Source: Candidatus Peregrinibacteria bacterium
GTDB taxonomy: Bacteria; Patescibacteriota; Gracilibacteria; UM-FILTER-43-11
Length of the DNA: 55,129 nucleotides
Assembly (NCBI GenBank): GCA_016932495.1
Contig: JAFGCR010000005.1
Span: 1-55,129, forward strand
Reading direction: 5' to 3'
The notes below the pieces were generated by a model. That model did not search any database. It was not told the origin of the DNA and saw nothing but the letters and a program-made list of their open reading frames with translations. The first letter of the stretch is position 1. Every line of letters starts with the position of its first letter. This document shows, piece by piece, positions 1 to 55,129 of this stretch. Both the position numbers and the translations under genes were made by a program.

Positions 1-5
1 GTTTT

Positions 6-41
6 AACCCCTTCCCCGGTTCTCCCGGGGAGGGGGTTTTT
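6..41 (+). terminator. Intrinsic terminator at window start
   Basis: A 14-bp stem (6-19 with 25-38, one G-T wobble) closes a 5-nt loop and is followed by a T run to 41. It would end a gene lying upstream of the window on the plus strand. Confidence 0.8.
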
Positions 42-55
42 GGTATGCAAAAGTA

Positions 56-85
56 AAGTCCGGACTCCCTTTGGAGTCCGGACTT
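56..85. repeat. REP-type hairpin ahead of the transposase
   Basis: Perfect inverted repeat: AAGTCCGGACTCC (56-68), loop CTTT (69-72), GGAGTCCGGACTT (73-85). The arms contain the palindrome AGTCCGGACT, which recurs four more times in the next 800 bases, in and around the Y1 transposase gene. In known systems REP-associated transposases bind and cut hairpins of this kind next to their gene. Assigning this hairpin as the cognate REP is an inference from proximity and recurrence. Confidence 0.75.
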
Positions 86-164
86 GGGCTAAAAGCTTTT
101 AAATATTGACAGTAAACAAATGTTCACTTAAAATGCCCTCCTAGTATTTAAATGAATTAGTAGT

Positions 165-716
165 ATGCCATCAAGGAAAATAAAGCTTATAAATGAGCAA
201 TTTTATCACGTTTACAACAGGGGAATGGGCAAAGAAAGCATCTTTTTGCAGAGCAAAGATTATGAACGATTTTTATTTAAAATAGAGGAATATCAAAAGA
301 AATATAATATAAAAATATTTTCGTGGGCATTATTACCCAATCATTTCCACATGCTTATTAAGGCAGTTGGTGACCGAGTCCGGACTTCGCTCAACAATGT
401 TTCCTCCTTTTTGTTAAAATTACAACAATCACATGCGCTGTATTTTAAATATAAATACAACAAAATCGGCCCTATTTTTCAGGGGCGTTTTAATGCTAAA
501 CCAGTCTATGATGATGAATATTTAATCCAGTTGCTTCATTACATCCACCGCCAGCCAAGTCATCACAATATTTCATCTGACACTGCCTGGCCTTATACAT
601 CTTTAGGCTCTTATTTGTATGCGAGTCCGGACTCGGAACTAATTACTGTCGACAATTACTATGATAGTTTTAAAAATTTTGAAGGGCTGTTGGAGTCCGG
701 ACTCGAGCCATGCTAA
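165..716 (+). CDS. REP-associated tyrosine transposase (RAYT, Y1_Tnp/IS200-like)
   Basis: A 183-residue single-strand DNA transposase of the HUH Y1 family. The metal-binding HUH motif is visible as NHFHMLI near residues 59-65. The likely nucleophile tyrosine lies in the helix LLHYIHRQP (about residues 125-133), which matches the YI..NP region of RAYTs, and is followed by WPYTSLGSY. The ATG at 165 gives the complete family domain. The gene stands alone without the TnpB or paired ends expected of a mobile IS200/IS605, which fits a domesticated RAYT. The coding sequence contains three copies of AGTCCGGACT, read in three different codon phases (VRT, SPDS and ESGL). Class call is confident; whether it still acts is unknown. 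Confidence 0.88.
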   Translation: MPSRKIKLINEQFYHVYNRGMGKESIFLQSKDYERFLFKIEEYQKKYNIKIFSWALLPNHFHMLIKAVGDRVRTSLNNVSSFLLKLQQSHALYFKYKYNKIGPIFQGRFNAKPVYDDEYLIQLLHYIHRQPSHHNISSDTAWPYTSLGSYLYASPDSELITVDNYYDSFKNFEGLLESGLEPC

Positions 717-858
717 AATAAACAAGCATTTAAATAATCAAATCATGAAAAAAACACTCATTATCTTCGGCATTATCTTCTTTTTGCCGGTCAATGCCTT
801 TGCCGCCACCATGCTTTCCGAAACCATGAATCAATTGGCGCTGAACCAAGTCCGGACT
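377..858. repeat. Scattered AGTCCGGACT palindromes inside coding sequence
   Basis: Exact copies lie at 377-386, 624-633 (extended to the 14-bp palindrome CGAGTCCGGACTCG, 622-635), 694-703 and 849-858. The first three are in the transposase gene, the last in the following exported-protein gene. With the hairpin at 56-85 that makes six copies of a 10-mer in about 800 bases. I saw no other exact copy in the window; the nearest is a GTCCGGACT match near 25478. Confidence 0.85.
690..719 (+). promoter_or_regulatory. Putative promoter inside the transposase 3' end
   Basis: TTGGAG (690-695), 18-nt spacer, extended -10 TGC-TAAAAT (714-719). The -10 includes the transposase stop codon TAA, and the REP palindrome at 694-703 lies in the -35/spacer region. 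It would drive the gene starting at 745 with a leader of about 20 nt. Confidence 0.4.
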
Positions 859-1920
859 CTGGCCCCCATGAACATCGCGGCGGAGGCCGATGGCGAAATT
901 ACCGCAGAATACGGCATGAACATCATCATCGACGAAAACAACCGTGTATTGTGGGATGCGGTGGATTTGATGACAGCCACGGGCACCGCGGTAGATAACG
1001 GAAAAATAGCCGCTGAGTTTGTTCCTATATATGATGATAGCTATCGTGTACTGACCATTCCTGTTTTGGAGGATTTTGCAGCTGGTGAGAATGTCCGTTT
1101 AGTGGGAGCGAGAATGCGGGCGTATGACCGCGCGTTTGGCTCCCGGTTCCTTTATCTGGATTTAAATGGCGATCTGCTCCATGAAACCACTGATCTGAAC
1201 GCCTATAAAGTTACCGATGCCGACACGGTTACCGACCAAACCCCTCCCTACCAGATACAACATTTTACCGCCACGCTGGCAGAGGACCTCAAATCCATTA
1301 CTTTTACCTGGCAGAACCCGCCGGATTGGGATTTTGTAGGAACGACCATGGAACGCGTGCGGGTACGGGGTACTCAGACACAAGATATCGCCGTGTTCGA
1401 AAAAAGAACCTTTGCCGAATATACCGATACCGATATCCAAGAGGGTGATAGTCTGACCTATAAATTTTTTACACACGATAAGCGCAATAAAAGTGAACCA
1501 GTGGTTTATGAAGCCGTGGTCGAAACTCCGGCCACCGAAGAGCCTGCGGAAGAACCAGAGGAGGAGGAACCGGAAGAAGATATAATGGCCGATGAACACA
1601 ACCTCACGCCGGCCGAAATCGACTCTCTGCACTATTTTTATACTTATTACAAAGTCCGCGAGGCCATTAAATGTCTGCGGGATGACAGCCAGTGCCTGTG
1701 GGCAAAGATCAATCTGGTATACACGCAGGAAGTGCTGGGCCTTTCCGATGTCGATGTCAGCCTTTCCGACCGCGATATTTATCTGATCGGCATCCGCATT
1801 AAATGGCCGGAACAGCGCTTTCAGGAAAAGTGTGTGGAAGCCGATACGCCGGATAAAACCTGCGCGGCCTTAGGAAAGTCATTGACCCGTGCCCATTATT
1901 TCCTTGAAAGAAGCGAATAG
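745..1920 (+). CDS. Exported protein with FN3-like domain, unknown function
   Basis: A 391-residue protein starting at the ATG at 745; an in-frame upstream extension would run inside the transposase gene and is unlikely. Residues 1-20 form a signal peptide (MKKTLIIFGIIFFLPVNAFA). Residues about 165-260 look like a fibronectin type III or similar beta-sandwich (ITFTWQNPPDWDF followed by YTDTDIQEGDSLTYKFF). A Pro/Glu-rich linker follows, then a C-terminal helical domain of about 110 residues with five cysteines, which suggests an extracytoplasmic place with disulfides. I recognise no family for the C-terminal domain. No Shine-Dalgarno sequence is present. Confidence 0.75.
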   Translation: MKKTLIIFGIIFFLPVNAFAATMLSETMNQLALNQVRTLAPMNIAAEADGEITAEYGMNIIIDENNRVLWDAVDLMTATGTAVDNGKIAAEFVPIYDDSYRVLTIPVLEDFAAGENVRLVGARMRAYDRAFGSRFLYLDLNGDLLHETTDLNAYKVTDADTVTDQTPPYQIQHFTATLAEDLKSITFTWQNPPDWDFVGTTMERVRVRGTQTQDIAVFEKRTFAEYTDTDIQEGDSLTYKFFTHDKRNKSEPVVYEAVVETPATEEPAEEPEEEEPEEDIMADEHNLTPAEIDSLHYFYTYYKVREAIKCLRDDSQCLWAKINLVYTQEVLGLSDVDVSLSDRDIYLIGIRIKWPEQRFQEKCVEADTPDKTCAALGKSLTRAHYFLERSE

Positions 1921-1963
1921 ATTTGTTACAGTCTAAACTCTTTTAATCGTTAAGTCTGATTGC

Positions 1964-2512
1964 ATGTTTAAAAAGCTCATTTCTCTCTTTTTGACGACGC
2001 TGTTCCTGGCGGGTTGCCTCCAGTCCGGCTGGACAGTGAAAGTCGATCTGACCGATGAAGAACGGCAGGAGGTACAGGCCACCGTGACGGAATATAAAGA
2101 CAAGATCAAAAATTACGAACCCGACGAAGTGTTTTTCACCCCCGACCCTCCGATCCCTTTTTGGGTGGAGCTGGCCCGTGCGTATGAGACATTAGGCCAA
2201 TTAGGCGATGCACTGGACACCTACGAAAAAGCCAAGGATTATTATCCCCGCTCTCAAGCCATCGAAAATAATATCGGTCGGTTATATGAAAAAGCAGGCA
2301 AATACGAAGAGGCCGTGGAGCAGTATCTTTATGTCGCTGAAGAATTCCAGGAGCCGAAGTATTATTACGATATCACGTGGGTTTACATCAAGGCCAAAGA
2401 CCGCAAAAACGCAGAAAAATACTTCAACATCTGGCAATTAGCTACCCAAAAAACAGATGGCCAGACACAGCGAGCCATCAAAGACCTTAGAGAAGAAGAA
2501 AAAGCCAATTAA
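1964..2512 (+). CDS. TPR-repeat lipoprotein
   Basis: A 182-residue protein with a lipoprotein signal: basic MFKK, hydrophobic stretch, and lipobox LAGC with the acceptor cysteine at residue 18. Residues about 65-165 form two to three tetratricopeptide repeats (ARAYETLGQLGDALDTYEKA, IGRLYEKAGKYEEAVEQYLY). TPR domains mediate protein contacts, so this is probably an envelope-bound scaffold. It lies 43 nt after the exported FN3-like protein on the same strand and may share its transcript. No specific partner can be named. Confidence 0.8.
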   Translation: MFKKLISLFLTTLFLAGCLQSGWTVKVDLTDEERQEVQATVTEYKDKIKNYEPDEVFFTPDPPIPFWVELARAYETLGQLGDALDTYEKAKDYYPRSQAIENNIGRLYEKAGKYEEAVEQYLYVAEEFQEPKYYYDITWVYIKAKDRKNAEKYFNIWQLATQKTDGQTQRAIKDLREEEKAN

Positions 2513-2514
2513 CA

Positions 2515-2544
2515 TTGTGCATCGCTCGTTTTGTGCGGTACAGT
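2515..2544 (+). promoter_or_regulatory. Putative sigma70 promoter of trigger factor
   Basis: TTGTGC (2515-2520), 18-nt spacer, TACAGT (2539-2544), about 55 nt before the tig start. The match is moderate. Confidence 0.4.
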
Positions 2545-2599
2545 AATGGTGCGTCCATAGCGGTCGTTTATCTTTAACCTGTAATCCTTTATCCGAACC

Positions 2600-3889
2600 A
2601 TGAAAGTCGATATTAAAAAATTGCCCAAATCCGAAGTAGAACTCACTATCACAGTTCCCTACGAAACGTACCAGAAGTGGGAAAAAAAGGCGCTGGAAGA
2701 TATTGGTAAAAACATCAAAATTTCGGGTTTTCGCCCCGGCAACATCCCGGAAGATGTCATCCGAAAGAATGTAGAGCCGGAATCTATTAAAGCCGCTACT
2801 TTCGATTACGTATTGCCTCAAACCTACGCCGAAGCCGTCCAGAAAAATGATCTGCACGTCGTGGCTCAGCCGAAAGTGGACATCAAAAAAACAGTCGAAA
2901 AAGAAGGGGATGAATTTGTGTATACAGCCACTGTCGCGGTCATGCCAGAGGTGAAGATGGGGGATTACAAAAAGATCAAAGTCGCCCGTAAGCCGGCAAA
3001 AGTCGAAGCCAAAAGCATCGATGACACTATCCAGATGATCATGGACCGCTACGCGGAATGGAAAGACGTGGAACGGAAAGCTGAGGAAGGGGACCGCGCT
3101 GAACTGGCTTTTGAGGGGTTTGATGAAAAAGGGGAAGCCATCCCCAATACTGTCAGCAAAAACCATCCGGTCATCTTAGGCTCCAAAACGATGGTGCCGG
3201 GCTTTGAAGAGGCAGTGGCCGGTATGGGAAAAGGGGAGACTAGGGAATTTGAGGTCAAATTTCCCAAGGATTATCACGCCAAGCCTATGCAGGGGAAAAA
3301 GGTTAAATTTAAAGTCACCTTAAACCGCTTAGAGGCAAAGAAAGAACAAATACTGGATGAGGATATGGTCGAAAAAATCACTGGCAAAAAACAGAGCGTA
3401 GAGGAGTTTAAAAAGCTCGTTGAAGAAGACCTGAAAAAAGAAATAGAATACCGAAACAGCCAGGCCCATGACAATGCGGTGGTGTCTGAGGTGATTAAAA
3501 TCACTAAAGCTGATTTGCCGGAAGCGCTTATTGAGCAGGAACTCGGCATGATGCTGGAGGAGCAAAAACGGCGCGTCCAGCAACAAGGGCTTTCCTGGGA
3601 ACAGTATTTGGGCCACATCAAAAAAACCGAAGACGATTTTAAAAAAGACCATCGCAAAGGTGCTGAAGAAAGAGTGTTGGCCCGCCTGGGGATACAGCAC
3701 ATCATCAAAGACGCTGATTTAAAGGTCGAAGAACAGGAAGTGGATAAAAAAATTCAGGAAATCATCAGCCAGTATCCAGAGGAACAGCAAAAAATGGCCC
3801 GCGATCATTTTGAAAAAGATGACAACGCCCGCCGGAACATCCGTCACAACATGGCTGCCGATAAACTAATAGATATGTTATCCAAATAG
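2600..3889 (+). CDS. tig: Trigger factor, ribosome-bound chaperone
   Basis: A 429-residue protein of normal family length. It binds nascent chains at the ribosome exit and has peptidyl-prolyl isomerase activity. The three family parts are in order. The N-terminal ribosome-binding domain (residues 1-115) carries GFRPGNIPEDVI, which corresponds to the GFRxGKxP signature, with N in place of K. The FKBP-type domain (about 160-240) includes VPGFEEAVAGMGKGETREF. The helical C-terminal chaperone domain (about 250-429) includes LIEQELGMMLEEQ. No Shine-Dalgarno sequence precedes the ATG. Downstream it converges on rel. Confidence 0.95.
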   Translation: MKVDIKKLPKSEVELTITVPYETYQKWEKKALEDIGKNIKISGFRPGNIPEDVIRKNVEPESIKAATFDYVLPQTYAEAVQKNDLHVVAQPKVDIKKTVEKEGDEFVYTATVAVMPEVKMGDYKKIKVARKPAKVEAKSIDDTIQMIMDRYAEWKDVERKAEEGDRAELAFEGFDEKGEAIPNTVSKNHPVILGSKTMVPGFEEAVAGMGKGETREFEVKFPKDYHAKPMQGKKVKFKVTLNRLEAKKEQILDEDMVEKITGKKQSVEEFKKLVEEDLKKEIEYRNSQAHDNAVVSEVIKITKADLPEALIEQELGMMLEEQKRRVQQQGLSWEQYLGHIKKTEDDFKKDHRKGAEERVLARLGIQHIIKDADLKVEEQEVDKKIQEIISQYPEEQQKMARDHFEKDDNARRNIRHNMAADKLIDMLSK

Positions 3890-3894
3890 CCGAT

Positions 3895-3950
3895 AGTGAC
3901 CAGTAACCAGAGACCAGAACTGGCCACTGCAGCGTTGGCTTTTGTTACTG
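3895..3950. repeat. Heptamer array in the tig/rel spacer
   Basis: Three tandem heptamers, AGTGACC (3895-3901), AGTAACC (3902-3908) and AGAGACC (3909-3915), are followed by inverted copies: GGCCACT near 3922-3928 and GTTACTG at 3944-3950. The array begins 5 nt after the tig stop codon. Confidence 0.6.
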
Positions 3951-4060
3951 TAATCAATCAATTTCAAAGCGAGTGAAGAGCTTGCGAAGCCAGGCGAGCC
4001 AGTGATGAGCGAGGACCGCTATTTTAGAAAGACCGCCCTTCTTCAAGCAAAGCGCAGAAT

Positions 4061-4080
4061 AAACCTTTTTTAAAGGTTTT
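4061..4080. other. Stem-loop between the convergent tig and rel genes
   Basis: AAACCTTT (4061-4068), loop TTT, AAAGGTTT (4072-4079). The hairpin sits 7 nt downstream of the rel stop codon. It lacks a clear T tract on either strand, so a terminator role is only possible. The rest of the 197-nt spacer (3951-4060) holds loosely repeated GCGAGY-type words and no gene. Confidence 0.35.
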
Positions 4081-4086
4081 CGGAAC

Positions 4087-6258
4087 TTAATCTATTTCCT
4101 TTACCGAGAAAATCCCTTCCAGTTCCTCCAGCTGATGGATGATCTTGTTCAGGGTTTCCAGGCTATCCAGGCTGGCTTCAATGATCATATGGCCCATATC
4201 CGTGCCTTCTTCGCGTATGTTGTGAATGTCCAGAATCGGCAATCCATTGCGCGCAAAAACATCAGCCACGTCCCGGAGCAATCCGATGCGTGAACGGCGG
4301 TTCAAGCGTAATTTTACCGTGTATTCCGGCATTTTTTGGGTACTCCAGGACGTTTTGATGAAACGGTCAGGCTCAAGCCCGCGCAGGACTTTGCAGTTCT
4401 GCTTATGGATCGTTACCCCGCGCCCGCGCGTGATATACCCCACAATCGCATCTTCTGGCTTCGGGGTGCAGCAAGAGGCCATTTGGGTTTTGTGGCCCCT
4501 TTCGCCCGTGATGAGCACTTCAGGCCTTTCTTCGAAACTGATGCTTTCCGAAAGCACCTCATGCGCCAATTCTTTCTCAGTAGTCCGTTTCATTACCTGG
4601 TCCAAAGGAAGGACTTTTTTAATCACATCCAAAGCATTTAAGGAGCCATTCCCCACACGTTCAATAATATTTTCCCGTTCGCGCACCGACAGGCGCCCTC
4701 CTTCATAATTCTTAAAAAAACTTAAGTTTGAATCCAGGGCGGGCTTATTGAACTGTTTAAGTTTTTTGTTGACCATTTCCTTTCCCATCCGCAGGATCTT
4801 CTCACGATCCTGCGTATTGAACCATTGTTTGATTTTGGATTTCGCCTGGGAAGTGACCACAAACGAGAGCCAGTAACGGTTGGGCTGTTCCACATTCCCG
4901 GTAATGATCTCAACCACCTGGCCGTTTTTCAGCTTGTAATCCAGCGGTACGATGTGCCCGTTGACCTTCGCCCCTTTGCAGGAATGGCCGATACCGCTAT
5001 GGACCCCGTACGCGAAATCGACCGGCGTGGCGTCATAAGGCAGATCCAGAACATCTCCTTTCGGTGTGAGCACGAAAATGCGGTCATGGAAAATGTCAAC
5101 GCTCAGCGTCTCAATAAACTCGGAATTGCTTTTTAAATTTTCATGAAGGTCTACCAGACTTTGCACCCAGTTCAGCTTTTGCTCATTGATCTTGCCTGAG
5201 CCCTCATCCTTATAATTCCAGTGCGCCGCAATACCGTATTTAGCCACGCGGTTCATTTCATGGGTGCGGATCTGGACTTCCAGCGGCTGGTTATGGAGCT
5301 TGGGACACAGCCCGATCAGTGTGGTGTGCAGGCTTTGATACCCATTGGCTTTCGGCACTGCAATATAATCCTTGAAACGCCTGGAAAGAGGAGTCCAGTG
5401 TTTATGGATGACCCCCAGCGTCTGGTAACATTGGGCTTCCGTTTCTACAATGATGCGCAGGGCGAAGATATCATACAGTTCCGCCACGTAGTTCTTACCC
5501 TTTTTCTTTAATTTTTTATAGATGCTATAGGGATTTTTGATCCGCCCCTCCATCTCGACCTCTAAGTTCACTTCTTTCAATGCCCTGGAGAGCACCGATT
5601 TACTGTTCTTGATGATGTTGCTCTGAAGGCCGGTGAGCTTATCCAGTTCCTGCTGGATCTGTTCATAATCTTTTGGATACAGATATTTAAAAGCCAGTGT
5701 ATCGAGTTCATTTTTAATCCGGTAAATACCCAGGCGGGAGGCAATAGGGGAATAGATAGTCAGTGTTTCTTCGGCAATCCGCTGCTGTTTTTCTTCTTTG
5801 TCCAGATATTCCAGTGTCCGCATGTTATGCAGTCGGTCTGCCAGCTTAATGAGGATCACGCGGATATCTTTGGCCATGGCCAGAAACATCTTGCGCAGGT
5901 TTTCAATCTGGCGTTCACGGCCCCGATAATAAATTTTGCGCAGTTTTTCTAGCCCTTTCAGTAAAGGCACCACGCTTTCACCGAATTCTTTTTTCAGGTC
6001 TTCAATATCTATATCAGTATCCTCCAAAACATCATGCAATAGACCAGCCACAATAGAGTCTTCATCCGGATGCATCGAAAGCAGAATATTCACCACTTCA
6101 AGCGGATGCTGGATATAAGGTTCGCCGGAAAAACGCTTTTGGTCTTTGTGGGCTTCGGCCGCTATTTCATAGGCTTTCCTGACGCGCGCTTCATCTAATT
6201 TAGGCAAATAGGATCTTGCCTTTTTGATCAGCCCGTCGATGGTCGCCTTTTTGGTCAT
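4087..6258 (-). CDS. rel: Bifunctional (p)ppGpp synthetase/hydrolase, RelA/SpoT family
   Basis: A 723-residue protein that makes and degrades the alarmone (p)ppGpp. The N-terminal HD hydrolase domain shows FSGEPYIQHPLEV and GLLHDVLEDTD (residues about 40-80) and later LADRLHNMRTL. The synthetase domain shows RRFKDYIAVPKANGYQSLHT; the RFKD form of the RxKD motif is typical of bifunctional enzymes rather than the ExDD of synthetase-only RelA. A TGS domain (FVLTPKGDVLDLPYDATPVD) and a C-terminal ACT domain (residues about 645-720) complete the standard long Rel. It appears to be a complete, active-type enzyme. A TATAAT box lies 16 nt before the start. Confidence 0.95.
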   Translation of the reverse strand: MTKKATIDGLIKKARSYLPKLDEARVRKAYEIAAEAHKDQKRFSGEPYIQHPLEVVNILLSMHPDEDSIVAGLLHDVLEDTDIDIEDLKKEFGESVVPLLKGLEKLRKIYYRGRERQIENLRKMFLAMAKDIRVILIKLADRLHNMRTLEYLDKEEKQQRIAEETLTIYSPIASRLGIYRIKNELDTLAFKYLYPKDYEQIQQELDKLTGLQSNIIKNSKSVLSRALKEVNLEVEMEGRIKNPYSIYKKLKKKGKNYVAELYDIFALRIIVETEAQCYQTLGVIHKHWTPLSRRFKDYIAVPKANGYQSLHTTLIGLCPKLHNQPLEVQIRTHEMNRVAKYGIAAHWNYKDEGSGKINEQKLNWVQSLVDLHENLKSNSEFIETLSVDIFHDRIFVLTPKGDVLDLPYDATPVDFAYGVHSGIGHSCKGAKVNGHIVPLDYKLKNGQVVEIITGNVEQPNRYWLSFVVTSQAKSKIKQWFNTQDREKILRMGKEMVNKKLKQFNKPALDSNLSFFKNYEGGRLSVRERENIIERVGNGSLNALDVIKKVLPLDQVMKRTTEKELAHEVLSESISFEERPEVLITGERGHKTQMASCCTPKPEDAIVGYITRGRGVTIHKQNCKVLRGLEPDRFIKTSWSTQKMPEYTVKLRLNRRSRIGLLRDVADVFARNGLPILDIHNIREEGTDMGHMIIEASLDSLETLNKIIHQLEELEGIFSVKEID

Positions 6259-6274
6259 AAAAAGCGGGCAAAAT

Positions 6275-6280
6275 ATTATA
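6275..6280 (-). promoter_or_regulatory. -10 box of rel
   Basis: Perfect TATAAT on the minus strand, 16 nt upstream of the rel ATG. No clear -35 is seen. A start point about 7 nt downstream would leave a leader of only about 10 nt. Confidence 0.5.
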
Positions 6281-6347
6281 GGGGAGGATTTTTATATCTT
6301 AGCACCTTTTTATTAATTGGGCAAACAATTGTTAAGATTTCCGATTT

Positions 6348-6382
6348 ATTGGCAATTGGACATGGGTCATTGGTCATTGATA
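6348..6382. repeat. Heptamer array in the rel/gpmI spacer
   Basis: Five uninterrupted heptamers: ATTGGCA, ATTGGAC, ATGGGTC, ATTGGTC, ATTGATA (consensus ATTGGNC). They lie in the divergent spacer, ending 29 nt before the gpmI ATG. Confidence 0.75.
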
Positions 6383-6411
6383 TAGTGGTAACAGAATTAA
6401 TCGTCTGCCTG

Positions 6412-7920
6412 ATGGATAAAAAAGTACTTTTGGTAATTTTTGATGGTTTCGGAGAAGGTCCGAAGGGGCCGGGAAACGCCGTCAAATTAGCCAAAACTCC
6501 CGCCATCGATAAGCTCCGCAGCCAATATCCTTTTGGCTTACTCCAGTGTACCGGCGAAGCCGTTGGGCTTGTCGGGGGTTCCATGGGCGGATCCGAAGTC
6601 GGTCATTTCACAATGGGGGCCGGCCGGGTCGTGCCTCAGTTTCTGCTCGCCATTAACCGGGCAATCGAGGATAAGTCTTTTTTCAAAAACCCCGCTTTGT
6701 CAGACGGGTTCCATACCGCAAAAAAAAGCGGCCAGAAACTCCATCTGCTTGGCATGATCTCCGATGAGGGTGTCCATTCCCACATCGACCATCTGTTCGC
6801 GCTTTTGAAATGGGCGAAGAAAGAAGAACTGGAAGACGTTTATATTCACTGCATTGGCGACGGGCGGGATGTTGAAGAGCGGAGCATTAAAGAATTCCTT
6901 GGCAAACTTCAGGCGAAAATCGATGAGCTGGGGGTAGGAAAAATCGCCACCATTATCGGCCGGTATTACTCCATGGACCGCGATAAAAACTGGAACCGTA
7001 CCGCGGAGGGGTATCGTTTGATGACCCAGGGGAAGGGTGCGGTTTTTGATGATTGGGAAACTGCTATCGACACCTGCTACAAAGAAGACCTTAGGCTGAC
7101 GGATTATTATCTCCCGCCTATCCTTCTTGATAAAAACGGACTGGTGGAAACTGGTGACACGGTCATTTTTTTCAACTACCGTACCGACCGCACCAGACAG
7201 CTTACGGCTGCCTTCACAGATCCGGATTTTAAAGAATTCGAAACGGCCATCGGAGACGTGCATTTTGTATGCATGGGGCCTTATTCCGAAATCGCCCCAG
7301 TGGCTTTTGCGGTCCCGACGGTAAAAAATAACCTCGCTGAATGGCTTTCTAAAAATGCCATCCGCCAGCTCCGTATCGCAGAAACCGAGAAATACGCGCA
7401 TGTCACATTTTTCTTCAATTCCCAAATTGAAAACCATTTTCCTCTGGAAGACCGTATTCTTGTCCCTTCGCCTAAAGTACCCAGTTACGCGGAAAAACCG
7501 GAAATGTCCGCTCATGAGATCACCGAAAAAGTACTTTCAGCCCTCCGGGATTCCGAACACCAGGTCATTATTGTTAATTTCGCAAACGGTGATCTGGTAG
7601 GTCATTCCGGGAGTCTGGAGGCCGCCATAAAAGCTGTCGAAACACTGGATGAATGCATAGCTAAAATCTACGATCAGGCCATGCAGTCCCGCTACACATT
7701 ATTGCTCACGGCGGACCACGGGAATTGTGATGACATGACCTATGCCGATGGCTCTGAAAAACCGGCCCATTCCATGAACCCTGTCATCTTTTTGGCAGCC
7801 GATCCGGAGAAGAAGATCAAAATCGTCAAAAACGGCGGCCTGGCCGATGTGGCTCCCACCATCCTCAAACTTCTCAATATTGAACCGCCGGAGGAGATGA
7901 CGGGTTCGCCGCTGATATAA
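6412..7920 (+). CDS. gpmI: 2,3-bisphosphoglycerate-independent phosphoglycerate mutase
   Basis: A 502-residue enzyme of normal family length that interconverts 3- and 2-phosphoglycerate in glycolysis, using two metal ions and a phosphoserine intermediate. Metal-binding Asp11 is in VIFDGFG and the serine nucleophile is Ser61 in GGSEVGHF. Further family blocks are DGRDVEERS, GRYYSMDRDKNWNR, NYRTDRTRQL, NFANGDLVGHSG and LTADHGNCDDM. The ATG at 6412 is chosen because it puts the family start (MDKKVLLVIFDGFG) at residue 1; upstream codons are repeat sequence. With tpiA at 49527 it belongs to lower glycolysis. Confidence 0.95.
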   Translation: MDKKVLLVIFDGFGEGPKGPGNAVKLAKTPAIDKLRSQYPFGLLQCTGEAVGLVGGSMGGSEVGHFTMGAGRVVPQFLLAINRAIEDKSFFKNPALSDGFHTAKKSGQKLHLLGMISDEGVHSHIDHLFALLKWAKKEELEDVYIHCIGDGRDVEERSIKEFLGKLQAKIDELGVGKIATIIGRYYSMDRDKNWNRTAEGYRLMTQGKGAVFDDWETAIDTCYKEDLRLTDYYLPPILLDKNGLVETGDTVIFFNYRTDRTRQLTAAFTDPDFKEFETAIGDVHFVCMGPYSEIAPVAFAVPTVKNNLAEWLSKNAIRQLRIAETEKYAHVTFFFNSQIENHFPLEDRILVPSPKVPSYAEKPEMSAHEITEKVLSALRDSEHQVIIVNFANGDLVGHSGSLEAAIKAVETLDECIAKIYDQAMQSRYTLLLTADHGNCDDMTYADGSEKPAHSMNPVIFLAADPEKKIKIVKNGGLADVAPTILKLLNIEPPEEMTGSPLI

Positions 7921-8104
7921 AAAGCCGCCTCTATAACTAGGCAATATTTTATATATATTACCTATTTGATTTATTACAAAATCACTCCTTTCTCTTTGGT
8001 GGGGAGAGGAAATTTTGGTAAACTAAAAAATGGTGTAATATGCCCAAATTATACTCTAAAAACAGATAAAAATAACAAAAACCAAACGCTTCATCGCCGG
8101 TTTA

Positions 8105-11100
8105 TTGGTCGCCATTATGCTGGGAAATCAGCTGGGAAGTTTGGATATCTCTGTTTTTAAAATCCCCGAAGCCCATGCCCAAACCGGTGGCGCGCTCACG
8201 CGCCTGCTGAATCCGCAGCTCCCTAAAGCGGAGCTGGGGATTGTGGCGATTTTGGCGGACAATCAATTGCTGGAAGACAAAAAATCGTATGTAACGGAAG
8301 ATGAGGAGGGGGAGGTGTTAGAAGAGACGACACTCGAAAAGCATATTTTCACCTATGCCCGAAACATCCAAAACCGCCTGCCGCACACCCGCGCAATCGT
8401 CATCGGTGTCGATTCAAACGAATCCACCTACAAAATCGCCACTGTGCTGGAAAAATTGTATTACGAAGGGGCGGATAACGACTTGCTAGATACAAATCCT
8501 TTGAACGACGACTTTAAACACGAAGATGATAACCAGTTGGTCGGCGTGGTGCTGGTGGGCGACGTCCCCATTCCCGTGGTGTATGAAGCGGAAGGGGACA
8601 CGGCCCCCAGCCTTTATCCGTATACGGATTTTTACCGCAAGCGTTATATCTATAACCACAATACCGATCGTTTCGAGTACAATGACGCCGCTTTAAACCC
8701 CACACCGGAGATCTGGCACGGGGTCATCGTCCCGCCGTCAAAAAACGAGGCCGAAGGCCGTCAGCAATTGGCGGATTATTTTTACAAAAATAACCAGTAT
8801 TCCAAAGGGAAGGATGGGTATAGCGATTTCAATCAGCGATTGCTGTATTACAATTTCCCGGCTATCGACGAAAAACTAAACACGTTTGATTACAACAACT
8901 ACAAACGCAGTGTCCGCTATGCCGAAGAAATCGCCTTCGGCCGTTCTAACCGTCATCTGCTCCGCGAAATGGTACAGGAGGTGGCCGCGGAAATGGAACC
9001 GGACAAAGCCCCCGAAGAACGCACACCGCTCATCGATGATATTGCCATCAGCAGTATGAGCGATTTTACAACAGCTGAGATCATCAAAAAATTCACGAAT
9101 CAGGAAAACATGGCGAACCCCACGCCGAATTTTGTACAGGCGCTCAAAAGTTATATCGGGCGGCTCAATCCCATCATCGCCCGCACCGGCCGATGGAGCG
9201 AACAGGAATATGATAGCTTCGCTTCCCTGATCACGCTCCGCGATTCTTATATGCAGAATACCCTGCTGGGCAAGAACATCGAACTGGAAAACCGCATCAA
9301 CGCGGCAATCCGGGGGGTGCAGGAACTGGTGCCGGTCATCACCGGGATCGAGATCAAAACAACCGAATGCGAAACTGAAGCCTGTCATGTGATCGACGAA
9401 ATAGAAACATTCGATTTCACCGCGTTTACCGGGGGGCAGATGGTCAGCACCATAGCCTCTGCGGAACAATGCGGTCTGCTGCGCGGCCAGGAAACACCGG
9501 CAGGCGTTCCGCTCACCAAAAATAATTCCGTCCTGGTGGAAGCCAATCATCTGTATAATCCGGATTCCGCCCTCATCCCCGATCCGGATGACCACAGCCC
9601 CCCGCCTCTGGAGGAAATGGAGGAATACATCAATTACGGCGGCTGTGTGGCCAATAATCTGTATGAGCTCGATGTGGAGGCCAATGGCGACCGTATGCAG
9701 CGGGGGCCGCGCTTCTGCAAACCAGATGAAGCGTATTGGTCGATTCTGGATTTAGCAGGTGCCAAAGAAAAAAAACTTACGTTTTACATGCCGGCTGACC
9801 CTGAGCCCGATGAGCTGATGGGGGAAATCCCCTGGCGCTGTTCAGTGGAAAATATGAGCTTTCTCCCTCTGCCGCGCCCTAACGATGATGACTTGGATGA
9901 GTGGTACGACGACCAGAATGTTACCGACGACCGTGAGACCACCTTGCGCATTGCTGTCAATAAAGTTTACCAGTCTATGGTGGACGCGGGCGAGATCATC
10001 GACCCCATGCCCGAAGAAGCACTATACGATCCTTCTTATCTCATCGATTTCCTTTCTCCCCATCGCCGCCTGCAGCTGGTGGCCCGCGCAATGCTGGCTG
10101 GCGGAAATACGGCCATGCGCCCGTTTTTTGACGGCAATAACAGCTACGTCAAATTTGAAATCACAGCCATGACTGCCAATAAATACAGTCTTATCCGTCA
10201 TACCGAGCCCACCACACAGACCCTGAAGAGTGTCAAAAAATTTATGACCCCGAACACGCCGGCGGATGGCATTCGTTTCGCAGAATTTTATCGCGGAGGC
10301 CAGCAACGGTTGTTTGAGTATCCGAATTTATTCCGCCTCCCTGGCAACAATGCTAATGATGTCGCTAAAAATTTGCTCCAGATGATTCGGGAGAAAGACG
10401 CGGAACTCAATAGCCTGCTCGGTTACGACGCCAACCTTATTCTTCAGTTTTTCAATGAGAATCCCAACCTCACGGAACCGATTTTGTGGCGTAAGATGGG
10501 TATTGACCAGAAGCATCAGCTGATTTTTGAAAAGTATGTAGACCGCGACAGTTTCTTACCTGTTCCCAACCCAAACGCCCCGGCGCCGGCCGCTAAGCCG
10601 GATGGCGGTTATGAAGTCCTTCATCTGCAGGCTGAAGGCGACACACAGAGTTTCCGGTTTGCCATCAACGCTTCCCGTCTGACCGACGCGGAACTGTATG
10701 ATGCGGAACTGGAAGAAGCCAAACAGGCCATTGAAGACGCGGAGGGTGGTGGCGACGAGGAAGGGGGTGAAGGCGAAAGCGGTCTGGATAACGGCGCGGT
10801 GTATTCCTGCGGCCCGGCGAGCGGAGTGGAAATCTGGGAATGGTTTGACGCAGTGTATTGCTGGATCGAAGAAGAGATCAGTAAGTTAGGCGAACTCCTG
10901 AGCCTCGATAATTCCTGCGGAGGAGGCGACTTGCCGGAGCCGGGAGAAGAAACTATTCTCGAAGATACCAGCAAAGCGGTGGAAGACCCGAATAGCGCAC
11001 CCGCTAAACTCGATGTCATTGTCGAACGCGGCACGCTGGTCCGCGGGGAAAGCGCGCCCATCAAAGCCCGCGTACTGAACAGCGAGGAGGAAGCCATCGT

Positions 11101-14100
11101 CGGCTACCTGGAAGACCCCCTTACCTTCAGTCTGGCGAATGAATCGATCGGCCATTTTGATCAGGATGAGCTGGAGGTGTTTACTGGTTTCGGTAAAGTG
11201 AATCTGGTCGCTGAGGATACGCCTGGTTTCACACAGCTCAACGTCCGGTTGGGCAGTTTAAGCGCCCCTCCGGTTTCTATCCGCGTGCTGGAATCCATCC
11301 AGATCCACCTGAGCGCGGTGCGGCAGACCGACATTCGTCCGACTTACAAGATCACCGTAACGCTGACTGACCCCGACGGCAATCCGATCGACAATATCAA
11401 CACCAAACTCCGGGTCCGTACCGTGAAACCCAGCGACGGTCTTTTTGAACGGGGTGGTTTGGTGCAGATAGAAAACGGGCATGGTGAAACTACTTTTTAC
11501 CCGAACCCCACAAGCCTGGAATTAGATCTGAAAGCCCAGCATCCGGTGTACCAGAGCGAACTTCTGCACATCAGTCAACCACCCGGCCAGCCCGCGCGGA
11601 TATTCATCGACGCCCCCAAAGACCTGCCGATTGGCGAAAAAATAAACCTTCCGGTCCGTGTCACAGACGTTTTCGGAAATACCACTCCTATTTTCAATGA
11701 GCCGGTCCAGATCAAAGTCACAAAAGCCACTCAAAAGTATGGAGAAGTCACATCGAACGTGGCGGTCATCACGAATGGCAAAGGCATAATCACCGTCAAC
11801 GTCGGCACCGAAACTGCTCCGCTTAACCTCATCGCCTCGCACGAAGCGCTGGTCCCGGGCACCGCGGAATTATCTATCACCGCCAAGGTCACCAGTGAGG
11901 AATGGGCCAGGACTTATCCACAAAACCTGTTCGCGTCACTGGTAGGTTTCCCGGCCGGAAACTTTCTGGAAGATAATTATTTTGCCGGCGCTCACTTGTT
12001 TAACGGGAAAACAGAAGCCGTTTTCGCCTTCATGTCCGATGCGCCTGTGGAACCGGAAGTCATCATCCACCCGAATTATTACATCGAGACCTTCCGCCCG
12101 CGCCACACCGTCACGGTCGACGCGCTGGGGAATGAACTCGCTGTTCAGATCCTTGACCAAAAAAATCTGCGCACGCTGGCGGCGACCCTCATCCCCCTCG
12201 ATTTCGGGAAAGTGGCCGTATGGGAAGATGAAACGCCTGAAGCCGGCACGATGTACTTTGAACTCACGAATCCGAATTACGCCATCGACCCCACGAAAAA
12301 TACAATTTATCTGACTGATCCGGATGGGAACCTGGTTTTGGCCCTGCGGAAGAATTATCTGGAATTCCAGAATTTTGACTATCGGCTGACATACGAAACT
12401 GAGCCGGATGAGGACTGGATGGAATTAGTTCTGACGGGTCCAATAGGCGAGGTCGGCCGTTTGCGGCTTCTTTTCACACCGCGCACCATCGCCCCTGACA
12501 CTGTTGAAATCCATCCTGAATTACAGGCTGTGAAACAGTATGCGGGGGAAAGTACCAAAGACGCAGCCGGCCTCATGCTATTCATCCCGCCGGAAGGAAA
12601 AGACGAAGAAGCGATGCCCGGTGAAAATTTCGGTTTTGAGGGTGATAACAAATACATCCTCCGTTTTGCCGGCGGCAGTCCGGCGGGCGAGGCCGTGATG
12701 CTCAATCTGCCGCCTAATGCCGTTCTGCTGGGTGACCCGACCATCCAGCTCAATAATCCCATTTCCTCCAATCTGAATTACGACAACACCATCGGCCGTC
12801 AGATCTACCAGGATCAGGAAGGGGCGGATGTGGCGGCGCTCACCAATTTTGATTTCAATAACGATGGTATGGAAGACGTGGCCGCGGTGATGAAAGACGG
12901 GCGTATCCGCCTGTTTGAGCAGGGCCCCACTGACCCCCTCATCCAGGATCGCGGGAATATCGCATTTATGGGCGATGGCGCTTTGAGCATCATCCCGTTT
13001 GATTTCAAAAACGATGGGTACGATGATCTGCTGGTCGCGACCGATGAAGGCCGTCTCGCCATCCTCCACAACGATCAGGAAACCATCACCCGCAGTGATA
13101 TAAAAATAAAAGTCGGCAAAAAACTGTATCAGATTTTAAAAGAGGACATGGACGCAGATGGTTACCCCGATTTGGTCACGGTCGACAGTCGTGGGGATAT
13201 CCGTATTTTTTACAACCAAAGCTCAGAGTTGCTCCGTCGTGGCGCCACGTTGCCTATTCCAGCCGAAGACCAGATTCCGGAAAACGGTGTGTTTATCGGC
13301 AATTACGGCTTCAGTCTGCAGCTGGGGCAGAATTTAAAAGGCGATCTCCAGATCCGTTTTCCGGGCATGCCTCAGCCCGATGGCACCATCACCCCTCCGC
13401 CCCCGCCCCCTGAACCCGAACCGGAAAAAGAAGGTCCGTATGGTTTGCCGGTCGTTACGATTCCTGAAACGCCTTCCACGGAATTCCTGGGGGAATTCGC
13501 GGACCGTGACACGTCCGGTGATTTGAGTGATGAAGAAATCCAGGCCCATATTGCCGATTTGCGCCAGGAAACCGAAACGGCGCAAGAAAACGGACAGCCT
13601 GCAGACATCAATAAACTGCCATGGAAAGAAGGGGATGAAAGTGAAGTCTATTTTGCACCGATAGGAGATTTTGAGGTCAATAACTCCGCGTTCCATAATG
13701 GCCTGTATTTTGCGGTTGAAAAAACCGTGGTCAACCGTGACCGGCCTACCGACAAAACACTCGATTTGGGCGAACCGCTCTTGTATACGCTTATACTGCA
13801 GGCCAGCAAGAACATCAATAATTTTGTGCTGGCCGACACGGTTCCCGACGCACTGATAGCGGATGAAAAGAGTGTGAAGTGCGAAGGGGTTGGCTGTGAA
13901 CGGTTTAAAGATGACCTGAAGGGCATTTACTTGTTTGTCAGCCAGCTTGACCTAAAAGCCAACCAACCGATACGAATTACTTACGAGGCAAGTGTAAAAC
14001 ACACCCCGAAACCCAGTGTCACGCTCGAGCGGATCAGTGCCCCCACGACACTTATCGGGCGGGACCAGGCGGGCAATTCAGTTTCGTTCCGGGCGCCCAT

Positions 14101-17100
14101 TGACCCATACACCGACCTCTTTGTTTCCCCTACCTACAACACTTCCGGCCAGCTGGCGGCCCACTACTCCGTTGCGCCCCGCGCTTATCGTCTCGCCGCT
14201 ACGGAACCGGCGGACATTGATGAGGCGCTGGCTGATGCCCTGGGCGACCATGAAGACTGTATGGCGGCGTTAAACGGGCTCCAGAACATGACGTTCGACG
14301 AAGACAATCCGCCGCCCGACAACTTTATGGATGGCATTATGGCGGCCTGCGGGATGGATACCATCAGCAATGCGCTGAATGATCCGGGTAAAAACCTGAC
14401 AGGTGATGATGTGCTGACACCGGAAGAATGCGCCGCCGATCCGACCGCCTGCGCGGGCAGCGCGCTCGACGACTTAATGAGTTCCATTGCTAATTTATCC
14501 TGCATGGGCGGTGGGTGTTTCCCCATGCCGTTTAACATGGCTTTCCTGGCGCCCCAGTCCATTCCCATGGCCATGCCGCTCATTTCTTTCCCAGCCACAC
14601 TTCCCACTCCGGTCGGCCCGATCCCTTTTCCGTCTTTCTTCGCGCTGGCGCCCACGGCACTAGGGGCCACCAGCATTCCAGGTACGTATAATTCCATGAT
14701 CCGTTTTTACATGGTGCCAACGCTCACGGGCGGCATCGGTCTGTCACTTTGCTGGCTGAATTATATGGGAGATTCCACAGTCCCCCCACCCCTCATCCCG
14801 ATCCCTTATCCCCCGCCCATCGGCAACTGCATGACCTTCGCGCTCCCTATGAGCGAGGCGCCGCCCTGCAAACTGATTGCCAAGCTGATGGAAAAACTCG
14901 TGGCGCTGATGAACAACATGGTCAGCGATATCAATTCCGGAATGTCCGCAGTCAACAGCGCTGGCCTCCCCGCAGAAATCCAATCTGCCCAGGATCAGGG
15001 CGCCGGCGGGCTTGAGATCAGCCTCGCTATCAACTTAGGCGACCAGATGAAATTCGAACCGCCTGCCAAAGGTTTCTCAAACATCCACGTCGGCAGTTTC
15101 GATTCCATTGGCGGCGCCATTGCCAGTTGGGTCGACCGCCAGACGCTCGAAATCCTCAATAAATTGCTCACCATGCCAACCATCCGCGTCATTTTGCCGG
15201 ATATCGGTGCTTTGTTCGGCAGCGACTGGGATGAATTCAATAAGCTGGTCGAGGCATTTGGAAATAATTTAGACAAAAAAAATGTTGATGAACAGAAACC
15301 AGTCCCGGAAGGAGGCTTTTTGGCGAATTATGAAGCGCTCGAACGGGAATTGCGGAACACCAGTACTAGTCCGTTTGAACAGGTTCTCCAGATCGCCAAT
15401 GCGATTCCGTTTGTGGATATCAGCCAGCACAACATCGACTTCAAAATCCCATGGCTGTCCTTCGCACAGATCCAGGATTTCGTCCGGGATCTGGAGCAAG
15501 TGAAGAATTATTATGAAAGACAGCTGAACAAATGGAAAGACCAGCTGGAAAAATTCCAGTGTCCTGACGACGAAGACACGTGTGTGGGGAGAAAGATTTT
15601 AGAAATATTCATCGTCGATCTCGATGCGTTCATCAACAGCATTTCCCAGAACATCGAAGTGGTGCAGTCTTACTTGCGCTTCCCGCGGGATTTCATTTTA
15701 CTCAAAAAAGAACTCGCCGATTACCTTCGCCAGATCGCCTGTTATCTGGATGCCTACAGCGAGATGCTGGGCGGCTGGCTGGCGACCATCCAGCAGCAGG
15801 TCATTGGTTACGCTGAGCTTTATTACACCATCCTGGAGATCATTGACCAGATCGAAAAACTCATCGACGTGTTCACAAATTTTGAAGATAGTTGTGACAT
15901 CTGCACCAATGAACGGTTCGGGAATTTCGGCTATTTCACATTGCTTGGCCTCATCCTGCCCGATATCCCCATTATCAAATTCCCTAAGTGGCCGGATCTG
16001 GTCATCGACTTCTCTGATCTTAAAGGAAGTATCGATATCGAGATGCCCATGATCCACTTTGTCCTGGAACCGATCACCTTGCCCGAAATCCCCAGGATCC
16101 CCTTCCCGGATCTTCCGACGGATTTAAGCCTGCTCACTCAGTTGCCGCCCCTGCCCATACTGCCAGGTCTGCCGGAACTGCCGGAGCTCCCCCCGCTTCC
16201 TGCTATCCCCACACTTGATCTGCCGACGCTTCCTCCTCCGCCCAAACTCCCGAATATCGGCAAAGATTTTAAATTCATCATTCCGCTGGTCGAAAAAATC
16301 CTCGATATCTGGTGTCTGATCAAAAAATCTTTCTCACCGATTCCGGAAGCTTACATGGCCGACGATATAGTTTTGCTCACCAATCGGCCCAGCTACATGA
16401 TCCCGCTGGATTTCCTCAAGCCGAAATTCGGTGACATCGCACCTATTGATCTTGGCTTCAATGAACTCCGTATCGAAACCACCATTTATCTGGGCATCCG
16501 CCTGAAGACCGCGTTGGAGAAACTTCAGGAAGGTGCGGACGTGTGGAATAATATGGCGACTGACTGGGCGGGATACATCGATAAAAAAATATCTGAAAAA
16601 CTTCAGAAAATGGCTGACGAGATCAATGAAGGCACGCAGTTATTCGAAGAATACGTCGATCCTCAAAAACTGGAAGATTGGTACGAAGACCATGTGAACC
16701 GCGTCGTGTATGAAAATCTGGAAAGGGAATTCGAAGCCATCGACCAAAAATACCGCAATATCGAAGACCGCATGCAGGCATATTCCGACTCGCTGGAAAG
16801 CGGCATGCAGGAAGGGATGGATGGGGTGAACCAGGCGTGGGTCAACACCATGGACAAGGTCAACAAAGCCATGGAAGAAGCGGGCAAAGAGTGGGCTGAC
16901 GATCTGCACGAAGCGTTCTTAACGTTCCACTTTGATCCTTTTGAGGGTATTCAGCAGTTAATGAAAACATTGGATTATTATGATATCGACATTAGCAATG
17001 AAATACAGGACGCGCTGAATACAGCCGGCAAAGAAATCGGAAAGGTCATCGCGAAAGGCGTCTTGTGGACGCAGGATCAGATTGAGAAACTGCAGGACGC

Positions 17101-20100
17101 ATTGGAAGAAATTTTCGGCGTCGATATGCCCGATTGGGTGATGGAATTTTTAGAGAGCCTGAATGAAGGCATGGAAAGTGTTGAAGAGGGATATGATGAC
17201 CTGACCGCTGTGCCTCAGGTGCCCGGAAACCTCCAAAAACTATTAGCCAGCCAATTCACTCAGTTAACCGACATCATCAACGCCATCAATGAAACTGATG
17301 TGGATTATAAAGTGGTAAAAGAGGCGCTTGGCGTACCCGATTACACCTTGCCACTCCAGCCACCCGCCATCGCCAAGATCAAAACCATCCGTCATGATCT
17401 GCTTGCTTATGGAGACCAGATGGACCGCGAAGTGGCGGAAATGGAACGTTCCAACGACATGTTCGCTTACCTCCAAGCTCAGGCTACTCAGCCACCGGTT
17501 TTTGAGATTGCGGAATTGGCTGAGCCGGCCGCTAAACCTGCTTTCTCCAGCGCGGCCCCAACGGCCGAAAGTCCGGCTCCTGACACACCTGTACCGCCTG
17601 CACTGCCCACCGCGGGGCCCGATGACGGCTCATCCGGATTATGCAGCGGCACCTGTCTGGTTGACCCGGTTACCGGCATGCCGGTCCAGTTTATTCCGTA
17701 TTTCGACAATCCGAACACCTCCAAAATCGCCTTTGTGCATTCAGGTATCGAGGGCCATTCTCACGTAGTGTACAGCGACGGGCCGAATCTTTATCTTAAG
17801 CGCGACTTGGAAGTGCCATTGAATATTACTGAAAATATCGCCCCAGGTGTTCCTGAAGATCCGTTCGACCTTGATCACTTCATCTCTTTTGGCGATACGG
17901 TCATGCCGCCCAAAGAAGCCGCCAACATGATGTCTATTACGCTTACCGAAAACAGCGCGGCCAGCTTTGAGTGGCTGGAAAGCACGCACCCCGATGTGTA
18001 CGGTTACGGCATCGAATTAGAACGCTCCATTCTAGGATACGACGCCGATAAACAGCAGAACGGGCTTGCCGATGTCACCATCGTCCTTTTGCCACCTACC
18101 GAAGACGGCTTACTGCCCCAGGTGACCGTCGGCGGCCAACAGCTCCAGTACGGCACACTGGCTACGTCGCTGGACGATCCGGAAGAAGTCCGTGAGCGTT
18201 TTGGCATTCAGGCTCGCAATATTGTTACCGGTGGAGACATGGTCGTTTTCAACACCATCAAGAATGTGGCGATTACCTTAAAGCCCAATCGTGCGGTTTA
18301 CTTTGATCAATACACAGGCCCCAGCTTTAGGATGAATATGGATAACGGTTTTTACCACATCAAAATGACGTGGTTCGACACCTTTGGCCGTACCGCCAAT
18401 TACAATCACAGTGAGCTCCTGTCGCCTCAGGTTTACGTACCCGCGTCACCGCCGGTAGACATCCGGTTCAGCCAAAAATTTCTCTTCCCGGTTTACAAAA
18501 AAGGTGTGGTCAACGCCACCGACCTCTTTATGGACCTGTCAGGCGCTTATCAATACTACTGGGATTTTAATCAAGACGGCCTGCCGGAACAGGTCGGACC
18601 GGAAATGACGATTCCGCCCCAGAAAGCGCCCAAGGAATTCACCGTTACTCTCATCGCCAGCAAGGATTTACAGGATGAGAGTTTTGACCGTTACGAAAAG
18701 CAGTTCGCTGTCGAAATTTACGTGCCGAAAATCAGCCTGGAACAGGAACCGCTGGCCACAGATGGCATTGTCCAGGGCACCTTAACTCCGAAACAGGAAG
18801 GGGATGATGTATCTGAAATCCCGTTCAGTATTTTCCGCAAGCGATGGGGCACGTGGAAGAATTTAGGGTTCCTGAAAAAAATAGCCGGCGAAGAAACGGT
18901 TCCGCCGCTCAGCGACCAGTTCGGTTGGGAAAACAATTACTACACTATCAGTGAAGCCGGGGATTATGTGGTCAGCGGGTTCAGCCGGGCCCCCGCCCCC
19001 GTTATTGTGCGGGATGAGGGCGGCCGGGAAGTGGCGCGCGTGCATCTGGAAACGGGTCAGGTTGAAATTCTGGATCCGGATTACGAACTGCAGGCGATTC
19101 CGGCCTCGCGCGAACTGCCCACACGGATCGTGGTGCTGAAAAAAGGTTTTGATACCGTTATCTTTAACGTCTATTACATTTCAGACGTCAATAACGACAT
19201 ACTGATTCTCGACGAACCGCTCGATCAGGAAAATGTGGAAGAAATCGGCGTCACAATCGGTGACCGCAATTTGAATGACACCATCATTGCCCGCAACATG
19301 CCGGGATACGCGGAAAGCTACCCGGGCGGCGCCGCTATTTTTGATGACGCGACCCAGCTTAATATCGCGCTTTTAAACAGCGACGGCGCAGTGCGCATGA
19401 TGCAGACGGGATACGGCTTCCGCCTGAAGAATGAAGGCATTCTGTTTGAGCGGGTGATCTTTGAGATCTTTGACGAATCAACGGGAGAACCGGTGTTTGA
19501 TGTCTTTATCCGCGCGAATTTCAACAACCTTGAAATCCGGACGGATGAATTGTGGAATGAGATCAAGACCACCATCGGTTACCTCAAAGAAGCCATTAAA
19601 CCACTATTCGCGTCGCTCATCGCCCAGGCGTCAGCTCCCGCTTCTGAATCACCGTTCCCCGATCTCGACGCGTCCCATCCGTTCTACCAGCAGATCCTTG
19701 AATTGTATGAGCGCAGGATCGTCAGCGGGTACGGAGACGGTACCTTCCAGCCGGACGCGAAGCTTAGCCGCGCGGAATTTGTGAAGATCGCGCTGGGCGC
19801 CACGAATTGTTTCGACTGTTCCCGCCCGTCCGATCCCGTGAAAGAAAAATACACAGGCACCCATCCTTTCCCAGATGTCAGTTTGCCGGCGTGGTATTTC
19901 TACTGTATCGCCATTGCCAAAGACCTCGAAATGGTTACGGGTTACGGGGACGGTTTCTTCCGTCCCGGCCAGAACATCAGCCGGGCGGAGGCCGCCGCCA
20001 TCCTGCTCCGCCAGTCGGGTATCGAAATACAGGAAGCGCCTGATGAAGCGTTTATCGATGTGCCGGATTACGCGTGGTACAAAGACTACGTGTATACCGC

Positions 20101-20893
20101 GGTCGAAATCGGCCTCATCCAGAACCAGCTTGGATTTGTGTTCCCCGAGGAAGAGATCACTCGCGGGGAATTCGCGTTTATGGCAAGCGGCGTCCTGGAT
20201 ATCCAGGATTGTAAACTGGTCGATACTGATGAAGACGGCATGCCGGATTGGTGGGAAATGGAAAACAACCTCGATCCGTTATTTGCGGGCGACGCGCCAC
20301 TGGACAATGATGAGGATGGCTTTAGTAACCTGGATGAATTCCGTATGGGGACCGACCCCAATGACCCCTCCGATCCGGGCTACATCCCGCCCGAAGAAAT
20401 CTGTCCGTGCCTGGATAACCCCAACCAGAACGATACGGATGGTGATGGTATCATCGACGCGTGCGATGACGATCTGGATAATGATGGGGTTAAAAACGTC
20501 ATCTGCGTGTTCGATGACAACGGCCTGGTCGATCCTGATAAAGCCGCAGAAAGCGATGATAACTGTATTTTTGTCGGCAATGCGCCACAGGCCGATGCGG
20601 ACGGGGACGGCGTGGGCGACCTCTGCTATCCCGTCGACCAATGCCCTGAGATCCCAGAGGACATCGATGGCATTAATGATTTAGACGGCTGTCCGGAAGT
20701 GTACGATGAGACCGCTGACAGTTCCGACCGAATCGCCGAAAACCTACCCGGCGTGTACGTAAATGGCGGCCCCGCCTGTTACTTTTTGGATTACGAAGCC
20801 GACCTGGTGGATGGTGATATCATTATGACAGCCATCACGGATGTAGACACGCATGAAGTGATTTATGAACGGAGCGGAGAAATTACTTATTAA
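8105..20893 (+). CDS. Giant multidomain SLH surface protein (~4260 residues)
   Basis: From the first possible start (TTG 8105) it has 4262 residues, but the signal peptide begins upstream (see findings), with cleavage likely after PEAHA. Regions by eye: 30-300, an alpha/beta domain with VGVVLVGDVPIPVVY that vaguely recalls peptidase C25, no catalytic dyad identified; 970-1270, Ig-like Big domains; 1575-1710, three FG-GAP/VCBS-like repeats (FDFNNDGMEDVAAV); about 1800, an EF-hand (DRDTSGDLSDEE); 1850-1980, a DUF11-like domain; 2130-2250, a Met/Pro-rich stretch; 2260-3050, long helices interrupted by a proline-rich segment at 2650-2720; 3470-3540, PKD-like; 3850-4030, three SLH domains; 4040-4200, thrombospondin type 3 calcium repeats. 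SLH domains normally bind cell-wall polymer, so a surface adhesin or S-layer-associated role is likely. Four exported-protein genes follow. Confidence 0.85.
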   Translation: MVAIMLGNQLGSLDISVFKIPEAHAQTGGALTRLLNPQLPKAELGIVAILADNQLLEDKKSYVTEDEEGEVLEETTLEKHIFTYARNIQNRLPHTRAIVIGVDSNESTYKIATVLEKLYYEGADNDLLDTNPLNDDFKHEDDNQLVGVVLVGDVPIPVVYEAEGDTAPSLYPYTDFYRKRYIYNHNTDRFEYNDAALNPTPEIWHGVIVPPSKNEAEGRQQLADYFYKNNQYSKGKDGYSDFNQRLLYYNFPAIDEKLNTFDYNNYKRSVRYAEEIAFGRSNRHLLREMVQEVAAEMEPDKAPEERTPLIDDIAISSMSDFTTAEIIKKFTNQENMANPTPNFVQALKSYIGRLNPIIARTGRWSEQEYDSFASLITLRDSYMQNTLLGKNIELENRINAAIRGVQELVPVITGIEIKTTECETEACHVIDEIETFDFTAFTGGQMVSTIASAEQCGLLRGQETPAGVPLTKNNSVLVEANHLYNPDSALIPDPDDHSPPPLEEMEEYINYGGCVANNLYELDVEANGDRMQRGPRFCKPDEAYWSILDLAGAKEKKLTFYMPADPEPDELMGEIPWRCSVENMSFLPLPRPNDDDLDEWYDDQNVTDDRETTLRIAVNKVYQSMVDAGEIIDPMPEEALYDPSYLIDFLSPHRRLQLVARAMLAGGNTAMRPFFDGNNSYVKFEITAMTANKYSLIRHTEPTTQTLKSVKKFMTPNTPADGIRFAEFYRGGQQRLFEYPNLFRLPGNNANDVAKNLLQMIREKDAELNSLLGYDANLILQFFNENPNLTEPILWRKMGIDQKHQLIFEKYVDRDSFLPVPNPNAPAPAAKPDGGYEVLHLQAEGDTQSFRFAINASRLTDAELYDAELEEAKQAIEDAEGGGDEEGGEGESGLDNGAVYSCGPASGVEIWEWFDAVYCWIEEEISKLGELLSLDNSCGGGDLPEPGEETILEDTSKAVEDPNSAPAKLDVIVERGTLVRGESAPIKARVLNSEEEAIVGYLEDPLTFSLANESIGHFDQDELEVFTGFGKVNLVAEDTPGFTQLNVRLGSLSAPPVSIRVLESIQIHLSAVRQTDIRPTYKITVTLTDPDGNPIDNINTKLRVRTVKPSDGLFERGGLVQIENGHGETTFYPNPTSLELDLKAQHPVYQSELLHISQPPGQPARIFIDAPKDLPIGEKINLPVRVTDVFGNTTPIFNEPVQIKVTKATQKYGEVTSNVAVITNGKGIITVNVGTETAPLNLIASHEALVPGTAELSITAKVTSEEWARTYPQNLFASLVGFPAGNFLEDNYFAGAHLFNGKTEAVFAFMSDAPVEPEVIIHPNYYIETFRPRHTVTVDALGNELAVQILDQKNLRTLAATLIPLDFGKVAVWEDETPEAGTMYFELTNPNYAIDPTKNTIYLTDPDGNLVLALRKNYLEFQNFDYRLTYETEPDEDWMELVLTGPIGEVGRLRLLFTPRTIAPDTVEIHPELQAVKQYAGESTKDAAGLMLFIPPEGKDEEAMPGENFGFEGDNKYILRFAGGSPAGEAVMLNLPPNAVLLGDPTIQLNNPISSNLNYDNTIGRQIYQDQEGADVAALTNFDFNNDGMEDVAAVMKDGRIRLFEQGPTDPLIQDRGNIAFMGDGALSIIPFDFKNDGYDDLLVATDEGRLAILHNDQETITRSDIKIKVGKKLYQILKEDMDADGYPDLVTVDSRGDIRIFYNQSSELLRRGATLPIPAEDQIPENGVFIGNYGFSLQLGQNLKGDLQIRFPGMPQPDGTITPPPPPPEPEPEKEGPYGLPVVTIPETPSTEFLGEFADRDTSGDLSDEEIQAHIADLRQETETAQENGQPADINKLPWKEGDESEVYFAPIGDFEVNNSAFHNGLYFAVEKTVVNRDRPTDKTLDLGEPLLYTLILQASKNINNFVLADTVPDALIADEKSVKCEGVGCERFKDDLKGIYLFVSQLDLKANQPIRITYEASVKHTPKPSVTLERISAPTTLIGRDQAGNSVSFRAPIDPYTDLFVSPTYNTSGQLAAHYSVAPRAYRLAATEPADIDEALADALGDHEDCMAALNGLQNMTFDEDNPPPDNFMDGIMAACGMDTISNALNDPGKNLTGDDVLTPEECAADPTACAGSALDDLMSSIANLSCMGGGCFPMPFNMAFLAPQSIPMAMPLISFPATLPTPVGPIPFPSFFALAPTALGATSIPGTYNSMIRFYMVPTLTGGIGLSLCWLNYMGDSTVPPPLIPIPYPPPIGNCMTFALPMSEAPPCKLIAKLMEKLVALMNNMVSDINSGMSAVNSAGLPAEIQSAQDQGAGGLEISLAINLGDQMKFEPPAKGFSNIHVGSFDSIGGAIASWVDRQTLEILNKLLTMPTIRVILPDIGALFGSDWDEFNKLVEAFGNNLDKKNVDEQKPVPEGGFLANYEALERELRNTSTSPFEQVLQIANAIPFVDISQHNIDFKIPWLSFAQIQDFVRDLEQVKNYYERQLNKWKDQLEKFQCPDDEDTCVGRKILEIFIVDLDAFINSISQNIEVVQSYLRFPRDFILLKKELADYLRQIACYLDAYSEMLGGWLATIQQQVIGYAELYYTILEIIDQIEKLIDVFTNFEDSCDICTNERFGNFGYFTLLGLILPDIPIIKFPKWPDLVIDFSDLKGSIDIEMPMIHFVLEPITLPEIPRIPFPDLPTDLSLLTQLPPLPILPGLPELPELPPLPAIPTLDLPTLPPPPKLPNIGKDFKFIIPLVEKILDIWCLIKKSFSPIPEAYMADDIVLLTNRPSYMIPLDFLKPKFGDIAPIDLGFNELRIETTIYLGIRLKTALEKLQEGADVWNNMATDWAGYIDKKISEKLQKMADEINEGTQLFEEYVDPQKLEDWYEDHVNRVVYENLEREFEAIDQKYRNIEDRMQAYSDSLESGMQEGMDGVNQAWVNTMDKVNKAMEEAGKEWADDLHEAFLTFHFDPFEGIQQLMKTLDYYDIDISNEIQDALNTAGKEIGKVIAKGVLWTQDQIEKLQDALEEIFGVDMPDWVMEFLESLNEGMESVEEGYDDLTAVPQVPGNLQKLLASQFTQLTDIINAINETDVDYKVVKEALGVPDYTLPLQPPAIAKIKTIRHDLLAYGDQMDREVAEMERSNDMFAYLQAQATQPPVFEIAELAEPAAKPAFSSAAPTAESPAPDTPVPPALPTAGPDDGSSGLCSGTCLVDPVTGMPVQFIPYFDNPNTSKIAFVHSGIEGHSHVVYSDGPNLYLKRDLEVPLNITENIAPGVPEDPFDLDHFISFGDTVMPPKEAANMMSITLTENSAASFEWLESTHPDVYGYGIELERSILGYDADKQQNGLADVTIVLLPPTEDGLLPQVTVGGQQLQYGTLATSLDDPEEVRERFGIQARNIVTGGDMVVFNTIKNVAITLKPNRAVYFDQYTGPSFRMNMDNGFYHIKMTWFDTFGRTANYNHSELLSPQVYVPASPPVDIRFSQKFLFPVYKKGVVNATDLFMDLSGAYQYYWDFNQDGLPEQVGPEMTIPPQKAPKEFTVTLIASKDLQDESFDRYEKQFAVEIYVPKISLEQEPLATDGIVQGTLTPKQEGDDVSEIPFSIFRKRWGTWKNLGFLKKIAGEETVPPLSDQFGWENNYYTISEAGDYVVSGFSRAPAPVIVRDEGGREVARVHLETGQVEILDPDYELQAIPASRELPTRIVVLKKGFDTVIFNVYYISDVNNDILILDEPLDQENVEEIGVTIGDRNLNDTIIARNMPGYAESYPGGAAIFDDATQLNIALLNSDGAVRMMQTGYGFRLKNEGILFERVIFEIFDESTGEPVFDVFIRANFNNLEIRTDELWNEIKTTIGYLKEAIKPLFASLIAQASAPASESPFPDLDASHPFYQQILELYERRIVSGYGDGTFQPDAKLSRAEFVKIALGATNCFDCSRPSDPVKEKYTGTHPFPDVSLPAWYFYCIAIAKDLEMVTGYGDGFFRPGQNISRAEAAAILLRQSGIEIQEAPDEAFIDVPDYAWYKDYVYTAVEIGLIQNQLGFVFPEEEITRGEFAFMASGVLDIQDCKLVDTDEDGMPDWWEMENNLDPLFAGDAPLDNDEDGFSNLDEFRMGTDPNDPSDPGYIPPEEICPCLDNPNQNDTDGDGIIDACDDDLDNDGVKNVICVFDDNGLVDPDKAAESDDNCIFVGNAPQADADGDGVGDLCYPVDQCPEIPEDIDGINDLDGCPEVYDETADSSDRIAENLPGVYVNGGPACYFLDYEADLVDGDIIMTAITDVDTHEVIYERSGEITY

Positions 20894-20899
20894 CCAACT

Positions 20900-21688
20900 A
20901 TGAAAAAACTCTTTATCCCCATCATCGGACTTACCGCTATTCTCATCAGCTTACTGGTGTGGAATAGGCTGACCTTGTCCGCGGCCGATGTGCCGTATCC
21001 CAATCCGGGCGCTAAGGAAAATCCTTCCGCCTGCGTACAGGTGGTGGCCAACGAGATGACGCTGATGCGGAACGGCTGGCAGGAGAACCTGAATACGATG
21101 CTGGACCAGGAAAAACCGACCAGCGAGATCGTGGATGAGGCGTTTGAAAGTTTGCGCACGTATCGTTGCTGGCTGGATTATTTATGTGAGACCGTCCTGT
21201 TCAGCGGAAATGCAGAGCCATTCGATATGATCAATCAGGAAACCAAAGAACCACTCAAGTTAACCAACGAACATATCGACAAACTCCCCGGTTGTGTGGC
21301 ACCGGAAAATATAGAAATACCAGGCACCAACCTCCATTATCTAGAAGAATGCAGCGCTTATGATTCCGGCGGCTGGACACTCCCACTGGCTAATAAGAAT
21401 TATGAATCCTGCCGCCGTTTGGTGAATATGGATTTTTCGGAACTGGAAGATTCCGGCAGTCTGACCACCAGCCAGCTTGAAAAATTTAAAGAAAATTCAA
21501 AAGCGTTTATCGGTTTGGAGCGGGCCCTTAAAGTCAACAATGGCGAGAAAAAGAACCGCGCTTTACAAAACAAATTATCCAGCATCCTCGAAAAAATGCT
21601 GGCCATGGAAAACCATATGGAACTTTTAAAACAGCATTTATTCCGCCTGGATGCCATGTTGCCGTGTTTGGCAACTAAGTGCGATTAG
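20900..21688 (+). CDS. Exported helical protein, unknown, surface locus
   Basis: A 262-residue protein starting 6 nt after the giant gene, so almost certainly cotranscribed. Residues 1-29 form a signal peptide or N-terminal anchor (IIGLTAILISLLVWNRL). The mature part is mostly helical and has about eight cysteines (including ACVQVV, CWLDYLC and a terminal LPCLATKC), which suggests disulfides outside the membrane. I recognise no family. The short C-terminal pattern HL-x(n)-C-x(n)-C resembles the end of the next gene product, so the two may be distant paralogues; this is weak. Confidence 0.75.
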   Translation: MKKLFIPIIGLTAILISLLVWNRLTLSAADVPYPNPGAKENPSACVQVVANEMTLMRNGWQENLNTMLDQEKPTSEIVDEAFESLRTYRCWLDYLCETVLFSGNAEPFDMINQETKEPLKLTNEHIDKLPGCVAPENIEIPGTNLHYLEECSAYDSGGWTLPLANKNYESCRRLVNMDFSELEDSGSLTTSQLEKFKENSKAFIGLERALKVNNGEKKNRALQNKLSSILEKMLAMENHMELLKQHLFRLDAMLPCLATKCD

Positions 21689-21690
21689 TC

Positions 21691-21779
21691 CGAATAGTGG
21701 ATCGAATCGTTGGCCGAGTTGTGAACCGAATTGTGGAAATATCAACCACCATTCGAACCACTATCCGGCCCACCATACG
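21691..21779. repeat. 12-mer array with inverted copies, copy 1
   Basis: Four direct 12-mers (CGAATAGTGGAT, CGAATCGTTGGC, CGAGTTGTGAAC, CGAATTGTGGAA; 21691-21738), a 5-nt ATATC centre, then three reverse-complement units (AACCACCATTCG, AACCACTATCCG, GCCCACCATACG; 21744-21779). The array fills the spacer from 2 nt after one stop codon to 6 nt before the next ATG. It can fold into a long, imperfect hairpin. Confidence 0.85.
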
Positions 21780-21785
21780 AAATCT

Positions 21786-22472
21786 ATGAAAAAATTATTT
21801 CTTATCATCGGGATTCTCCTCACCTTTACACTGAACAGTGTCCGGGCGGAAGAACCTGAATCTGCTGTGCTTAAAAAATGCAAAAGCCAGCTTCCTTCAT
21901 ATCCGAAGGTCATTGAACTGGATCCCAATACTCATCTGCAGTTCCGCCTTGAATTTGAACGGGTACGCACACAGTATCATGAGTACATGAATTGCGTTTT
22001 TGAGGAAGCGACGGTTGATATTCTCGGGGAGGACCCAAAAGCCCTTCTCCAGCCCGAAACCGCCTGCCAGTCGGAAAAGAAATTGGTGGATGTCCTGAAA
22101 AACTCCAGCCCTGAAACATTACTCGAACCCTTATTGAAGGCCTATCATGATTACGCTGACTACTTAAACCGACTGGTCATCCAGGTATCTGCTAATTCTG
22201 AAAGCAATGTCACCACTATGCGGGATTTCGATCTTGCTTTCCAGCGAATCCAGCAATTAAGAGTGCTGGTAGAAGATGAGATCCAGAATGGCATTGTAGC
22301 GCTCGACGCGGCCTTCCAGACCCTGAAGCAGATGAGACAGGCCTATGTGATGCACGTCCACTTCCAATGCATGCTTAAAAACCTCGAAACCTATCGCCAG
22401 ATCATGGGGCATTTGCGGGAAGTGGTCACGATTATCCCTAATGTGATTATCGATTGCAGTATGCATAAATAA
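21786..22472 (+). CDS. Exported cysteine-containing helical protein, unknown
   Basis: A 228-residue protein. The ATG at 21786 is chosen because it opens a clear signal peptide (MKKLFLIIGILLTFTLNSVRA); a longer reading frame upstream runs through the repeat array and is rejected. The mature part is alpha-helical with six cysteines (VLKKCKSQ, YMNCVFEE, TACQSEKK, FQCMLKN, DCSMHK). No family recognised. The first 11 codons are nearly identical to those of the gene at 22581, as is the array in front. It is the third gene of the surface locus and is probably secreted together with the giant protein. Confidence 0.75.
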   Translation: MKKLFLIIGILLTFTLNSVRAEEPESAVLKKCKSQLPSYPKVIELDPNTHLQFRLEFERVRTQYHEYMNCVFEEATVDILGEDPKALLQPETACQSEKKLVDVLKNSSPETLLEPLLKAYHDYADYLNRLVIQVSANSESNVTTMRDFDLAFQRIQQLRVLVEDEIQNGIVALDAAFQTLKQMRQAYVMHVHFQCMLKNLETYRQIMGHLREVVTIIPNVIIDCSMHK

Positions 22473-22487
22473 TCCCAAATCGTGATT

Positions 22488-22574
22488 CGAATCGTTGGCC
22501 GAGCTGTGCCGAATTGTGGAAATATCAACCACCATTCGAGCCACTATCCTGCCCACAATGCGGCCCACCATACG
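22488..22574. repeat. 12-mer array with inverted copies, copy 2
   Basis: Near-duplicate of the array at 21691-21779. Direct units are CGAATCGTTGGC (22488-22499), a shortened CGAGCTGTGC, and CGAATTGTGGAA (22510-22521). After ATATC come four inverted units: AACCACCATTCG, AGCCACTATCCT, GCCCACAATGCG and GCCCACCATACG (22527-22574). Relative to copy 1 it has lost at least one direct unit and gained one inverted unit. Confidence 0.85.
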
Positions 22575-22580
22575 AAAGCT

Positions 22581-24611
22581 ATGAAAAAATTATTTCTCAT
22601 CATCGGGATTGTACTGATGGGAACCGGCCTACTGGTCGGGATGCCGGCCTACGCGCAGAATGATGAGACGTATGATTGCGAAAATACTCTATACAGTCCG
22701 GATTTCCGATGCCAGCGGGAAAATACGTTTCACTATTGCAGCCCCTTATCACAAACCGGTTATATCGGCGGTTATAACATCTACAAAAACGCTTACTGCA
22801 ACATTACGGAAGAAGTGGAGGATGAAGTGATCGATGTGCTGGTCGAACAATTCCAGCCCGAAGACCCCAATTGGGACCGTGATCAGCTGGAGTTTGTCCT
22901 TTACGGCACTTTCCGGACATCTATTGAACAGTTTTTAACGGATGTCTATGGCAAAATCGATACCAGCAAACTGCCTGCAACTGTCCGTGAAGCGTATTTT
23001 GAGAACAAAAATTTCAGCCAGCAGAACAAACTTTATGAACGCGTGAAAAAAGCGTATGACCGCGAAAAAATCATCCACCAGTCCAAAGAATCCCTGAAAC
23101 AGCAATTCAAAAACAACGAGATCTGGGCGAACGGCGACCTTATAGATTCACCCTTCGACCTGATTGTAGATTTGAATTTAATCGAACTCATCCTGTTCGG
23201 CAGTAAGGCCCAGTGGGTGGATGATGTGTACAGTTTTGGCGACACCGGAGGAGGGGGTGGAAGTGGTGGCATTGATGAAGGAGTTGGTGGCGGTGAGGGG
23301 GAAGGAGAAGGGGAGGGAGAAGAAGATGTCGATCAGGAAGGAGCGGAAGATGAGGAGGGTGAGCAGCCGGTTGATGAGTATGAATGCATATCCGATGAAG
23401 AATACGAAGAGCTGTTTGGCGAGGAGGGGCAGGAAGAAGACGCGCTGGCGGAAGGGGAGCCGGAACCAGGCAATGTGCCGGCGAATTGCGGTAATTTAAG
23501 AATCGATCCGGAAGAAGAATGCGATGATGGCAATACGCGGGCAGGCGATGGCTGTTCCGAAGCCTGTTTAAAAGAAAGCGGCACCAGCCTCTCTTGCCAG
23601 GACCCGGATGCCGTCACTTTCAGGCAATTGCCCGATAGCCAAGCGGGTGGAGGCGGCGGAGGGGGGGAGGGTGAAGGAGAGGGGGAGGGCGATGAAACTG
23701 GCGGAGGCGAACCGCCGATCAGCTGTCCCGAAGGCAGTACGCCGGTGGACAAGCATGTGGTGGATCGGGCGCGCGGCGTGGAGCAGTCTCCCAATTACCC
23801 AGGTCCGTTTGTCGGCGGAGTACTGAAAAACTTCCCGCCCAGCAACAAGCCGGCTTGCGCGCAGGGTGAAACCGCCTTTTCCATCACGATCGGCAGTGAC
23901 GTTAAAACCCGATGCGTTCCTACCAAATTATGTGCAGATCCGGATGATTTCCGTGCTTTTCTGATGGACGTATTTGGCTTGCCGGCGGAAGCGGTTGAAC
24001 CTATCGAAGCAGTTATCTGTATCGATGTATTTACCTACCAACGTCCCGAATCACCCTATCCTATGGAGGCGGGTTGTGTGGATTGTCACATTCTGGCCAT
24101 GAATGACGTGATGGAAAAATTACTCGAGAATAATATCGCTCCGCTTGAAAACAACATGACTGCCTGGGGTATGAGCAATCGCTGGGGTCCGAATTTTACG
24201 TTTGACCTAGTTACCTCCGTTAAATCCAAACTCCGTATGCCGCCCCCCAAATATAAAGACAAAAGCCCTCTTGAACTGGCGGAAGAGTATTTTAAGAAAA
24301 ACTATCAGGATGCTCAGAAACGGCTCGACCCCAACGAGGAACAAGATAAAGTCGCAAGCCCCATTATGGACATATTAGCTGTTGATTATTTGCAGGAAAA
24401 AATAAATCGCGACATAAAAGCGCAATCACAATTAGATCAGAGCCTGAAAAACTATCGCATGGTCACCGACGCGGAAGTGGACCAGCAGTTCCATAATGAT
24501 GTCCCAGGTCTTTTAAACCAGATCCTCCAAAGTTTTGGCCGCTTGCAGGATAAATATATCGGTCTTTCCCTTGCCACTACATTTGCCACTAAAGAAAAAT
24601 GCGAATTTTAA
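22581..24611 (+). CDS. Exported protein with Myxo-cys-rich (DUF4215-like) repeat
   Basis: A 676-residue protein with signal peptide MKKLFLIIGIVLMGTG...MPAYA (residues 1-26). Residues about 30-220 are helical with paired cysteines. Two Gly/Glu low-complexity linkers (nt about 23248-23345 and 23644-23705) flank a small cysteine-rich module, EEECDDGNTRAGDGCSEAC (about residues 310-330), which matches the DUF4215/Myxococcus cysteine-rich repeat found in secreted proteins. The C-terminal third has CVPTKLC and CVDCHIL and ends in helices. Start chosen at the ATG that begins the signal peptide; the in-frame upstream part is repeat array. Function unknown; the gene belongs to the surface locus. Confidence 0.78.
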   Translation: MKKLFLIIGIVLMGTGLLVGMPAYAQNDETYDCENTLYSPDFRCQRENTFHYCSPLSQTGYIGGYNIYKNAYCNITEEVEDEVIDVLVEQFQPEDPNWDRDQLEFVLYGTFRTSIEQFLTDVYGKIDTSKLPATVREAYFENKNFSQQNKLYERVKKAYDREKIIHQSKESLKQQFKNNEIWANGDLIDSPFDLIVDLNLIELILFGSKAQWVDDVYSFGDTGGGGGSGGIDEGVGGGEGEGEGEGEEDVDQEGAEDEEGEQPVDEYECISDEEYEELFGEEGQEEDALAEGEPEPGNVPANCGNLRIDPEEECDDGNTRAGDGCSEACLKESGTSLSCQDPDAVTFRQLPDSQAGGGGGGGEGEGEGEGDETGGGEPPISCPEGSTPVDKHVVDRARGVEQSPNYPGPFVGGVLKNFPPSNKPACAQGETAFSITIGSDVKTRCVPTKLCADPDDFRAFLMDVFGLPAEAVEPIEAVICIDVFTYQRPESPYPMEAGCVDCHILAMNDVMEKLLENNIAPLENNMTAWGMSNRWGPNFTFDLVTSVKSKLRMPPPKYKDKSPLELAEEYFKKNYQDAQKRLDPNEEQDKVASPIMDILAVDYLQEKINRDIKAQSQLDQSLKNYRMVTDAEVDQQFHNDVPGLLNQILQSFGRLQDKYIGLSLATTFATKEKCEF

Positions 24612-25855
24612 CCCGTAAAATCGTCGGCATCATCCTTATCGCGATTCTGCTATTCCAGCAGGCCCCTGCCGCGAACGCGATTTTTTCCCCCGTGCTGAGC
24701 AGCGAGGTTTCAATGGTCAAGTCGCATGTGCAGGAGGCGCGGCGGCAAAATGGCGCAGGCAGTTTTTTGAACGCTCTTGAAAAGGCCACCAAAGCAAGTG
24801 AGGAACTGAAAGCGCAAGGACAAGCCTCCGGTTTGCCGGGAATGTTTTATCTTTACATGAATTTGGTAAAGGAATTAATTTTCAATTCACTGGGGAACGC
24901 GTTTACCGATGGCTTTGCCCTGCTCATCAACTACTGGCCGGAAAGTGGTGAATTCATTACCAACTGTCTGCGTGATGATATTTGGGAATTACAGGCTTTA
25001 CAGGAAGAAGTACTGAATGAATTGCTTAAATCCACCCTGCTGATGGATGTCATCAATACTGATATCCTCTGGGCCGATTACAATAAACTGGAACGGTGGC
25101 TAAAGGGAGGCGAAGTGACCATTAAAAAAGATAATCAGGAAGTAAAAGTCACTTTTGCCGGCTTGAAAGGAGATTACCGCAATACCAGCCTTTTGTTCCC
25201 GGGCGGCCTCCCCAACTACTATGCAGAATGCCCATATGGTGAATTTGTGGAGGCGTGGCATGATTTAAAATTGAGTTTTGATCAGCTGATCATGACATTT
25301 GCAGGGGATACCCTGAAAGACTGGGGATCGCTTTTAGAAATGGCCAAAAAGCGTGCCAAAGCCCGCGCCAACGCATGGATTGCCGCCAACCAGATCACCC
25401 TCACCCTTGGCGGTGAAAAGGGCGGCAGCCCCCACAGCCTTTTAAAAGGGCCGGGGTTAGAAGGGTTTGCCGCTGATGTCCGGACTGAGTGGGAATTTGT
25501 GGAAGCCTACGGCAAAATGGTCGGCGATTCAACGTGGAAGGAAATCGCGGACAAATGGGGGTACGATGAGAACATCGACACGATTGTGGAAGCTTATGAG
25601 ATGGCTGAAGACATGAAACAATTAGTCATCGACCAGTCTGAAGATGAACTGAAATACAACTTACAGCTCAACAATGTTTCTGAAGAAAGCCTGAAATCCG
25701 TTGAGGCCATCTTATTCAAAATCAACAAAGAGATCGAACGCGCTTATAAAACCGACACATCACCCGATAATCTCAAAAAATTCTGCGAACAACTGAGTGT
25801 CGTCATTAAGGTCCAGGGCAAAAGCAAAAATCAACCTGTCCCGTCTTGTAAATAG
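24599..25855 (+). CDS. Exported helical protein, unknown, last gene of surface locus
   Basis: A 418-residue protein whose ATG lies 13 nt inside the end of the preceding gene, which implies translational coupling. Residues 1-27 form a signal peptide (MRILTRKIVGIILIAILL then PAANA). The mature part is mostly amphipathic helix with only a few cysteines (NCLRDD, AECPYG, FCEQL, PSCK). No family recognised. A terminator-like hairpin follows at 25861-25892, so the locus probably ends here. Confidence 0.75.
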   Translation: MRILTRKIVGIILIAILLFQQAPAANAIFSPVLSSEVSMVKSHVQEARRQNGAGSFLNALEKATKASEELKAQGQASGLPGMFYLYMNLVKELIFNSLGNAFTDGFALLINYWPESGEFITNCLRDDIWELQALQEEVLNELLKSTLLMDVINTDILWADYNKLERWLKGGEVTIKKDNQEVKVTFAGLKGDYRNTSLLFPGGLPNYYAECPYGEFVEAWHDLKLSFDQLIMTFAGDTLKDWGSLLEMAKKRAKARANAWIAANQITLTLGGEKGGSPHSLLKGPGLEGFAADVRTEWEFVEAYGKMVGDSTWKEIADKWGYDENIDTIVEAYEMAEDMKQLVIDQSEDELKYNLQLNNVSEESLKSVEAILFKINKEIERAYKTDTSPDNLKKFCEQLSVVIKVQGKSKNQPVPSCK

Positions 25856-25860
25856 GTATT

Positions 25861-25892
25861 TAAAAACCCCCATACCAGCTGATACGGGGGTT
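25861..25892. terminator. Terminator between convergent genes, best on the minus strand
   Basis: AACCCCC (25865-25871) pairs with GGGGGTT (25886-25892) around an imperfect CAGCTG-containing loop. On the minus strand the stem runs directly into TTTTTAAAT, a good end for the HTH gene at 25932. On the plus strand the T run starts only 8 nt later (near 25900), so it may also end the surface locus. Confidence 0.65.
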
Positions 25893-25931
25893 AAAGGGTC
25901 TTTTTGTTTTAGTTTTTCACCTAAGGGGTGA

Positions 25932-26102
25932 TTAGACAGATTCCTGATCCAGGAATTTTTGGAGGGCGCTTTCCCGAATGCGGTAGATCCTGCCAAGCTT
26001 AACAGCTTTTAACTTACCGCTTTTAATATAGTTCAGGACGGTTAAGGGGTGAATCTGGAGGATTTTGGCAACCTGTTCAGTGGTGTAGATGTCCTCAGCC
26101 AC
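25932..26102 (-). CDS. Small excisionase-type HTH DNA-binding protein
   Basis: A 56-residue protein starting at GTG (26102); an in-frame stop lies just upstream, so no longer form is possible. The whole protein is one winged-helix HTH_17/MerR-like domain: IYTTEQVAKILQIHPLTVLN, then YIKSGKLKAVKLGRIYRI and a short helix ESALQKFLDQ. Such domains occur in phage excisionases and in small regulators of mobile or plasmid-like elements. It lies downstream of an extremely AT-rich stretch (26103-26289) that could be its own operator. The unknown gene at 26290 is on the same strand upstream. Confidence 0.85.
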   Translation of the reverse strand: MAEDIYTTEQVAKILQIHPLTVLNYIKSGKLKAVKLGRIYRIRESALQKFLDQESV

Positions 26103-26289
26103 TTTTTGTTTTTATTTTGTTATATTTATTTAAATTTAATTAAATTTGTTTTTATTTAATTAAATCTATTTTACTTTATTTATTTTTGAATAAACTAAGG
26201 CAAACTTATATTAAATAGATTAAGGTTGTCAATGTTTATTAAATTTAATTATATTTAAATAAAGTTAAATATATTTCATAATCTTATTT
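26103..26289. promoter_or_regulatory. AT-rich spacer with repeated TTTAATTAAA-type motifs
   Basis: About 187 nt with hardly any G or C, between the HTH gene and the gene at 26290. It contains repeated palindromic words such as AATTTAATTAAATTT, ATTTAATTAAAT and ATTTAAAT. There is no open reading frame of note. The setting suggests an operator or bendable regulatory region for the neighbouring HTH protein. This is inference; AT-rich DNA also yields such palindromes by chance. Confidence 0.45.
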
Positions 26290-26640
26290 TTACGCGACTG
26301 ATTTCAGAATATCTTTTATATCCTTCCGTATGATTTTGACGGGTTCGGCTCCATCATTTTGCCTGATTTTTGCCTCTGCCTCCGCTTTGTAAATTTCCCA
26401 CAGGCGATCTGCCTTCTGGTATTCCGGACTTTTCTGCCATACGTTTTTCACAAATGTTTTAGGGTCGAATGTACCCCTTTCTTTTTCCGTATTCATCATT
26501 TTCAGCGCTGCGCTTTTGGCGTGTTCACAGGCTTTCCGGTAGGGCTCGTAACCAGGCGTGATGATACGACGGTAGGGCTGTTCTGGCTGGAATTGGCTGA
26601 CGCGAGGAAATTCTCCTTTAGGAATAGGGACTTGTCGCAT
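26290..26640 (-). CDS. Hypothetical protein, 116 residues
   Basis: Start chosen at the ATG at 26640 (MRQVPIPKGEFPRV); a TTG four codons upstream is the only longer alternative. The protein is soluble, charged and predicted helical in its second half (KADRLWEIYKAEAEAKIRQ), with no signal peptide and no family I recognise. It lies on the same strand as the small HTH gene, separated by the AT-rich spacer. It could belong to a small acquired module, but nothing in the sequence proves this. Confidence 0.6.
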   Translation of the reverse strand: MRQVPIPKGEFPRVSQFQPEQPYRRIITPGYEPYRKACEHAKSAALKMMNTEKERGTFDPKTFVKNVWQKSPEYQKADRLWEIYKAEAEAKIRQNDGAEPVKIIRKDIKDILKSVA

Positions 26641-26702
26641 ATTGTGTAACAAATTATCTTTATATTATACAATAAATAAATATTAAAGTCAATTCATCCC
26701 CA

Positions 26703-26731
26703 TTGACCCCCTTCTTGGCGGACGGCAAAAT
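26703..26731 (+). promoter_or_regulatory. murD promoter, near-leaderless
   Basis: TTGACC (26703-26708), 17-nt spacer, CAAAAT (26726-26731). The start codon is at 26741, so transcription should begin within about 3 nt of it. Confidence 0.5.
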
Positions 26732-26740
26732 AAGTGCGCC

Positions 26741-28081
26741 ATGAAAGACAAGCTTCAAACCCCCATCGCTATCCTCGGATTCGGAACCGAAGGGCAGGCC
26801 GCCTTGGCGTTTTTGAAATCACGGGGAATCAAAGACATTACCATTTGCGACCAGAAGGAGGGCGTGGCTATACCGTCCAACTACAAAAAACGACTTGGGG
26901 AAAAGGCGTTTGATGATTTGTCCGACTTTCAGACCATCATCCGTTCCCCAGGGGTCCGTTACGATCTGCCCGGCATCCAGCAGGCACATGAGCTAGGCGC
27001 GCTTGTTACTTCCATGACCAAATTAACCCTCGAACTGGCCGCGGATCGCATCACGGCTATTACTGGGACAAATGGAAAAACCACTACCACTGCCCTTTGT
27101 GAGCAGATTCTCTCCGCCCATTACGGCGGCCGTCTGATTGTCGGAGGGAATGACCGCCAACCTATTCTCCAGCAAGCCTTACAACATCCTGACCAACCGA
27201 TTCTTATCGAAGCCTCTAGTTTTCAGTTTGAAGACCTAAAACATTCTCCTTATATCGCCGCCATCCTCAACATCACCCCCAATCATCTCGACTGGCATGA
27301 CACGCTCGAGGCCTACATCGCGGCCAAAACCAATATCCTCCGCCACCAGCAGTCATCTGACTGGGCGGTTTTGAATGCCACCGACGAAAACGTCAAAAAA
27401 CTGGCCACCAGCACTCCCGCCCAACCATTCTGGATCAATGAAAAGGAGGGCGACAGCTGGGCCGTATGGGAGGATGGCTACTTAAAAATCAGTTTTGACG
27501 GAAAGCTGGAAAATGTCCTTCATTTTGACCAGCTCAGCATCAAAACCCACCCAGACAACCTCCTGTTTGCCGCCGCCATCGCTAAACTTCATTTTGTCCC
27601 GCTTACCACTATTGAAGAGCAGATTAAATTATTCAAAGGCGTAGAACATAGGCTGGAATTCGTCCGCACGCTAAAAGACATCCATTTTTACAACGATTCC
27701 AGTAGTACGTCCCCCGAATCCGCCATGACTGCTATTGACCAGTTCCTGCCCGACAAACTCATCCTCCTGCTTGGCGGGAGTTCCAAGAAGGCGGATTTTA
27801 CGTATCTGGCGGAAAAAATCGTGAAACAAAACGTACGAATTTACCTTTATGGCACCGAAGGGCAGGCCATTAAAGAATCCATCCTGTCCGCCGGGGGCGA
27901 GAATCTGATTCTTGACTACAATCAGTCGGGCGACTTTAAAAACATCATCACCTCCGCTTACAAATTCGCCAAACCCGAAGATGCTATCGTCTTATCGCCC
28001 GCCTGTGCCAGCTTTGACATGTTTAAAAATGCGAAAGACCGGGGAAATCAGTTTAAGGAGATTATTTCTTCAATCTCCTGA
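26741..28081 (+). CDS. murD: UDP-N-acetylmuramoyl-L-alanine--D-glutamate ligase
   Basis: A 446-residue cytoplasmic ligase adding D-glutamate to UDP-MurNAc-L-Ala in peptidoglycan synthesis. The N-terminal Rossmann part (IAILGFGTEGQAAL), the ATP loop TGTNGKTTT (about residues 108-116), the MurD-typical SSFQFE, NHLDWH and the C-terminal block SPACASFDMFKNAKDRG are all present. Length is normal. It ends in TGA, which supports the standard code. The 3' end overlaps the convergent murJ by 20 nt. With murE (47191) and murJ it shows that the cell makes peptidoglycan. Confidence 0.95.
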   Translation: MKDKLQTPIAILGFGTEGQAALAFLKSRGIKDITICDQKEGVAIPSNYKKRLGEKAFDDLSDFQTIIRSPGVRYDLPGIQQAHELGALVTSMTKLTLELAADRITAITGTNGKTTTTALCEQILSAHYGGRLIVGGNDRQPILQQALQHPDQPILIEASSFQFEDLKHSPYIAAILNITPNHLDWHDTLEAYIAAKTNILRHQQSSDWAVLNATDENVKKLATSTPAQPFWINEKEGDSWAVWEDGYLKISFDGKLENVLHFDQLSIKTHPDNLLFAAAIAKLHFVPLTTIEEQIKLFKGVEHRLEFVRTLKDIHFYNDSSSTSPESAMTAIDQFLPDKLILLLGGSSKKADFTYLAEKIVKQNVRIYLYGTEGQAIKESILSAGGENLILDYNQSGDFKNIITSAYKFAKPEDAIVLSPACASFDMFKNAKDRGNQFKEIISSIS

Positions 28082-29624
28082 TCTGCCTCCAAATGGCCTT
28101 AAACTCATTCATATCCAGGAAAGCCGCCAGCATCATATATATCATTAGTCCGGTAGCTGTATACAGAATAAGCAGGCCGATTTGATGAAAGGTGGTCCCG
28201 GCAAATGGGGTCAGCAGTTTTACCATGAAGATCACCGAGCCCATGATGGTGCTGATAAGAATGATTTTCAGCACATTGCCCCATTGGATGATATCGATTC
28301 GCAGATGGCGATGCATCAGGGCGTATAAAATGGCAAAATTCATAATATTCCCCGCACTGTAGGCGATGGCAATTCCTGTAATTCCCATATTCAGCCCCAT
28401 CGCCAGCATCAGACTGCCCCCAATGCTGATGCCGGAACCGATAATCCCAGCCATCACGGGTGTTTTGGTGTTGTGATAGGCATAAAATCCCCGTCCCAAA
28501 ATCGGGATAAGACATTGGGCGAAAAGAGAAATCAGCAAAAATCCAAGGACACTAGCAGTTAGCAAGGCATCCGACTGGCTGAATTTGCCGTATTTTAAAA
28601 TTACATCAATGATCTCATGTCTAAGTACCAGCATCCCGATGGTGGCAGGGATGATCAAAAACAAAACCTGCCCCATTACCCGACGTATTTCCATGGCGAA
28701 GGGTTCTTTATCACTTTCGCCGGCTAGTTCCGACAGGGTGGCGAAAGAAGTGATAGCAAATGAAATACCGATCATTCCCAACGGAACCGCCTGCAGGTTG
28801 TCCGAAAGGTAAAAAATCGTGATAGAACCAGTCATCAGAAAGCTGGCGATTAGCGTATTCACAATGAGTGTGAGCTGGGCAACCGATAAGCCGAAAACGC
28901 GCGGTAAAATCAGCCTGAATGCCTCTTTGACATCCTGCCGCTTATGCCCGAGAAGCCAATAATGCTTAAAGTGGACTAGCCGTAAAGCGGGCAATTGGAT
29001 AAGAAAATTCATGCCCGCGCCCAAAATGACCCCCCAAACCACGCCAATCACTCCAAATTTTTCTGCAAATAACAAAATGCCGGCAATAATTCCTGCGTTA
29101 TAAAACAGCGGGCCTAAAGATCGGAACAAAAAGGTCTTAAAACTGTCCTGAATGCTGATAAACACAGAAGTGACCGCGAAAAAGATGGGAGAAAGCAGTA
29201 AAATCCGCATTAACTTAACGGTCAGGGCAAGCTGTTCCCCTTGGAATCCTCCCGCTACCACATGCACTAAGTAAGGAGCCAGCGCATACGTCACCCCCGC
29301 GATAATCAGAATCGCTATCAGCATCAAATGCAGCATGGAGCTGGCGAATTCCCAGGCGTCCTTGAACTTTCCATCTTTTTTATATTGAGTAAAGATCGGG
29401 ATAAATGCGGCAGAAATCGCTCCGAAAATCAGCAGATTATATAAAAGGTCCGGGATCCGAAAGGCAGCGTAATAGGTGTCGAGATTATAAATTCCCGTTC
29501 CAGCCGTGGCGCCGAATGTTTTGGCGAGCAAATGGTCACGTACAATCCCTAAAAACCGGCTTAAGAGAGCGGAAAGAGCCAGAAGAAGCGTGGGCGGAAG
29601 GACGTTGAGATGTCTGATTTTCAT
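28062..29624 (-). CDS. murJ: Lipid II flippase MurJ (MviN family)
   Basis: A 520-residue polytopic membrane protein of the MOP superfamily that moves lipid II across the membrane. The opening ALLSRFLGIVRDHLLAKTFG (residues about 19-38) is the family signature, and FRIPDLLYNLLIFGAISAAF follows. About 14 membrane segments are expected and visible as hydrophobic blocks. Start is the ATG at 29624; a TAAAAT box lies 7 nt upstream, suggesting a leaderless mRNA. It converges on and overlaps murD. Confidence 0.95.
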   Translation of the reverse strand: MKIRHLNVLPPTLLLALSALLSRFLGIVRDHLLAKTFGATAGTGIYNLDTYYAAFRIPDLLYNLLIFGAISAAFIPIFTQYKKDGKFKDAWEFASSMLHLMLIAILIIAGVTYALAPYLVHVVAGGFQGEQLALTVKLMRILLLSPIFFAVTSVFISIQDSFKTFLFRSLGPLFYNAGIIAGILLFAEKFGVIGVVWGVILGAGMNFLIQLPALRLVHFKHYWLLGHKRQDVKEAFRLILPRVFGLSVAQLTLIVNTLIASFLMTGSITIFYLSDNLQAVPLGMIGISFAITSFATLSELAGESDKEPFAMEIRRVMGQVLFLIIPATIGMLVLRHEIIDVILKYGKFSQSDALLTASVLGFLLISLFAQCLIPILGRGFYAYHNTKTPVMAGIIGSGISIGGSLMLAMGLNMGITGIAIAYSAGNIMNFAILYALMHRHLRIDIIQWGNVLKIILISTIMGSVIFMVKLLTPFAGTTFHQIGLLILYTATGLMIYMMLAAFLDMNEFKAIWRQIRRLKK

Positions 29625-29631
29625 GTCTGGT

Positions 29632-29637
29632 ATTTTA
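29632..29637 (-). promoter_or_regulatory. -10 box directly before murJ
   Basis: TAAAAT on the minus strand, 7 nt before the ATG. No convincing -35 is seen. The spacing fits transcription starting at or next to the start codon. Confidence 0.4.
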
Positions 29638-29670
29638 CCGCTTTCACAGTTAAACAGAGAAGGTTTCTTA

Positions 29671-29698
29671 TTGACTTATATATATTTATTGTTATAGT
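29671..29698 (+). promoter_or_regulatory. Sigma70 promoter of the 29728 gene pair
   Basis: TTGACT (29671-29676), 16-nt AT-rich spacer, TATAGT (29693-29698). The leader to the ATG at 29728 would be about 22 nt. Confidence 0.55.
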
Positions 29699-29727
29699 AA
29701 TACTCCTTGCTCCTAATTTTTTTAAAT

Positions 29728-30078
29728 ATGAAGAGCACTAGACTCAATTTTTACAAAAGACATTTTGGGTGCCGCCATGATGGAGAAACGGTTTTAAAGG
29801 CGGGTGAAAACGCCTTTTTCCCCAGCGACCCTCATCATCTTTCTCTTCGGACAGCAAGTGACGGGACAACAACGAATCGTTTTCAGAGCCACCTGTTGTT
29901 AGAGCAAATAGGTATTCAGCCGGAAATGACAGCAGCCGAAGTCACTGCCTTGGTCCGCAGTCAGATCGACAAAACCGTTGCCCATTCAGACCACCCAGAA
30001 GGACAGAGGGAAGTTGCTACTCTGCTACAGGCAGTTGTAGATTTTTGCGAAGAAGCCGTTATCGATAAACAAAACTAA
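29728..30078 (+). CDS. Hypothetical protein, 116 residues
   Basis: Start chosen at the ATG at 29728 (MKSTRLNFYKRHFGCRH), 30 nt downstream of a good promoter. The protein is soluble with a helical C-terminal half (MTAAEVTALVRSQIDKTVAH; LLQAVVDFCEEAVI). There is no signal peptide or recognised domain. Its stop overlaps the start of the next gene (TAATG), so the two are translationally coupled. Function unknown. Confidence 0.65.
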   Translation: MKSTRLNFYKRHFGCRHDGETVLKAGENAFFPSDPHHLSLRTASDGTTTNRFQSHLLLEQIGIQPEMTAAEVTALVRSQIDKTVAHSDHPEGQREVATLLQAVVDFCEEAVIDKQN

Positions 30079-30449
30079 TGGCAGATTCAGCATTTAAAAG
30101 CCGGCTTACCCATTATAAAACCCATGAGGACTATCGGCATTTCGGTGAAGCGCTTTTAAGTGCGGCAAGCGAAGGCCGTTTAGCCTTTAGTCAGATCAAC
30201 GGCATTTCCACTCAGGAGATTTTATGGCAACTGGGTATCGCTTTGGGCATGACGCGTGACGAGATCATTATCTGCCTTTCCCAGCCCATTACAAAAAAAC
30301 ATGATATTTTACCCTACATTACTGATGATTTTGATAGCATCAGCGCGGCGCGGGCTCAGCTCAGGTCCATTGCTGATTCGGCCATTTGTTACACGGAACA
30401 AGATACGCCTGAAGGATACACGATAGATATTGCGGAAACATTCGCCTAA
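30078..30449 (+). CDS. Hypothetical protein, 123 residues, coupled to 29728
   Basis: Its ATG shares one base with the upstream stop codon (TAATG). It is a soluble, mostly helical protein with short repeats of Ile-rich helix (STQEILWQLGIALGMTRDEI). No family recognised. Both products of this pair are small and acidic and could act together; that rests only on the overlap. Confidence 0.65.
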   Translation: MADSAFKSRLTHYKTHEDYRHFGEALLSAASEGRLAFSQINGISTQEILWQLGIALGMTRDEIIICLSQPITKKHDILPYITDDFDSISAARAQLRSIADSAICYTEQDTPEGYTIDIAETFA

Positions 30450-30515
30450 ATAAATATTCCTGTTTTTCAGCTTATCTGTTAAAATAAGCTAAACAACGAC
30501 TTAAAACACAAAAGC

Positions 30516-30773
30516 ATGCTTGAAATGTATAAAACCCCTTTAGATATCCTTTATCTCGTCCTGTCCGTCGGCGGCGGGCTATTATTGTTGGTACTGATCA
30601 TTGCCGTTCTCCATCTAATCGGCATTTTGAGCAATGTGAGAAAGGTGACCCGCAAAGCCAAAGACACGGTCGACCTGATAAACCATTACCTCTGGCAGCC
30701 GATTAAGGTGATGATGAGAATTATGGAAAGGAGTAAGGAGTATGCGGCGAAACAGGCTAGAAAGAAGAAATAA
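30516..30773 (+). CDS. Small single-pass membrane protein
   Basis: An 85-residue protein with one strong transmembrane segment (about residues 11-38, LYLVLSVGGGLLLLVLIIAVLHLIG split across the membrane) and a basic, helical cytoplasmic tail ending in RKKK. An inner ATG at 30525 is an alternative start. The shape resembles short DUF948-like envelope proteins, without firm proof. It is preceded by a weak 7-bp inverted repeat, AGCTTAT...ATAAGCT (30470-30491). Confidence 0.65.
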   Translation: MLEMYKTPLDILYLVLSVGGGLLLLVLIIAVLHLIGILSNVRKVTRKAKDTVDLINHYLWQPIKVMMRIMERSKEYAAKQARKKK

Positions 30774-30783
30774 TTCAACCACA

Positions 30784-30824
30784 GTCTTAAGTTCTAAGTC
30801 GTAAGTCTTAAGCCGAGGCTTAAA
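30784..30824. repeat. Heptamer array plus hairpin after the small membrane gene
   Basis: Four tandem heptamers: GTCTTAA, GTTCTAA, GTCGTAA, GTCTTAA (30784-30811). The last runs into a stem-loop (CTTAAGCC-GA-GGCTTAA, about 30807-30823) that could stop plus-strand transcription. The array starts 10 nt after one stop codon and ends 3 nt before the stop codon of the convergent glycosyltransferase. Confidence 0.7.
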
Positions 30825-30826
30825 GT

Positions 30827-31939
30827 TTATTGTTTATGACTTAAGGCTTTTTCGTAAACGTGAGTTGTTTTCTCTGCCATTATTTTTGCGCTGAATTCGG
30901 TTTTCACCCGTTCCAAGGCTGCTTTTTCAATATCCCTTTTTTGGTCGGGATTAGTCAGAATCGTCCGTATTACCTCAGCCAGCTTCTCCGGATTTGCCGG
31001 CGGGACCAGATAACCGCTTTTGCCGTGTTCGATAATATCTTTTGTACCTCCATTATCTGTTGCCACCGCGATCACTCCGCTGGCCATGGCCTCTAAAACC
31101 ACCAATCCAAATGCTTCTCGGAGTGAGGGGAGTACAAAAATGTCAGACGCTTTTAATATCCGAGGAATATCCTCCCTCCAGCCAAGGAAATGGATGTTGG
31201 GAATGTTACCATATTCTTCTTTTAATCTTTTTTCTTCAGGTCCAATTCCCACCAAAACCAAATGAAGTGTTGGGAATTCAACTTGTAGTTTTTTAAATGC
31301 CTGAAGCAGATACTTTTGACCCTTTCTTTTGTGCAGTTCGGCAATGCAGGTGATCACCAAATCCCCCCTCTGAACAGGAAGCGACGCTTTGTCGTGGTTG
31401 TCAAAAAATCTGTCGGCCTCAATGCCGTTATGTATTAAGTTTAAGCGGTTTTTTAAGTGTTCGCCATAGTTGCTAAGGTGTCTAAAATTGTCCAAACTGA
31501 TGGCGATTATCTGATCCGATTTTGCCAAACACATCTTTTTGATCTTATGCTTCAGCCCGCTTAATTCAAATGGGTCATGTTCGGTGGCTATAATCGGAAT
31601 ATTGGCGTGTTTAGCGGCCCAAAACGCGTACCGGCAGCTACCCGGATTCCATAAATGGATATGGATCAGGCCAAACCCTCCTGTTTTCAGTAACTTTTTT
31701 AATTGTGTGTAATGGCGCGGGTCGTGCTTATGAATCGTCGGTAACAAATAGGTTTGCTCATAAACTCCACCGTCATTCCCACGAAGGCGGGAATCTGTCC
31801 GTCGTTTTAACACCGAATACGCCCCGCATGCCAAAGAAACAGAATATCCGAGTGGCCTTAAATGCTTCGCTAGTAATTCCATCTGCTTTTCAGCCCCGCC
31901 ATAATTGGGGGTGTCGGTGTAAAAGAGGATTTTTTTCAT
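30827..31939 (-). CDS. Glycosyltransferase family 4 (GT-B), with inserted repeat peptide
   Basis: A 370-residue retaining GT-B enzyme, probably adding a sugar to an envelope glycan or lipid. The N-terminal domain starts MKKILFYTDTPNYGGAEKQM, with the loop GGAEKQ. The C-terminal donor domain shows ITCIAELHKRKGQ and the EX7E motif REAFGLVVLEAMASG, then NGGTKDIIEHGKSG. Residues about 47-59 (TDSRLRGNDGGV) are encoded by a palindromic repeat element (31769-31799) that keeps the frame, in the acceptor domain where an extra loop may be tolerated. Acceptor and sugar cannot be inferred. Confidence 0.9.
   Translation of the reverse strand: MKKILFYTDTPNYGGAEKQMELLAKHLRPLGYSVSLACGAYSVLKRRTDSRLRGNDGGVYEQTYLLPTIHKHDPRHYTQLKKLLKTGGFGLIHIHLWNPGSCRYAFWAAKHANIPIIATEHDPFELSGLKHKIKKMCLAKSDQIIAISLDNFRHLSNYGEHLKNRLNLIHNGIEADRFFDNHDKASLPVQRGDLVITCIAELHKRKGQKYLLQAFKKLQVEFPTLHLVLVGIGPEEKRLKEEYGNIPNIHFLGWREDIPRILKASDIFVLPSLREAFGLVVLEAMASGVIAVATDNGGTKDIIEHGKSGYLVPPANPEKLAEVIRTILTNPDQKRDIEKAALERVKTEFSAKIMAEKTTHVYEKALSHKQ
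31769..31799. repeat. REP-like palindromic element inside the glycosyltransferase gene
   Basis: The plus strand reads CCGTCATTCCCACGAAGGCG followed by GGAATCTGTC. ATTCCCAC and GGCGGGAAT form a stem around GAAG. From established knowledge, CCGTCATTCCCGCG...CGGGAATC elements are widespread in unrelated bacterial genomes, and their translation in one frame is the peptide DSRLRGNDG, which is exactly what this gene encodes here. Confidence 0.75.
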
Positions 31940-31971
31940 AGTTTCTATTGCGAATGGGAGGCAGAAAGATT

Positions 31972-32601
31972 TTATTTTTTCTGATATTCAAAATAGGAAT
32001 AAACAATCGGATACAAGCCTGCGACCAGTGCTGAAATCAATACAATCCAAATGGCATAACTTTGAAAAAATACACTGGCAATCGTCAGCGCACCGGCAAT
32101 CCGGAACAGCATGGCACCCAAAATATGGGTTTTTAGCCACACCTTATCACTACTCAATGTCCACGGGGTCCGGATGCCGATGAACCAATTCCGTTTAGCT
32201 CGTGGGAGTAAATAGCTAATATAGATAAAAAGTGCTCCAATGGCCGGCAGCATCATGGTGGTCATATTAAACGTGTACCCCAAATTTGCCGCGAGCGTCA
32301 GCAGGTGAATATAGAATAAAAACACCACCATCAGTAGGATGAACCAGTCAAAATAAACTCTGAATTTTTCGATATTCTTTTTCAGCGGGTCGATTTTGGG
32401 AATTACCAAAAACATTAGGTACATCAGAGTGGTGACAAGCGGCATTAAATAGAGGGCCCAACATTTAGTCATATATCCATTTATCTCTCCTGCTGCATTC
32501 CAATGCGAAGCCATTTTAGCTGGCATTTGCGGGTAAAGATAGGCAGATAGGCAGAAGGAAAATAGGATGATGATTAAGATGGGGATATGTATTTTTTTCA
32601 T
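31972..32601 (-). CDS. SdpI/DUF1648 family membrane protein
   Basis: A 209-residue polytopic membrane protein with about six membrane segments. The N-terminal part has the DUF1648 signature (MASHWNAAGEINGYMTK), and the C-terminal part has the SdpI-type block NWFIGIRTPWTLSSDKVW. In Bacillus, SdpI gives immunity to the SdpC toxin; most homologues have no known toxin partner and none is visible here. Start chosen at the ATG at 32601, which a full promoter places at the expected transcription start. Confidence 0.85.
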   Translation of the reverse strand: MKKIHIPILIIILFSFCLSAYLYPQMPAKMASHWNAAGEINGYMTKCWALYLMPLVTTLMYLMFLVIPKIDPLKKNIEKFRVYFDWFILLMVVFLFYIHLLTLAANLGYTFNMTTMMLPAIGALFIYISYLLPRAKRNWFIGIRTPWTLSSDKVWLKTHILGAMLFRIAGALTIASVFFQSYAIWIVLISALVAGLYPIVYSYFEYQKK

Positions 32602-32607
32602 GTTTGT

Positions 32608-32636
32608 ATTGTAGCAATGCAGAGAGGGTTTTCCAA
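32608..32636 (-). promoter_or_regulatory. Leaderless sigma70 promoter of the SdpI-like gene
   Basis: Minus strand: TTGGAA (32636-32631), 17-nt spacer, TACAAT (32613-32608). The ATG at 32601 is 6 nt past the -10, so the mRNA should begin at the start codon. Confidence 0.6.
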
Positions 32637-32659
32637 CCTGCGATTGCATTGATAAAACC

Positions 32660-32690
32660 TTGACATTTAATAAAAAATAGTTAATAATAT
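32660..32690 (+). promoter_or_regulatory. Promoter of the LPXTG-like gene
   Basis: Perfect -35 TTGACA (32660-32665), followed by an AT-rich stretch with possible -10 boxes TAATAA (32682-32687, spacer 16) or TAATAT (32685-32690, spacer 19). The ATG is at 32710. Confidence 0.5.
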
Positions 32691-32709
32691 ACACCTTTTA
32701 ATCAATCGA

Positions 32710-33357
32710 ATGAAAAAGTTATTAGCCATTATCGTGTTTTGTTTGCTGGGAGCCACCAGTTTTCTTGTAGCGCCTGTAACAAATGCGGCTTACGACAATT
32801 TTCCTCCGGGGAATGAGCAGTTTCACCCTAAAAATCCAGATTATTATGATGGGAATTTACGATTAGAGCTGAAAAAGCGCGCAGATATTGAACGGGCAAG
32901 TGCCCCCAATCTTCATTACGACGAACAAACCCGTGATTATTATCGTTGCGACTGGATATACAACAAAAACCTCGGCACCTGGGTGTGTGAAAAAAGTTAT
33001 AGCAATTCATACGCGTCTTCCGCTCATCCAGTCACCGTTTGCCCCTTTGGTTATACCAAACATCCTGTCCAGCAAACGTGTGTGGCGATCCGCCCGCCCG
33101 CCAACGCCAGCCTGAACAGTCAGGGGAATAATTGGCAGTGCAATAGCGGATATCACGTAAATTCTGCCGGAACCGGCTGTGACCGGAACGACATCACTTA
33201 TTACTATTACTCAGACGAACCTCAGTATGAAGTCACTAAATACGTTTATTACTATGGGGACAATTTACCACAGACAGGACCGGGCATGAGCGGACTTTTA
33301 TTAATTAGTGCATTGGGGGGATTGATGTATTTAAGAAAGAAAGATAACTTGAACTAA
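32710..33357 (+). CDS. Exported protein with LPXTG-like C-terminal sorting signal
   Basis: A 215-residue protein with a signal peptide (residues 1-26, ending TNAA). The mature part is Tyr-rich and has six cysteines (YRCDWIY, WVCEKSY, TVCPFGYT, QTCVAIR, WQCNSGY, TGCDRN), resembling an EGF-type or similar disulfide-stapled fold. The C-terminus reads LPQTGPGMSGLLLISALGG and then MYLRKKDNLN: an LPXTG-type motif, a hydrophobic stretch and a basic tail. In Gram-positive bacteria this directs sortase attachment to the wall. No sortase gene is in the window. Alternatively the tail is a simple membrane anchor. Confidence 0.8.
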   Translation: MKKLLAIIVFCLLGATSFLVAPVTNAAYDNFPPGNEQFHPKNPDYYDGNLRLELKKRADIERASAPNLHYDEQTRDYYRCDWIYNKNLGTWVCEKSYSNSYASSAHPVTVCPFGYTKHPVQQTCVAIRPPANASLNSQGNNWQCNSGYHVNSAGTGCDRNDITYYYYSDEPQYEVTKYVYYYGDNLPQTGPGMSGLLLISALGGLMYLRKKDNLN

Positions 33358-33396
33358 AAAAGAGGCTGTGATACCCTTTCCACGCTAAAAACTTTT

Positions 33397-33472
33397 GGGT
33401 GTTTAGCTCAGTTGGTAGAGCAGTAGCCTCTTAAGCTATTGGTCCTGGGTTCGAGTCCCAGAACACCCACCA
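33397..33472 (+). tRNA. tRNA-Lys (CTT)
   Basis: Acceptor GGGTGTT/AACACCC, D arm GCTC...GAGC, anticodon stem GTAGC/GCTAT around CTCTTAA (anticodon CTT), T arm CTGGG-TTCGAGT-CCCAG, and an encoded CCA. The gene ends 2 nt before the stop codon of the opposite-strand gene at 33475. Confidence 0.95.
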
Positions 33473-33474
33473 TT

Positions 33475-33870
33475 TTAATGTAACCCAAAATAAATTAAAG
33501 CGCCCATGCCGATTTCTTCAATTAGGATTCTAAGAATATCGTCGCGGTCATGTTTTAATAAATCCACCTCTTTATCCAGCCAATCTTTTTTCTCCCCTTC
33601 CGGAGTCTGGCTTCGATGCCAGTCGGCCATTTGTTTGGCGTGATGATGTTCCACATGAACCACCTGACCTTCCTGCAGGTCGTTTTCAATAAAATGACGA
33701 TATTCTTCTACTAACTCCTGTGGGTTATCATAATATTCTTTACTGGGGCGGAAATAAACAATTTCCGGATTTTCAGAGGCAGTTTCTTCCTTACCCTTAA
33801 ACAGCCTGAATCCTTCTTCTTTTTTTGGCTGAACTGGTTCTTGATCGGGCTGAATGGTTTCAGTTTCCAT
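33475..33870 (-). CDS. Hypothetical protein, 131 residues
   Basis: Third gene of a minus-strand run (GNAT, U32 protein, this gene), starting 10 nt after the U32 gene. The first 35 residues are Glu/Pro/Gln-rich and probably disordered. The rest is helical with a His cluster (VVHVEHHHAKQMADWH) and ends in the hydrophobic IGMGALIYFGLH. No family recognised; the histidines could bind a metal, but that is speculation. Confidence 0.65.
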   Translation of the reverse strand: METETIQPDQEPVQPKKEEGFRLFKGKEETASENPEIVYFRPSKEYYDNPQELVEEYRHFIENDLQEGQVVHVEHHHAKQMADWHRSQTPEGEKKDWLDKEVDLLKHDRDDILRILIEEIGMGALIYFGLH

Positions 33871-33880
33871 AATGTCTGGG

Positions 33881-35185
33881 TTAATGATTAGTCAGCTTAC
33901 GGATTTTTTCTGTTTTTATTTTTACTTTTGTCCGGCTGGATTGCAAATGTTTCCGCACCACAAACCCCTCCTCCAATCCTTCAGGGACGTCAAAAGTGAT
34001 TGAAAATCCCTGCCCCCCGCTGGCATGGCCGATCTGTTCACCGGTTTCAGCGTCCCTAAATTCATCCAATATAACTGGAATGGTCTTGTCGGGCGTGATG
34101 ATGTCCAGCCTATCCCCCTTGTCCAGTCGGTTCCGCACCTCCATAGTCACAGTTTTTTTATCTGCTTTCCGGATGATGCCGGCAAAGCAATATTGTTCAT
34201 TGGCATTACTGCATTTATTGTAAAGTTGCCCTTCCGCGCCAGGCCTACCGTACCAAAAACCCGTAAAATATCCGCGGGTATTAATAGAATCAATCAGGTC
34301 CAGTATCTCCGGCGTGGGCGATTTGCCTTCCATGGCCAGGTCCAGCGCTTCCCGATAAGCCCGTGTAACAATGGCGGTGTAATAAACCGTTTTGTGGCGC
34401 CCCTCCAGTTTCAGCGAATCCAGTTGCGCGTCAATCAGATCCCCCAGATGTTCAATCATGCACATATCTTTTGAGCTCATCAGACTAGTGCCTTGCGGGT
34501 CTTCTTCCATGGGCACAAATTCCCCCGGCCTCAGTTCTTCTTCCAGATAAACCTTATACTTCCACCGGCAGGAATGGGCGCACATGCCTTCATTCGCGTC
34601 CCGATTGGCCATAAAGTTGGAAAGCAAACACCGCCCCGAATACGCCATGCACATAGCGCCGTGTACAAAGCCCTCTATTTCAACATCTATTCCTTTTTTG
34701 GACAATTTGTCACGGATTTGCCGAAGTTCGTGCAAGCTTACTTCCCGTCCAAGTACTACACGCTCAGCGCCTTGTTTTTCCCAAAATTCAATAGCTGAGG
34801 AATTAAGTGTATTGGCTTGTGTACTGACATGGATAGGGAGCCAGGGGCATTGTTCGCGGATCAGGTTCAAAATCCCGACATCTGAAACCAAAATCCCATC
34901 CGGATCCAAGCCTTTTTTATGAAGTTTGGTAAGCCGCTCTAATTCCTTATCCAAAAAGGCTAATTTATTCTCGTGGGCATGAATGTTCATTGTTAAATAA
35001 ATCTTTTTGTTCAGCTTATTTTTGAGTTTTAAAGCTTCCTCGAGCGCGTCTCCCCCCTTGTCATCAATCTTTACTCGCATGCTCATGGATTTTACGCCCA
35101 TATAACAGGCGTCCGCTCCATATCGGAATGCGGTTTTTAATTTTTCCATATCGCCAGCCGGTGCGAGGATTTCGGGTTTAATCAT
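33881..35185 (-). CDS. trhP: Peptidase U32 family protein, likely TrhP (tRNA U34 hydroxylation)
   Basis: A 434-residue protein. The U32 start EILAPAGDMEKLKTAFRYGA and the cysteine signature FVHGAMCMAYSGRCLLSNFM, with NEGMCAHSCRWKY, match the YegQ/TrhP subgroup. That subgroup is known to help form 5-hydroxyuridine at the tRNA wobble position from prephenate and an iron-sulfur cluster bound by these cysteines. The older label is collagenase-like protease. The C-terminal beta domain is present. Its ATG overlaps the stop of the GNAT gene (ATGA). Subgroup call is by motif only. Confidence 0.85.
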   Translation of the reverse strand: MIKPEILAPAGDMEKLKTAFRYGADACYMGVKSMSMRVKIDDKGGDALEEALKLKNKLNKKIYLTMNIHAHENKLAFLDKELERLTKLHKKGLDPDGILVSDVGILNLIREQCPWLPIHVSTQANTLNSSAIEFWEKQGAERVVLGREVSLHELRQIRDKLSKKGIDVEIEGFVHGAMCMAYSGRCLLSNFMANRDANEGMCAHSCRWKYKVYLEEELRPGEFVPMEEDPQGTSLMSSKDMCMIEHLGDLIDAQLDSLKLEGRHKTVYYTAIVTRAYREALDLAMEGKSPTPEILDLIDSINTRGYFTGFWYGRPGAEGQLYNKCSNANEQYCFAGIIRKADKKTVTMEVRNRLDKGDRLDIITPDKTIPVILDEFRDAETGEQIGHASGGQGFSITFDVPEGLEEGFVVRKHLQSSRTKVKIKTEKIRKLTNH

Positions 35186-35700
35186 AATTCAGCCTTCATT
35201 ATATAATGTTCTCCGCCGCTATTCACACGCTTCTCGTCTTTTCTCTTTTTTACGACCTTAAAACCACATTTTTCATATACTGTTTGGGCGGGAATATTGG
35301 GAATATCTACAGTCAAATAAACAGGACGTGAACCATAAGTATCTTTAGTATATTTTAGCAAAGTTTTCATGGCATCTGTGCCATATCCCTTGCCCCATTC
35401 ATCTTTTTCTCCGATAACAAGACCTGCAGAAAATTCATTGCCAAAATCCCCATCATCATTATGGCGATGCAGGCCGCAAGTGCCAATCAGTTTATCGTTT
35501 TCTTTGATAAAAATACAAAAACACTCATCCGGATCCGGATTTTTTTCCCGCTCCTCACAAAACTTTAATTCCTCTTCCAGAGTATAAGTTCGCATGACAC
35601 TGTAGCGGATTACATCTTCATCCTGCGTCCAGCGCACCCAGTCAGCCGCATATTCTTTAGTAAATGGAGCCAAATAGATTTTTTCGCCTTCAATTTTCAT
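35182..35700 (-). CDS. GNAT family N-acetyltransferase
   Basis: A 172-residue acetyltransferase of the RimJ/RimL-like class (Acetyltransf_3). Start chosen at the ATG at 35700 (MKIEGEKIYLAPFTKEYA), the usual opening of this class; a longer in-frame reading extends upstream through the divergent promoter region. The acetyl-CoA site is visible as EWGKGYGTDAMKTLLKYT, followed by NIPAQTVYEKCGFKVV. Substrate unknown. It is the first gene of an operon with trhP. Confidence 0.9.
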   Translation of the reverse strand: MKIEGEKIYLAPFTKEYAADWVRWTQDEDVIRYSVMRTYTLEEELKFCEEREKNPDPDECFCIFIKENDKLIGTCGLHRHNDDGDFGNEFSAGLVIGEKDEWGKGYGTDAMKTLLKYTKDTYGSRPVYLTVDIPNIPAQTVYEKCGFKVVKKRKDEKRVNSGGEHYIMKAEL

Positions 35701-35721
35701 AAAAAGATATTTAGTGAATAA

Positions 35722-35750
35722 ATTGTACGAGATGTCAATTATTTTGTCAA
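35722..35750 (-). promoter_or_regulatory. Consensus promoter of the GNAT-trhP operon
   Basis: Minus strand: TTGACA (35750-35745), 17-nt spacer, TACAAT (35727-35722), with a leader of about 15 nt to the ATG at 35700. On the plus strand the same site offers TTGTCA (35744-35749), so a divergent arfB promoter may overlap it. Confidence 0.65.
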
Positions 35751-35773
35751 AACCCCTATGGTATTTTAATAAT

Positions 35774-36196
35774 ATGGAAAACGATTTTGTAACATTTGAC
35801 CGGGACCGCATGGAAATCACCGTCCATCCGGAGGGGGGAAGGGATTTGGTGATCAATAAAGATAGTGTCGATATATCCTATTTTTCTGGAGGGCCAGGCG
35901 GCCAGAATGTAAACCGGAACCTGAAGGGGGTCCAGCTGATTTTCCGGATCCCCGATACTTACCGCCGCGAATCCCAGAAAACCCAGCAACTGGTCACCCG
36001 TGTGATGGGCAAACGAAGCCTGCACCACAACCTTCAGGCTGCTTTTGAACAATTAACCCACAAAGTCCGCCAGTATTTCTATGTGCCGCCTGTACGCAGG
36101 AAAACCAAAAAACCAAAACGCGCCGATGAAAAACGCCTGAAAAATAAGAAAATAAAAAGTTTAAAAAAACAGGACCGCGGAAAGGTGCAATATTAA
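35774..36196 (+). CDS. arfB: Peptidyl-tRNA hydrolase ArfB-like (RF-1 domain)
   Basis: A 140-residue protein with the release-factor catalytic loop SGGPGGQNVNR (GGQ at residues 42-44) and no stop-codon recognition domains. The C-terminal tail is very basic (KTKKPKRADEKRLKNKKIK), as in ArfB/YaeJ, where the tail reaches into the empty mRNA channel to rescue stalled ribosomes. Start chosen at the ATG at 35774. A divergent promoter arrangement with the GNAT gene is likely. The mitochondrial-type ICT1 family is equivalent; the exact subfamily is not certain. Confidence 0.88.
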   Translation: MENDFVTFDRDRMEITVHPEGGRDLVINKDSVDISYFSGGPGGQNVNRNLKGVQLIFRIPDTYRRESQKTQQLVTRVMGKRSLHHNLQAAFEQLTHKVRQYFYVPPVRRKTKKPKRADEKRLKNKKIKSLKKQDRGKVQY

Positions 36197-36224
36197 TTTT
36201 ACATTTACCATTTTAAATTTGAGC
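36197..36224. repeat. Heptamer array after arfB
   Basis: TTTTACA, TTTACCA, TTTTAAA, TTTGAGC in direct succession, starting at the base after the arfB stop codon. Low complexity makes this the weakest of the arrays. Confidence 0.45.
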
Positions 36225-36275
36225 TGGATTTGTTAGTTTAAATTCTGCGCTATATTCAAAATAAAATACCCCAAA

Positions 36276-36863
36276 ATGATGCAGCTCATCCCTTTTAAAG
36301 ACCTGATCCGACGCTACCATTCCGGTGAAGGTTTTATTTTGTTTGATACGGAAACCACGGGGCTGAACACGTTTCACGACGATATCATCGAAGTGGCGGG
36401 GGTATTGTGGCAAAAGGGGAAGCCGCCACGGTCTTTTCAGGAGCTGATGAGCGTGAATATCAACAAGATCACCGAGGGGGCATGGGAGATCCACAAGATC
36501 CCGCAAGAATCCATTGAGCAGGCGCGCCACCCCTCCGAAGTACTAAAGGATTTTATAAGATTTTGCGGGAACCGCCCCCTTCTGGCGCACAACATACGGT
36601 TTGATTTTGATATGCTTAATTCCAACCTCATCCGTAACAACCTCCAGCCATACCGCAATGAACAGGTGGCCTGCAGTTTGGCTTATGCGAAAGAACAGCG
36701 GATGCCGGGCCGCTTGGCTGATTTGGCCGATTTTTACCAAATCCAAGTGAAACAAAACAACCTTCACCGCGCACTTTACGATGTTGAGATCCTCATGGAA
36801 GTCATGAATAAGATGATGAAAGAACATGAACCGGCTGAAATGCAATACTCCTTAATCCTGTAG
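36276..36863 (+). CDS. DnaQ-like 3'-5' exonuclease (DEDDh)
   Basis: A 195-residue stand-alone exonuclease. ExoI is FILFDTETTGL (Asp24, Glu26), ExoII lies at LLAHNIRFDFDML, and ExoIII ends HRALYDVEILMEV. This matches the proofreading subunit of DNA polymerase III (DnaQ) and the PolC exonuclease domain. It could proofread replication or act in repair. Two adjacent ATGs (36276, 36279) can start it. cutA follows 1 nt after its stop. Confidence 0.9.
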   Translation: MMQLIPFKDLIRRYHSGEGFILFDTETTGLNTFHDDIIEVAGVLWQKGKPPRSFQELMSVNINKITEGAWEIHKIPQESIEQARHPSEVLKDFIRFCGNRPLLAHNIRFDFDMLNSNLIRNNLQPYRNEQVACSLAYAKEQRMPGRLADLADFYQIQVKQNNLHRALYDVEILMEVMNKMMKEHEPAEMQYSLIL

Positions 36864-36864
36864 T

Positions 36865-37176
36865 ATGAAACTGTCACTCGGATATATGACGTGTCCGACT
36901 AAAGCGGAAGCCAAAGATATTGTGCTGGCGCTTTTGGAAGAAGGGCTGATTGCCTGCGCGAACATCATCCCGGGTGTAGAATCATATTTTCCATGGGAAG
37001 ATGAAATCCAGAAGGCCAATGAGGTGATTGTGGTTTTTAAAACACGCGTAAAAAACGAAGATAGAATCATACGGCTTGTCCGCGAACTACATTCATACGA
37101 ATGTCCCTGCATCGTTTTCACCAGCTTACAGCATGGTAATAAGGATTTTATGGGGTGGATTGATCAGGTTTGTTAG
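36865..37176 (+). CDS. cutA: CutA1 family protein
   Basis: A 103-residue protein with the CutA signature: YMTCPTKAEAKDIVLALLEE, GLIACANIIPGVESYFPWE and HSYECPCIV. CutA proteins form very stable trimers related to PII and have been linked to divalent cation tolerance, but their role is not settled. It follows the exonuclease by 1 nt, so the two are cotranscribed. Its 3' end overlaps the convergent gene at 37148 by 29 nt. Confidence 0.93.
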   Translation: MKLSLGYMTCPTKAEAKDIVLALLEEGLIACANIIPGVESYFPWEDEIQKANEVIVVFKTRVKNEDRIIRLVRELHSYECPCIVFTSLQHGNKDFMGWIDQVC

Positions 37177-38437
37177 GGCCAATAGGCTCAAGGGCTGCCA
37201 TCGGCACTTTTGCATATCGGTCTTCACCACCTATTTGGAAGGTTACATAAGCATGTTCTTTTGTTGGCATAAAATGGAATCTTCTCCTTTCATCATCTGT
37301 TAAAAGAAAAGAAGGAATATACGTTAATTGATATTCATTTAATACTTCACCCTCCCCTTTCCAGTCTGGCTTAACGCGGCAAACCGTTACCCGCATCTTC
37401 CAGTCTTTCGTTTTTCTTTTAAAACAGTCTTGTAACACATCACGAAAAACTTTGATAGTAATCATTTGTTCTAACCCCGAGAGGGCGGTGAAGAGCTTTT
37501 TGGAATCTATATTTTTTGAACCATCAAGAATACCCCCAATCTGAATGGCGGTTTGAGTGTCAATCTGCCCCTTTTCCATTAACCCAATAATCTCTTTCCG
37601 CACACCGGCAAGATGATAATAAGTGGTAATAATTCCCTCAGAACGATTAAGCTTATGGGCCAGTATACTTATAGCTACAGGCATGGGGGATTTAGCTCTC
37701 AGCCGGTTGATTAGATTTCTCACGGCCGCCATGCGCTCATAATGGCTTAATTTATCCCAATCGCCCCTTAAAGCAAGTACTTCAAAATCTTCCTTTTCCT
37801 TGGGGGGCTTAGGAATGACAGGCCTTGATTTATAAGTGCGCGGTCGTTGGACCGGTTTGTTTTCCTTAGGTTTTTTAGGGGGCTCGGCAGGTTTTTTTAC
37901 TTTAATCTGCGCAGAAGGAACGGTCCGCATATTTTTATTGAAACGACGATCCTCCAGAATCATTCGGATAACAAGTTCCTGACATCTCAAAGCATCAGCT
38001 GCCATGAAAATGAATTGCCTTTTAGAAAGTCCAATTTCTTTTGCTATCTGATAAGCTTTATGTAATTTTTTGCCGCCTATGGTCCCGCTTGGTGTCTCAA
38101 CTTCCCTTAGCACCTCAATCAACTGAGAATTCTCGTTGGCAGAAGGTGGAGCATCGGTGGTCAAGGATGGGTCAATAGGCCGGATGCTATCCAAAAATAA
38201 CTTAGAAGCAGTGAACGATAAGTCCAAAATACGACTCACCAGTCCACAAAACTCATCTTTCTGCATCCCTTGCCCCTGCGCAATAAAAAACGCATCCTGA
38301 ATTCTGGTAATACGGTTGGCCGTATTAAAATAATCCCAATTGGGCTTTAATGCCTCTAAATAGTCTTTTGCAGTGGGCGATTCGCAGATTTCTTGCGGAT
38401 CAGGAGGACCAGATGTTTCAGAAAAAACTTCATTCAT
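37148..38437 (-). CDS. ParB/KorB-like HTH protein, unknown function
   Basis: A 429-residue protein; start chosen at the ATG at 38437. Residues about 1-170 are helical, and 185-220 form a Pro/Lys-rich linker (KPAEPPKKPKENKPVQRPRT). Residues about 235-310 resemble the ParB/KorB HTH domain: LSHYERMAAVRNLINRLRA, ISILAHKLNRSEGIITTYYH, LAGVRKEIIGLMEKGQID. The C-terminal ~110 residues form an unrecognised domain. The usual ParB N-terminal CTP-binding motif (GERR) is absent and no ParA lies nearby, so this is more likely a regulator or DNA-bridging protein than a chromosome partitioning ParB. Confidence 0.7.
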   Translation of the reverse strand: MNEVFSETSGPPDPQEICESPTAKDYLEALKPNWDYFNTANRITRIQDAFFIAQGQGMQKDEFCGLVSRILDLSFTASKLFLDSIRPIDPSLTTDAPPSANENSQLIEVLREVETPSGTIGGKKLHKAYQIAKEIGLSKRQFIFMAADALRCQELVIRMILEDRRFNKNMRTVPSAQIKVKKPAEPPKKPKENKPVQRPRTYKSRPVIPKPPKEKEDFEVLALRGDWDKLSHYERMAAVRNLINRLRAKSPMPVAISILAHKLNRSEGIITTYYHLAGVRKEIIGLMEKGQIDTQTAIQIGGILDGSKNIDSKKLFTALSGLEQMITIKVFRDVLQDCFKRKTKDWKMRVTVCRVKPDWKGEGEVLNEYQLTYIPSFLLTDDERRRFHFMPTKEHAYVTFQIGGEDRYAKVPMAALEPIGPNKPDQSTP

Positions 38438-38459
38438 ATTTGAAATAAACAAGTGTTTG

Positions 38460-38488
38460 ATTTTAACCTAAATTGCTAAAATAGACAA
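38460..38488 (-). promoter_or_regulatory. Promoter of the ParB-like gene
   Basis: Minus strand: TTGTCT (38488-38483), 17-nt spacer, TAAAAT (38465-38460). The leader to the ATG at 38437 is about 16 nt. Confidence 0.55.
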
Positions 38489-39553
38489 CTAGCTTTCCTT
38501 ATTCAGATAAATCGTTTGTGTAGGGAAAGCCATTTCAATATCCTCTTTTTCGAATTCTTTAATGATCGCCAGGTTCATTTTTTGCTGAGCGTCCATGTAA
38601 TCCGCGTATTCCCTTGAATTGATAAAATACACCACCTCAAAATTAAGGCTGAAATCCCCGAATTCCTTAAAATGGACACGGTCAATGGTGCATTTGGCAA
38701 CATCCTTAACAATGGTTTTGATTATTTTGGGGATTTTTTTCAGTTTAGTTGGCGTGGTTCCGTAAACCACCCCAAAGCCGAAAACAATACGCCGTTTTTT
38801 CATCTTTTTAAAATTCTGGATACGCGTACTGGTCAATTCATGATTGGAGATCACGATTTCCTCCCCCTGAAGCGCTTGAATGCGTGTGGTTTTAAGGCCG
38901 ATTTTTTTGACCGTCCCGCTATGGGCCCCAACCACCACGTAATCGCCGATTTCAAAAGGCTTGTCGAAATAAATGGAAAAAGAGCTGAATAAGTCACTTA
39001 ATATGTTCTGAAGGGCTAGGGCAATAGCGATACCGCCAATCCCCAAGCTGGCCACCAGCGCCGTAATATCTACCCCCAGATTAGAAAGGATCAGGAGCAG
39101 GCCTACTGACCATAAGACGATTTTAATCACCAGGGTAATGGCAAAATAACTGCTGGTCTTTTCGGGGGACTGGCCCTTTTTAAGGGCTGCCCGATGAAGC
39201 AGATATTCAATCAGCTCGCTGGCTGCCCGCGTACCCCAGTAAAAGATCAGGATGATCAAAAGCGCGTTGGTGATCTTTACGATAATCAGCGGAACGATGA
39301 GGGGCTGCAGGGCGACATATAAAGCGATATAGCCGTAAAAAATGCCGGGAATGTCCTCGATTATTTTTACTAGATAATCATCAAGAATAGTTTTGGTTTT
39401 GTCAGCCCAATTTCTGAGACGGCTCAGGATGATCAGTTCAAAAATTTTGAAGACAATCAAAAGCCCGATAAAAATGCCGAGAGCGATGACATAATCCCAA
39501 ACAGCATTTCCCCAAAAAATCGTGCCGTTAAAATAGCGTTCAAGTAAATCCAT
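38489..39553 (-). CDS. MscS family mechanosensitive channel
   Basis: A 354-residue membrane protein. About five N-terminal hydrophobic segments lead into the pore-lining helix ALVASLGIGGIAIALALQNI, rich in Gly and Ala as in MscS, followed by the beta domain (DKPFEIGDYVVVGAHSGTVKKIGLKTTRI) and the C-terminal alpha/beta part. Such channels open under membrane tension and release solutes during osmotic downshock. The start is the ATG at 39553. Confidence 0.92.
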   Translation of the reverse strand: MDLLERYFNGTIFWGNAVWDYVIALGIFIGLLIVFKIFELIILSRLRNWADKTKTILDDYLVKIIEDIPGIFYGYIALYVALQPLIVPLIIVKITNALLIILIFYWGTRAASELIEYLLHRAALKKGQSPEKTSSYFAITLVIKIVLWSVGLLLILSNLGVDITALVASLGIGGIAIALALQNILSDLFSSFSIYFDKPFEIGDYVVVGAHSGTVKKIGLKTTRIQALQGEEIVISNHELTSTRIQNFKKMKKRRIVFGFGVVYGTTPTKLKKIPKIIKTIVKDVAKCTIDRVHFKEFGDFSLNFEVVYFINSREYADYMDAQQKMNLAIIKEFEKEDIEMAFPTQTIYLNKES

Positions 39554-39627
39554 AATAAATAGTGGTTAACTGTCGTTATCATAGTAAGAAAAACGGTCTC
39601 TTAAATCAAATAAAACATAAATTAAGG

Positions 39628-39656
39628 TTGATACAAAAGGTCCGCATAAGTATAAT
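39628..39656 (+). promoter_or_regulatory. Promoter of the tRNA cluster
   Basis: TTGATA (39628-39633), exactly 17 nt, TATAAT (39651-39656), 19 nt before the first tRNA. No terminator is seen after the third tRNA, so the methyltransferase gene at 40018 may be on the same transcript. Confidence 0.75.
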
Positions 39657-39675
39657 CAGTGCGCATTGTTTTGAT

Positions 39676-39752
39676 GGGCGATTAGCTCAGTTGGTTAGAG
39701 CGCATCGTTGACGTCGATGAGGTCAGTGGTTCGACTCCACTATCGCCCACCA
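39676..39752 (+). tRNA. tRNA-Val (GAC)
   Basis: Acceptor GGGCGAT/ATCGCCC, anticodon stem CATCG/CGATG around TTGACGT (anticodon GAC), T arm AGTGG-TTCGACT-CCACT, encoded CCA. Apart from the anticodon arm it is almost identical to the tRNA-Val at 39856. Confidence 0.95.
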
Positions 39753-39777
39753 TTGGAATAATTGAACAAAGGCCTGA

Positions 39778-39854
39778 GGGCCTGTAGCTCAGTTGGCTAG
39801 AGCGCAGCATTCGCATTGCTGAGGTCAGGGGTTCAACTCCCCTCAGGTCCACCA
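39778..39854 (+). tRNA. tRNA-Ala (CGC)
   Basis: Acceptor GGGCCTG/CAGGTCC with one G-T pair, anticodon stem CAGCA/TGCTG around TTCGCAT (anticodon CGC), T arm AGGGG-TTCAACT-CCCCT, encoded CCA. Confidence 0.93.
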
Positions 39855-39855
39855 A

Positions 39856-39932
39856 GGGCGATTAGCTCAGTTGGTTAGAGCGCACGATTCACATTCGTGA
39901 GGTCAGTGGTTCAACTCCACTATCGCCCACCA
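39856..39932 (+). tRNA. tRNA-Val (CAC)
   Basis: Begins 1 nt after the CCA of tRNA-Ala. Anticodon stem CACGA/TCGTG around TTCACAT (anticodon CAC). The body matches tRNA-Val(GAC) at 39676, pointing to a local duplication followed by anticodon-arm divergence. Confidence 0.93.
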
Positions 39933-39967
39933 TCCCATTGGCCGTTCAGCTAGATTGGCAATCGACT

Positions 39968-40015
39968 TTGTTGTATCGTTGTGCCGTTGTTTCGTTATAT
40001 AGTCATTTTGTTATC
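39968..40015. repeat. Octamer array before the methyltransferase gene
   Basis: Six consecutive octamers: TTGTTGTA, TCGTTGTG, CCGTTGTT, TCGTTATA, TAGTCATT, TTGTTATC. The array ends 2 nt before the ATG at 40018. The unit resembles those at 50969 (reverse strand) and 52220. Confidence 0.7.
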
Positions 40016-40017
40016 AA

Positions 40018-40587
40018 ATGGCCGAATCCGCCATCTTTACCCTCCTCGCCGGCATCCTGATCATTACTGTTTTTTACGTGTTTGGCATCAATACGATTGA
40101 TCCGCGCTTGGTTTTAAGTCTTGTGCTGATTTTTCTGATCCCCGGAGTCTACGCGGCCATCACGAGCGGTCCTTTTGTACCCTCCAGCCGCAAGCGTCAT
40201 AAGATCATGCTGGAGCTGGCCAATCTCAAACCATCCGATATCGTTTACGATCTGGGTTGTGGGGACGGGCGACTGGTTTTTACGGCAGCCCGTTTTGCCA
40301 AAAGGGTCATCGGCTATGAACTCTCCATTCCTCTCTATCTGTTCGGCAAATTCCGCCAGCTCTTTAACCCAAAAAACGCCTATATCCGGTACGGTAACAT
40401 CTGGAAGCAGGATTACCGGGATGCCGATGTGATTTTTGTCTATTTGCTCCCCAAGGCCATGAAACAGTTTTACAAAGAAGTCTGGCCTACTTTAAAACCA
40501 GATACGCGCGTAGTATCTAACGCATTCCAGATCCACGAAATCAAGCCTATCCGCAAAGAAGGGAAGGTCTACTTATACCAAGCTTAA
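40018..40587 (+). CDS. Membrane-anchored class I SAM-dependent methyltransferase
   Basis: A 189-residue protein. Two N-terminal membrane segments (about residues 5-23 and 29-49) precede a Rossmann methyltransferase domain with motif I VYDLGCGDGRLVFTAARFA and the acidic residue of motif II in GYELS. The catalytic domain is compact. The substrate is unknown; membrane anchoring suggests a lipid or envelope target. The start codon follows directly on the octamer array, with no ribosome-binding site. Its last 4 nt overlap the convergent gene at 40584. Confidence 0.85.
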   Translation: MAESAIFTLLAGILIITVFYVFGINTIDPRLVLSLVLIFLIPGVYAAITSGPFVPSSRKRHKIMLELANLKPSDIVYDLGCGDGRLVFTAARFAKRVIGYELSIPLYLFGKFRQLFNPKNAYIRYGNIWKQDYRDADVIFVYLLPKAMKQFYKEVWPTLKPDTRVVSNAFQIHEIKPIRKEGKVYLYQA

Positions 40588-40871
40588 GCCGCCTGATCCA
40601 CGCTGGCGACTTGTTCGCGGGTGGATTTCTGTAAAAGGGCGGTTGCCACAGCCTTAGCGGGTCTTTTAAGAAAAATCTGATATCCCCGTTCGCAATGGAG
40701 GATCTGGACCTTTCCGTCGCCTTCCAGCTTGCCGGCGTGAAGGGTGAGCCGGTAAACATCCTGATTGCCGAAACCATAGGTCGTGATCAATTCATAACCG
40801 TCTGATTCCAGTTCTTCGCGGCGTTCACGGTAATCACTTTCACCGTCAAAATTTTCAATTTTTGTTTTCAT
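40584..40871 (-). CDS. Hypothetical protein, 95 residues
   Basis: A small soluble protein, charged at the N-terminus (ESDYRERREELESDGYEL), followed by a beta-rich segment (VYRLTLHAGKLEGDGKVQIL). No family recognised. A TATAAT box on the minus strand at 40906-40901 lies about 30 nt before the ATG at 40871. The reading frame is framed by a promoter and ends by overlapping the convergent methyltransferase gene, which supports it as real. Confidence 0.6.
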   Translation of the reverse strand: MKTKIENFDGESDYRERREELESDGYELITTYGFGNQDVYRLTLHAGKLEGDGKVQILHCERGYQIFLKRPAKAVATALLQKSTREQVASVDQAA

Positions 40872-40900
40872 GGCGGAGGGGTTATTTTTATTTCGAATCT

Positions 40901-40906
40901 ATTATA
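40901..40906 (-). promoter_or_regulatory. -10 box of the 40584 gene
   Basis: Perfect TATAAT on the minus strand, with CTGGCA 17 nt further upstream as a possible -35 (40929-40924). Confidence 0.4.
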
Positions 40907-40915
40907 GGCCCTTTA

Positions 40916-41134
40916 TTATTTTTTGCCAGCGTCCCGTTTCCAGAGGTCAAGAATAGTGATACCCCTTAATATGCGTGTGTGATAATCCAGCGACCTCAAA
41001 ACAGCCTCTTCGCTCATAATCAAAGCCCGCCCTTCGGCCGTATTGGGCTGATCATGTTCAAACTCAAATCCCTCAGCTTCTAAGGTGCTTCGTTTTTGGT
41101 TTAACTCGCTAATAGCGGATTCGTTGATTTCCAT
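40916..41134 (-). CDS. Hypothetical protein, 72 residues
   Basis: A small charged helical protein (MEINESAISELNQKRSTLEA). It has no signal peptide and no recognised family. It is supported by a consensus promoter (TTGACA-16-TATAAT, 41188-41161) about 27 nt upstream of its ATG, and by the next gene following on the same strand. It shares an E-G-F/Y-E-F/L word with the 40584 product (SDGYELI, AEGFEFE), which is too little to claim homology. Confidence 0.6.
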   Translation of the reverse strand: MEINESAISELNQKRSTLEAEGFEFEHDQPNTAEGRALIMSEEAVLRSLDYHTRILRGITILDLWKRDAGKK

Positions 41135-41160
41135 AACCGATTTTTAAATGATGAGATTAA

Positions 41161-41188
41161 ATTATAGCCTGGTGGGGATGATTGTCAA
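41161..41188 (-). promoter_or_regulatory. Consensus promoter of the 40916 gene
   Basis: Minus strand: TTGACA (41188-41183), 16-nt spacer, TATAAT (41166-41161). The -35 overlaps the T tract of the tRNA-Ala terminator by two bases. Confidence 0.7.
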
Positions 41189-41208
41189 AAAAACAGCCAT
41201 CAGGCCGT
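41187..41208 (-). terminator. Terminator of tRNA-Ala
   Basis: Minus strand: ACGGCC, loop TGAT, GGCTGT, then a run of T, 8 nt after the tRNA CCA end. Confidence 0.75.
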
Positions 41209-41215
41209 TAATCAA

Positions 41216-41292
<77 letters not shown>

Positions 41293-41307
41293 ACGATTTG
41301 CGACGAC

Positions 41308-41336
41308 ATTGTATAGCAAAAAGTTTTTTTCGCCAA
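41308..41336 (-). promoter_or_regulatory. Promoter of tRNA-Ala
   Basis: Minus strand: TTGGCG (41336-41331), 17-nt spacer, TACAAT (41313-41308). On the plus strand a TATAAT box at 41350-41355 probably serves the divergent gene at 41384. Confidence 0.6.
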
Positions 41337-41383
41337 TGTTTTTTTAAGGTATAATCATATTGTTTAAAAATAAAATAATCATC

Positions 41384-44155
41384 ATGAAAAAATATTTTTC
41401 CACCCTATTTGCCGCTGTCGGATTGTTTTTAGCGTTAAGCCAGCCGGTTCAAGCCAGCCGATGGGTGCCCTATACATATCCTCAGGACATCAAAAACGAA
41501 TTCTGCGGTGTCCATATTGATTTCCGATACTGCAAATGCGCTTTTCATGGGCAGTATTGCGATGAGCTGGGCATTGATTCAGCCGCTTCCAATTCATGGG
41601 TATACTCCCAGTGGGATGTGTGGAAAGAAAAAATGAAAAGCCAGTTTATGACAGGCTGCTTGCAAGGCGGGGGAATTGCGAAAGACAACGGATGTTTATG
41701 GTGTGAAGATAAAGGAGAATTTAACTGGCAGGGGGAGTGCGGGAATATTGCGGAACTCTGCTCGGAAGACCCCAATGTTACCTTCAATACTGAAACGGCA
41801 CGCTGTGAATGCAGGGTCGGGTTTAATTTGTTATCTGACAAAACCTGTGAATCTATTTGTCCAACGGATGTTCCGGGCTGGACTTATGATCCCGATAGCA
41901 ATAGGTGTATTTGTGCGAAAGGTTATGAACCCGCAAAGGATGAAGAAGGCAATGATTACTGTAAAGAAGCGCCGGAGGTCACGCTTTGGGTTACTTTTTC
42001 TGAAGGCAAAACTCCTTTACTGGCCGACGGTGAAACGAAAGCAGAACTTGAAGTTGAAATTTTTGATACCGTAACGGGCAATGGTGTAGATGCGGAATTT
42101 ACCATCGGATATACCAATGCGGCAGAAAAAGGGGAAATTACTGACATAAAAAAGACCGGAGCCGGCAAATACACACTAAGCTACCAAACAGCCGATTTGA
42201 CGGATCAGGTAAAATCCGGGGTTTTCGAAGACAAACTTTATGTTTTTTACCAGAGCAAAAAGGAAGGGAAACAGATTTATAAAGTTAAGCCCATCCCGCT
42301 GGCTGTAGGCTTGAAGGTCCCCGTGATGATCCGTAAGCCCGGCTACAACGATTATAAAGACACGATTATTTTTACGGGGTCGATGGCCACTATTTCTGTA
42401 ACAACAAAAACGGTCGATGGCGAAGAATTTGATGTGGCAGGGGCCCAGGCCGCTTTAGCGGATAGCTATGAGACGTTTAAGGGGGATGAGGAAGGAATGA
42501 TTACCTTATTCGCCCCGGAAGATATCGAAAGTGACATAACGTCTGAAATGGATGTTGTGCTCGAAATGTCGGCAGAAGCTTATGATGACATGCGGGACAC
42601 GAGCCGTAACGTCAGCAAGATCGCGGAGATCGTCGACACAAATTACGATGCGATCAATAACTTCATAGATACATTTCCCGAAGAACTGGCCGCGGCACCG
42701 GATTTTAAAAAAGCCGAACAGCTCCTTTCCGGTATGAAACGTACTAAATACGCCCTTTTCCACATTCTCCGCGGGGAGGACATGCTGAATGGGACAACAA
42801 AAGGGATTGCCGATACCATTAAAGATCAGATGTGGGATTTTCTGGATTATATCGATCTTCTTGGGAAGGTTTTGGATTACATCTCAACGCCATTCACAAA
42901 GGCATTGGGTGAATATTTCGAAAAGGGATTGGATTATATTAATGAACATCCCAAAGAATTTCTCGCTCACATTGAAAAAGTTTTAGATAATGAGTGGGTT
43001 GCTTATTTCACCGGACTGGTCGAAGCGGACGAGGTGGAAAAAATGATGGCGATTCATAATTTTCTGCAAAAGGCGACAAATATTACCGATTGGCTTTTTG
43101 AGAATGTGATCAATGCTTATCAGGATGCTGTAAAATCCAAAGCTTTTAATTTTAAGGAAGATTGGTTCGGAAGTCTGTTAAGTGAGGTACGCAATAAAAC
43201 AACAGCAATGGGGGTTAAATGGGGATGGGATAAAGTAAGTTTTGAAAATTTCATCCAGTCTTATTTCCGTGGAAAATATCAGGATGTCCTTACCACTCTG
43301 GTCGATATCGTTAACGATAAAGTCGCCAGAGGCAATTGGGATACCATCGGCACTGAGGCTGACCTGATGCTGGCCAAGTGGGAACTGAATGACCTGATGA
43401 TGTGGTACGATCTGGCCGTCCGTCAGGATGTCCGCATTACGGAACACAAAGCCTATATAGAAGGCTTCATGGACGTTGTTGTGACGCCGCTCAAATTCAC
43501 AGTCATTTTCAAAGATGTCGCCAGTGCGATTGAAAATTTCTACAAAATTTTCAAAATGGGCATCCTCAACAATGACGTTTTATTCCGTTATATTGACGCG
43601 ACCGGCGTGGTGATCAACGATATGACCAAAGCCGTTAATCAGGCACTTGGCGGCGGGCCTCAGGCCTACGCACCCAGCTTTTTCCCGTTTGCCTACGCTC
43701 AGGAGGCGGCAACAGCAGAAGATGTTGAGAAGCCGGAGATTCTGGAAAATCCATATGATGAAGCTATGCAGCAAAAACTGGAGGATTACAGCGTGAAGGG
43801 AGGGGAATTGGATCTTTCGATCCAGTTGAAAGAACTAACTGATCTGGCGCTTGAAGCCTTCCCGGATGAGGATGGGTCCCTCAAATCTTATCAGGAGGAA
43901 TTATCGGGGAAAATCAACACGCTTGAATCCGAAACAGAAACCCTGAAAACCGAATTGGCGCCGATCATTAAAGATCTCGAATCAGTCAAACCTCCGAAAT
44001 CCGGCTGCCTGAACGAACTCGACGTGAATTGCGATGGCAAAGTCGATCTGAAAGACATTACGGCCGGCGAATGGGTGGCAATGGGTGTAGTCGTTTTAAT
44101 CCTTTATTTCATTATCAAGGGCATCCGCCGGCTCTTTAGACGCAAGAAAAAATAA
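41384..44155 (+). CDS. Large exported, C-terminally membrane-anchored protein
   Basis: A 923-residue protein. Start chosen at the ATG at 41384, which opens the signal peptide (KKYFSTLFAAVGLFLALSQP, ending VQA). Residues about 25-190 are cysteine-rich with EGF-like spacing (CECRVGFNLLSDKTC, CICAKGYEPA). Residues about 195-310 look like an Ig/invasin-type domain (LLADGETKAELEVEI). A long helical middle follows. Near residues 880-897 is a dockerin/EF-hand-like calcium motif (LDVNCDGKVDLKDITAGEW), directly followed by a C-terminal membrane helix (VAMGVVVLILYFIIKGI) and the basic tail RRLFRRKKK. It is probably a surface-exposed adhesin or scaffold anchored in the membrane. No whole-length family recognised. 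Confidence 0.8.
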   Translation: MKKYFSTLFAAVGLFLALSQPVQASRWVPYTYPQDIKNEFCGVHIDFRYCKCAFHGQYCDELGIDSAASNSWVYSQWDVWKEKMKSQFMTGCLQGGGIAKDNGCLWCEDKGEFNWQGECGNIAELCSEDPNVTFNTETARCECRVGFNLLSDKTCESICPTDVPGWTYDPDSNRCICAKGYEPAKDEEGNDYCKEAPEVTLWVTFSEGKTPLLADGETKAELEVEIFDTVTGNGVDAEFTIGYTNAAEKGEITDIKKTGAGKYTLSYQTADLTDQVKSGVFEDKLYVFYQSKKEGKQIYKVKPIPLAVGLKVPVMIRKPGYNDYKDTIIFTGSMATISVTTKTVDGEEFDVAGAQAALADSYETFKGDEEGMITLFAPEDIESDITSEMDVVLEMSAEAYDDMRDTSRNVSKIAEIVDTNYDAINNFIDTFPEELAAAPDFKKAEQLLSGMKRTKYALFHILRGEDMLNGTTKGIADTIKDQMWDFLDYIDLLGKVLDYISTPFTKALGEYFEKGLDYINEHPKEFLAHIEKVLDNEWVAYFTGLVEADEVEKMMAIHNFLQKATNITDWLFENVINAYQDAVKSKAFNFKEDWFGSLLSEVRNKTTAMGVKWGWDKVSFENFIQSYFRGKYQDVLTTLVDIVNDKVARGNWDTIGTEADLMLAKWELNDLMMWYDLAVRQDVRITEHKAYIEGFMDVVVTPLKFTVIFKDVASAIENFYKIFKMGILNNDVLFRYIDATGVVINDMTKAVNQALGGGPQAYAPSFFPFAYAQEAATAEDVEKPEILENPYDEAMQQKLEDYSVKGGELDLSIQLKELTDLALEAFPDEDGSLKSYQEELSGKINTLESETETLKTELAPIIKDLESVKPPKSGCLNELDVNCDGKVDLKDITAGEWVAMGVVVLILYFIIKGIRRLFRRKKK

Positions 44156-44156
44156 T

Positions 44157-44384
44157 ATGGAACCTTCTCTTATTTTCAGGATTTTAGGAGCGATCGGCCT
44201 GATTTTTATCACGGCCGGCGTACTCACTAAAAACCGCTTTCATCAAAACATCTATTTTATTATTGGTGGTTTACTGCTGGAAGCGTACGCGTTGTTTTTA
44301 AAGGATGTGATCTTCGTGCCGCTGCAGGTCGTCTTCGTCATGGCGGCCCTTTATGAGCTTTATCATTTAAAGAAAAAGAAATAA
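44157..44384 (+). CDS. Small membrane protein, 75 residues
   Basis: Begins 1 nt after the stop of the 923-residue protein, and its stop overlaps the next start (TAATG). It has three short hydrophobic segments (residues about 6-22, 31-47 and 50-66) and ends in KKKK. This fits a small integral membrane protein cotranscribed with both neighbours. No family recognised. Confidence 0.7.
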   Translation: MEPSLIFRILGAIGLIFITAGVLTKNRFHQNIYFIIGGLLLEAYALFLKDVIFVPLQVVFVMAALYELYHLKKKK

Positions 44385-44932
44385 TGGTCCTTCTTGAATC
44401 TTTACAGCTTCCTATGGGCTCTGACATCATCGATTTCAGCCTGCCTGGCACCGATGGGAAAATGGTTTCCCCTTCTGATTTTGCTGATAAGAAGGCATGG
44501 GTCATCATCTTCATGTGCAACCATTGCCCGTATGTACAGGCAATTCTCAATCGTCTGATCCGTCTTCAATCCGATTACACCGACAAAGGTGTTCAGCTGA
44601 TCGGCATCAACTCAAATGAATCCGATAACTACCCCGATGATTCTTTTGAAAACATGAAGAAAACGGTAGAAGAAAAAGGAATTAATTTTGTGTATCTGCA
44701 CGATGAATCTCAGGAAGTCGCCAAAGCGTATCAGGCCCAATGCACGCCGGATATTTACATGTTTGACCAGAATCGTAAACTCGCTTATCACGGCCGGCTG
44801 GACGATAACTGGCAGAACGAAAATGAAGTTGAGAAACAGGAGCTACGAATGGCGCTTGACGCGATTTTAGAAGGCCAAGCCGTATCCGAAATCCAGCATC
44901 CGAGCATGGGGTGCAGTATTAAATGGAAATAG
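44384..44932 (+). CDS. Thioredoxin-like redoxin (AhpC/TSA-type)
   Basis: A 182-residue thioredoxin-fold protein with the active-site FMCNHCPYV (Cys45 and Cys48, a CxxC pair), the motif typical of the CNHCPYV redoxin group. The downstream cis-proline region is CTPDIYMFD. No signal peptide is present, so it acts in the cytoplasm. The ATG overlaps the preceding stop codon. A role in thiol redox balance is likely; the exact substrate is unknown. Confidence 0.88.
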   Translation: MVLLESLQLPMGSDIIDFSLPGTDGKMVSPSDFADKKAWVIIFMCNHCPYVQAILNRLIRLQSDYTDKGVQLIGINSNESDNYPDDSFENMKKTVEEKGINFVYLHDESQEVAKAYQAQCTPDIYMFDQNRKLAYHGRLDDNWQNENEVEKQELRMALDAILEGQAVSEIQHPSMGCSIKWK

Positions 44933-44942
44933 TCATTTATAT

Positions 44943-44977
44943 AAAAAAGGAGCCCGCGGCGCATTGCGCCGCGGGCT
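44943..44977 (-). terminator. Strong intrinsic terminator of the phosphatidyltransferase gene
   Basis: A perfect 12-bp GC-rich stem (44951-44962 with 44966-44977) around a 3-nt loop. Read on the minus strand it is followed by CCTTTTTT. It also lies just after the redoxin gene on the plus strand, but no T tract serves that direction well. Confidence 0.85.
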
Positions 44978-44993
44978 TTGCCAACGATCCTTT

Positions 44994-45797
44994 TTACCGC
45001 CGGACGAACACCATGCTCAGCCGGTCGGTGATTGTGTTGATCCAGTGAAGCCGGCCACGGAAATCGATCCGTGACATGGCACTGAGGACACTGAACACTG
45101 TTGCCAGACCAAGTACGACATTGGGAATGGGCGAGGGGGGCACCCAGCCTTGGTCGACAGGGAGGTAGGCGAGAAGAGTCGTGTACTGAAGCGTAAACTT
45201 GATCTTTCCGAACCACGTAGCGCTTGTTTGCCGTTGCCAGCCTTCTCCCAAGTTGAAGGGGTGGCGCATCAGCGTGCCGATGAGCTCGACTCCGATCATA
45301 ACGCCTATAAAAGGCGCCCACAGATTCCCCCAAACACAAAAACAGATAGCAATGGGCAGAACGGTGATTTTGTCGATGAACGGGTCCAGCCACGCCCCCA
45401 TTGCCGTACGACCAGGGTGGTTCAGTTCATCCCATGTGTCCGGAAACGAGGTGGGCTTACTGCCGCAAGCGCTGGCGATGTTGCCATCGAGTTTATCCAG
45501 CGCCACGCCGAAGACCATGATGCAGAATCCTGTATACGCGTGCCCGGCTAAATACGTGATAAAGCCGGCCCACACCACGGGAAACCGCAAAATAGTCACC
45601 CAGTTGGGAGCTAGGGGCCTTAATTTCCGCCCCAGTTTCCCAATCGGGATGAGGATACAGATGCTCCCCATCCGCTTAAGCCACTCCTTGGATGGAACCC
45701 ACAGCAGCAGGATGACAATCACTAAGGCCGTGAGCACATAATAGACGATAGGAATATCGAAGAAACCTTTTCCTAAAGACCAAAGCGTATCATTCAT
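44994..45797 (-). CDS. CDP-alcohol phosphatidyltransferase family protein with altered motif
   Basis: A 267-residue membrane enzyme likely to transfer a phosphatidyl group from CDP-diacylglycerol to an alcohol (phospholipid head-group synthesis). The family motif DxxDGxxAR-x8-GxxxDxxxD is seen as DKLDGNIAS, then a spacer of about 24 residues instead of 8, then GAWLDPFID. The Arg is replaced by Ser. Several membrane helices follow. Unlike its neighbours the gene has a strong Shine-Dalgarno (AAGGAGGGG, 45808-45800), a consensus promoter and a strong terminator, and its codons favour C/G endings, all of which suggest acquisition. Activity is uncertain. Confidence 0.8.
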   Translation of the reverse strand: MNDTLWSLGKGFFDIPIVYYVLTALVIVILLLWVPSKEWLKRMGSICILIPIGKLGRKLRPLAPNWVTILRFPVVWAGFITYLAGHAYTGFCIMVFGVALDKLDGNIASACGSKPTSFPDTWDELNHPGRTAMGAWLDPFIDKITVLPIAICFCVWGNLWAPFIGVMIGVELIGTLMRHPFNLGEGWQRQTSATWFGKIKFTLQYTTLLAYLPVDQGWVPPSPIPNVVLGLATVFSVLSAMSRIDFRGRLHWINTITDRLSMVFVRR

Positions 45798-45871
45798 AAC
45801 CCCTCCTTGTCGGACAAAATTGTTAAAGACCGTTGGCAGTGGGCACCGTTTGGCCGGTACGCCAGTTCAGA

Positions 45872-45900
45872 ATCTTAGGCAGGTCAGGAATCACTGTCAA
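45872..45900 (-). promoter_or_regulatory. Consensus promoter of the phosphatidyltransferase gene
   Basis: Minus strand: perfect TTGACA (45900-45895), 17-nt spacer, TAAGAT (45877-45872). The leader is about 65 nt and ends in a strong Shine-Dalgarno sequence. Confidence 0.65.
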
Positions 45901-45945
45901 TGCTAACTGTTTTATTTAAGAGCGGTTTGATTTGAGGTACAATCC

Positions 45946-46287
45946 ATGTGTATGTGGGTACGCCGAAAAGTACAATCAGGCACAAAAACCGGCCAGAAAA
46001 TCGGTTATCCGACACTTAATTTTCGTGCCGGGGATTTTAGTCAATCATCCGGAGTATATGCCTGTGAAATTCTTATCGCCGATAAACTGTACAAAGGTGC
46101 TTTATACTTTGGCCCGCGCCTCAACCATCCGGGAAATGTTTTAGAGGTGTATGTCATCGGATTTAAACAAAAAATCTACGGCCATTTCGTCCGATTCCGC
46201 GTAGGCAAAAAAATCCGATCTCCCAAATGTTTTAATAGTCTTGATGAGCTTAAAAAGCAGATCCAAAAAGACCTGCAATCCGTTTAA
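45946..46287 (+). CDS. Riboflavin kinase domain protein (stand-alone)
   Basis: A 113-residue protein consisting only of the flavokinase domain, which phosphorylates riboflavin to FMN. The motif TGQKIGYPTLNFRAGD contains the PTxN signature; SSGVYACEIL, LEVYVIGF and VRFRVGKKIRSPKCFNSLDE follow the family order. In most bacteria this domain is the C-terminal half of bifunctional RibF, fused to FAD synthetase; that half is missing here. A TACAAT box lies 2 nt before the first ATG, so the true start may be the second ATG at 45952 on a leaderless mRNA. The gene overlaps the convergent 46284 gene by 4 nt. Confidence 0.85.
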   Translation: MCMWVRRKVQSGTKTGQKIGYPTLNFRAGDFSQSSGVYACEILIADKLYKGALYFGPRLNHPGNVLEVYVIGFKQKIYGHFVRFRVGKKIRSPKCFNSLDELKKQIQKDLQSV

Positions 46288-46763
46288 TGTCCTTTTTTCT
46301 TTCGCCGTGTCGCGATGGTCAGTACCTTTTTACGGATGACCTCATTTTTAATCAGAGGAGCAAGCTCATAAAGGGTCCGGCTGCCCCGGCAACGGCGGCC
46401 TGCTTTTAAAAGCACTTCTTCTTCCCATTTATAACCAGCAAAAAGAGCGGCATGCTCCAGTGTTTTCCAGGGGGTGAACATCACCGAACTTTTGGCGGCT
46501 GTTTCGAGTAATTCATCGTAACAAGAGCGGTCTTGGTAGCAATGAGCGTGGGCCAGAAAATCGAATCCCCGTTGTTCAGCAATATACCTGAGCGCGTCGT
46601 TTGAAAGCGGCCCGCGGGGATTGATCACCGCGTTTTTTATATAAAGGCGGCATCGGCGCACAAAATCCAATCGCATTTCTTCAATGGGGCATTTTACCTC
46701 AAGAAAGCTGAGACTTCCTTCGGCGGAATAATGGTCGGTAATGGTTTCAGCGTGTTCAGTCAT
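46284..46763 (-). CDS. Hypothetical protein, 159 residues
   Basis: A soluble helical protein with four or five cysteines (VKCPIEE, RRCRLY, HCYQDRSCYDELLE, GRRCRGSRTLYELAPLIK), ending in RRKKKGH. No family recognised. Its start lies 6 nt after the stop of the gene at 46770, so the two form a transcription unit. The C-terminal helices could be short alpha-solenoid (HEAT-like) repeats; this is a guess from pattern only. Confidence 0.6.
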   Translation of the reverse strand: MTEHAETITDHYSAEGSLSFLEVKCPIEEMRLDFVRRCRLYIKNAVINPRGPLSNDALRYIAEQRGFDFLAHAHCYQDRSCYDELLETAAKSSVMFTPWKTLEHAALFAGYKWEEEVLLKAGRRCRGSRTLYELAPLIKNEVIRKKVLTIATRRKKKGH

Positions 46764-46769
46764 AAATAA

Positions 46770-47096
46770 TTATTTATCCGTATTTTGCTGGGCGAGTTCA
46801 ATAGCCTGGTTTCCCCAGGGTGAATTTTTAATATGTTCAGCGTTATCCAAAATCACCTTCGGAGAGACCCCTGCGATTTTAAGCAAAATCTGTTCCACTT
46901 CCCGCCGGACTTCTTTTGAATCGGGCAGTATGGAAAGATAGCTGATAACAAGATGGGGATTGTTATCTACAACACGATGGCACAGCTCAAGCCCTCGCCG
47001 AATACGCTCCTGATCCGAGGCAATATCTGATTCAGCATCGGAGGATTCGGTCACGAAGCTTGGCAGCGCTTCAGCGCCGTTCAAATCATCAGTCAT
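46770..47096 (-). CDS. Hypothetical protein, 108 residues
   Basis: Start chosen at the ATG at 47096 (MTDDLNGAEALPSF); a longer form with another start lies six codons upstream. The protein is acidic at the N-terminus and helical afterwards (EQILLKIAGVSPKVILDNAE), resembling alpha-solenoid repeats. No family recognised. Paired with the gene at 46284. Confidence 0.6.
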   Translation of the reverse strand: MTDDLNGAEALPSFVTESSDAESDIASDQERIRRGLELCHRVVDNNPHLVISYLSILPDSKEVRREVEQILLKIAGVSPKVILDNAEHIKNSPWGNQAIELAQQNTDK

Positions 47097-47138
47097 AACA
47101 AAATGGGTGAGCAACTAAGGGGATTATTGTATTTAAAA

Positions 47139-47167
47139 TTGGCTATTTGTCAACAAAAAGCTATAAT
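47139..47167 (+). promoter_or_regulatory. Promoter of murE-truB
   Basis: TTGGCT (47139-47144), 17-nt spacer, TATAAT (47162-47167). The expected start point is near 47174, so the ATG at 47191 fits better than the one at 47173. Confidence 0.7.
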
Positions 47168-47190
47168 CCGTAATGCTCAAAACTTTTATT

Positions 47191-48516
47191 ATGAGGTTTT
47201 TAGACTATCTGCGCAAAAAAATCAGCCCCGATAACCCCCTCCGCCTGCTTTGGCACAAGTCAAAAGCGGCTGTTGCTGCTATAAAATACGGCTTCCCCGG
47301 TAAAAAAATGATTTGCATCGGAGTCACGGGGACTAATGGCAAAACCACTACCGTTCATATGGCCGAACATCTCCTCCGCACCGCTGGCAAAAAAGTCGGG
47401 ATGTTGTCTACAGCCGAATTCCGGATGAATGGCAAAATTACCCCCAACCGTTCCAAAAAAACCACCCTGTCGCCGTTTTTAACACAGAAATTTTTGAAAC
47501 AATGTCTCCTTCACAAAATCGAGTATATGGTCATTGAAGCCTCCTCTCACGCACTCCATCAGTATCGGCTATGGGGGATCCCTTTCAGCATTTCCGCTAT
47601 CACGAATATTACCCATGAGCATCTGGATTATCACAGGACGATGGAGAAATACAAAGAGGCCAAGAAAGATCTGTTCAAAAACGTCAGCCAGACCTGCCAC
47701 CACCATTTGTCCGATAGCCTCAAGGCAATTCCCCATCAGCAGGCTATGGTTTTGAATACAGGAGATACTTTTTTTGAAGACTTCAATCAAATATCCTGCC
47801 CCACTAAAATCACTTACGGTTTGGGTGATGGGAATCTGAAGGCCCATCACATCACTTATTCAAAATTCGGTTCCCAATTCGCTTTGCACTATGGCTCAGA
47901 TGAAGTCGGAGTTGAGCTGAAAATACCTGGCTCATTCAATATCGAGAACGCCCTGGCCGCGTCCGGCATCGCGTTGGCCTGCAAAGTGTCGATGGATGAC
48001 ATTAAAAAAGGCCTGGAAACATTTGAAGGAGTCCCAGGCCGCATGGAAACGATTGGAAGTCCGAAAGGATTTGAAGTGATCGTCGACTTTGCCCTCACGC
48101 CCGACGCACTCGAAAAACTGTATTCAACCCTCCGCCAAACAGCCCCTGCTCGTATTATCGGCATTATCGGCAGTTGCGGAGACCGCGATAAAGAAAAACG
48201 GCCAGCGATGGGCGAAATTGTTGCTGCCCATTCCGATCTCACCATCGTAACGGATGAAGAACCGTATTCCGAAGACCCGATGGCGATCATGCAGGCGGTT
48301 TTGGAGGGGGCTAAAAAAATAAAAAAGCTGGAAGAAGACCTTCATCTGATCGAAGACCGTTACGCGGCTATTGAATTTGCCATCCAAAACGCACAGGAAG
48401 GCGATATTGTCGTTGTTACCGGTATGGGAAGTTTCGACACCCGTACCATGAATGAGGGTCCGATTGAATGGGATGAACGGGAGGTAGTAAGGGAAATAAT
48501 CGATAAAAACATCTAA
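47191..48516 (+). CDS. murE: Mur ligase, MurE-type (UDP-MurNAc-tripeptide synthetase)
   Basis: A 441-residue ligase that should add the third amino acid to UDP-MurNAc-L-Ala-D-Glu. The ATP loop is GVTGTNGKTTTVHMAEHLLR, with IEASSHALHQYR, HEHLDYH and the C-terminal domain FEGVPGRMETI. The N-terminal substrate domain is shortened. Two motifs differ from standard MurE: DYAHTPDAL is DFALTPDAL here, and the amino-acid specificity motif DNPR is EEPY (VTDEEPYSEDP). Whether it adds meso-diaminopimelate, lysine or something else cannot be told. truB follows after 1 nt. Confidence 0.85.
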   Translation: MRFLDYLRKKISPDNPLRLLWHKSKAAVAAIKYGFPGKKMICIGVTGTNGKTTTVHMAEHLLRTAGKKVGMLSTAEFRMNGKITPNRSKKTTLSPFLTQKFLKQCLLHKIEYMVIEASSHALHQYRLWGIPFSISAITNITHEHLDYHRTMEKYKEAKKDLFKNVSQTCHHHLSDSLKAIPHQQAMVLNTGDTFFEDFNQISCPTKITYGLGDGNLKAHHITYSKFGSQFALHYGSDEVGVELKIPGSFNIENALAASGIALACKVSMDDIKKGLETFEGVPGRMETIGSPKGFEVIVDFALTPDALEKLYSTLRQTAPARIIGIIGSCGDRDKEKRPAMGEIVAAHSDLTIVTDEEPYSEDPMAIMQAVLEGAKKIKKLEEDLHLIEDRYAAIEFAIQNAQEGDIVVVTGMGSFDTRTMNEGPIEWDEREVVREIIDKNI

Positions 48517-48517
48517 C

Positions 48518-49222
48518 ATGAAGCCACCTAGAATCTATCGAATAGTGGATGGCATATTGGTCATCAATAAGCCCAAAGACTGGACGTCTTTCGACGTGGT
48601 GGCCAAAATCCGCAACCAATTAAACGTCAAAAAAGTCGGCCATACGGGCACACTCGATCCCCAGGCTACCGGTGTCCTCGTTCTCTGTATCGGCAAGGGC
48701 ACGAAGCTGTGCCAAAAACTCACGGGTTTAGATAAAGAATACATTTGCGATATTACTTTGGGGGCCGCCAGCACGACGGATGACGCCGAAGGCGAAATAA
48801 CATCCGTATCCGATGCAGCCGAAGTCCCTATAACCACCATTGAAAATATCTTAAAGGAATTCAAAGGCACCTTTGAACAGATGCCGCCTGATTTTTCCGC
48901 CAAAAAAATAAAAGGTAAAAAGGCTTATGAGTTAGCCCGAAAAGGGAAAAAGCCGGAATTAAAACCCGTTGAAGTCACTATTCATCAAATCGAATTACTG
49001 GATTACAAATGGCCCCTTTTAAAACTTAAAATCCATTGCGGAAAAGGCTTTTACGTCCGCTCACTCGCTCGTGACATTGGCGAAAAATTAGGTGTGGGAG
49101 GTTATTTAACAGCACTTCAAAGAACCCGCGTAGGCCACTTTGGTCTGGACGGGGCGATTACGATTGAGCAGGCAGACGAGAAGAGAGTATTACCGATGAG
49201 CGCAGCTAAGGTATCTATATAA
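48518..49222 (+). CDS. truB: tRNA pseudouridine(55) synthase
   Basis: A 234-residue enzyme making the pseudouridine of the tRNA T loop. The start GILVINKPKDWTSFDVV, the catalytic block VGHTGTLDPQATGVLVLCIG (the Asp in TLDP is the nucleophile) and the RNA-binding part FYVRSLARDIGEKLGVGGYL are all present. It is slightly shorter than the E. coli enzyme, lacking the C-terminal PUA extension. It starts 1 nt after murE and shares its promoter. Confidence 0.95.
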   Translation: MKPPRIYRIVDGILVINKPKDWTSFDVVAKIRNQLNVKKVGHTGTLDPQATGVLVLCIGKGTKLCQKLTGLDKEYICDITLGAASTTDDAEGEITSVSDAAEVPITTIENILKEFKGTFEQMPPDFSAKKIKGKKAYELARKGKKPELKPVEVTIHQIELLDYKWPLLKLKIHCGKGFYVRSLARDIGEKLGVGGYLTALQRTRVGHFGLDGAITIEQADEKRVLPMSAAKVSI

Positions 49223-49226
49223 TTCA

Positions 49227-49547
49227 ATGACCTTTAGAAATATGGGTTGGAAAAATTTTTTTAAACCGAATTTTATAAAAATCGTAATCACTATAGTGTT
49301 ATCAGCAGTGCTGTTTTTTTTGCCGATTTTTCCAATCCTTCAGCCGTATTCGCCAAAAATCGGAGCAGAATACTTAGGGCCTTTACATGTGTTCAGTTCG
49401 CTGTACTACGTATTCTTTGAGGGCTTTTGGAATCCAAGTTTATATTGGCTGACATATATTTTCATCAGCCTGTATATCGGAATTGTTTATTTAATAACCT
49501 GCTTGCTGGTTAATTTTATCCGAAAATTAAGACAGGCCTCTAGCTAA
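49227..49547 (+). CDS. Small membrane protein, 106 residues
   Basis: It has three hydrophobic segments (residues about 18-38, 55-68 and 71-95) and basic ends. It begins 4 nt after truB, so it belongs to the same transcript. No family recognised. Its last 21 nt overlap the 3' end of convergent tpiA. Confidence 0.7.
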   Translation: MTFRNMGWKNFFKPNFIKIVITIVLSAVLFFLPIFPILQPYSPKIGAEYLGPLHVFSSLYYVFFEGFWNPSLYWLTYIFISLYIGIVYLITCLLVNFIRKLRQASS

Positions 49548-50174
49548 ATCCATCAATACCAGTTTCGGATCCTCCGCTTTTGTGATCCCGCTGGCCAGTA
49601 GCACCCCTTTGGCGCCAAGTTTGATGCAGGTTCTCACATCCTCGCCGTTTTTTACACCTGCACCGACCAGTAATTTTTTGGTGCCGATCAGCTTGGCGGC
49701 GTTTTCAATGATTTCCGGTTTTGCGGTAGAAACAGAAATGTCCCCCCCGATCAGTTCCGGGGGTTCTACAGCGATGTAATCAGGGTCGAATTCCAGAAAC
49801 TGAGCACCTTCTTCAGGCGTTTCCGCGCAAATGATGACCGGCAACCCCACTTCTTTGGCGCGTTCGATGGAACGCTGTAAGGTTTCGCGGTCCAGCCGCC
49901 GTTCAGAATGGTTTAAAATGGTCCCTTCAGCTCCGACAGCCTTTACCGCTTCTGGTAGGATATGCCCGGTATGGCTGCCAAAGCCAATAGGGTCGATATG
50001 TTGAGCGAAGACAGGGATTTTGACCGCGTCGATTACCTTTGCCAGATCAACCGCCTGAACGGCCACACGGATATCCACATTTAATTCCTCTGCGACCTGC
50101 TGGTGGATTTTGGCCAGCTTAATGGCGTTTTCAGCCGTCGCGGACTGATAAGTCTTAAAATTAGTTACGATCAT
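49527..50174 (-). CDS. tpiA: Triosephosphate isomerase, archaeal type
   Basis: A 215-residue TIM-barrel enzyme interconverting dihydroxyacetone phosphate and glyceraldehyde 3-phosphate. Catalytic residues are Lys7 (VTNFKTY), His89 (TILNHSERRL) and Glu137 (AVEPPELIGG). The short length and the blocks FAQHIDPIGFGSHTGHILPE and VLLASGITKAEDP match archaeal enzymes (about 220 residues) rather than the ~250-residue bacterial form. This suggests ancient transfer or a lineage-specific type. The start codon sits 3 nt from a repeat array. Together with gpmI it serves glycolysis. Confidence 0.93.
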   Translation of the reverse strand: MIVTNFKTYQSATAENAIKLAKIHQQVAEELNVDIRVAVQAVDLAKVIDAVKIPVFAQHIDPIGFGSHTGHILPEAVKAVGAEGTILNHSERRLDRETLQRSIERAKEVGLPVIICAETPEEGAQFLEFDPDYIAVEPPELIGGDISVSTAKPEIIENAAKLIGTKKLLVGAGVKNGEDVRTCIKLGAKGVLLASGITKAEDPKLVLMDLARGLS

Positions 50175-50177
50175 TTT

Positions 50178-50245
50178 AGTGCAAGTTTAAAGTGCAAGTG
50201 CAAGGGTATGATAATCAATTTTCTTGCACTTGTCACTTGCACTTG
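50178..50245. repeat. AGTGCAAG array with inverted copies
   Basis: AGTGCAAG (50178-50185) and a double unit AGTGCAAGTGCAAG (50191-50204) face the inverted copies CTTGCACTTG (50223-50232) and CACTTGCACTTG (50234-50245). The whole spacer from the stop of the 50256 gene to the tpiA start is built of this unit and can form a stable hairpin. Confidence 0.85.
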
Positions 50246-50255
50246 TCGATGGAAT

Positions 50256-50894
50256 TTAAGCGAATGCCCACAGCATAAACAGAATAGGCTCAGCGACGAG
50301 GAGAAGGCCGACCAGTGACAGATAAATCCATTTAGCAACGCGTTCAGAACGGATTTTGTTCTGGAGAATTTCAATCGCTTCACCCGCCTGTTTGTTCTTC
50401 TGCTCAATCGTTACATAAGCCTCCTGCAATTCCTTTTCTTTTTTAGTGAAATCCAGCATCGGGACCATATTTTTGGTCTGTGCTTCTAATTGCCCCACAC
50501 GGTAAGTGGCGGCCTCTAAACGTTCCTGTTTTTCCCTCAGGTCATTTTTCACTTCCTGATAAAGATCTTTGTAAATTCGTTCCTCGACAGACCCCGGTTC
50601 CCCTTGCTTGATTTTTTTGACCTTGAAGTCTTTTATAGTCAAACTCGACACATTGTCGGTTTTTTCAGCCCCGTTGCCATTCATCAGGTCGTTAAAATTA
50701 TCATCATTAATATCCACCAGCCGGCCGATATGGTCTTTGATGATTCTGTCTACATCGATTCGCTTAATCAGCACGCGACGACCGTCTTTGCGTATTTTGA
50801 ATCGGTATTTTCGCATATAGCGGTCAATCGTACGGGTAGACACTTTCAAAAGTTTGCTCGCTTCGATGCGGTCAACGTAGAGGGTTTTATTCAT
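50256..50894 (-). CDS. Membrane-anchored HTH protein with coiled coil
   Basis: A 212-residue protein; start chosen at the ATG at 50894. The N-terminus is a MerR/excisionase-like HTH (LYVDRIEASKLLKVSTRTID, then RYMRKYRFKIRKDGRRVLIK). Residues about 100-185 form a coiled coil (LREKQERLEAATYRVGQLEA; FTKKEKELQEAYVTIEQKNK). The C-terminus is a membrane helix (YLSLVGLLLVAEPILFMLWA). This order suggests a DNA-binding protein tethered to the membrane, either a one-component regulator or a link between DNA and membrane. A leaderless-type promoter (50902-50929) precedes it. Confidence 0.8.
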   Translation of the reverse strand: MNKTLYVDRIEASKLLKVSTRTIDRYMRKYRFKIRKDGRRVLIKRIDVDRIIKDHIGRLVDINDDNFNDLMNGNGAEKTDNVSSLTIKDFKVKKIKQGEPGSVEERIYKDLYQEVKNDLREKQERLEAATYRVGQLEAQTKNMVPMLDFTKKEKELQEAYVTIEQKNKQAGEAIEILQNKIRSERVAKWIYLSLVGLLLVAEPILFMLWAFA

Positions 50895-50901
50895 AGTTTT
50901 T

Positions 50902-50929
50902 ATAGTATTTATTTTGTAATAGGTGTCGA
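50902..50929 (-). promoter_or_regulatory. Promoter of the membrane HTH gene, leaderless type
   Basis: Minus strand: TCGACA (50929-50924), 16-nt spacer, TACTAT (50907-50902), with 7 nt to the ATG. Confidence 0.45.
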
Positions 50930-50968
50930 AAGTTAGTATAGGTTTCAGGGGGAAAATCGTCAAACCTT

Positions 50969-51008
50969 TATGGACAAAATGACGAAATAACGAGAGGACG
51001 GAATAATG
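50969..51008. repeat. Octamer array between divergent genes
   Basis: Five consecutive octamers: TATGGACA, AAATGACG, AAATAACG, AGAGGACG, GAATAATG. The unit AAATAACG is the reverse complement of CGTTATTT, close to the units at 39968 and 52220. Confidence 0.65.
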
Positions 51009-51038
51009 AAAAAGTTGTCTAATAAAAAAATTTTTGAA

Positions 51039-51067
51039 TTGTCGAAAAAATAATTTAGTCTTATAAT
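51039..51067 (+). promoter_or_regulatory. Promoter of the three-gene small membrane operon
   Basis: TTGTCG (51039-51044), 17-nt spacer, perfect TATAAT (51062-51067). The leader is about 105 nt, long for this genome. Confidence 0.65.
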
Positions 51068-51076
51068 CCAACGCCT

Positions 51077-51163
51077 AATGCCATTTCAACTCAATGTTGT
51101 GAGTGGCATTGGTCTTTTAAACCTTTGATGTTACTAAGTTTCCAAATAGGTGTATCGCACACC
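51077..51163 (+). promoter_or_regulatory. Structured 5' leader with two hairpins
   Basis: Hairpin 1: AATGCCA (51077-51083) with TGGCATT (51104-51110), inner stem CAAC/GTTG, followed by GGTCTTTT, so an attenuator is possible. Hairpin 2: GGTGT (51149-51153) with ACACC (51159-51163), ending directly before the Shine-Dalgarno AGGGAGG (51164-51170). It matches no riboswitch I know. Confidence 0.5.
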
Positions 51164-51177
51164 AGGGAGGTTCTTTT

Positions 51178-51633
51178 ATGGATAGCATCCGACGTTTCTT
51201 TTCTTGGCAGGTACTTCTGCTGGCACTTAGCTTCTCGGTTTCGTTCGGCCTGATGTACTCGGTCGCGTTTTACGTGGTCCCCAAGCAGTCTGTCAACTAC
51301 AAGGTCTTCCTGTTCTCATTGTTCGTGTTCGTCGGATTCTACTTGATCGTGAACACCTGGTTCAACCGTGCTCGTCCTCAGGTTCTCCGGCCTACAGAGA
51401 ACCCCACAGACCTGGGTGACACATCCTTTCCGCAGGAATTGTGGAGGTGGGTCTGCGGCCCCAAACCATCCGCTTCCATTGGCCTGGCGATTCTGGCCCT
51501 TTGGGTCACCATTGCCCTCTACGCCATCCTCATTATCATCGGTGTTCGACCGTCCTACCAGTACGCGTTCGCATTTCCGCTGATGTACGGTCTGCTTCGC
51601 TGGAGTTTTGACGGTGTGAATGGGGGGAGGTAA
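51178..51633 (+). CDS. Membrane protein, 151 residues, operon gene 1
   Basis: It has four hydrophobic segments (about residues 12-32, 40-59, 97-116 and 121-140) with a soluble loop at 62-95 (RARPQVLRPTENPTDLGD). No family recognised. A strong Shine-Dalgarno (AGGGAGG) lies 7 nt before the ATG, unlike almost all other genes here, and the codons favour C/G at the third position. It is the first gene of a compact three-gene unit with its own promoter and terminator. Confidence 0.75.
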   Translation: MDSIRRFFSWQVLLLALSFSVSFGLMYSVAFYVVPKQSVNYKVFLFSLFVFVGFYLIVNTWFNRARPQVLRPTENPTDLGDTSFPQELWRWVCGPKPSASIGLAILALWVTIALYAILIIIGVRPSYQYAFAFPLMYGLLRWSFDGVNGGR

Positions 51634-51636
51634 CCA

Positions 51637-51837
51637 ATGACCTTGCTGGATAAAATAATAGGCAACCTAAAAGCCGTCCTCATCGTTCTCCTGCTCCCTG
51701 CGATCTTCTTCCTGTTCATGGGGCCGATGAAACTGGTCGAAATGTACCCGAGTGAACAATGGCTCAGGTACATTCCTCTCGCTATCTTAATTGTCCCTCT
51801 CCTGGTCGTTTCACTTGGGCAAAGGGGGGAATCATGA
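51637..51837 (+). CDS. Small membrane protein, 66 residues, operon gene 2
   Basis: It has two hydrophobic segments (residues about 9-27 and 42-58). The start lies 3 nt after the previous stop, with GGGGGAGG upstream as Shine-Dalgarno. The stop TGA overlaps the next start (ATGA). No family recognised. Confidence 0.72.
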   Translation: MTLLDKIIGNLKAVLIVLLLPAIFFLFMGPMKLVEMYPSEQWLRYIPLAILIVPLLVVSLGQRGES

Positions 51838-52106
51838 ACACACCCAAGCTCATCTTCGGCAGCATCCTCCTCGTCATCTTGATGGTCGTGGTGGTGCCGA
51901 TTGCGGCGGCCCTGATCGCCGTAGGCGTTGGCTTCCTGCTCCTGATAGAGGATGCGGGTATGCCGGAGAGCGGTTTCGGATTGGGCTTACTACTCTTTTT
52001 CGCCAGCCCGATCACGTTCATCGTCCTCGTGGGTTGCTTGGAGCGGGAGCTGTTGACCTACTGGTTTCGCCGGGAGGACTCGGCTCTGGATCTCATCCTT
52101 GGCTAA
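51834..52106 (+). CDS. Small membrane protein, 90 residues, operon gene 3
   Basis: Start chosen at the ATG at 51834, which overlaps the preceding stop (ATGA) and has AAGGGGGGA just upstream; a longer in-frame reading begins earlier inside gene 2. It has two strong hydrophobic segments (residues about 7-38 and 48-66), then a charged tail (RELLTYWFRREDSALDLILG). No family recognised. It is followed by an intrinsic terminator. Confidence 0.72.
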   Translation: MNTPKLIFGSILLVILMVVVVPIAAALIAVGVGFLLLIEDAGMPESGFGLGLLLFFASPITFIVLVGCLERELLTYWFRREDSALDLILG

Positions 52107-52136
52107 CGAGCACAAGATGTTTAGTAACATTAAAGG

Positions 52137-52175
52137 AAAACCCCGTTGGCCGATTGGATACAAGGCGGGGTTTTT
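52137..52175 (+). terminator. Terminator of the small membrane operon
   Basis: AAAACCCCG (52137-52145) pairs with CGGGGTTTT (52166-52174) around a partly paired loop, and the T run continues to 52175. Confidence 0.75.
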
Positions 52176-52190
52176 CGAATATGCAAAAAA

Positions 52191-52251
52191 ACGAAATAAC
52201 GATATAACAAAAATAATCTCGTTACTTCGTTTCGTCGTTACTTCGTTAATT
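52191..52251. repeat. Octamer array running into the end of carA
   Basis: Direct units ACGAAATA and ACGATATA (52191-52206) face inverted-sense units CGTTACTT, CGTTTCGT, CGTTACTT, CGTTAATT (52220-52251). The last two units contain the carA stop codon and encode most of its last three residues (LTK). Confidence 0.75.
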
Positions 52252-53341
52252 TATTTACAAACTCATCAAACAAAAACGCCGGGTCTTCCGGGCCGGGGCT
52301 GGCTTCGGGGTGGAATTGTACGGCGAACCAGGGTTTGGTAGTATGCTTAATGCCCTCTACCGTTCCATCATTCGCGTTTTTAAACCAGACCTTCCAGCTT
52401 TTCGGCAGCGTCTTCCAGTCCACGGCGAACCCGTGGTTTTGCGAAGTGATATAGCATCGCTTCGTCTTTTCATCTATACATGGTTGATTGGCAGAGCGAT
52501 GGCCGTATTTCAGTTTATATGTATCTCCGCTCACCGCCAAAGCCATCAGCTGATTACCCAAACAGATTCCGAAAATCGGCTTCCCTTCTTTCATTACGTA
52601 TTTAATGGCATCGGTGGCTTGGTCGGCCACTTTCGGGTCGCCAGGGCCGTTGCTGACAAACAGACCATCATACTTTCCTTTTAGTTTTGTGATGTCATAG
52701 TTCCACGGCAGGCGGATCACCTTGCATCCGCGGTCCAGAAAATGACGGATGATGTTGTGTTTGATCCCGCAGTCCAAAAGCGCCACGGTGCATTTGGGGC
52801 GGCCTTTGGGCATCAGCACCTGTTCCTTTTTCGGGGAGACTTCCGCCACCAGATTATCCAGATTCGGATCGCTGAACGTCATCTGCTTGCTGTATTTTGT
52901 CGATGCCGGAACGATTTTGCCCAGCATCACGCCATGCTCCCGCAATTTTTGAGTCAACGCCCGCGTATCCACTCCCTGAATAGCCGGGATCTTGTGTTTT
53001 TTCAAAAAGTCCGCCAGGGTTTTTTTAGACTGCCAGTGAGACGGCTCTTCGCAGTACTCACTTACAACAATCCCCCGCAGATGCACTTTTAAACTTTCCA
53101 GCCGCTTACTCACCGCTTTGCCGTCCAGCTTGCCTTCATCGGGTACCCCGTAATTCCCGATCATCGGATAGGTGCAAACCAAAATCTGCCCCCGATAACT
53201 AGGATCCGTAAAGGTTTCCGGATATCCCACCATCCCCGTATTAAAAACCACTTCGCCATCTACCTCGCCTTTTGGCAAAAAACCAAACGACTCTCCAATG
53301 ACTTCGGTGCCGTCTTTCAGGATTAATTTAAGTTTTGTCAT
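52238..53341 (-). CDS. carA: Carbamoyl-phosphate synthase small (glutaminase) subunit
   Basis: A 367-residue subunit that hydrolyses glutamine to feed ammonia to CarB for pyrimidine and arginine synthesis. The N-terminal CPSase domain (LILKDGTEVIGESFG; FNTGMVGYPETFTDPSYRGQ) is followed by a class I amidotransferase domain with Cys260 (IFGICLGNQLM), His344 and Glu346 (FHPEASPGPED). The usual H after GICLG is N here. Start chosen at the ATG at 53341; eight further codons upstream are repeat array. No carB lies in the window. The last codons fall in an octamer array. Confidence 0.93.
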   Translation of the reverse strand: MTKLKLILKDGTEVIGESFGFLPKGEVDGEVVFNTGMVGYPETFTDPSYRGQILVCTYPMIGNYGVPDEGKLDGKAVSKRLESLKVHLRGIVVSEYCEEPSHWQSKKTLADFLKKHKIPAIQGVDTRALTQKLREHGVMLGKIVPASTKYSKQMTFSDPNLDNLVAEVSPKKEQVLMPKGRPKCTVALLDCGIKHNIIRHFLDRGCKVIRLPWNYDITKLKGKYDGLFVSNGPGDPKVADQATDAIKYVMKEGKPIFGICLGNQLMALAVSGDTYKLKYGHRSANQPCIDEKTKRCYITSQNHGFAVDWKTLPKSWKVWFKNANDGTVEGIKHTTKPWFAVQFHPEASPGPEDPAFLFDEFVNKLTK

Positions 53342-53416
53342 AGTACGCAGTACGCATGTGCGCATGTACGCATATTATATCAGGCGCGCACCGGCGCACT
53401 CGCGTACTCGCGCACT
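53342..53416. repeat. Hepta/octamer array between recJ and carA
   Basis: AGTACGC twice (53342-53355), ATGTGCGC and ATGTACGC (53356-53371), then after a short AT stretch GCGCACCG, GCGCACTC, GCGTACTC, GCGCACT (53386-53416), which are reverse complements of the first set. The array touches the carA start codon and ends 9 nt from the recJ stop codon. Confidence 0.85.
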
Positions 53417-53425
53417 AAATAAAAG

Positions 53426-55120
53426 TTATTCTGATGGTTTAAGGTCCACCACTTTCATCTGCAGTTTTTGATGCCCGTTCCATTCGTTGATCTCCAGATT
53501 AAACACGATGTCGTGGGGTTTTTCCGGGTCAATTTTATCAAGATGCTTGCCAAAACGGAAGGCAATCGCCCCGACAGTCTTATCTCCGTACTGGATCGGC
53601 AGATGGAGGTGTTCTCCCTTGCCTACTGGCCGGATATTCAGAATTCTGGCATTTTTGATCAAAAGAGTCGGTTCGGGATTTTCCGCGCCGAAAGGTTCCA
53701 GCTGGGTGAGCTTATGACAGGTCTCAAAACTTAATTCGTCGGCTTTCACTTCACAATCAATGTGGAGAGTGTTTACGAATTCATCCGGGTTGATCTGATC
53801 TTGTCCGACAGCCCTGATCCGTTTCAAAAATTCATCTCTATTCGCCTTGGGCATGGTAAAACCTCCTGCCATCGCGTGCCCGCCAAAGGCAGTAAACAGG
53901 TCGCTGGCAGCCCCCCGTAGAGCCGCGGTGATGTCAAAATTATTTACGCTTCGCATCGAGGCGATCATTTCATCATCTTTCTCCTGCAGGATGATGGTAG
54001 GGCGGTTGAATTTTTCTGAAATGCCATTCGCAATCAGACCCAGCAGGCCCGCCTGCCACTTTTTACTGCTCAGTACAATAATATTAGGGACCGATCCCAT
54101 TTTTTCAATTTCTTTTACCGCCTCTTTTACGTAATCATGGGTCATTTGCCTCCGTTTATCGTTCAGTTCATTCAGCGTCTGCGCTTTTTCCAGATTGCCG
54201 ATCAGTAATTCAAAAGCGTGCTGAGGGTCATCCAGGCGACCGGCCGCGTTCAGGCGCGGACCGATCTGAAAACCGATCGTGGTGCTGGTGATTTTGTCAC
54301 AAGAAATATTTGCCTCTTCCAGTAAGGCCAGGACGCCTGGGTTTTTGCCATCCGTTAGGCGCTTGATGCCCTCGTTCACAAGTATCCGGTTTTCTCCGGT
54401 CAGCGCCATGCAGTCCCCCACGATTCCTAAGGCCACTATACCAAGCTGACAATCTAAATATTCCTCCGCTTTTTCAGCTGTCCACAATTCACGGGCAAGT
54501 AATGAAACCAGTTTGTAGGCAACGGTCGAACCACAGCTTTCTTTGTTTGGGTAGTTACAATCAGGACGCTGAGGATTGACGATGGCGTACGCGGGCGGAA
54601 GTTTTTCGGGAATGCTATGATGGTCAGTCACAATCACCTCCATTCCGAGTTCATTGGTCAGTTGCACTTCATCGAAATTCGAGGTGCCACAGTCAACCGT
54701 TACAATCAGTCGAACGTCATCTTCCTTAAACCGGCGGATAAAATAATCTTTCAGACCATAGCCATCTTTATCCCGATTGGGGATTGTATAATGCACGTCG
54801 GCACCGGCTTTTTTCAGAAAATCGTACAGTATCGCCGTTGCCGTGATGCCATCCACGTCATAATCCCCGAAAACCATGACCTTCTCTTTATTTTTAATCG
54901 CTTTTTTAATCCGCCCTACCGCTTTGTCGATTTCTTTCAATGATTTAGGATCGTGGAGGTCTTTGAGCGTGCCATTAAAAAACCACTCCGCCTTTTCGGG
55001 CGAATCGATGCCACGGTTCTTTAGTAATTTTGCAATAATATTCAGGTTCTCATCACTATTCTGTATTACCCATTTTTTACCTAATAAACTCATACTTTCT
55101 AAATCAAGATCGGAGGTCAT
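53426..55120 (-). CDS. recJ: Single-stranded-DNA-specific exonuclease RecJ
   Basis: A 564-residue 5'-3' single-strand exonuclease of the DHH superfamily used in recombination and repair. Motifs: FGDYDVDGITATAIL (Asp86, Asp88), LIVTVDCGTSN, the DHH triad VTDHHSIP (Asp166-His168) and, near the C-terminal side, the DHHA1 part with FGGHAMAGGFTM. The C-terminal OB-like domain closes the protein. Length is usual for the family. The start is the ATG at 55120; an internal ATG at 55093 (MSLLGKKWV) is a good alternative, since the family often begins near KWV. Confidence 0.94.
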   Translation of the reverse strand: MTSDLDLESMSLLGKKWVIQNSDENLNIIAKLLKNRGIDSPEKAEWFFNGTLKDLHDPKSLKEIDKAVGRIKKAIKNKEKVMVFGDYDVDGITATAILYDFLKKAGADVHYTIPNRDKDGYGLKDYFIRRFKEDDVRLIVTVDCGTSNFDEVQLTNELGMEVIVTDHHSIPEKLPPAYAIVNPQRPDCNYPNKESCGSTVAYKLVSLLARELWTAEKAEEYLDCQLGIVALGIVGDCMALTGENRILVNEGIKRLTDGKNPGVLALLEEANISCDKITSTTIGFQIGPRLNAAGRLDDPQHAFELLIGNLEKAQTLNELNDKRRQMTHDYVKEAVKEIEKMGSVPNIIVLSSKKWQAGLLGLIANGISEKFNRPTIILQEKDDEMIASMRSVNNFDITAALRGAASDLFTAFGGHAMAGGFTMPKANRDEFLKRIRAVGQDQINPDEFVNTLHIDCEVKADELSFETCHKLTQLEPFGAENPEPTLLIKNARILNIRPVGKGEHLHLPIQYGDKTVGAIAFRFGKHLDKIDPEKPHDIVFNLEINEWNGHQKLQMKVVDLKPSE

Positions 55121-55129
55121 AATACATAA

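Follow-up and report, generated by a model that had tools for sequence, protein, structure and literature searches.

The window analysed here, one contig stretch of 55,129 nt from the 1.175-Mb genome (G000) of an uncultured Patescibacteria-type (Gracilibacteria-related) bacterium, holds near its beginning a gene for a REP-associated tyrosine transposase (RAYT) and six exact copies of the palindrome AGTCCGGACT, and is otherwise without this 10-mer (Table 1). Two copies form a hairpin 81-108 nt upstream of the RAYT start; three lie inside the RAYT open reading frame, where, read as VRT, SPD and (E)SGL, they occupy three different codon phases; and the sixth falls in the next gene. The six copies, their distribution and the three phases had been called in the original prediction, which counted them in about 800 bases and placed the hairpin at 56-85. 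Its judgment that chance was very unlikely is also borne out, with 0.0007 copies expected in 802 bases of the same composition and none found in 100 dinucleotide shuffles. The inverted repeat at the left end keeps part of its stem, and not its sequence, in a second species of the same genus (G001). The hairpin is retained in that species with an altered loop, and in two other genera of the same family (G006 and G007) a single palindrome occupies a similar place. Pfam and NCBIfam searches with the protein of the next gene gave no match.

Table 1. Features at the RAYT locus, in window coordinates
Feature	Position	Strand	Basis and remarks
Terminator-like inverted repeat (AACCCC...GGGGTTTTT) of the preceding transcription unit	1..44	+	Direct reading
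REP-like hairpin, two AGTCCGGACT copies (57-66 and 75-84)	57..84	.	Starts 18 apart; 13-bp stem, 4-nt loop; DNA z-score -6.7
RAYT, REP-associated Y1/HUH transposase, 183 aa	165..716	+	Y1_Tnp match, HUH + Tyr, fold
Intragenic palindrome 1, read VRT	377..386	.	Loop between HUH strand 60-67 and helix 78-98
Intragenic palindrome 2, read SPDS	624..633	.	Loop after helix 147-153; retained in G001, G006 and G007
Intragenic palindrome 3, read ESGL	694..703	.	Low-confidence C-terminal tail; retained in G001 and G006, decayed in G007
Next gene, hypothetical protein, signal-peptide-like N-terminus	745..1920	+	ORF; neighbourhood retained in G001
Palindrome 6, read QVRTL, in the next gene	849..858	.	Identical in G001

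Identity of the transposase

The assignment of the gene as a RAYT, made at the outset from the letters, is correct; it is a domesticated transposase of the Y1/HUH type. The protein passes the Pfam Y1_Tnp cut-off (30.4 bits against 23), and with NCBIfam NF047646, the equivalog model for REP-associated tyrosine transposases, it scores 49.9 bits, below the cut-off of 80, so that by that model it is a relative and not an equivalog. The HUH motif is H60-F-H62 and the candidate catalytic tyrosine is Y126, all three residues (H60, H62 and Y126) being invariant in 18 homologs. In the PDB, the best fold match of the AlphaFold model (mean pLDDT 84) is 4er8, the complex of E. coli TnpAREP with a REP hairpin, and a profile search leads to the same entry (E = 3e-9); phmmer with the sequence alone found nothing among PDB chains. 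The gene is single-copy in its genome, with one match at E<=1e-6. Four more Y1_Tnp-like genes are present there, all distant (C33:11913, C6:20241, C23:20577 and C18:28492), and around the three that were inspected (L194, L203 and L209) no palindrome of the AGTCCGGACT kind lies nearby.

Copies in the genome and conservation in the family

A genome-wide count had been proposed as a check that the 10-mer is not simply a common word, and it is not: there are ten copies in all, and the reversed control has 0 occurrences. The four outside the window are an intergenic hairpin pair (C45:5138/5155) and two copies within a prmC-like gene (C47:12687/12770). In 10/10 copies the palindrome is preceded by a purine and followed by a pyrimidine, and the unit is therefore at least 12 bp, at least RAGTCCGGACTY; in relatives the extended site is mostly GGAGTCCGGACTCC. 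Both outlying loci have features of their own. The C45 pair (L011:5120-5400) sits at a sharp switch from AT-rich to very GC-rich DNA with another type of gene, which is either an assembly chimera or foreign DNA. The prmC-like gene also holds an in-frame degenerate tandem repeat, GGACTAAGGACTAAGGACTACGGACTAAGTCCG (L012:4394-4426), translated as KGLRTKDYGLSP and forming an insertion relative to PDB homologs, and a further small repeat family, of the type CCAGTAATCAGTGACCAGTAATCAG, lies between two genes of the same contig (L012:5012-5080).

The four genomes of the family that have the RAYT hold 10 (G000), 24 (G001), 20 (G006) and 42 (G007) copies of the 10-mer, against 0-2 in each of 14 other family genomes, which lack this RAYT (Fisher p = 3e-4). 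A common genomic word unrelated to the RAYT is thus ruled out in the gene's own family. The locus in G001 is 82% identical in nucleotides, and its palindromes are unchanged, 6/6. In G006 and G007, where protein identity of the RAYT falls to 64-67%, the VRT and SPD sites persist, and there is a palindrome upstream of the gene. What is conserved is the DNA and not the peptide alone, since 30/30 bases of the three intragenic sites are identical between G000 and G006, against 69% for the remaining gene, as are 10/10 of their third codon positions, against a background of 44% (52% at codons for an unchanged amino acid). In G007 the DSGL peptide persists as GAT TCT GGA TTG with the palindrome lost from its codons, and a separate copy is found 15 nt past the RAYT stop codon; the protein, then, does not require palindromic codons. 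The original prediction had named peptides conserved without the palindrome as evidence against itself, and the outcome is divided: between G000 and G006 it is the DNA that has been kept, but G007 has one of the peptides without the palindrome, which means that the codons are not demanded by the protein. The suggestion that the three peptides are insertions also fared unevenly, being plausible for VRT, in a loop of variable length, but not demonstrated for SPD and ESGL, which belong to a C-terminal extension absent in most relatives.

The copies are nearly all exact. Sites with one mismatch number 9 in G006 and 16 in G007, against 9 and 17 for the reversed control, and 15 in G001 and 23 in G000, against 29 and 41, so that none of the four genomes has an excess of near-misses (for G001 this was also checked against 59 control palindromes). 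The counts of exact copies and near-misses are 20/9 in G006, 42/16 in G007 and, in the comparison with control palindromes, 24/12 in G001. Enrichment of near-misses is found elsewhere in the class, in G053 (25 against at most 5) and in G350 (27 against at most 7).

Forms of dispersal

The palindrome is dispersed in two forms, as hairpin pairs, mostly intergenic and sometimes in frame within genes, and as singles that replace codons. Pairs are common, with spacers mostly of 6-7 nt, and some of the intergenic pairs in G001 have longer flanks in common. In comparison with REPINs, many copies are single and the palindrome itself has no orientation. The tetranucleotide GT[AG]G stands at the palindrome foot in 4/40 singles and 1/71 pairs, which rules out a REP of the GTAG type.

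Outside the RAYT locus, the copies in G006 and G007 are mostly single palindromes within ORFs, many of them conserved genes; by sequence or PDB/Pfam matches the hosts include GuaA, AroB, QueA, TsaD, RsmI, RibD and PdxT. Sites at corresponding positions in the two genomes lie in CutA-like, MiaB-like and chorismate-binding enzymes (the first two named by sequence resemblance only). Aligned with PDB homologs, GuaA, AroB, QueA, TsaD and RsmI are gap-free at the site, as is PrmC of G000, at its second site to within one residue. When coding copies outside the RAYT are compared with G001 orthologs, 0/20 have a gap inside the motif; native codons have been replaced, and for the tested singles insertion is rejected. 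At these 20 sites a mean of 5.0 of 10 bases differ, against a background of 3.5 (p = 8e-5), so that just part of the change is site-specific, and the encoded residues are 45% identical to those of G001, against 67% in the flanks (p = 3e-4). The lower residue identity may come partly from sites having arisen at change-tolerant positions. Gaps near the motif occur in RibD, ComF, TilS and the PdxT pair, the last of which adds a few residues in some alignments. The balance of forms varies by genome: outside the RAYT locus G000 has no more than two copies that replace codons, most copies in G053 are intergenic, and the pairs within ORFs of G350, G030 and G148 resemble ordinary in-frame hairpin insertions. 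Gradual gain by point mutation, with selection, could also give codon replacement, without copying by the RAYT. The combination of no gaps and few near-misses is the pattern described for uptake signal sequences by Redfield and colleagues (PMC1626085).

RAYTs and palindromes across the class

The class was surveyed in 353 genomes, in draft assemblies, 54 of which have a RAYT at E<1e-8. Many of the RAYT genes have around them repeats of a 10-bp palindrome that follows the pattern A-NNN-CG-NNN-T and varies by lineage, namely AGTCCGGACT, AGACCGGTCT, ACCCCGGGGT, AGTTCGAACT, ATCCCGGGAT, AACCCGGGTT, ACACCGGTGT, AGGTCGACCT and AATCCGGATT. Several carry their own palindrome inside the gene at an offset of about 202-240, which is the VRT loop after HUH, despite the differing palindromes, and some have one in a second loop, at about 280. 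The clearest case is that of the sister RAYTs of G338, G339 and G340, 56-64% identical and adjacent in the tree, which carry ATCCCGGGAT, AGACCGGTCT and AGTTCGAACT, respectively, and each of which retains a copy in the same loop despite the switch. In the G339 gene the intragenic copies form a pair whose 21-nt spacing is that of the flanking pairs. The palindrome AGTCCGGACT itself is found in two separate clades of the RAYT tree, its own family and G172. The tandem RAYTs of G121, 96% identical, have the same palindromes at the same offsets and are apparently a recent duplication of the REPtron; on that contig (C6, L267) each has AGACCGGTCT at -33, +208 and +289. Many class RAYT genes (families f10, f14 and f21) contain in-frame TGA codons, consistent with the reading of TGA as Gly among Gracilibacteria relatives.

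Where the RAYT of a genome carries a given palindrome, that palindrome tends also to be amplified there. At least five copies of AGTCCGGACT are present in 7/54 genomes with a RAYT against 5/299 others (p = 6e-4), and at least five of AGACCGGTCT in 10/54 against 7/299 (p = 3e-5), while ACCCCGGGGT has 2-36 copies in six tested genomes with a ACCCCGGGGT-carrying RAYT and 0-1 in 24 others. The two RAYTs of G148 carry a different palindrome each, and that genome has amplified both (68 and 36 copies). Overall the association is a strong one, though incomplete at the class level and in draft assemblies. G350 has 135 copies of AGTCCGGACT, yet no RAYT carrying it was found in that draft genome; G053 has 68 copies although its RAYT carries AGTTCGAACT (70 copies). 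Similarly, no RAYT carrying the abundant palindrome was found in the draft genomes of the palindrome-rich G086, G030 and G166 or of the AGACCGGTCT-rich G118, G123, G151 and G161. In G350 (L034 and L038), the AGTCCGGACT copies form part of longer repeats (TTTATCCTGTGCCAAGTCCGGACTT) and often follow one another at 32-35 nt.

Relation to known systems

The original prediction regarded it as unusual for a REP element to lie within the gene of its own transposase, and here it must be corrected. In TnpAREP subclass 2.4, in-frame REPs lie inside the transposase gene, between HuH and Y (Quentin et al. 2018, PMC6006769), so the arrangement is known and not new in kind. The present gene has an in-frame palindrome between HuH/beta3 and alphaC, as that subclass does, but GT[AG]G is as a rule lacking at the REP feet; the system works like a subclass 2.4 REPtron and is for that reason not filed as one. 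Its palindromes, moreover, are short and perfect, are found also in the C-terminal tail, switch between sister genes, and recur elsewhere in the genome as coding copies that conserve length. A search of the text of PMC6006769 for Gracilibacteria, Parcubacteria and candidate phyla came up empty. With the E. coli TnpAREP and its REP/REPIN elements (4er8; PMC8266576; PMC3116915) the system shares the fold, the HUH motif with a single tyrosine, the flanking palindromes, their genome-wide dispersal and the co-evolution of protein and palindrome, which has been reported for RAYT and REP (PMC8266576). Unlike the E. coli REPs, the palindromes lack a GTAG guide tetranucleotide, occur in coding DNA, and are in many cases single, with no more of a loop than the central CCGG.

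Conserved genes, including ones that serve repair and tRNA modification, are likewise known to contain palindromic repeats of the GTAG/CGTC REP type, but those are insertions that lengthen the host protein (Di Nocera et al. 2013, PMC3733652), whereas the singles tested here swap codons without a gap. In that respect the closer likeness is to the USS of Pasteurellaceae and the DUS of Neisseriaceae (PMC1626085, PMC3630211), with which the palindromes share coding copies that arose by substitution, exact sites far outnumbering singly mismatched ones, close pairs in non-coding DNA and lineage-specific dialects (PMC3630211). They differ from these in being far fewer, palindromic and linked to a transposase gene. 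The unexpected part of our results is thus the codon-replacing singles in housekeeping genes, which bear the hallmarks of uptake signals and not those of published intragenic REPs. Nothing relevant on RAYTs or uptake sequences in Patescibacteria was found in the literature searched, nor any report of such an arrangement there, of palindromes without the GTAG foot, of switches with retained sites or of length-conserving coding copies.

Interpretation

The reading that we put forward, and whose chances of being right we would call about even, is that of a REPtron without GTAG in which the RAYT specifies the palindrome and a length-conserving process linked to the RAYT, whether drive or selection, spreads or maintains it. 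The REPtron would consist of one domesticated RAYT and its cognate palindrome, RAGTCCGGACTY here and GGAGTCCGGACTCC in the sister genera. That the palindrome is the REP-like element of this RAYT, as first proposed, agrees with its clustering at the gene and its RAYT-linked amplification; we infer that the RAYT is the protein that recognises it, probably as a hairpin in single-stranded DNA. The least certain step is a RAYT-linked molecular drive that would spread or maintain the sites: DNA in single-stranded form, whether at replication forks or on entry by transformation, would be processed at the palindrome, and site-bearing sequence copied over site-free sequence. Action of the process close to its own gene would explain why the cluster is densest at the RAYT gene, and the resulting peptides would be tolerated in loops and tails alone. 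The codons of the singles may have been overwritten by copying from single-stranded DNA, by biased transfer or by mutation under selection. Since the type of palindrome goes with the RAYT and inexact copies are few, we favour, at moderate confidence, a drive linked to the RAYT. The internal sites may allow self-binding or autoregulation, as the original prediction proposed.

The host role of RAYTs and the spread of REPs are long-standing questions, and copies that conserve length within housekeeping genes suggest that insertion is not the only way for REP-like elements to spread. Such copies link REPs with DNA uptake signals, two subjects hitherto kept apart, in bacteria believed to depend on DNA from outside. 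For specificity tests, ready-made pairs are at hand in these related RAYTs, among which there are at least nine short palindromes, in some cases switched between sisters.

Several other explanations have to be weighed against a RAYT-linked, length-conserving process. The most conventional is an ordinary REPtron of the subclass 2.4 type, in which REPs or REPINs were inserted around the transposase gene, in frame inside it and elsewhere, and the coding singles are old insertions. The published in-frame REPs between HuH and Y (PMC6006769), the 21-nt spacing shared by intragenic and flanking pairs in G339, the insertion-like ORF pairs of G350, G030 and G148 and the longer common flanks of some G001 pairs all fit it. 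It is nonetheless hard to keep for the coding singles, since none of the 20 has a gap in the motif, unlike the protein-lengthening REPs already published (PMC3733652), and since the GT[AG]G foot is missing and near-misses are not enriched in G000, G001, G006 and G007; as a full account we think it unlikely. We are similarly doubtful of selected double-stranded sites for the RAYT or another dimeric protein, which would be operators at the RAYT and chromosome-organising or regulatory sites elsewhere, in the manner of Noc, SlmA or MatP. Perfect dyads of 10-14 bp, singles in both coding and non-coding DNA and positions in the RAYT gene conserved across genera at the DNA level are what such sites would give; the G007 gene, with its third site decayed and a copy just past the stop codon, is in keeping with them, and point mutation plus selection is compatible with a length-conserving gain. 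However, sites of this kind normally tolerate mismatches, and near-misses here are at background; hairpin pairs, near-exclusive exactness and quick switches between sister RAYTs are unlike chromosome-organising sites. That the 10-mer recurs by coincidence, VRT, SPD and SGL being favoured peptides, accords with the conservation of the three peptides in close RAYTs and has a negligible probability, given the identical third positions, the three phases and the non-coding sites, and the distant RAYTs, in which both the peptide and the palindrome at the loop are different. Chance and peptide conservation are ruled out as the cause of the cluster, by the expectation of 0.0007 copies and by the third positions.

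The remaining explanations turn on DNA uptake. A more ambitious form of the RAYT-centred idea, to which we give little credence at present, would make the domesticated HUH transposase the specificity factor of a self-DNA signature, which would recognise a lineage-specific palindrome in single-stranded DNA and bias transfer or gene conversion towards its replacing resident codons; if true, Patescibacteria would have a dialect system like that of uptake signals, centred on the RAYT gene with its densest cluster of signals. Alternatively, the palindrome could be the uptake signal of a competence receptor, with the RAYT a passenger that gathered signals. This would account directly for the hallmarks of USS and DUS, that is, non-insertion, exact sites far above mismatched ones, coding copies and close non-coding pairs (PMC1626085), and for the lineage dialects (PMC3630211), and ComEC is indeed present. 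It is present, however, in 13/13 genomes tested, site-free ones included, and competence therefore does not discriminate between carriers and non-carriers. With 10-42 copies per genome in its own family, the palindrome also lies far below published uptake-signal densities, and uptake signals are not known to be palindromic. We consider a signal independent of the RAYT very improbable: the type of palindrome follows the RAYT that carries it, even where, as in G148, one genome has two.
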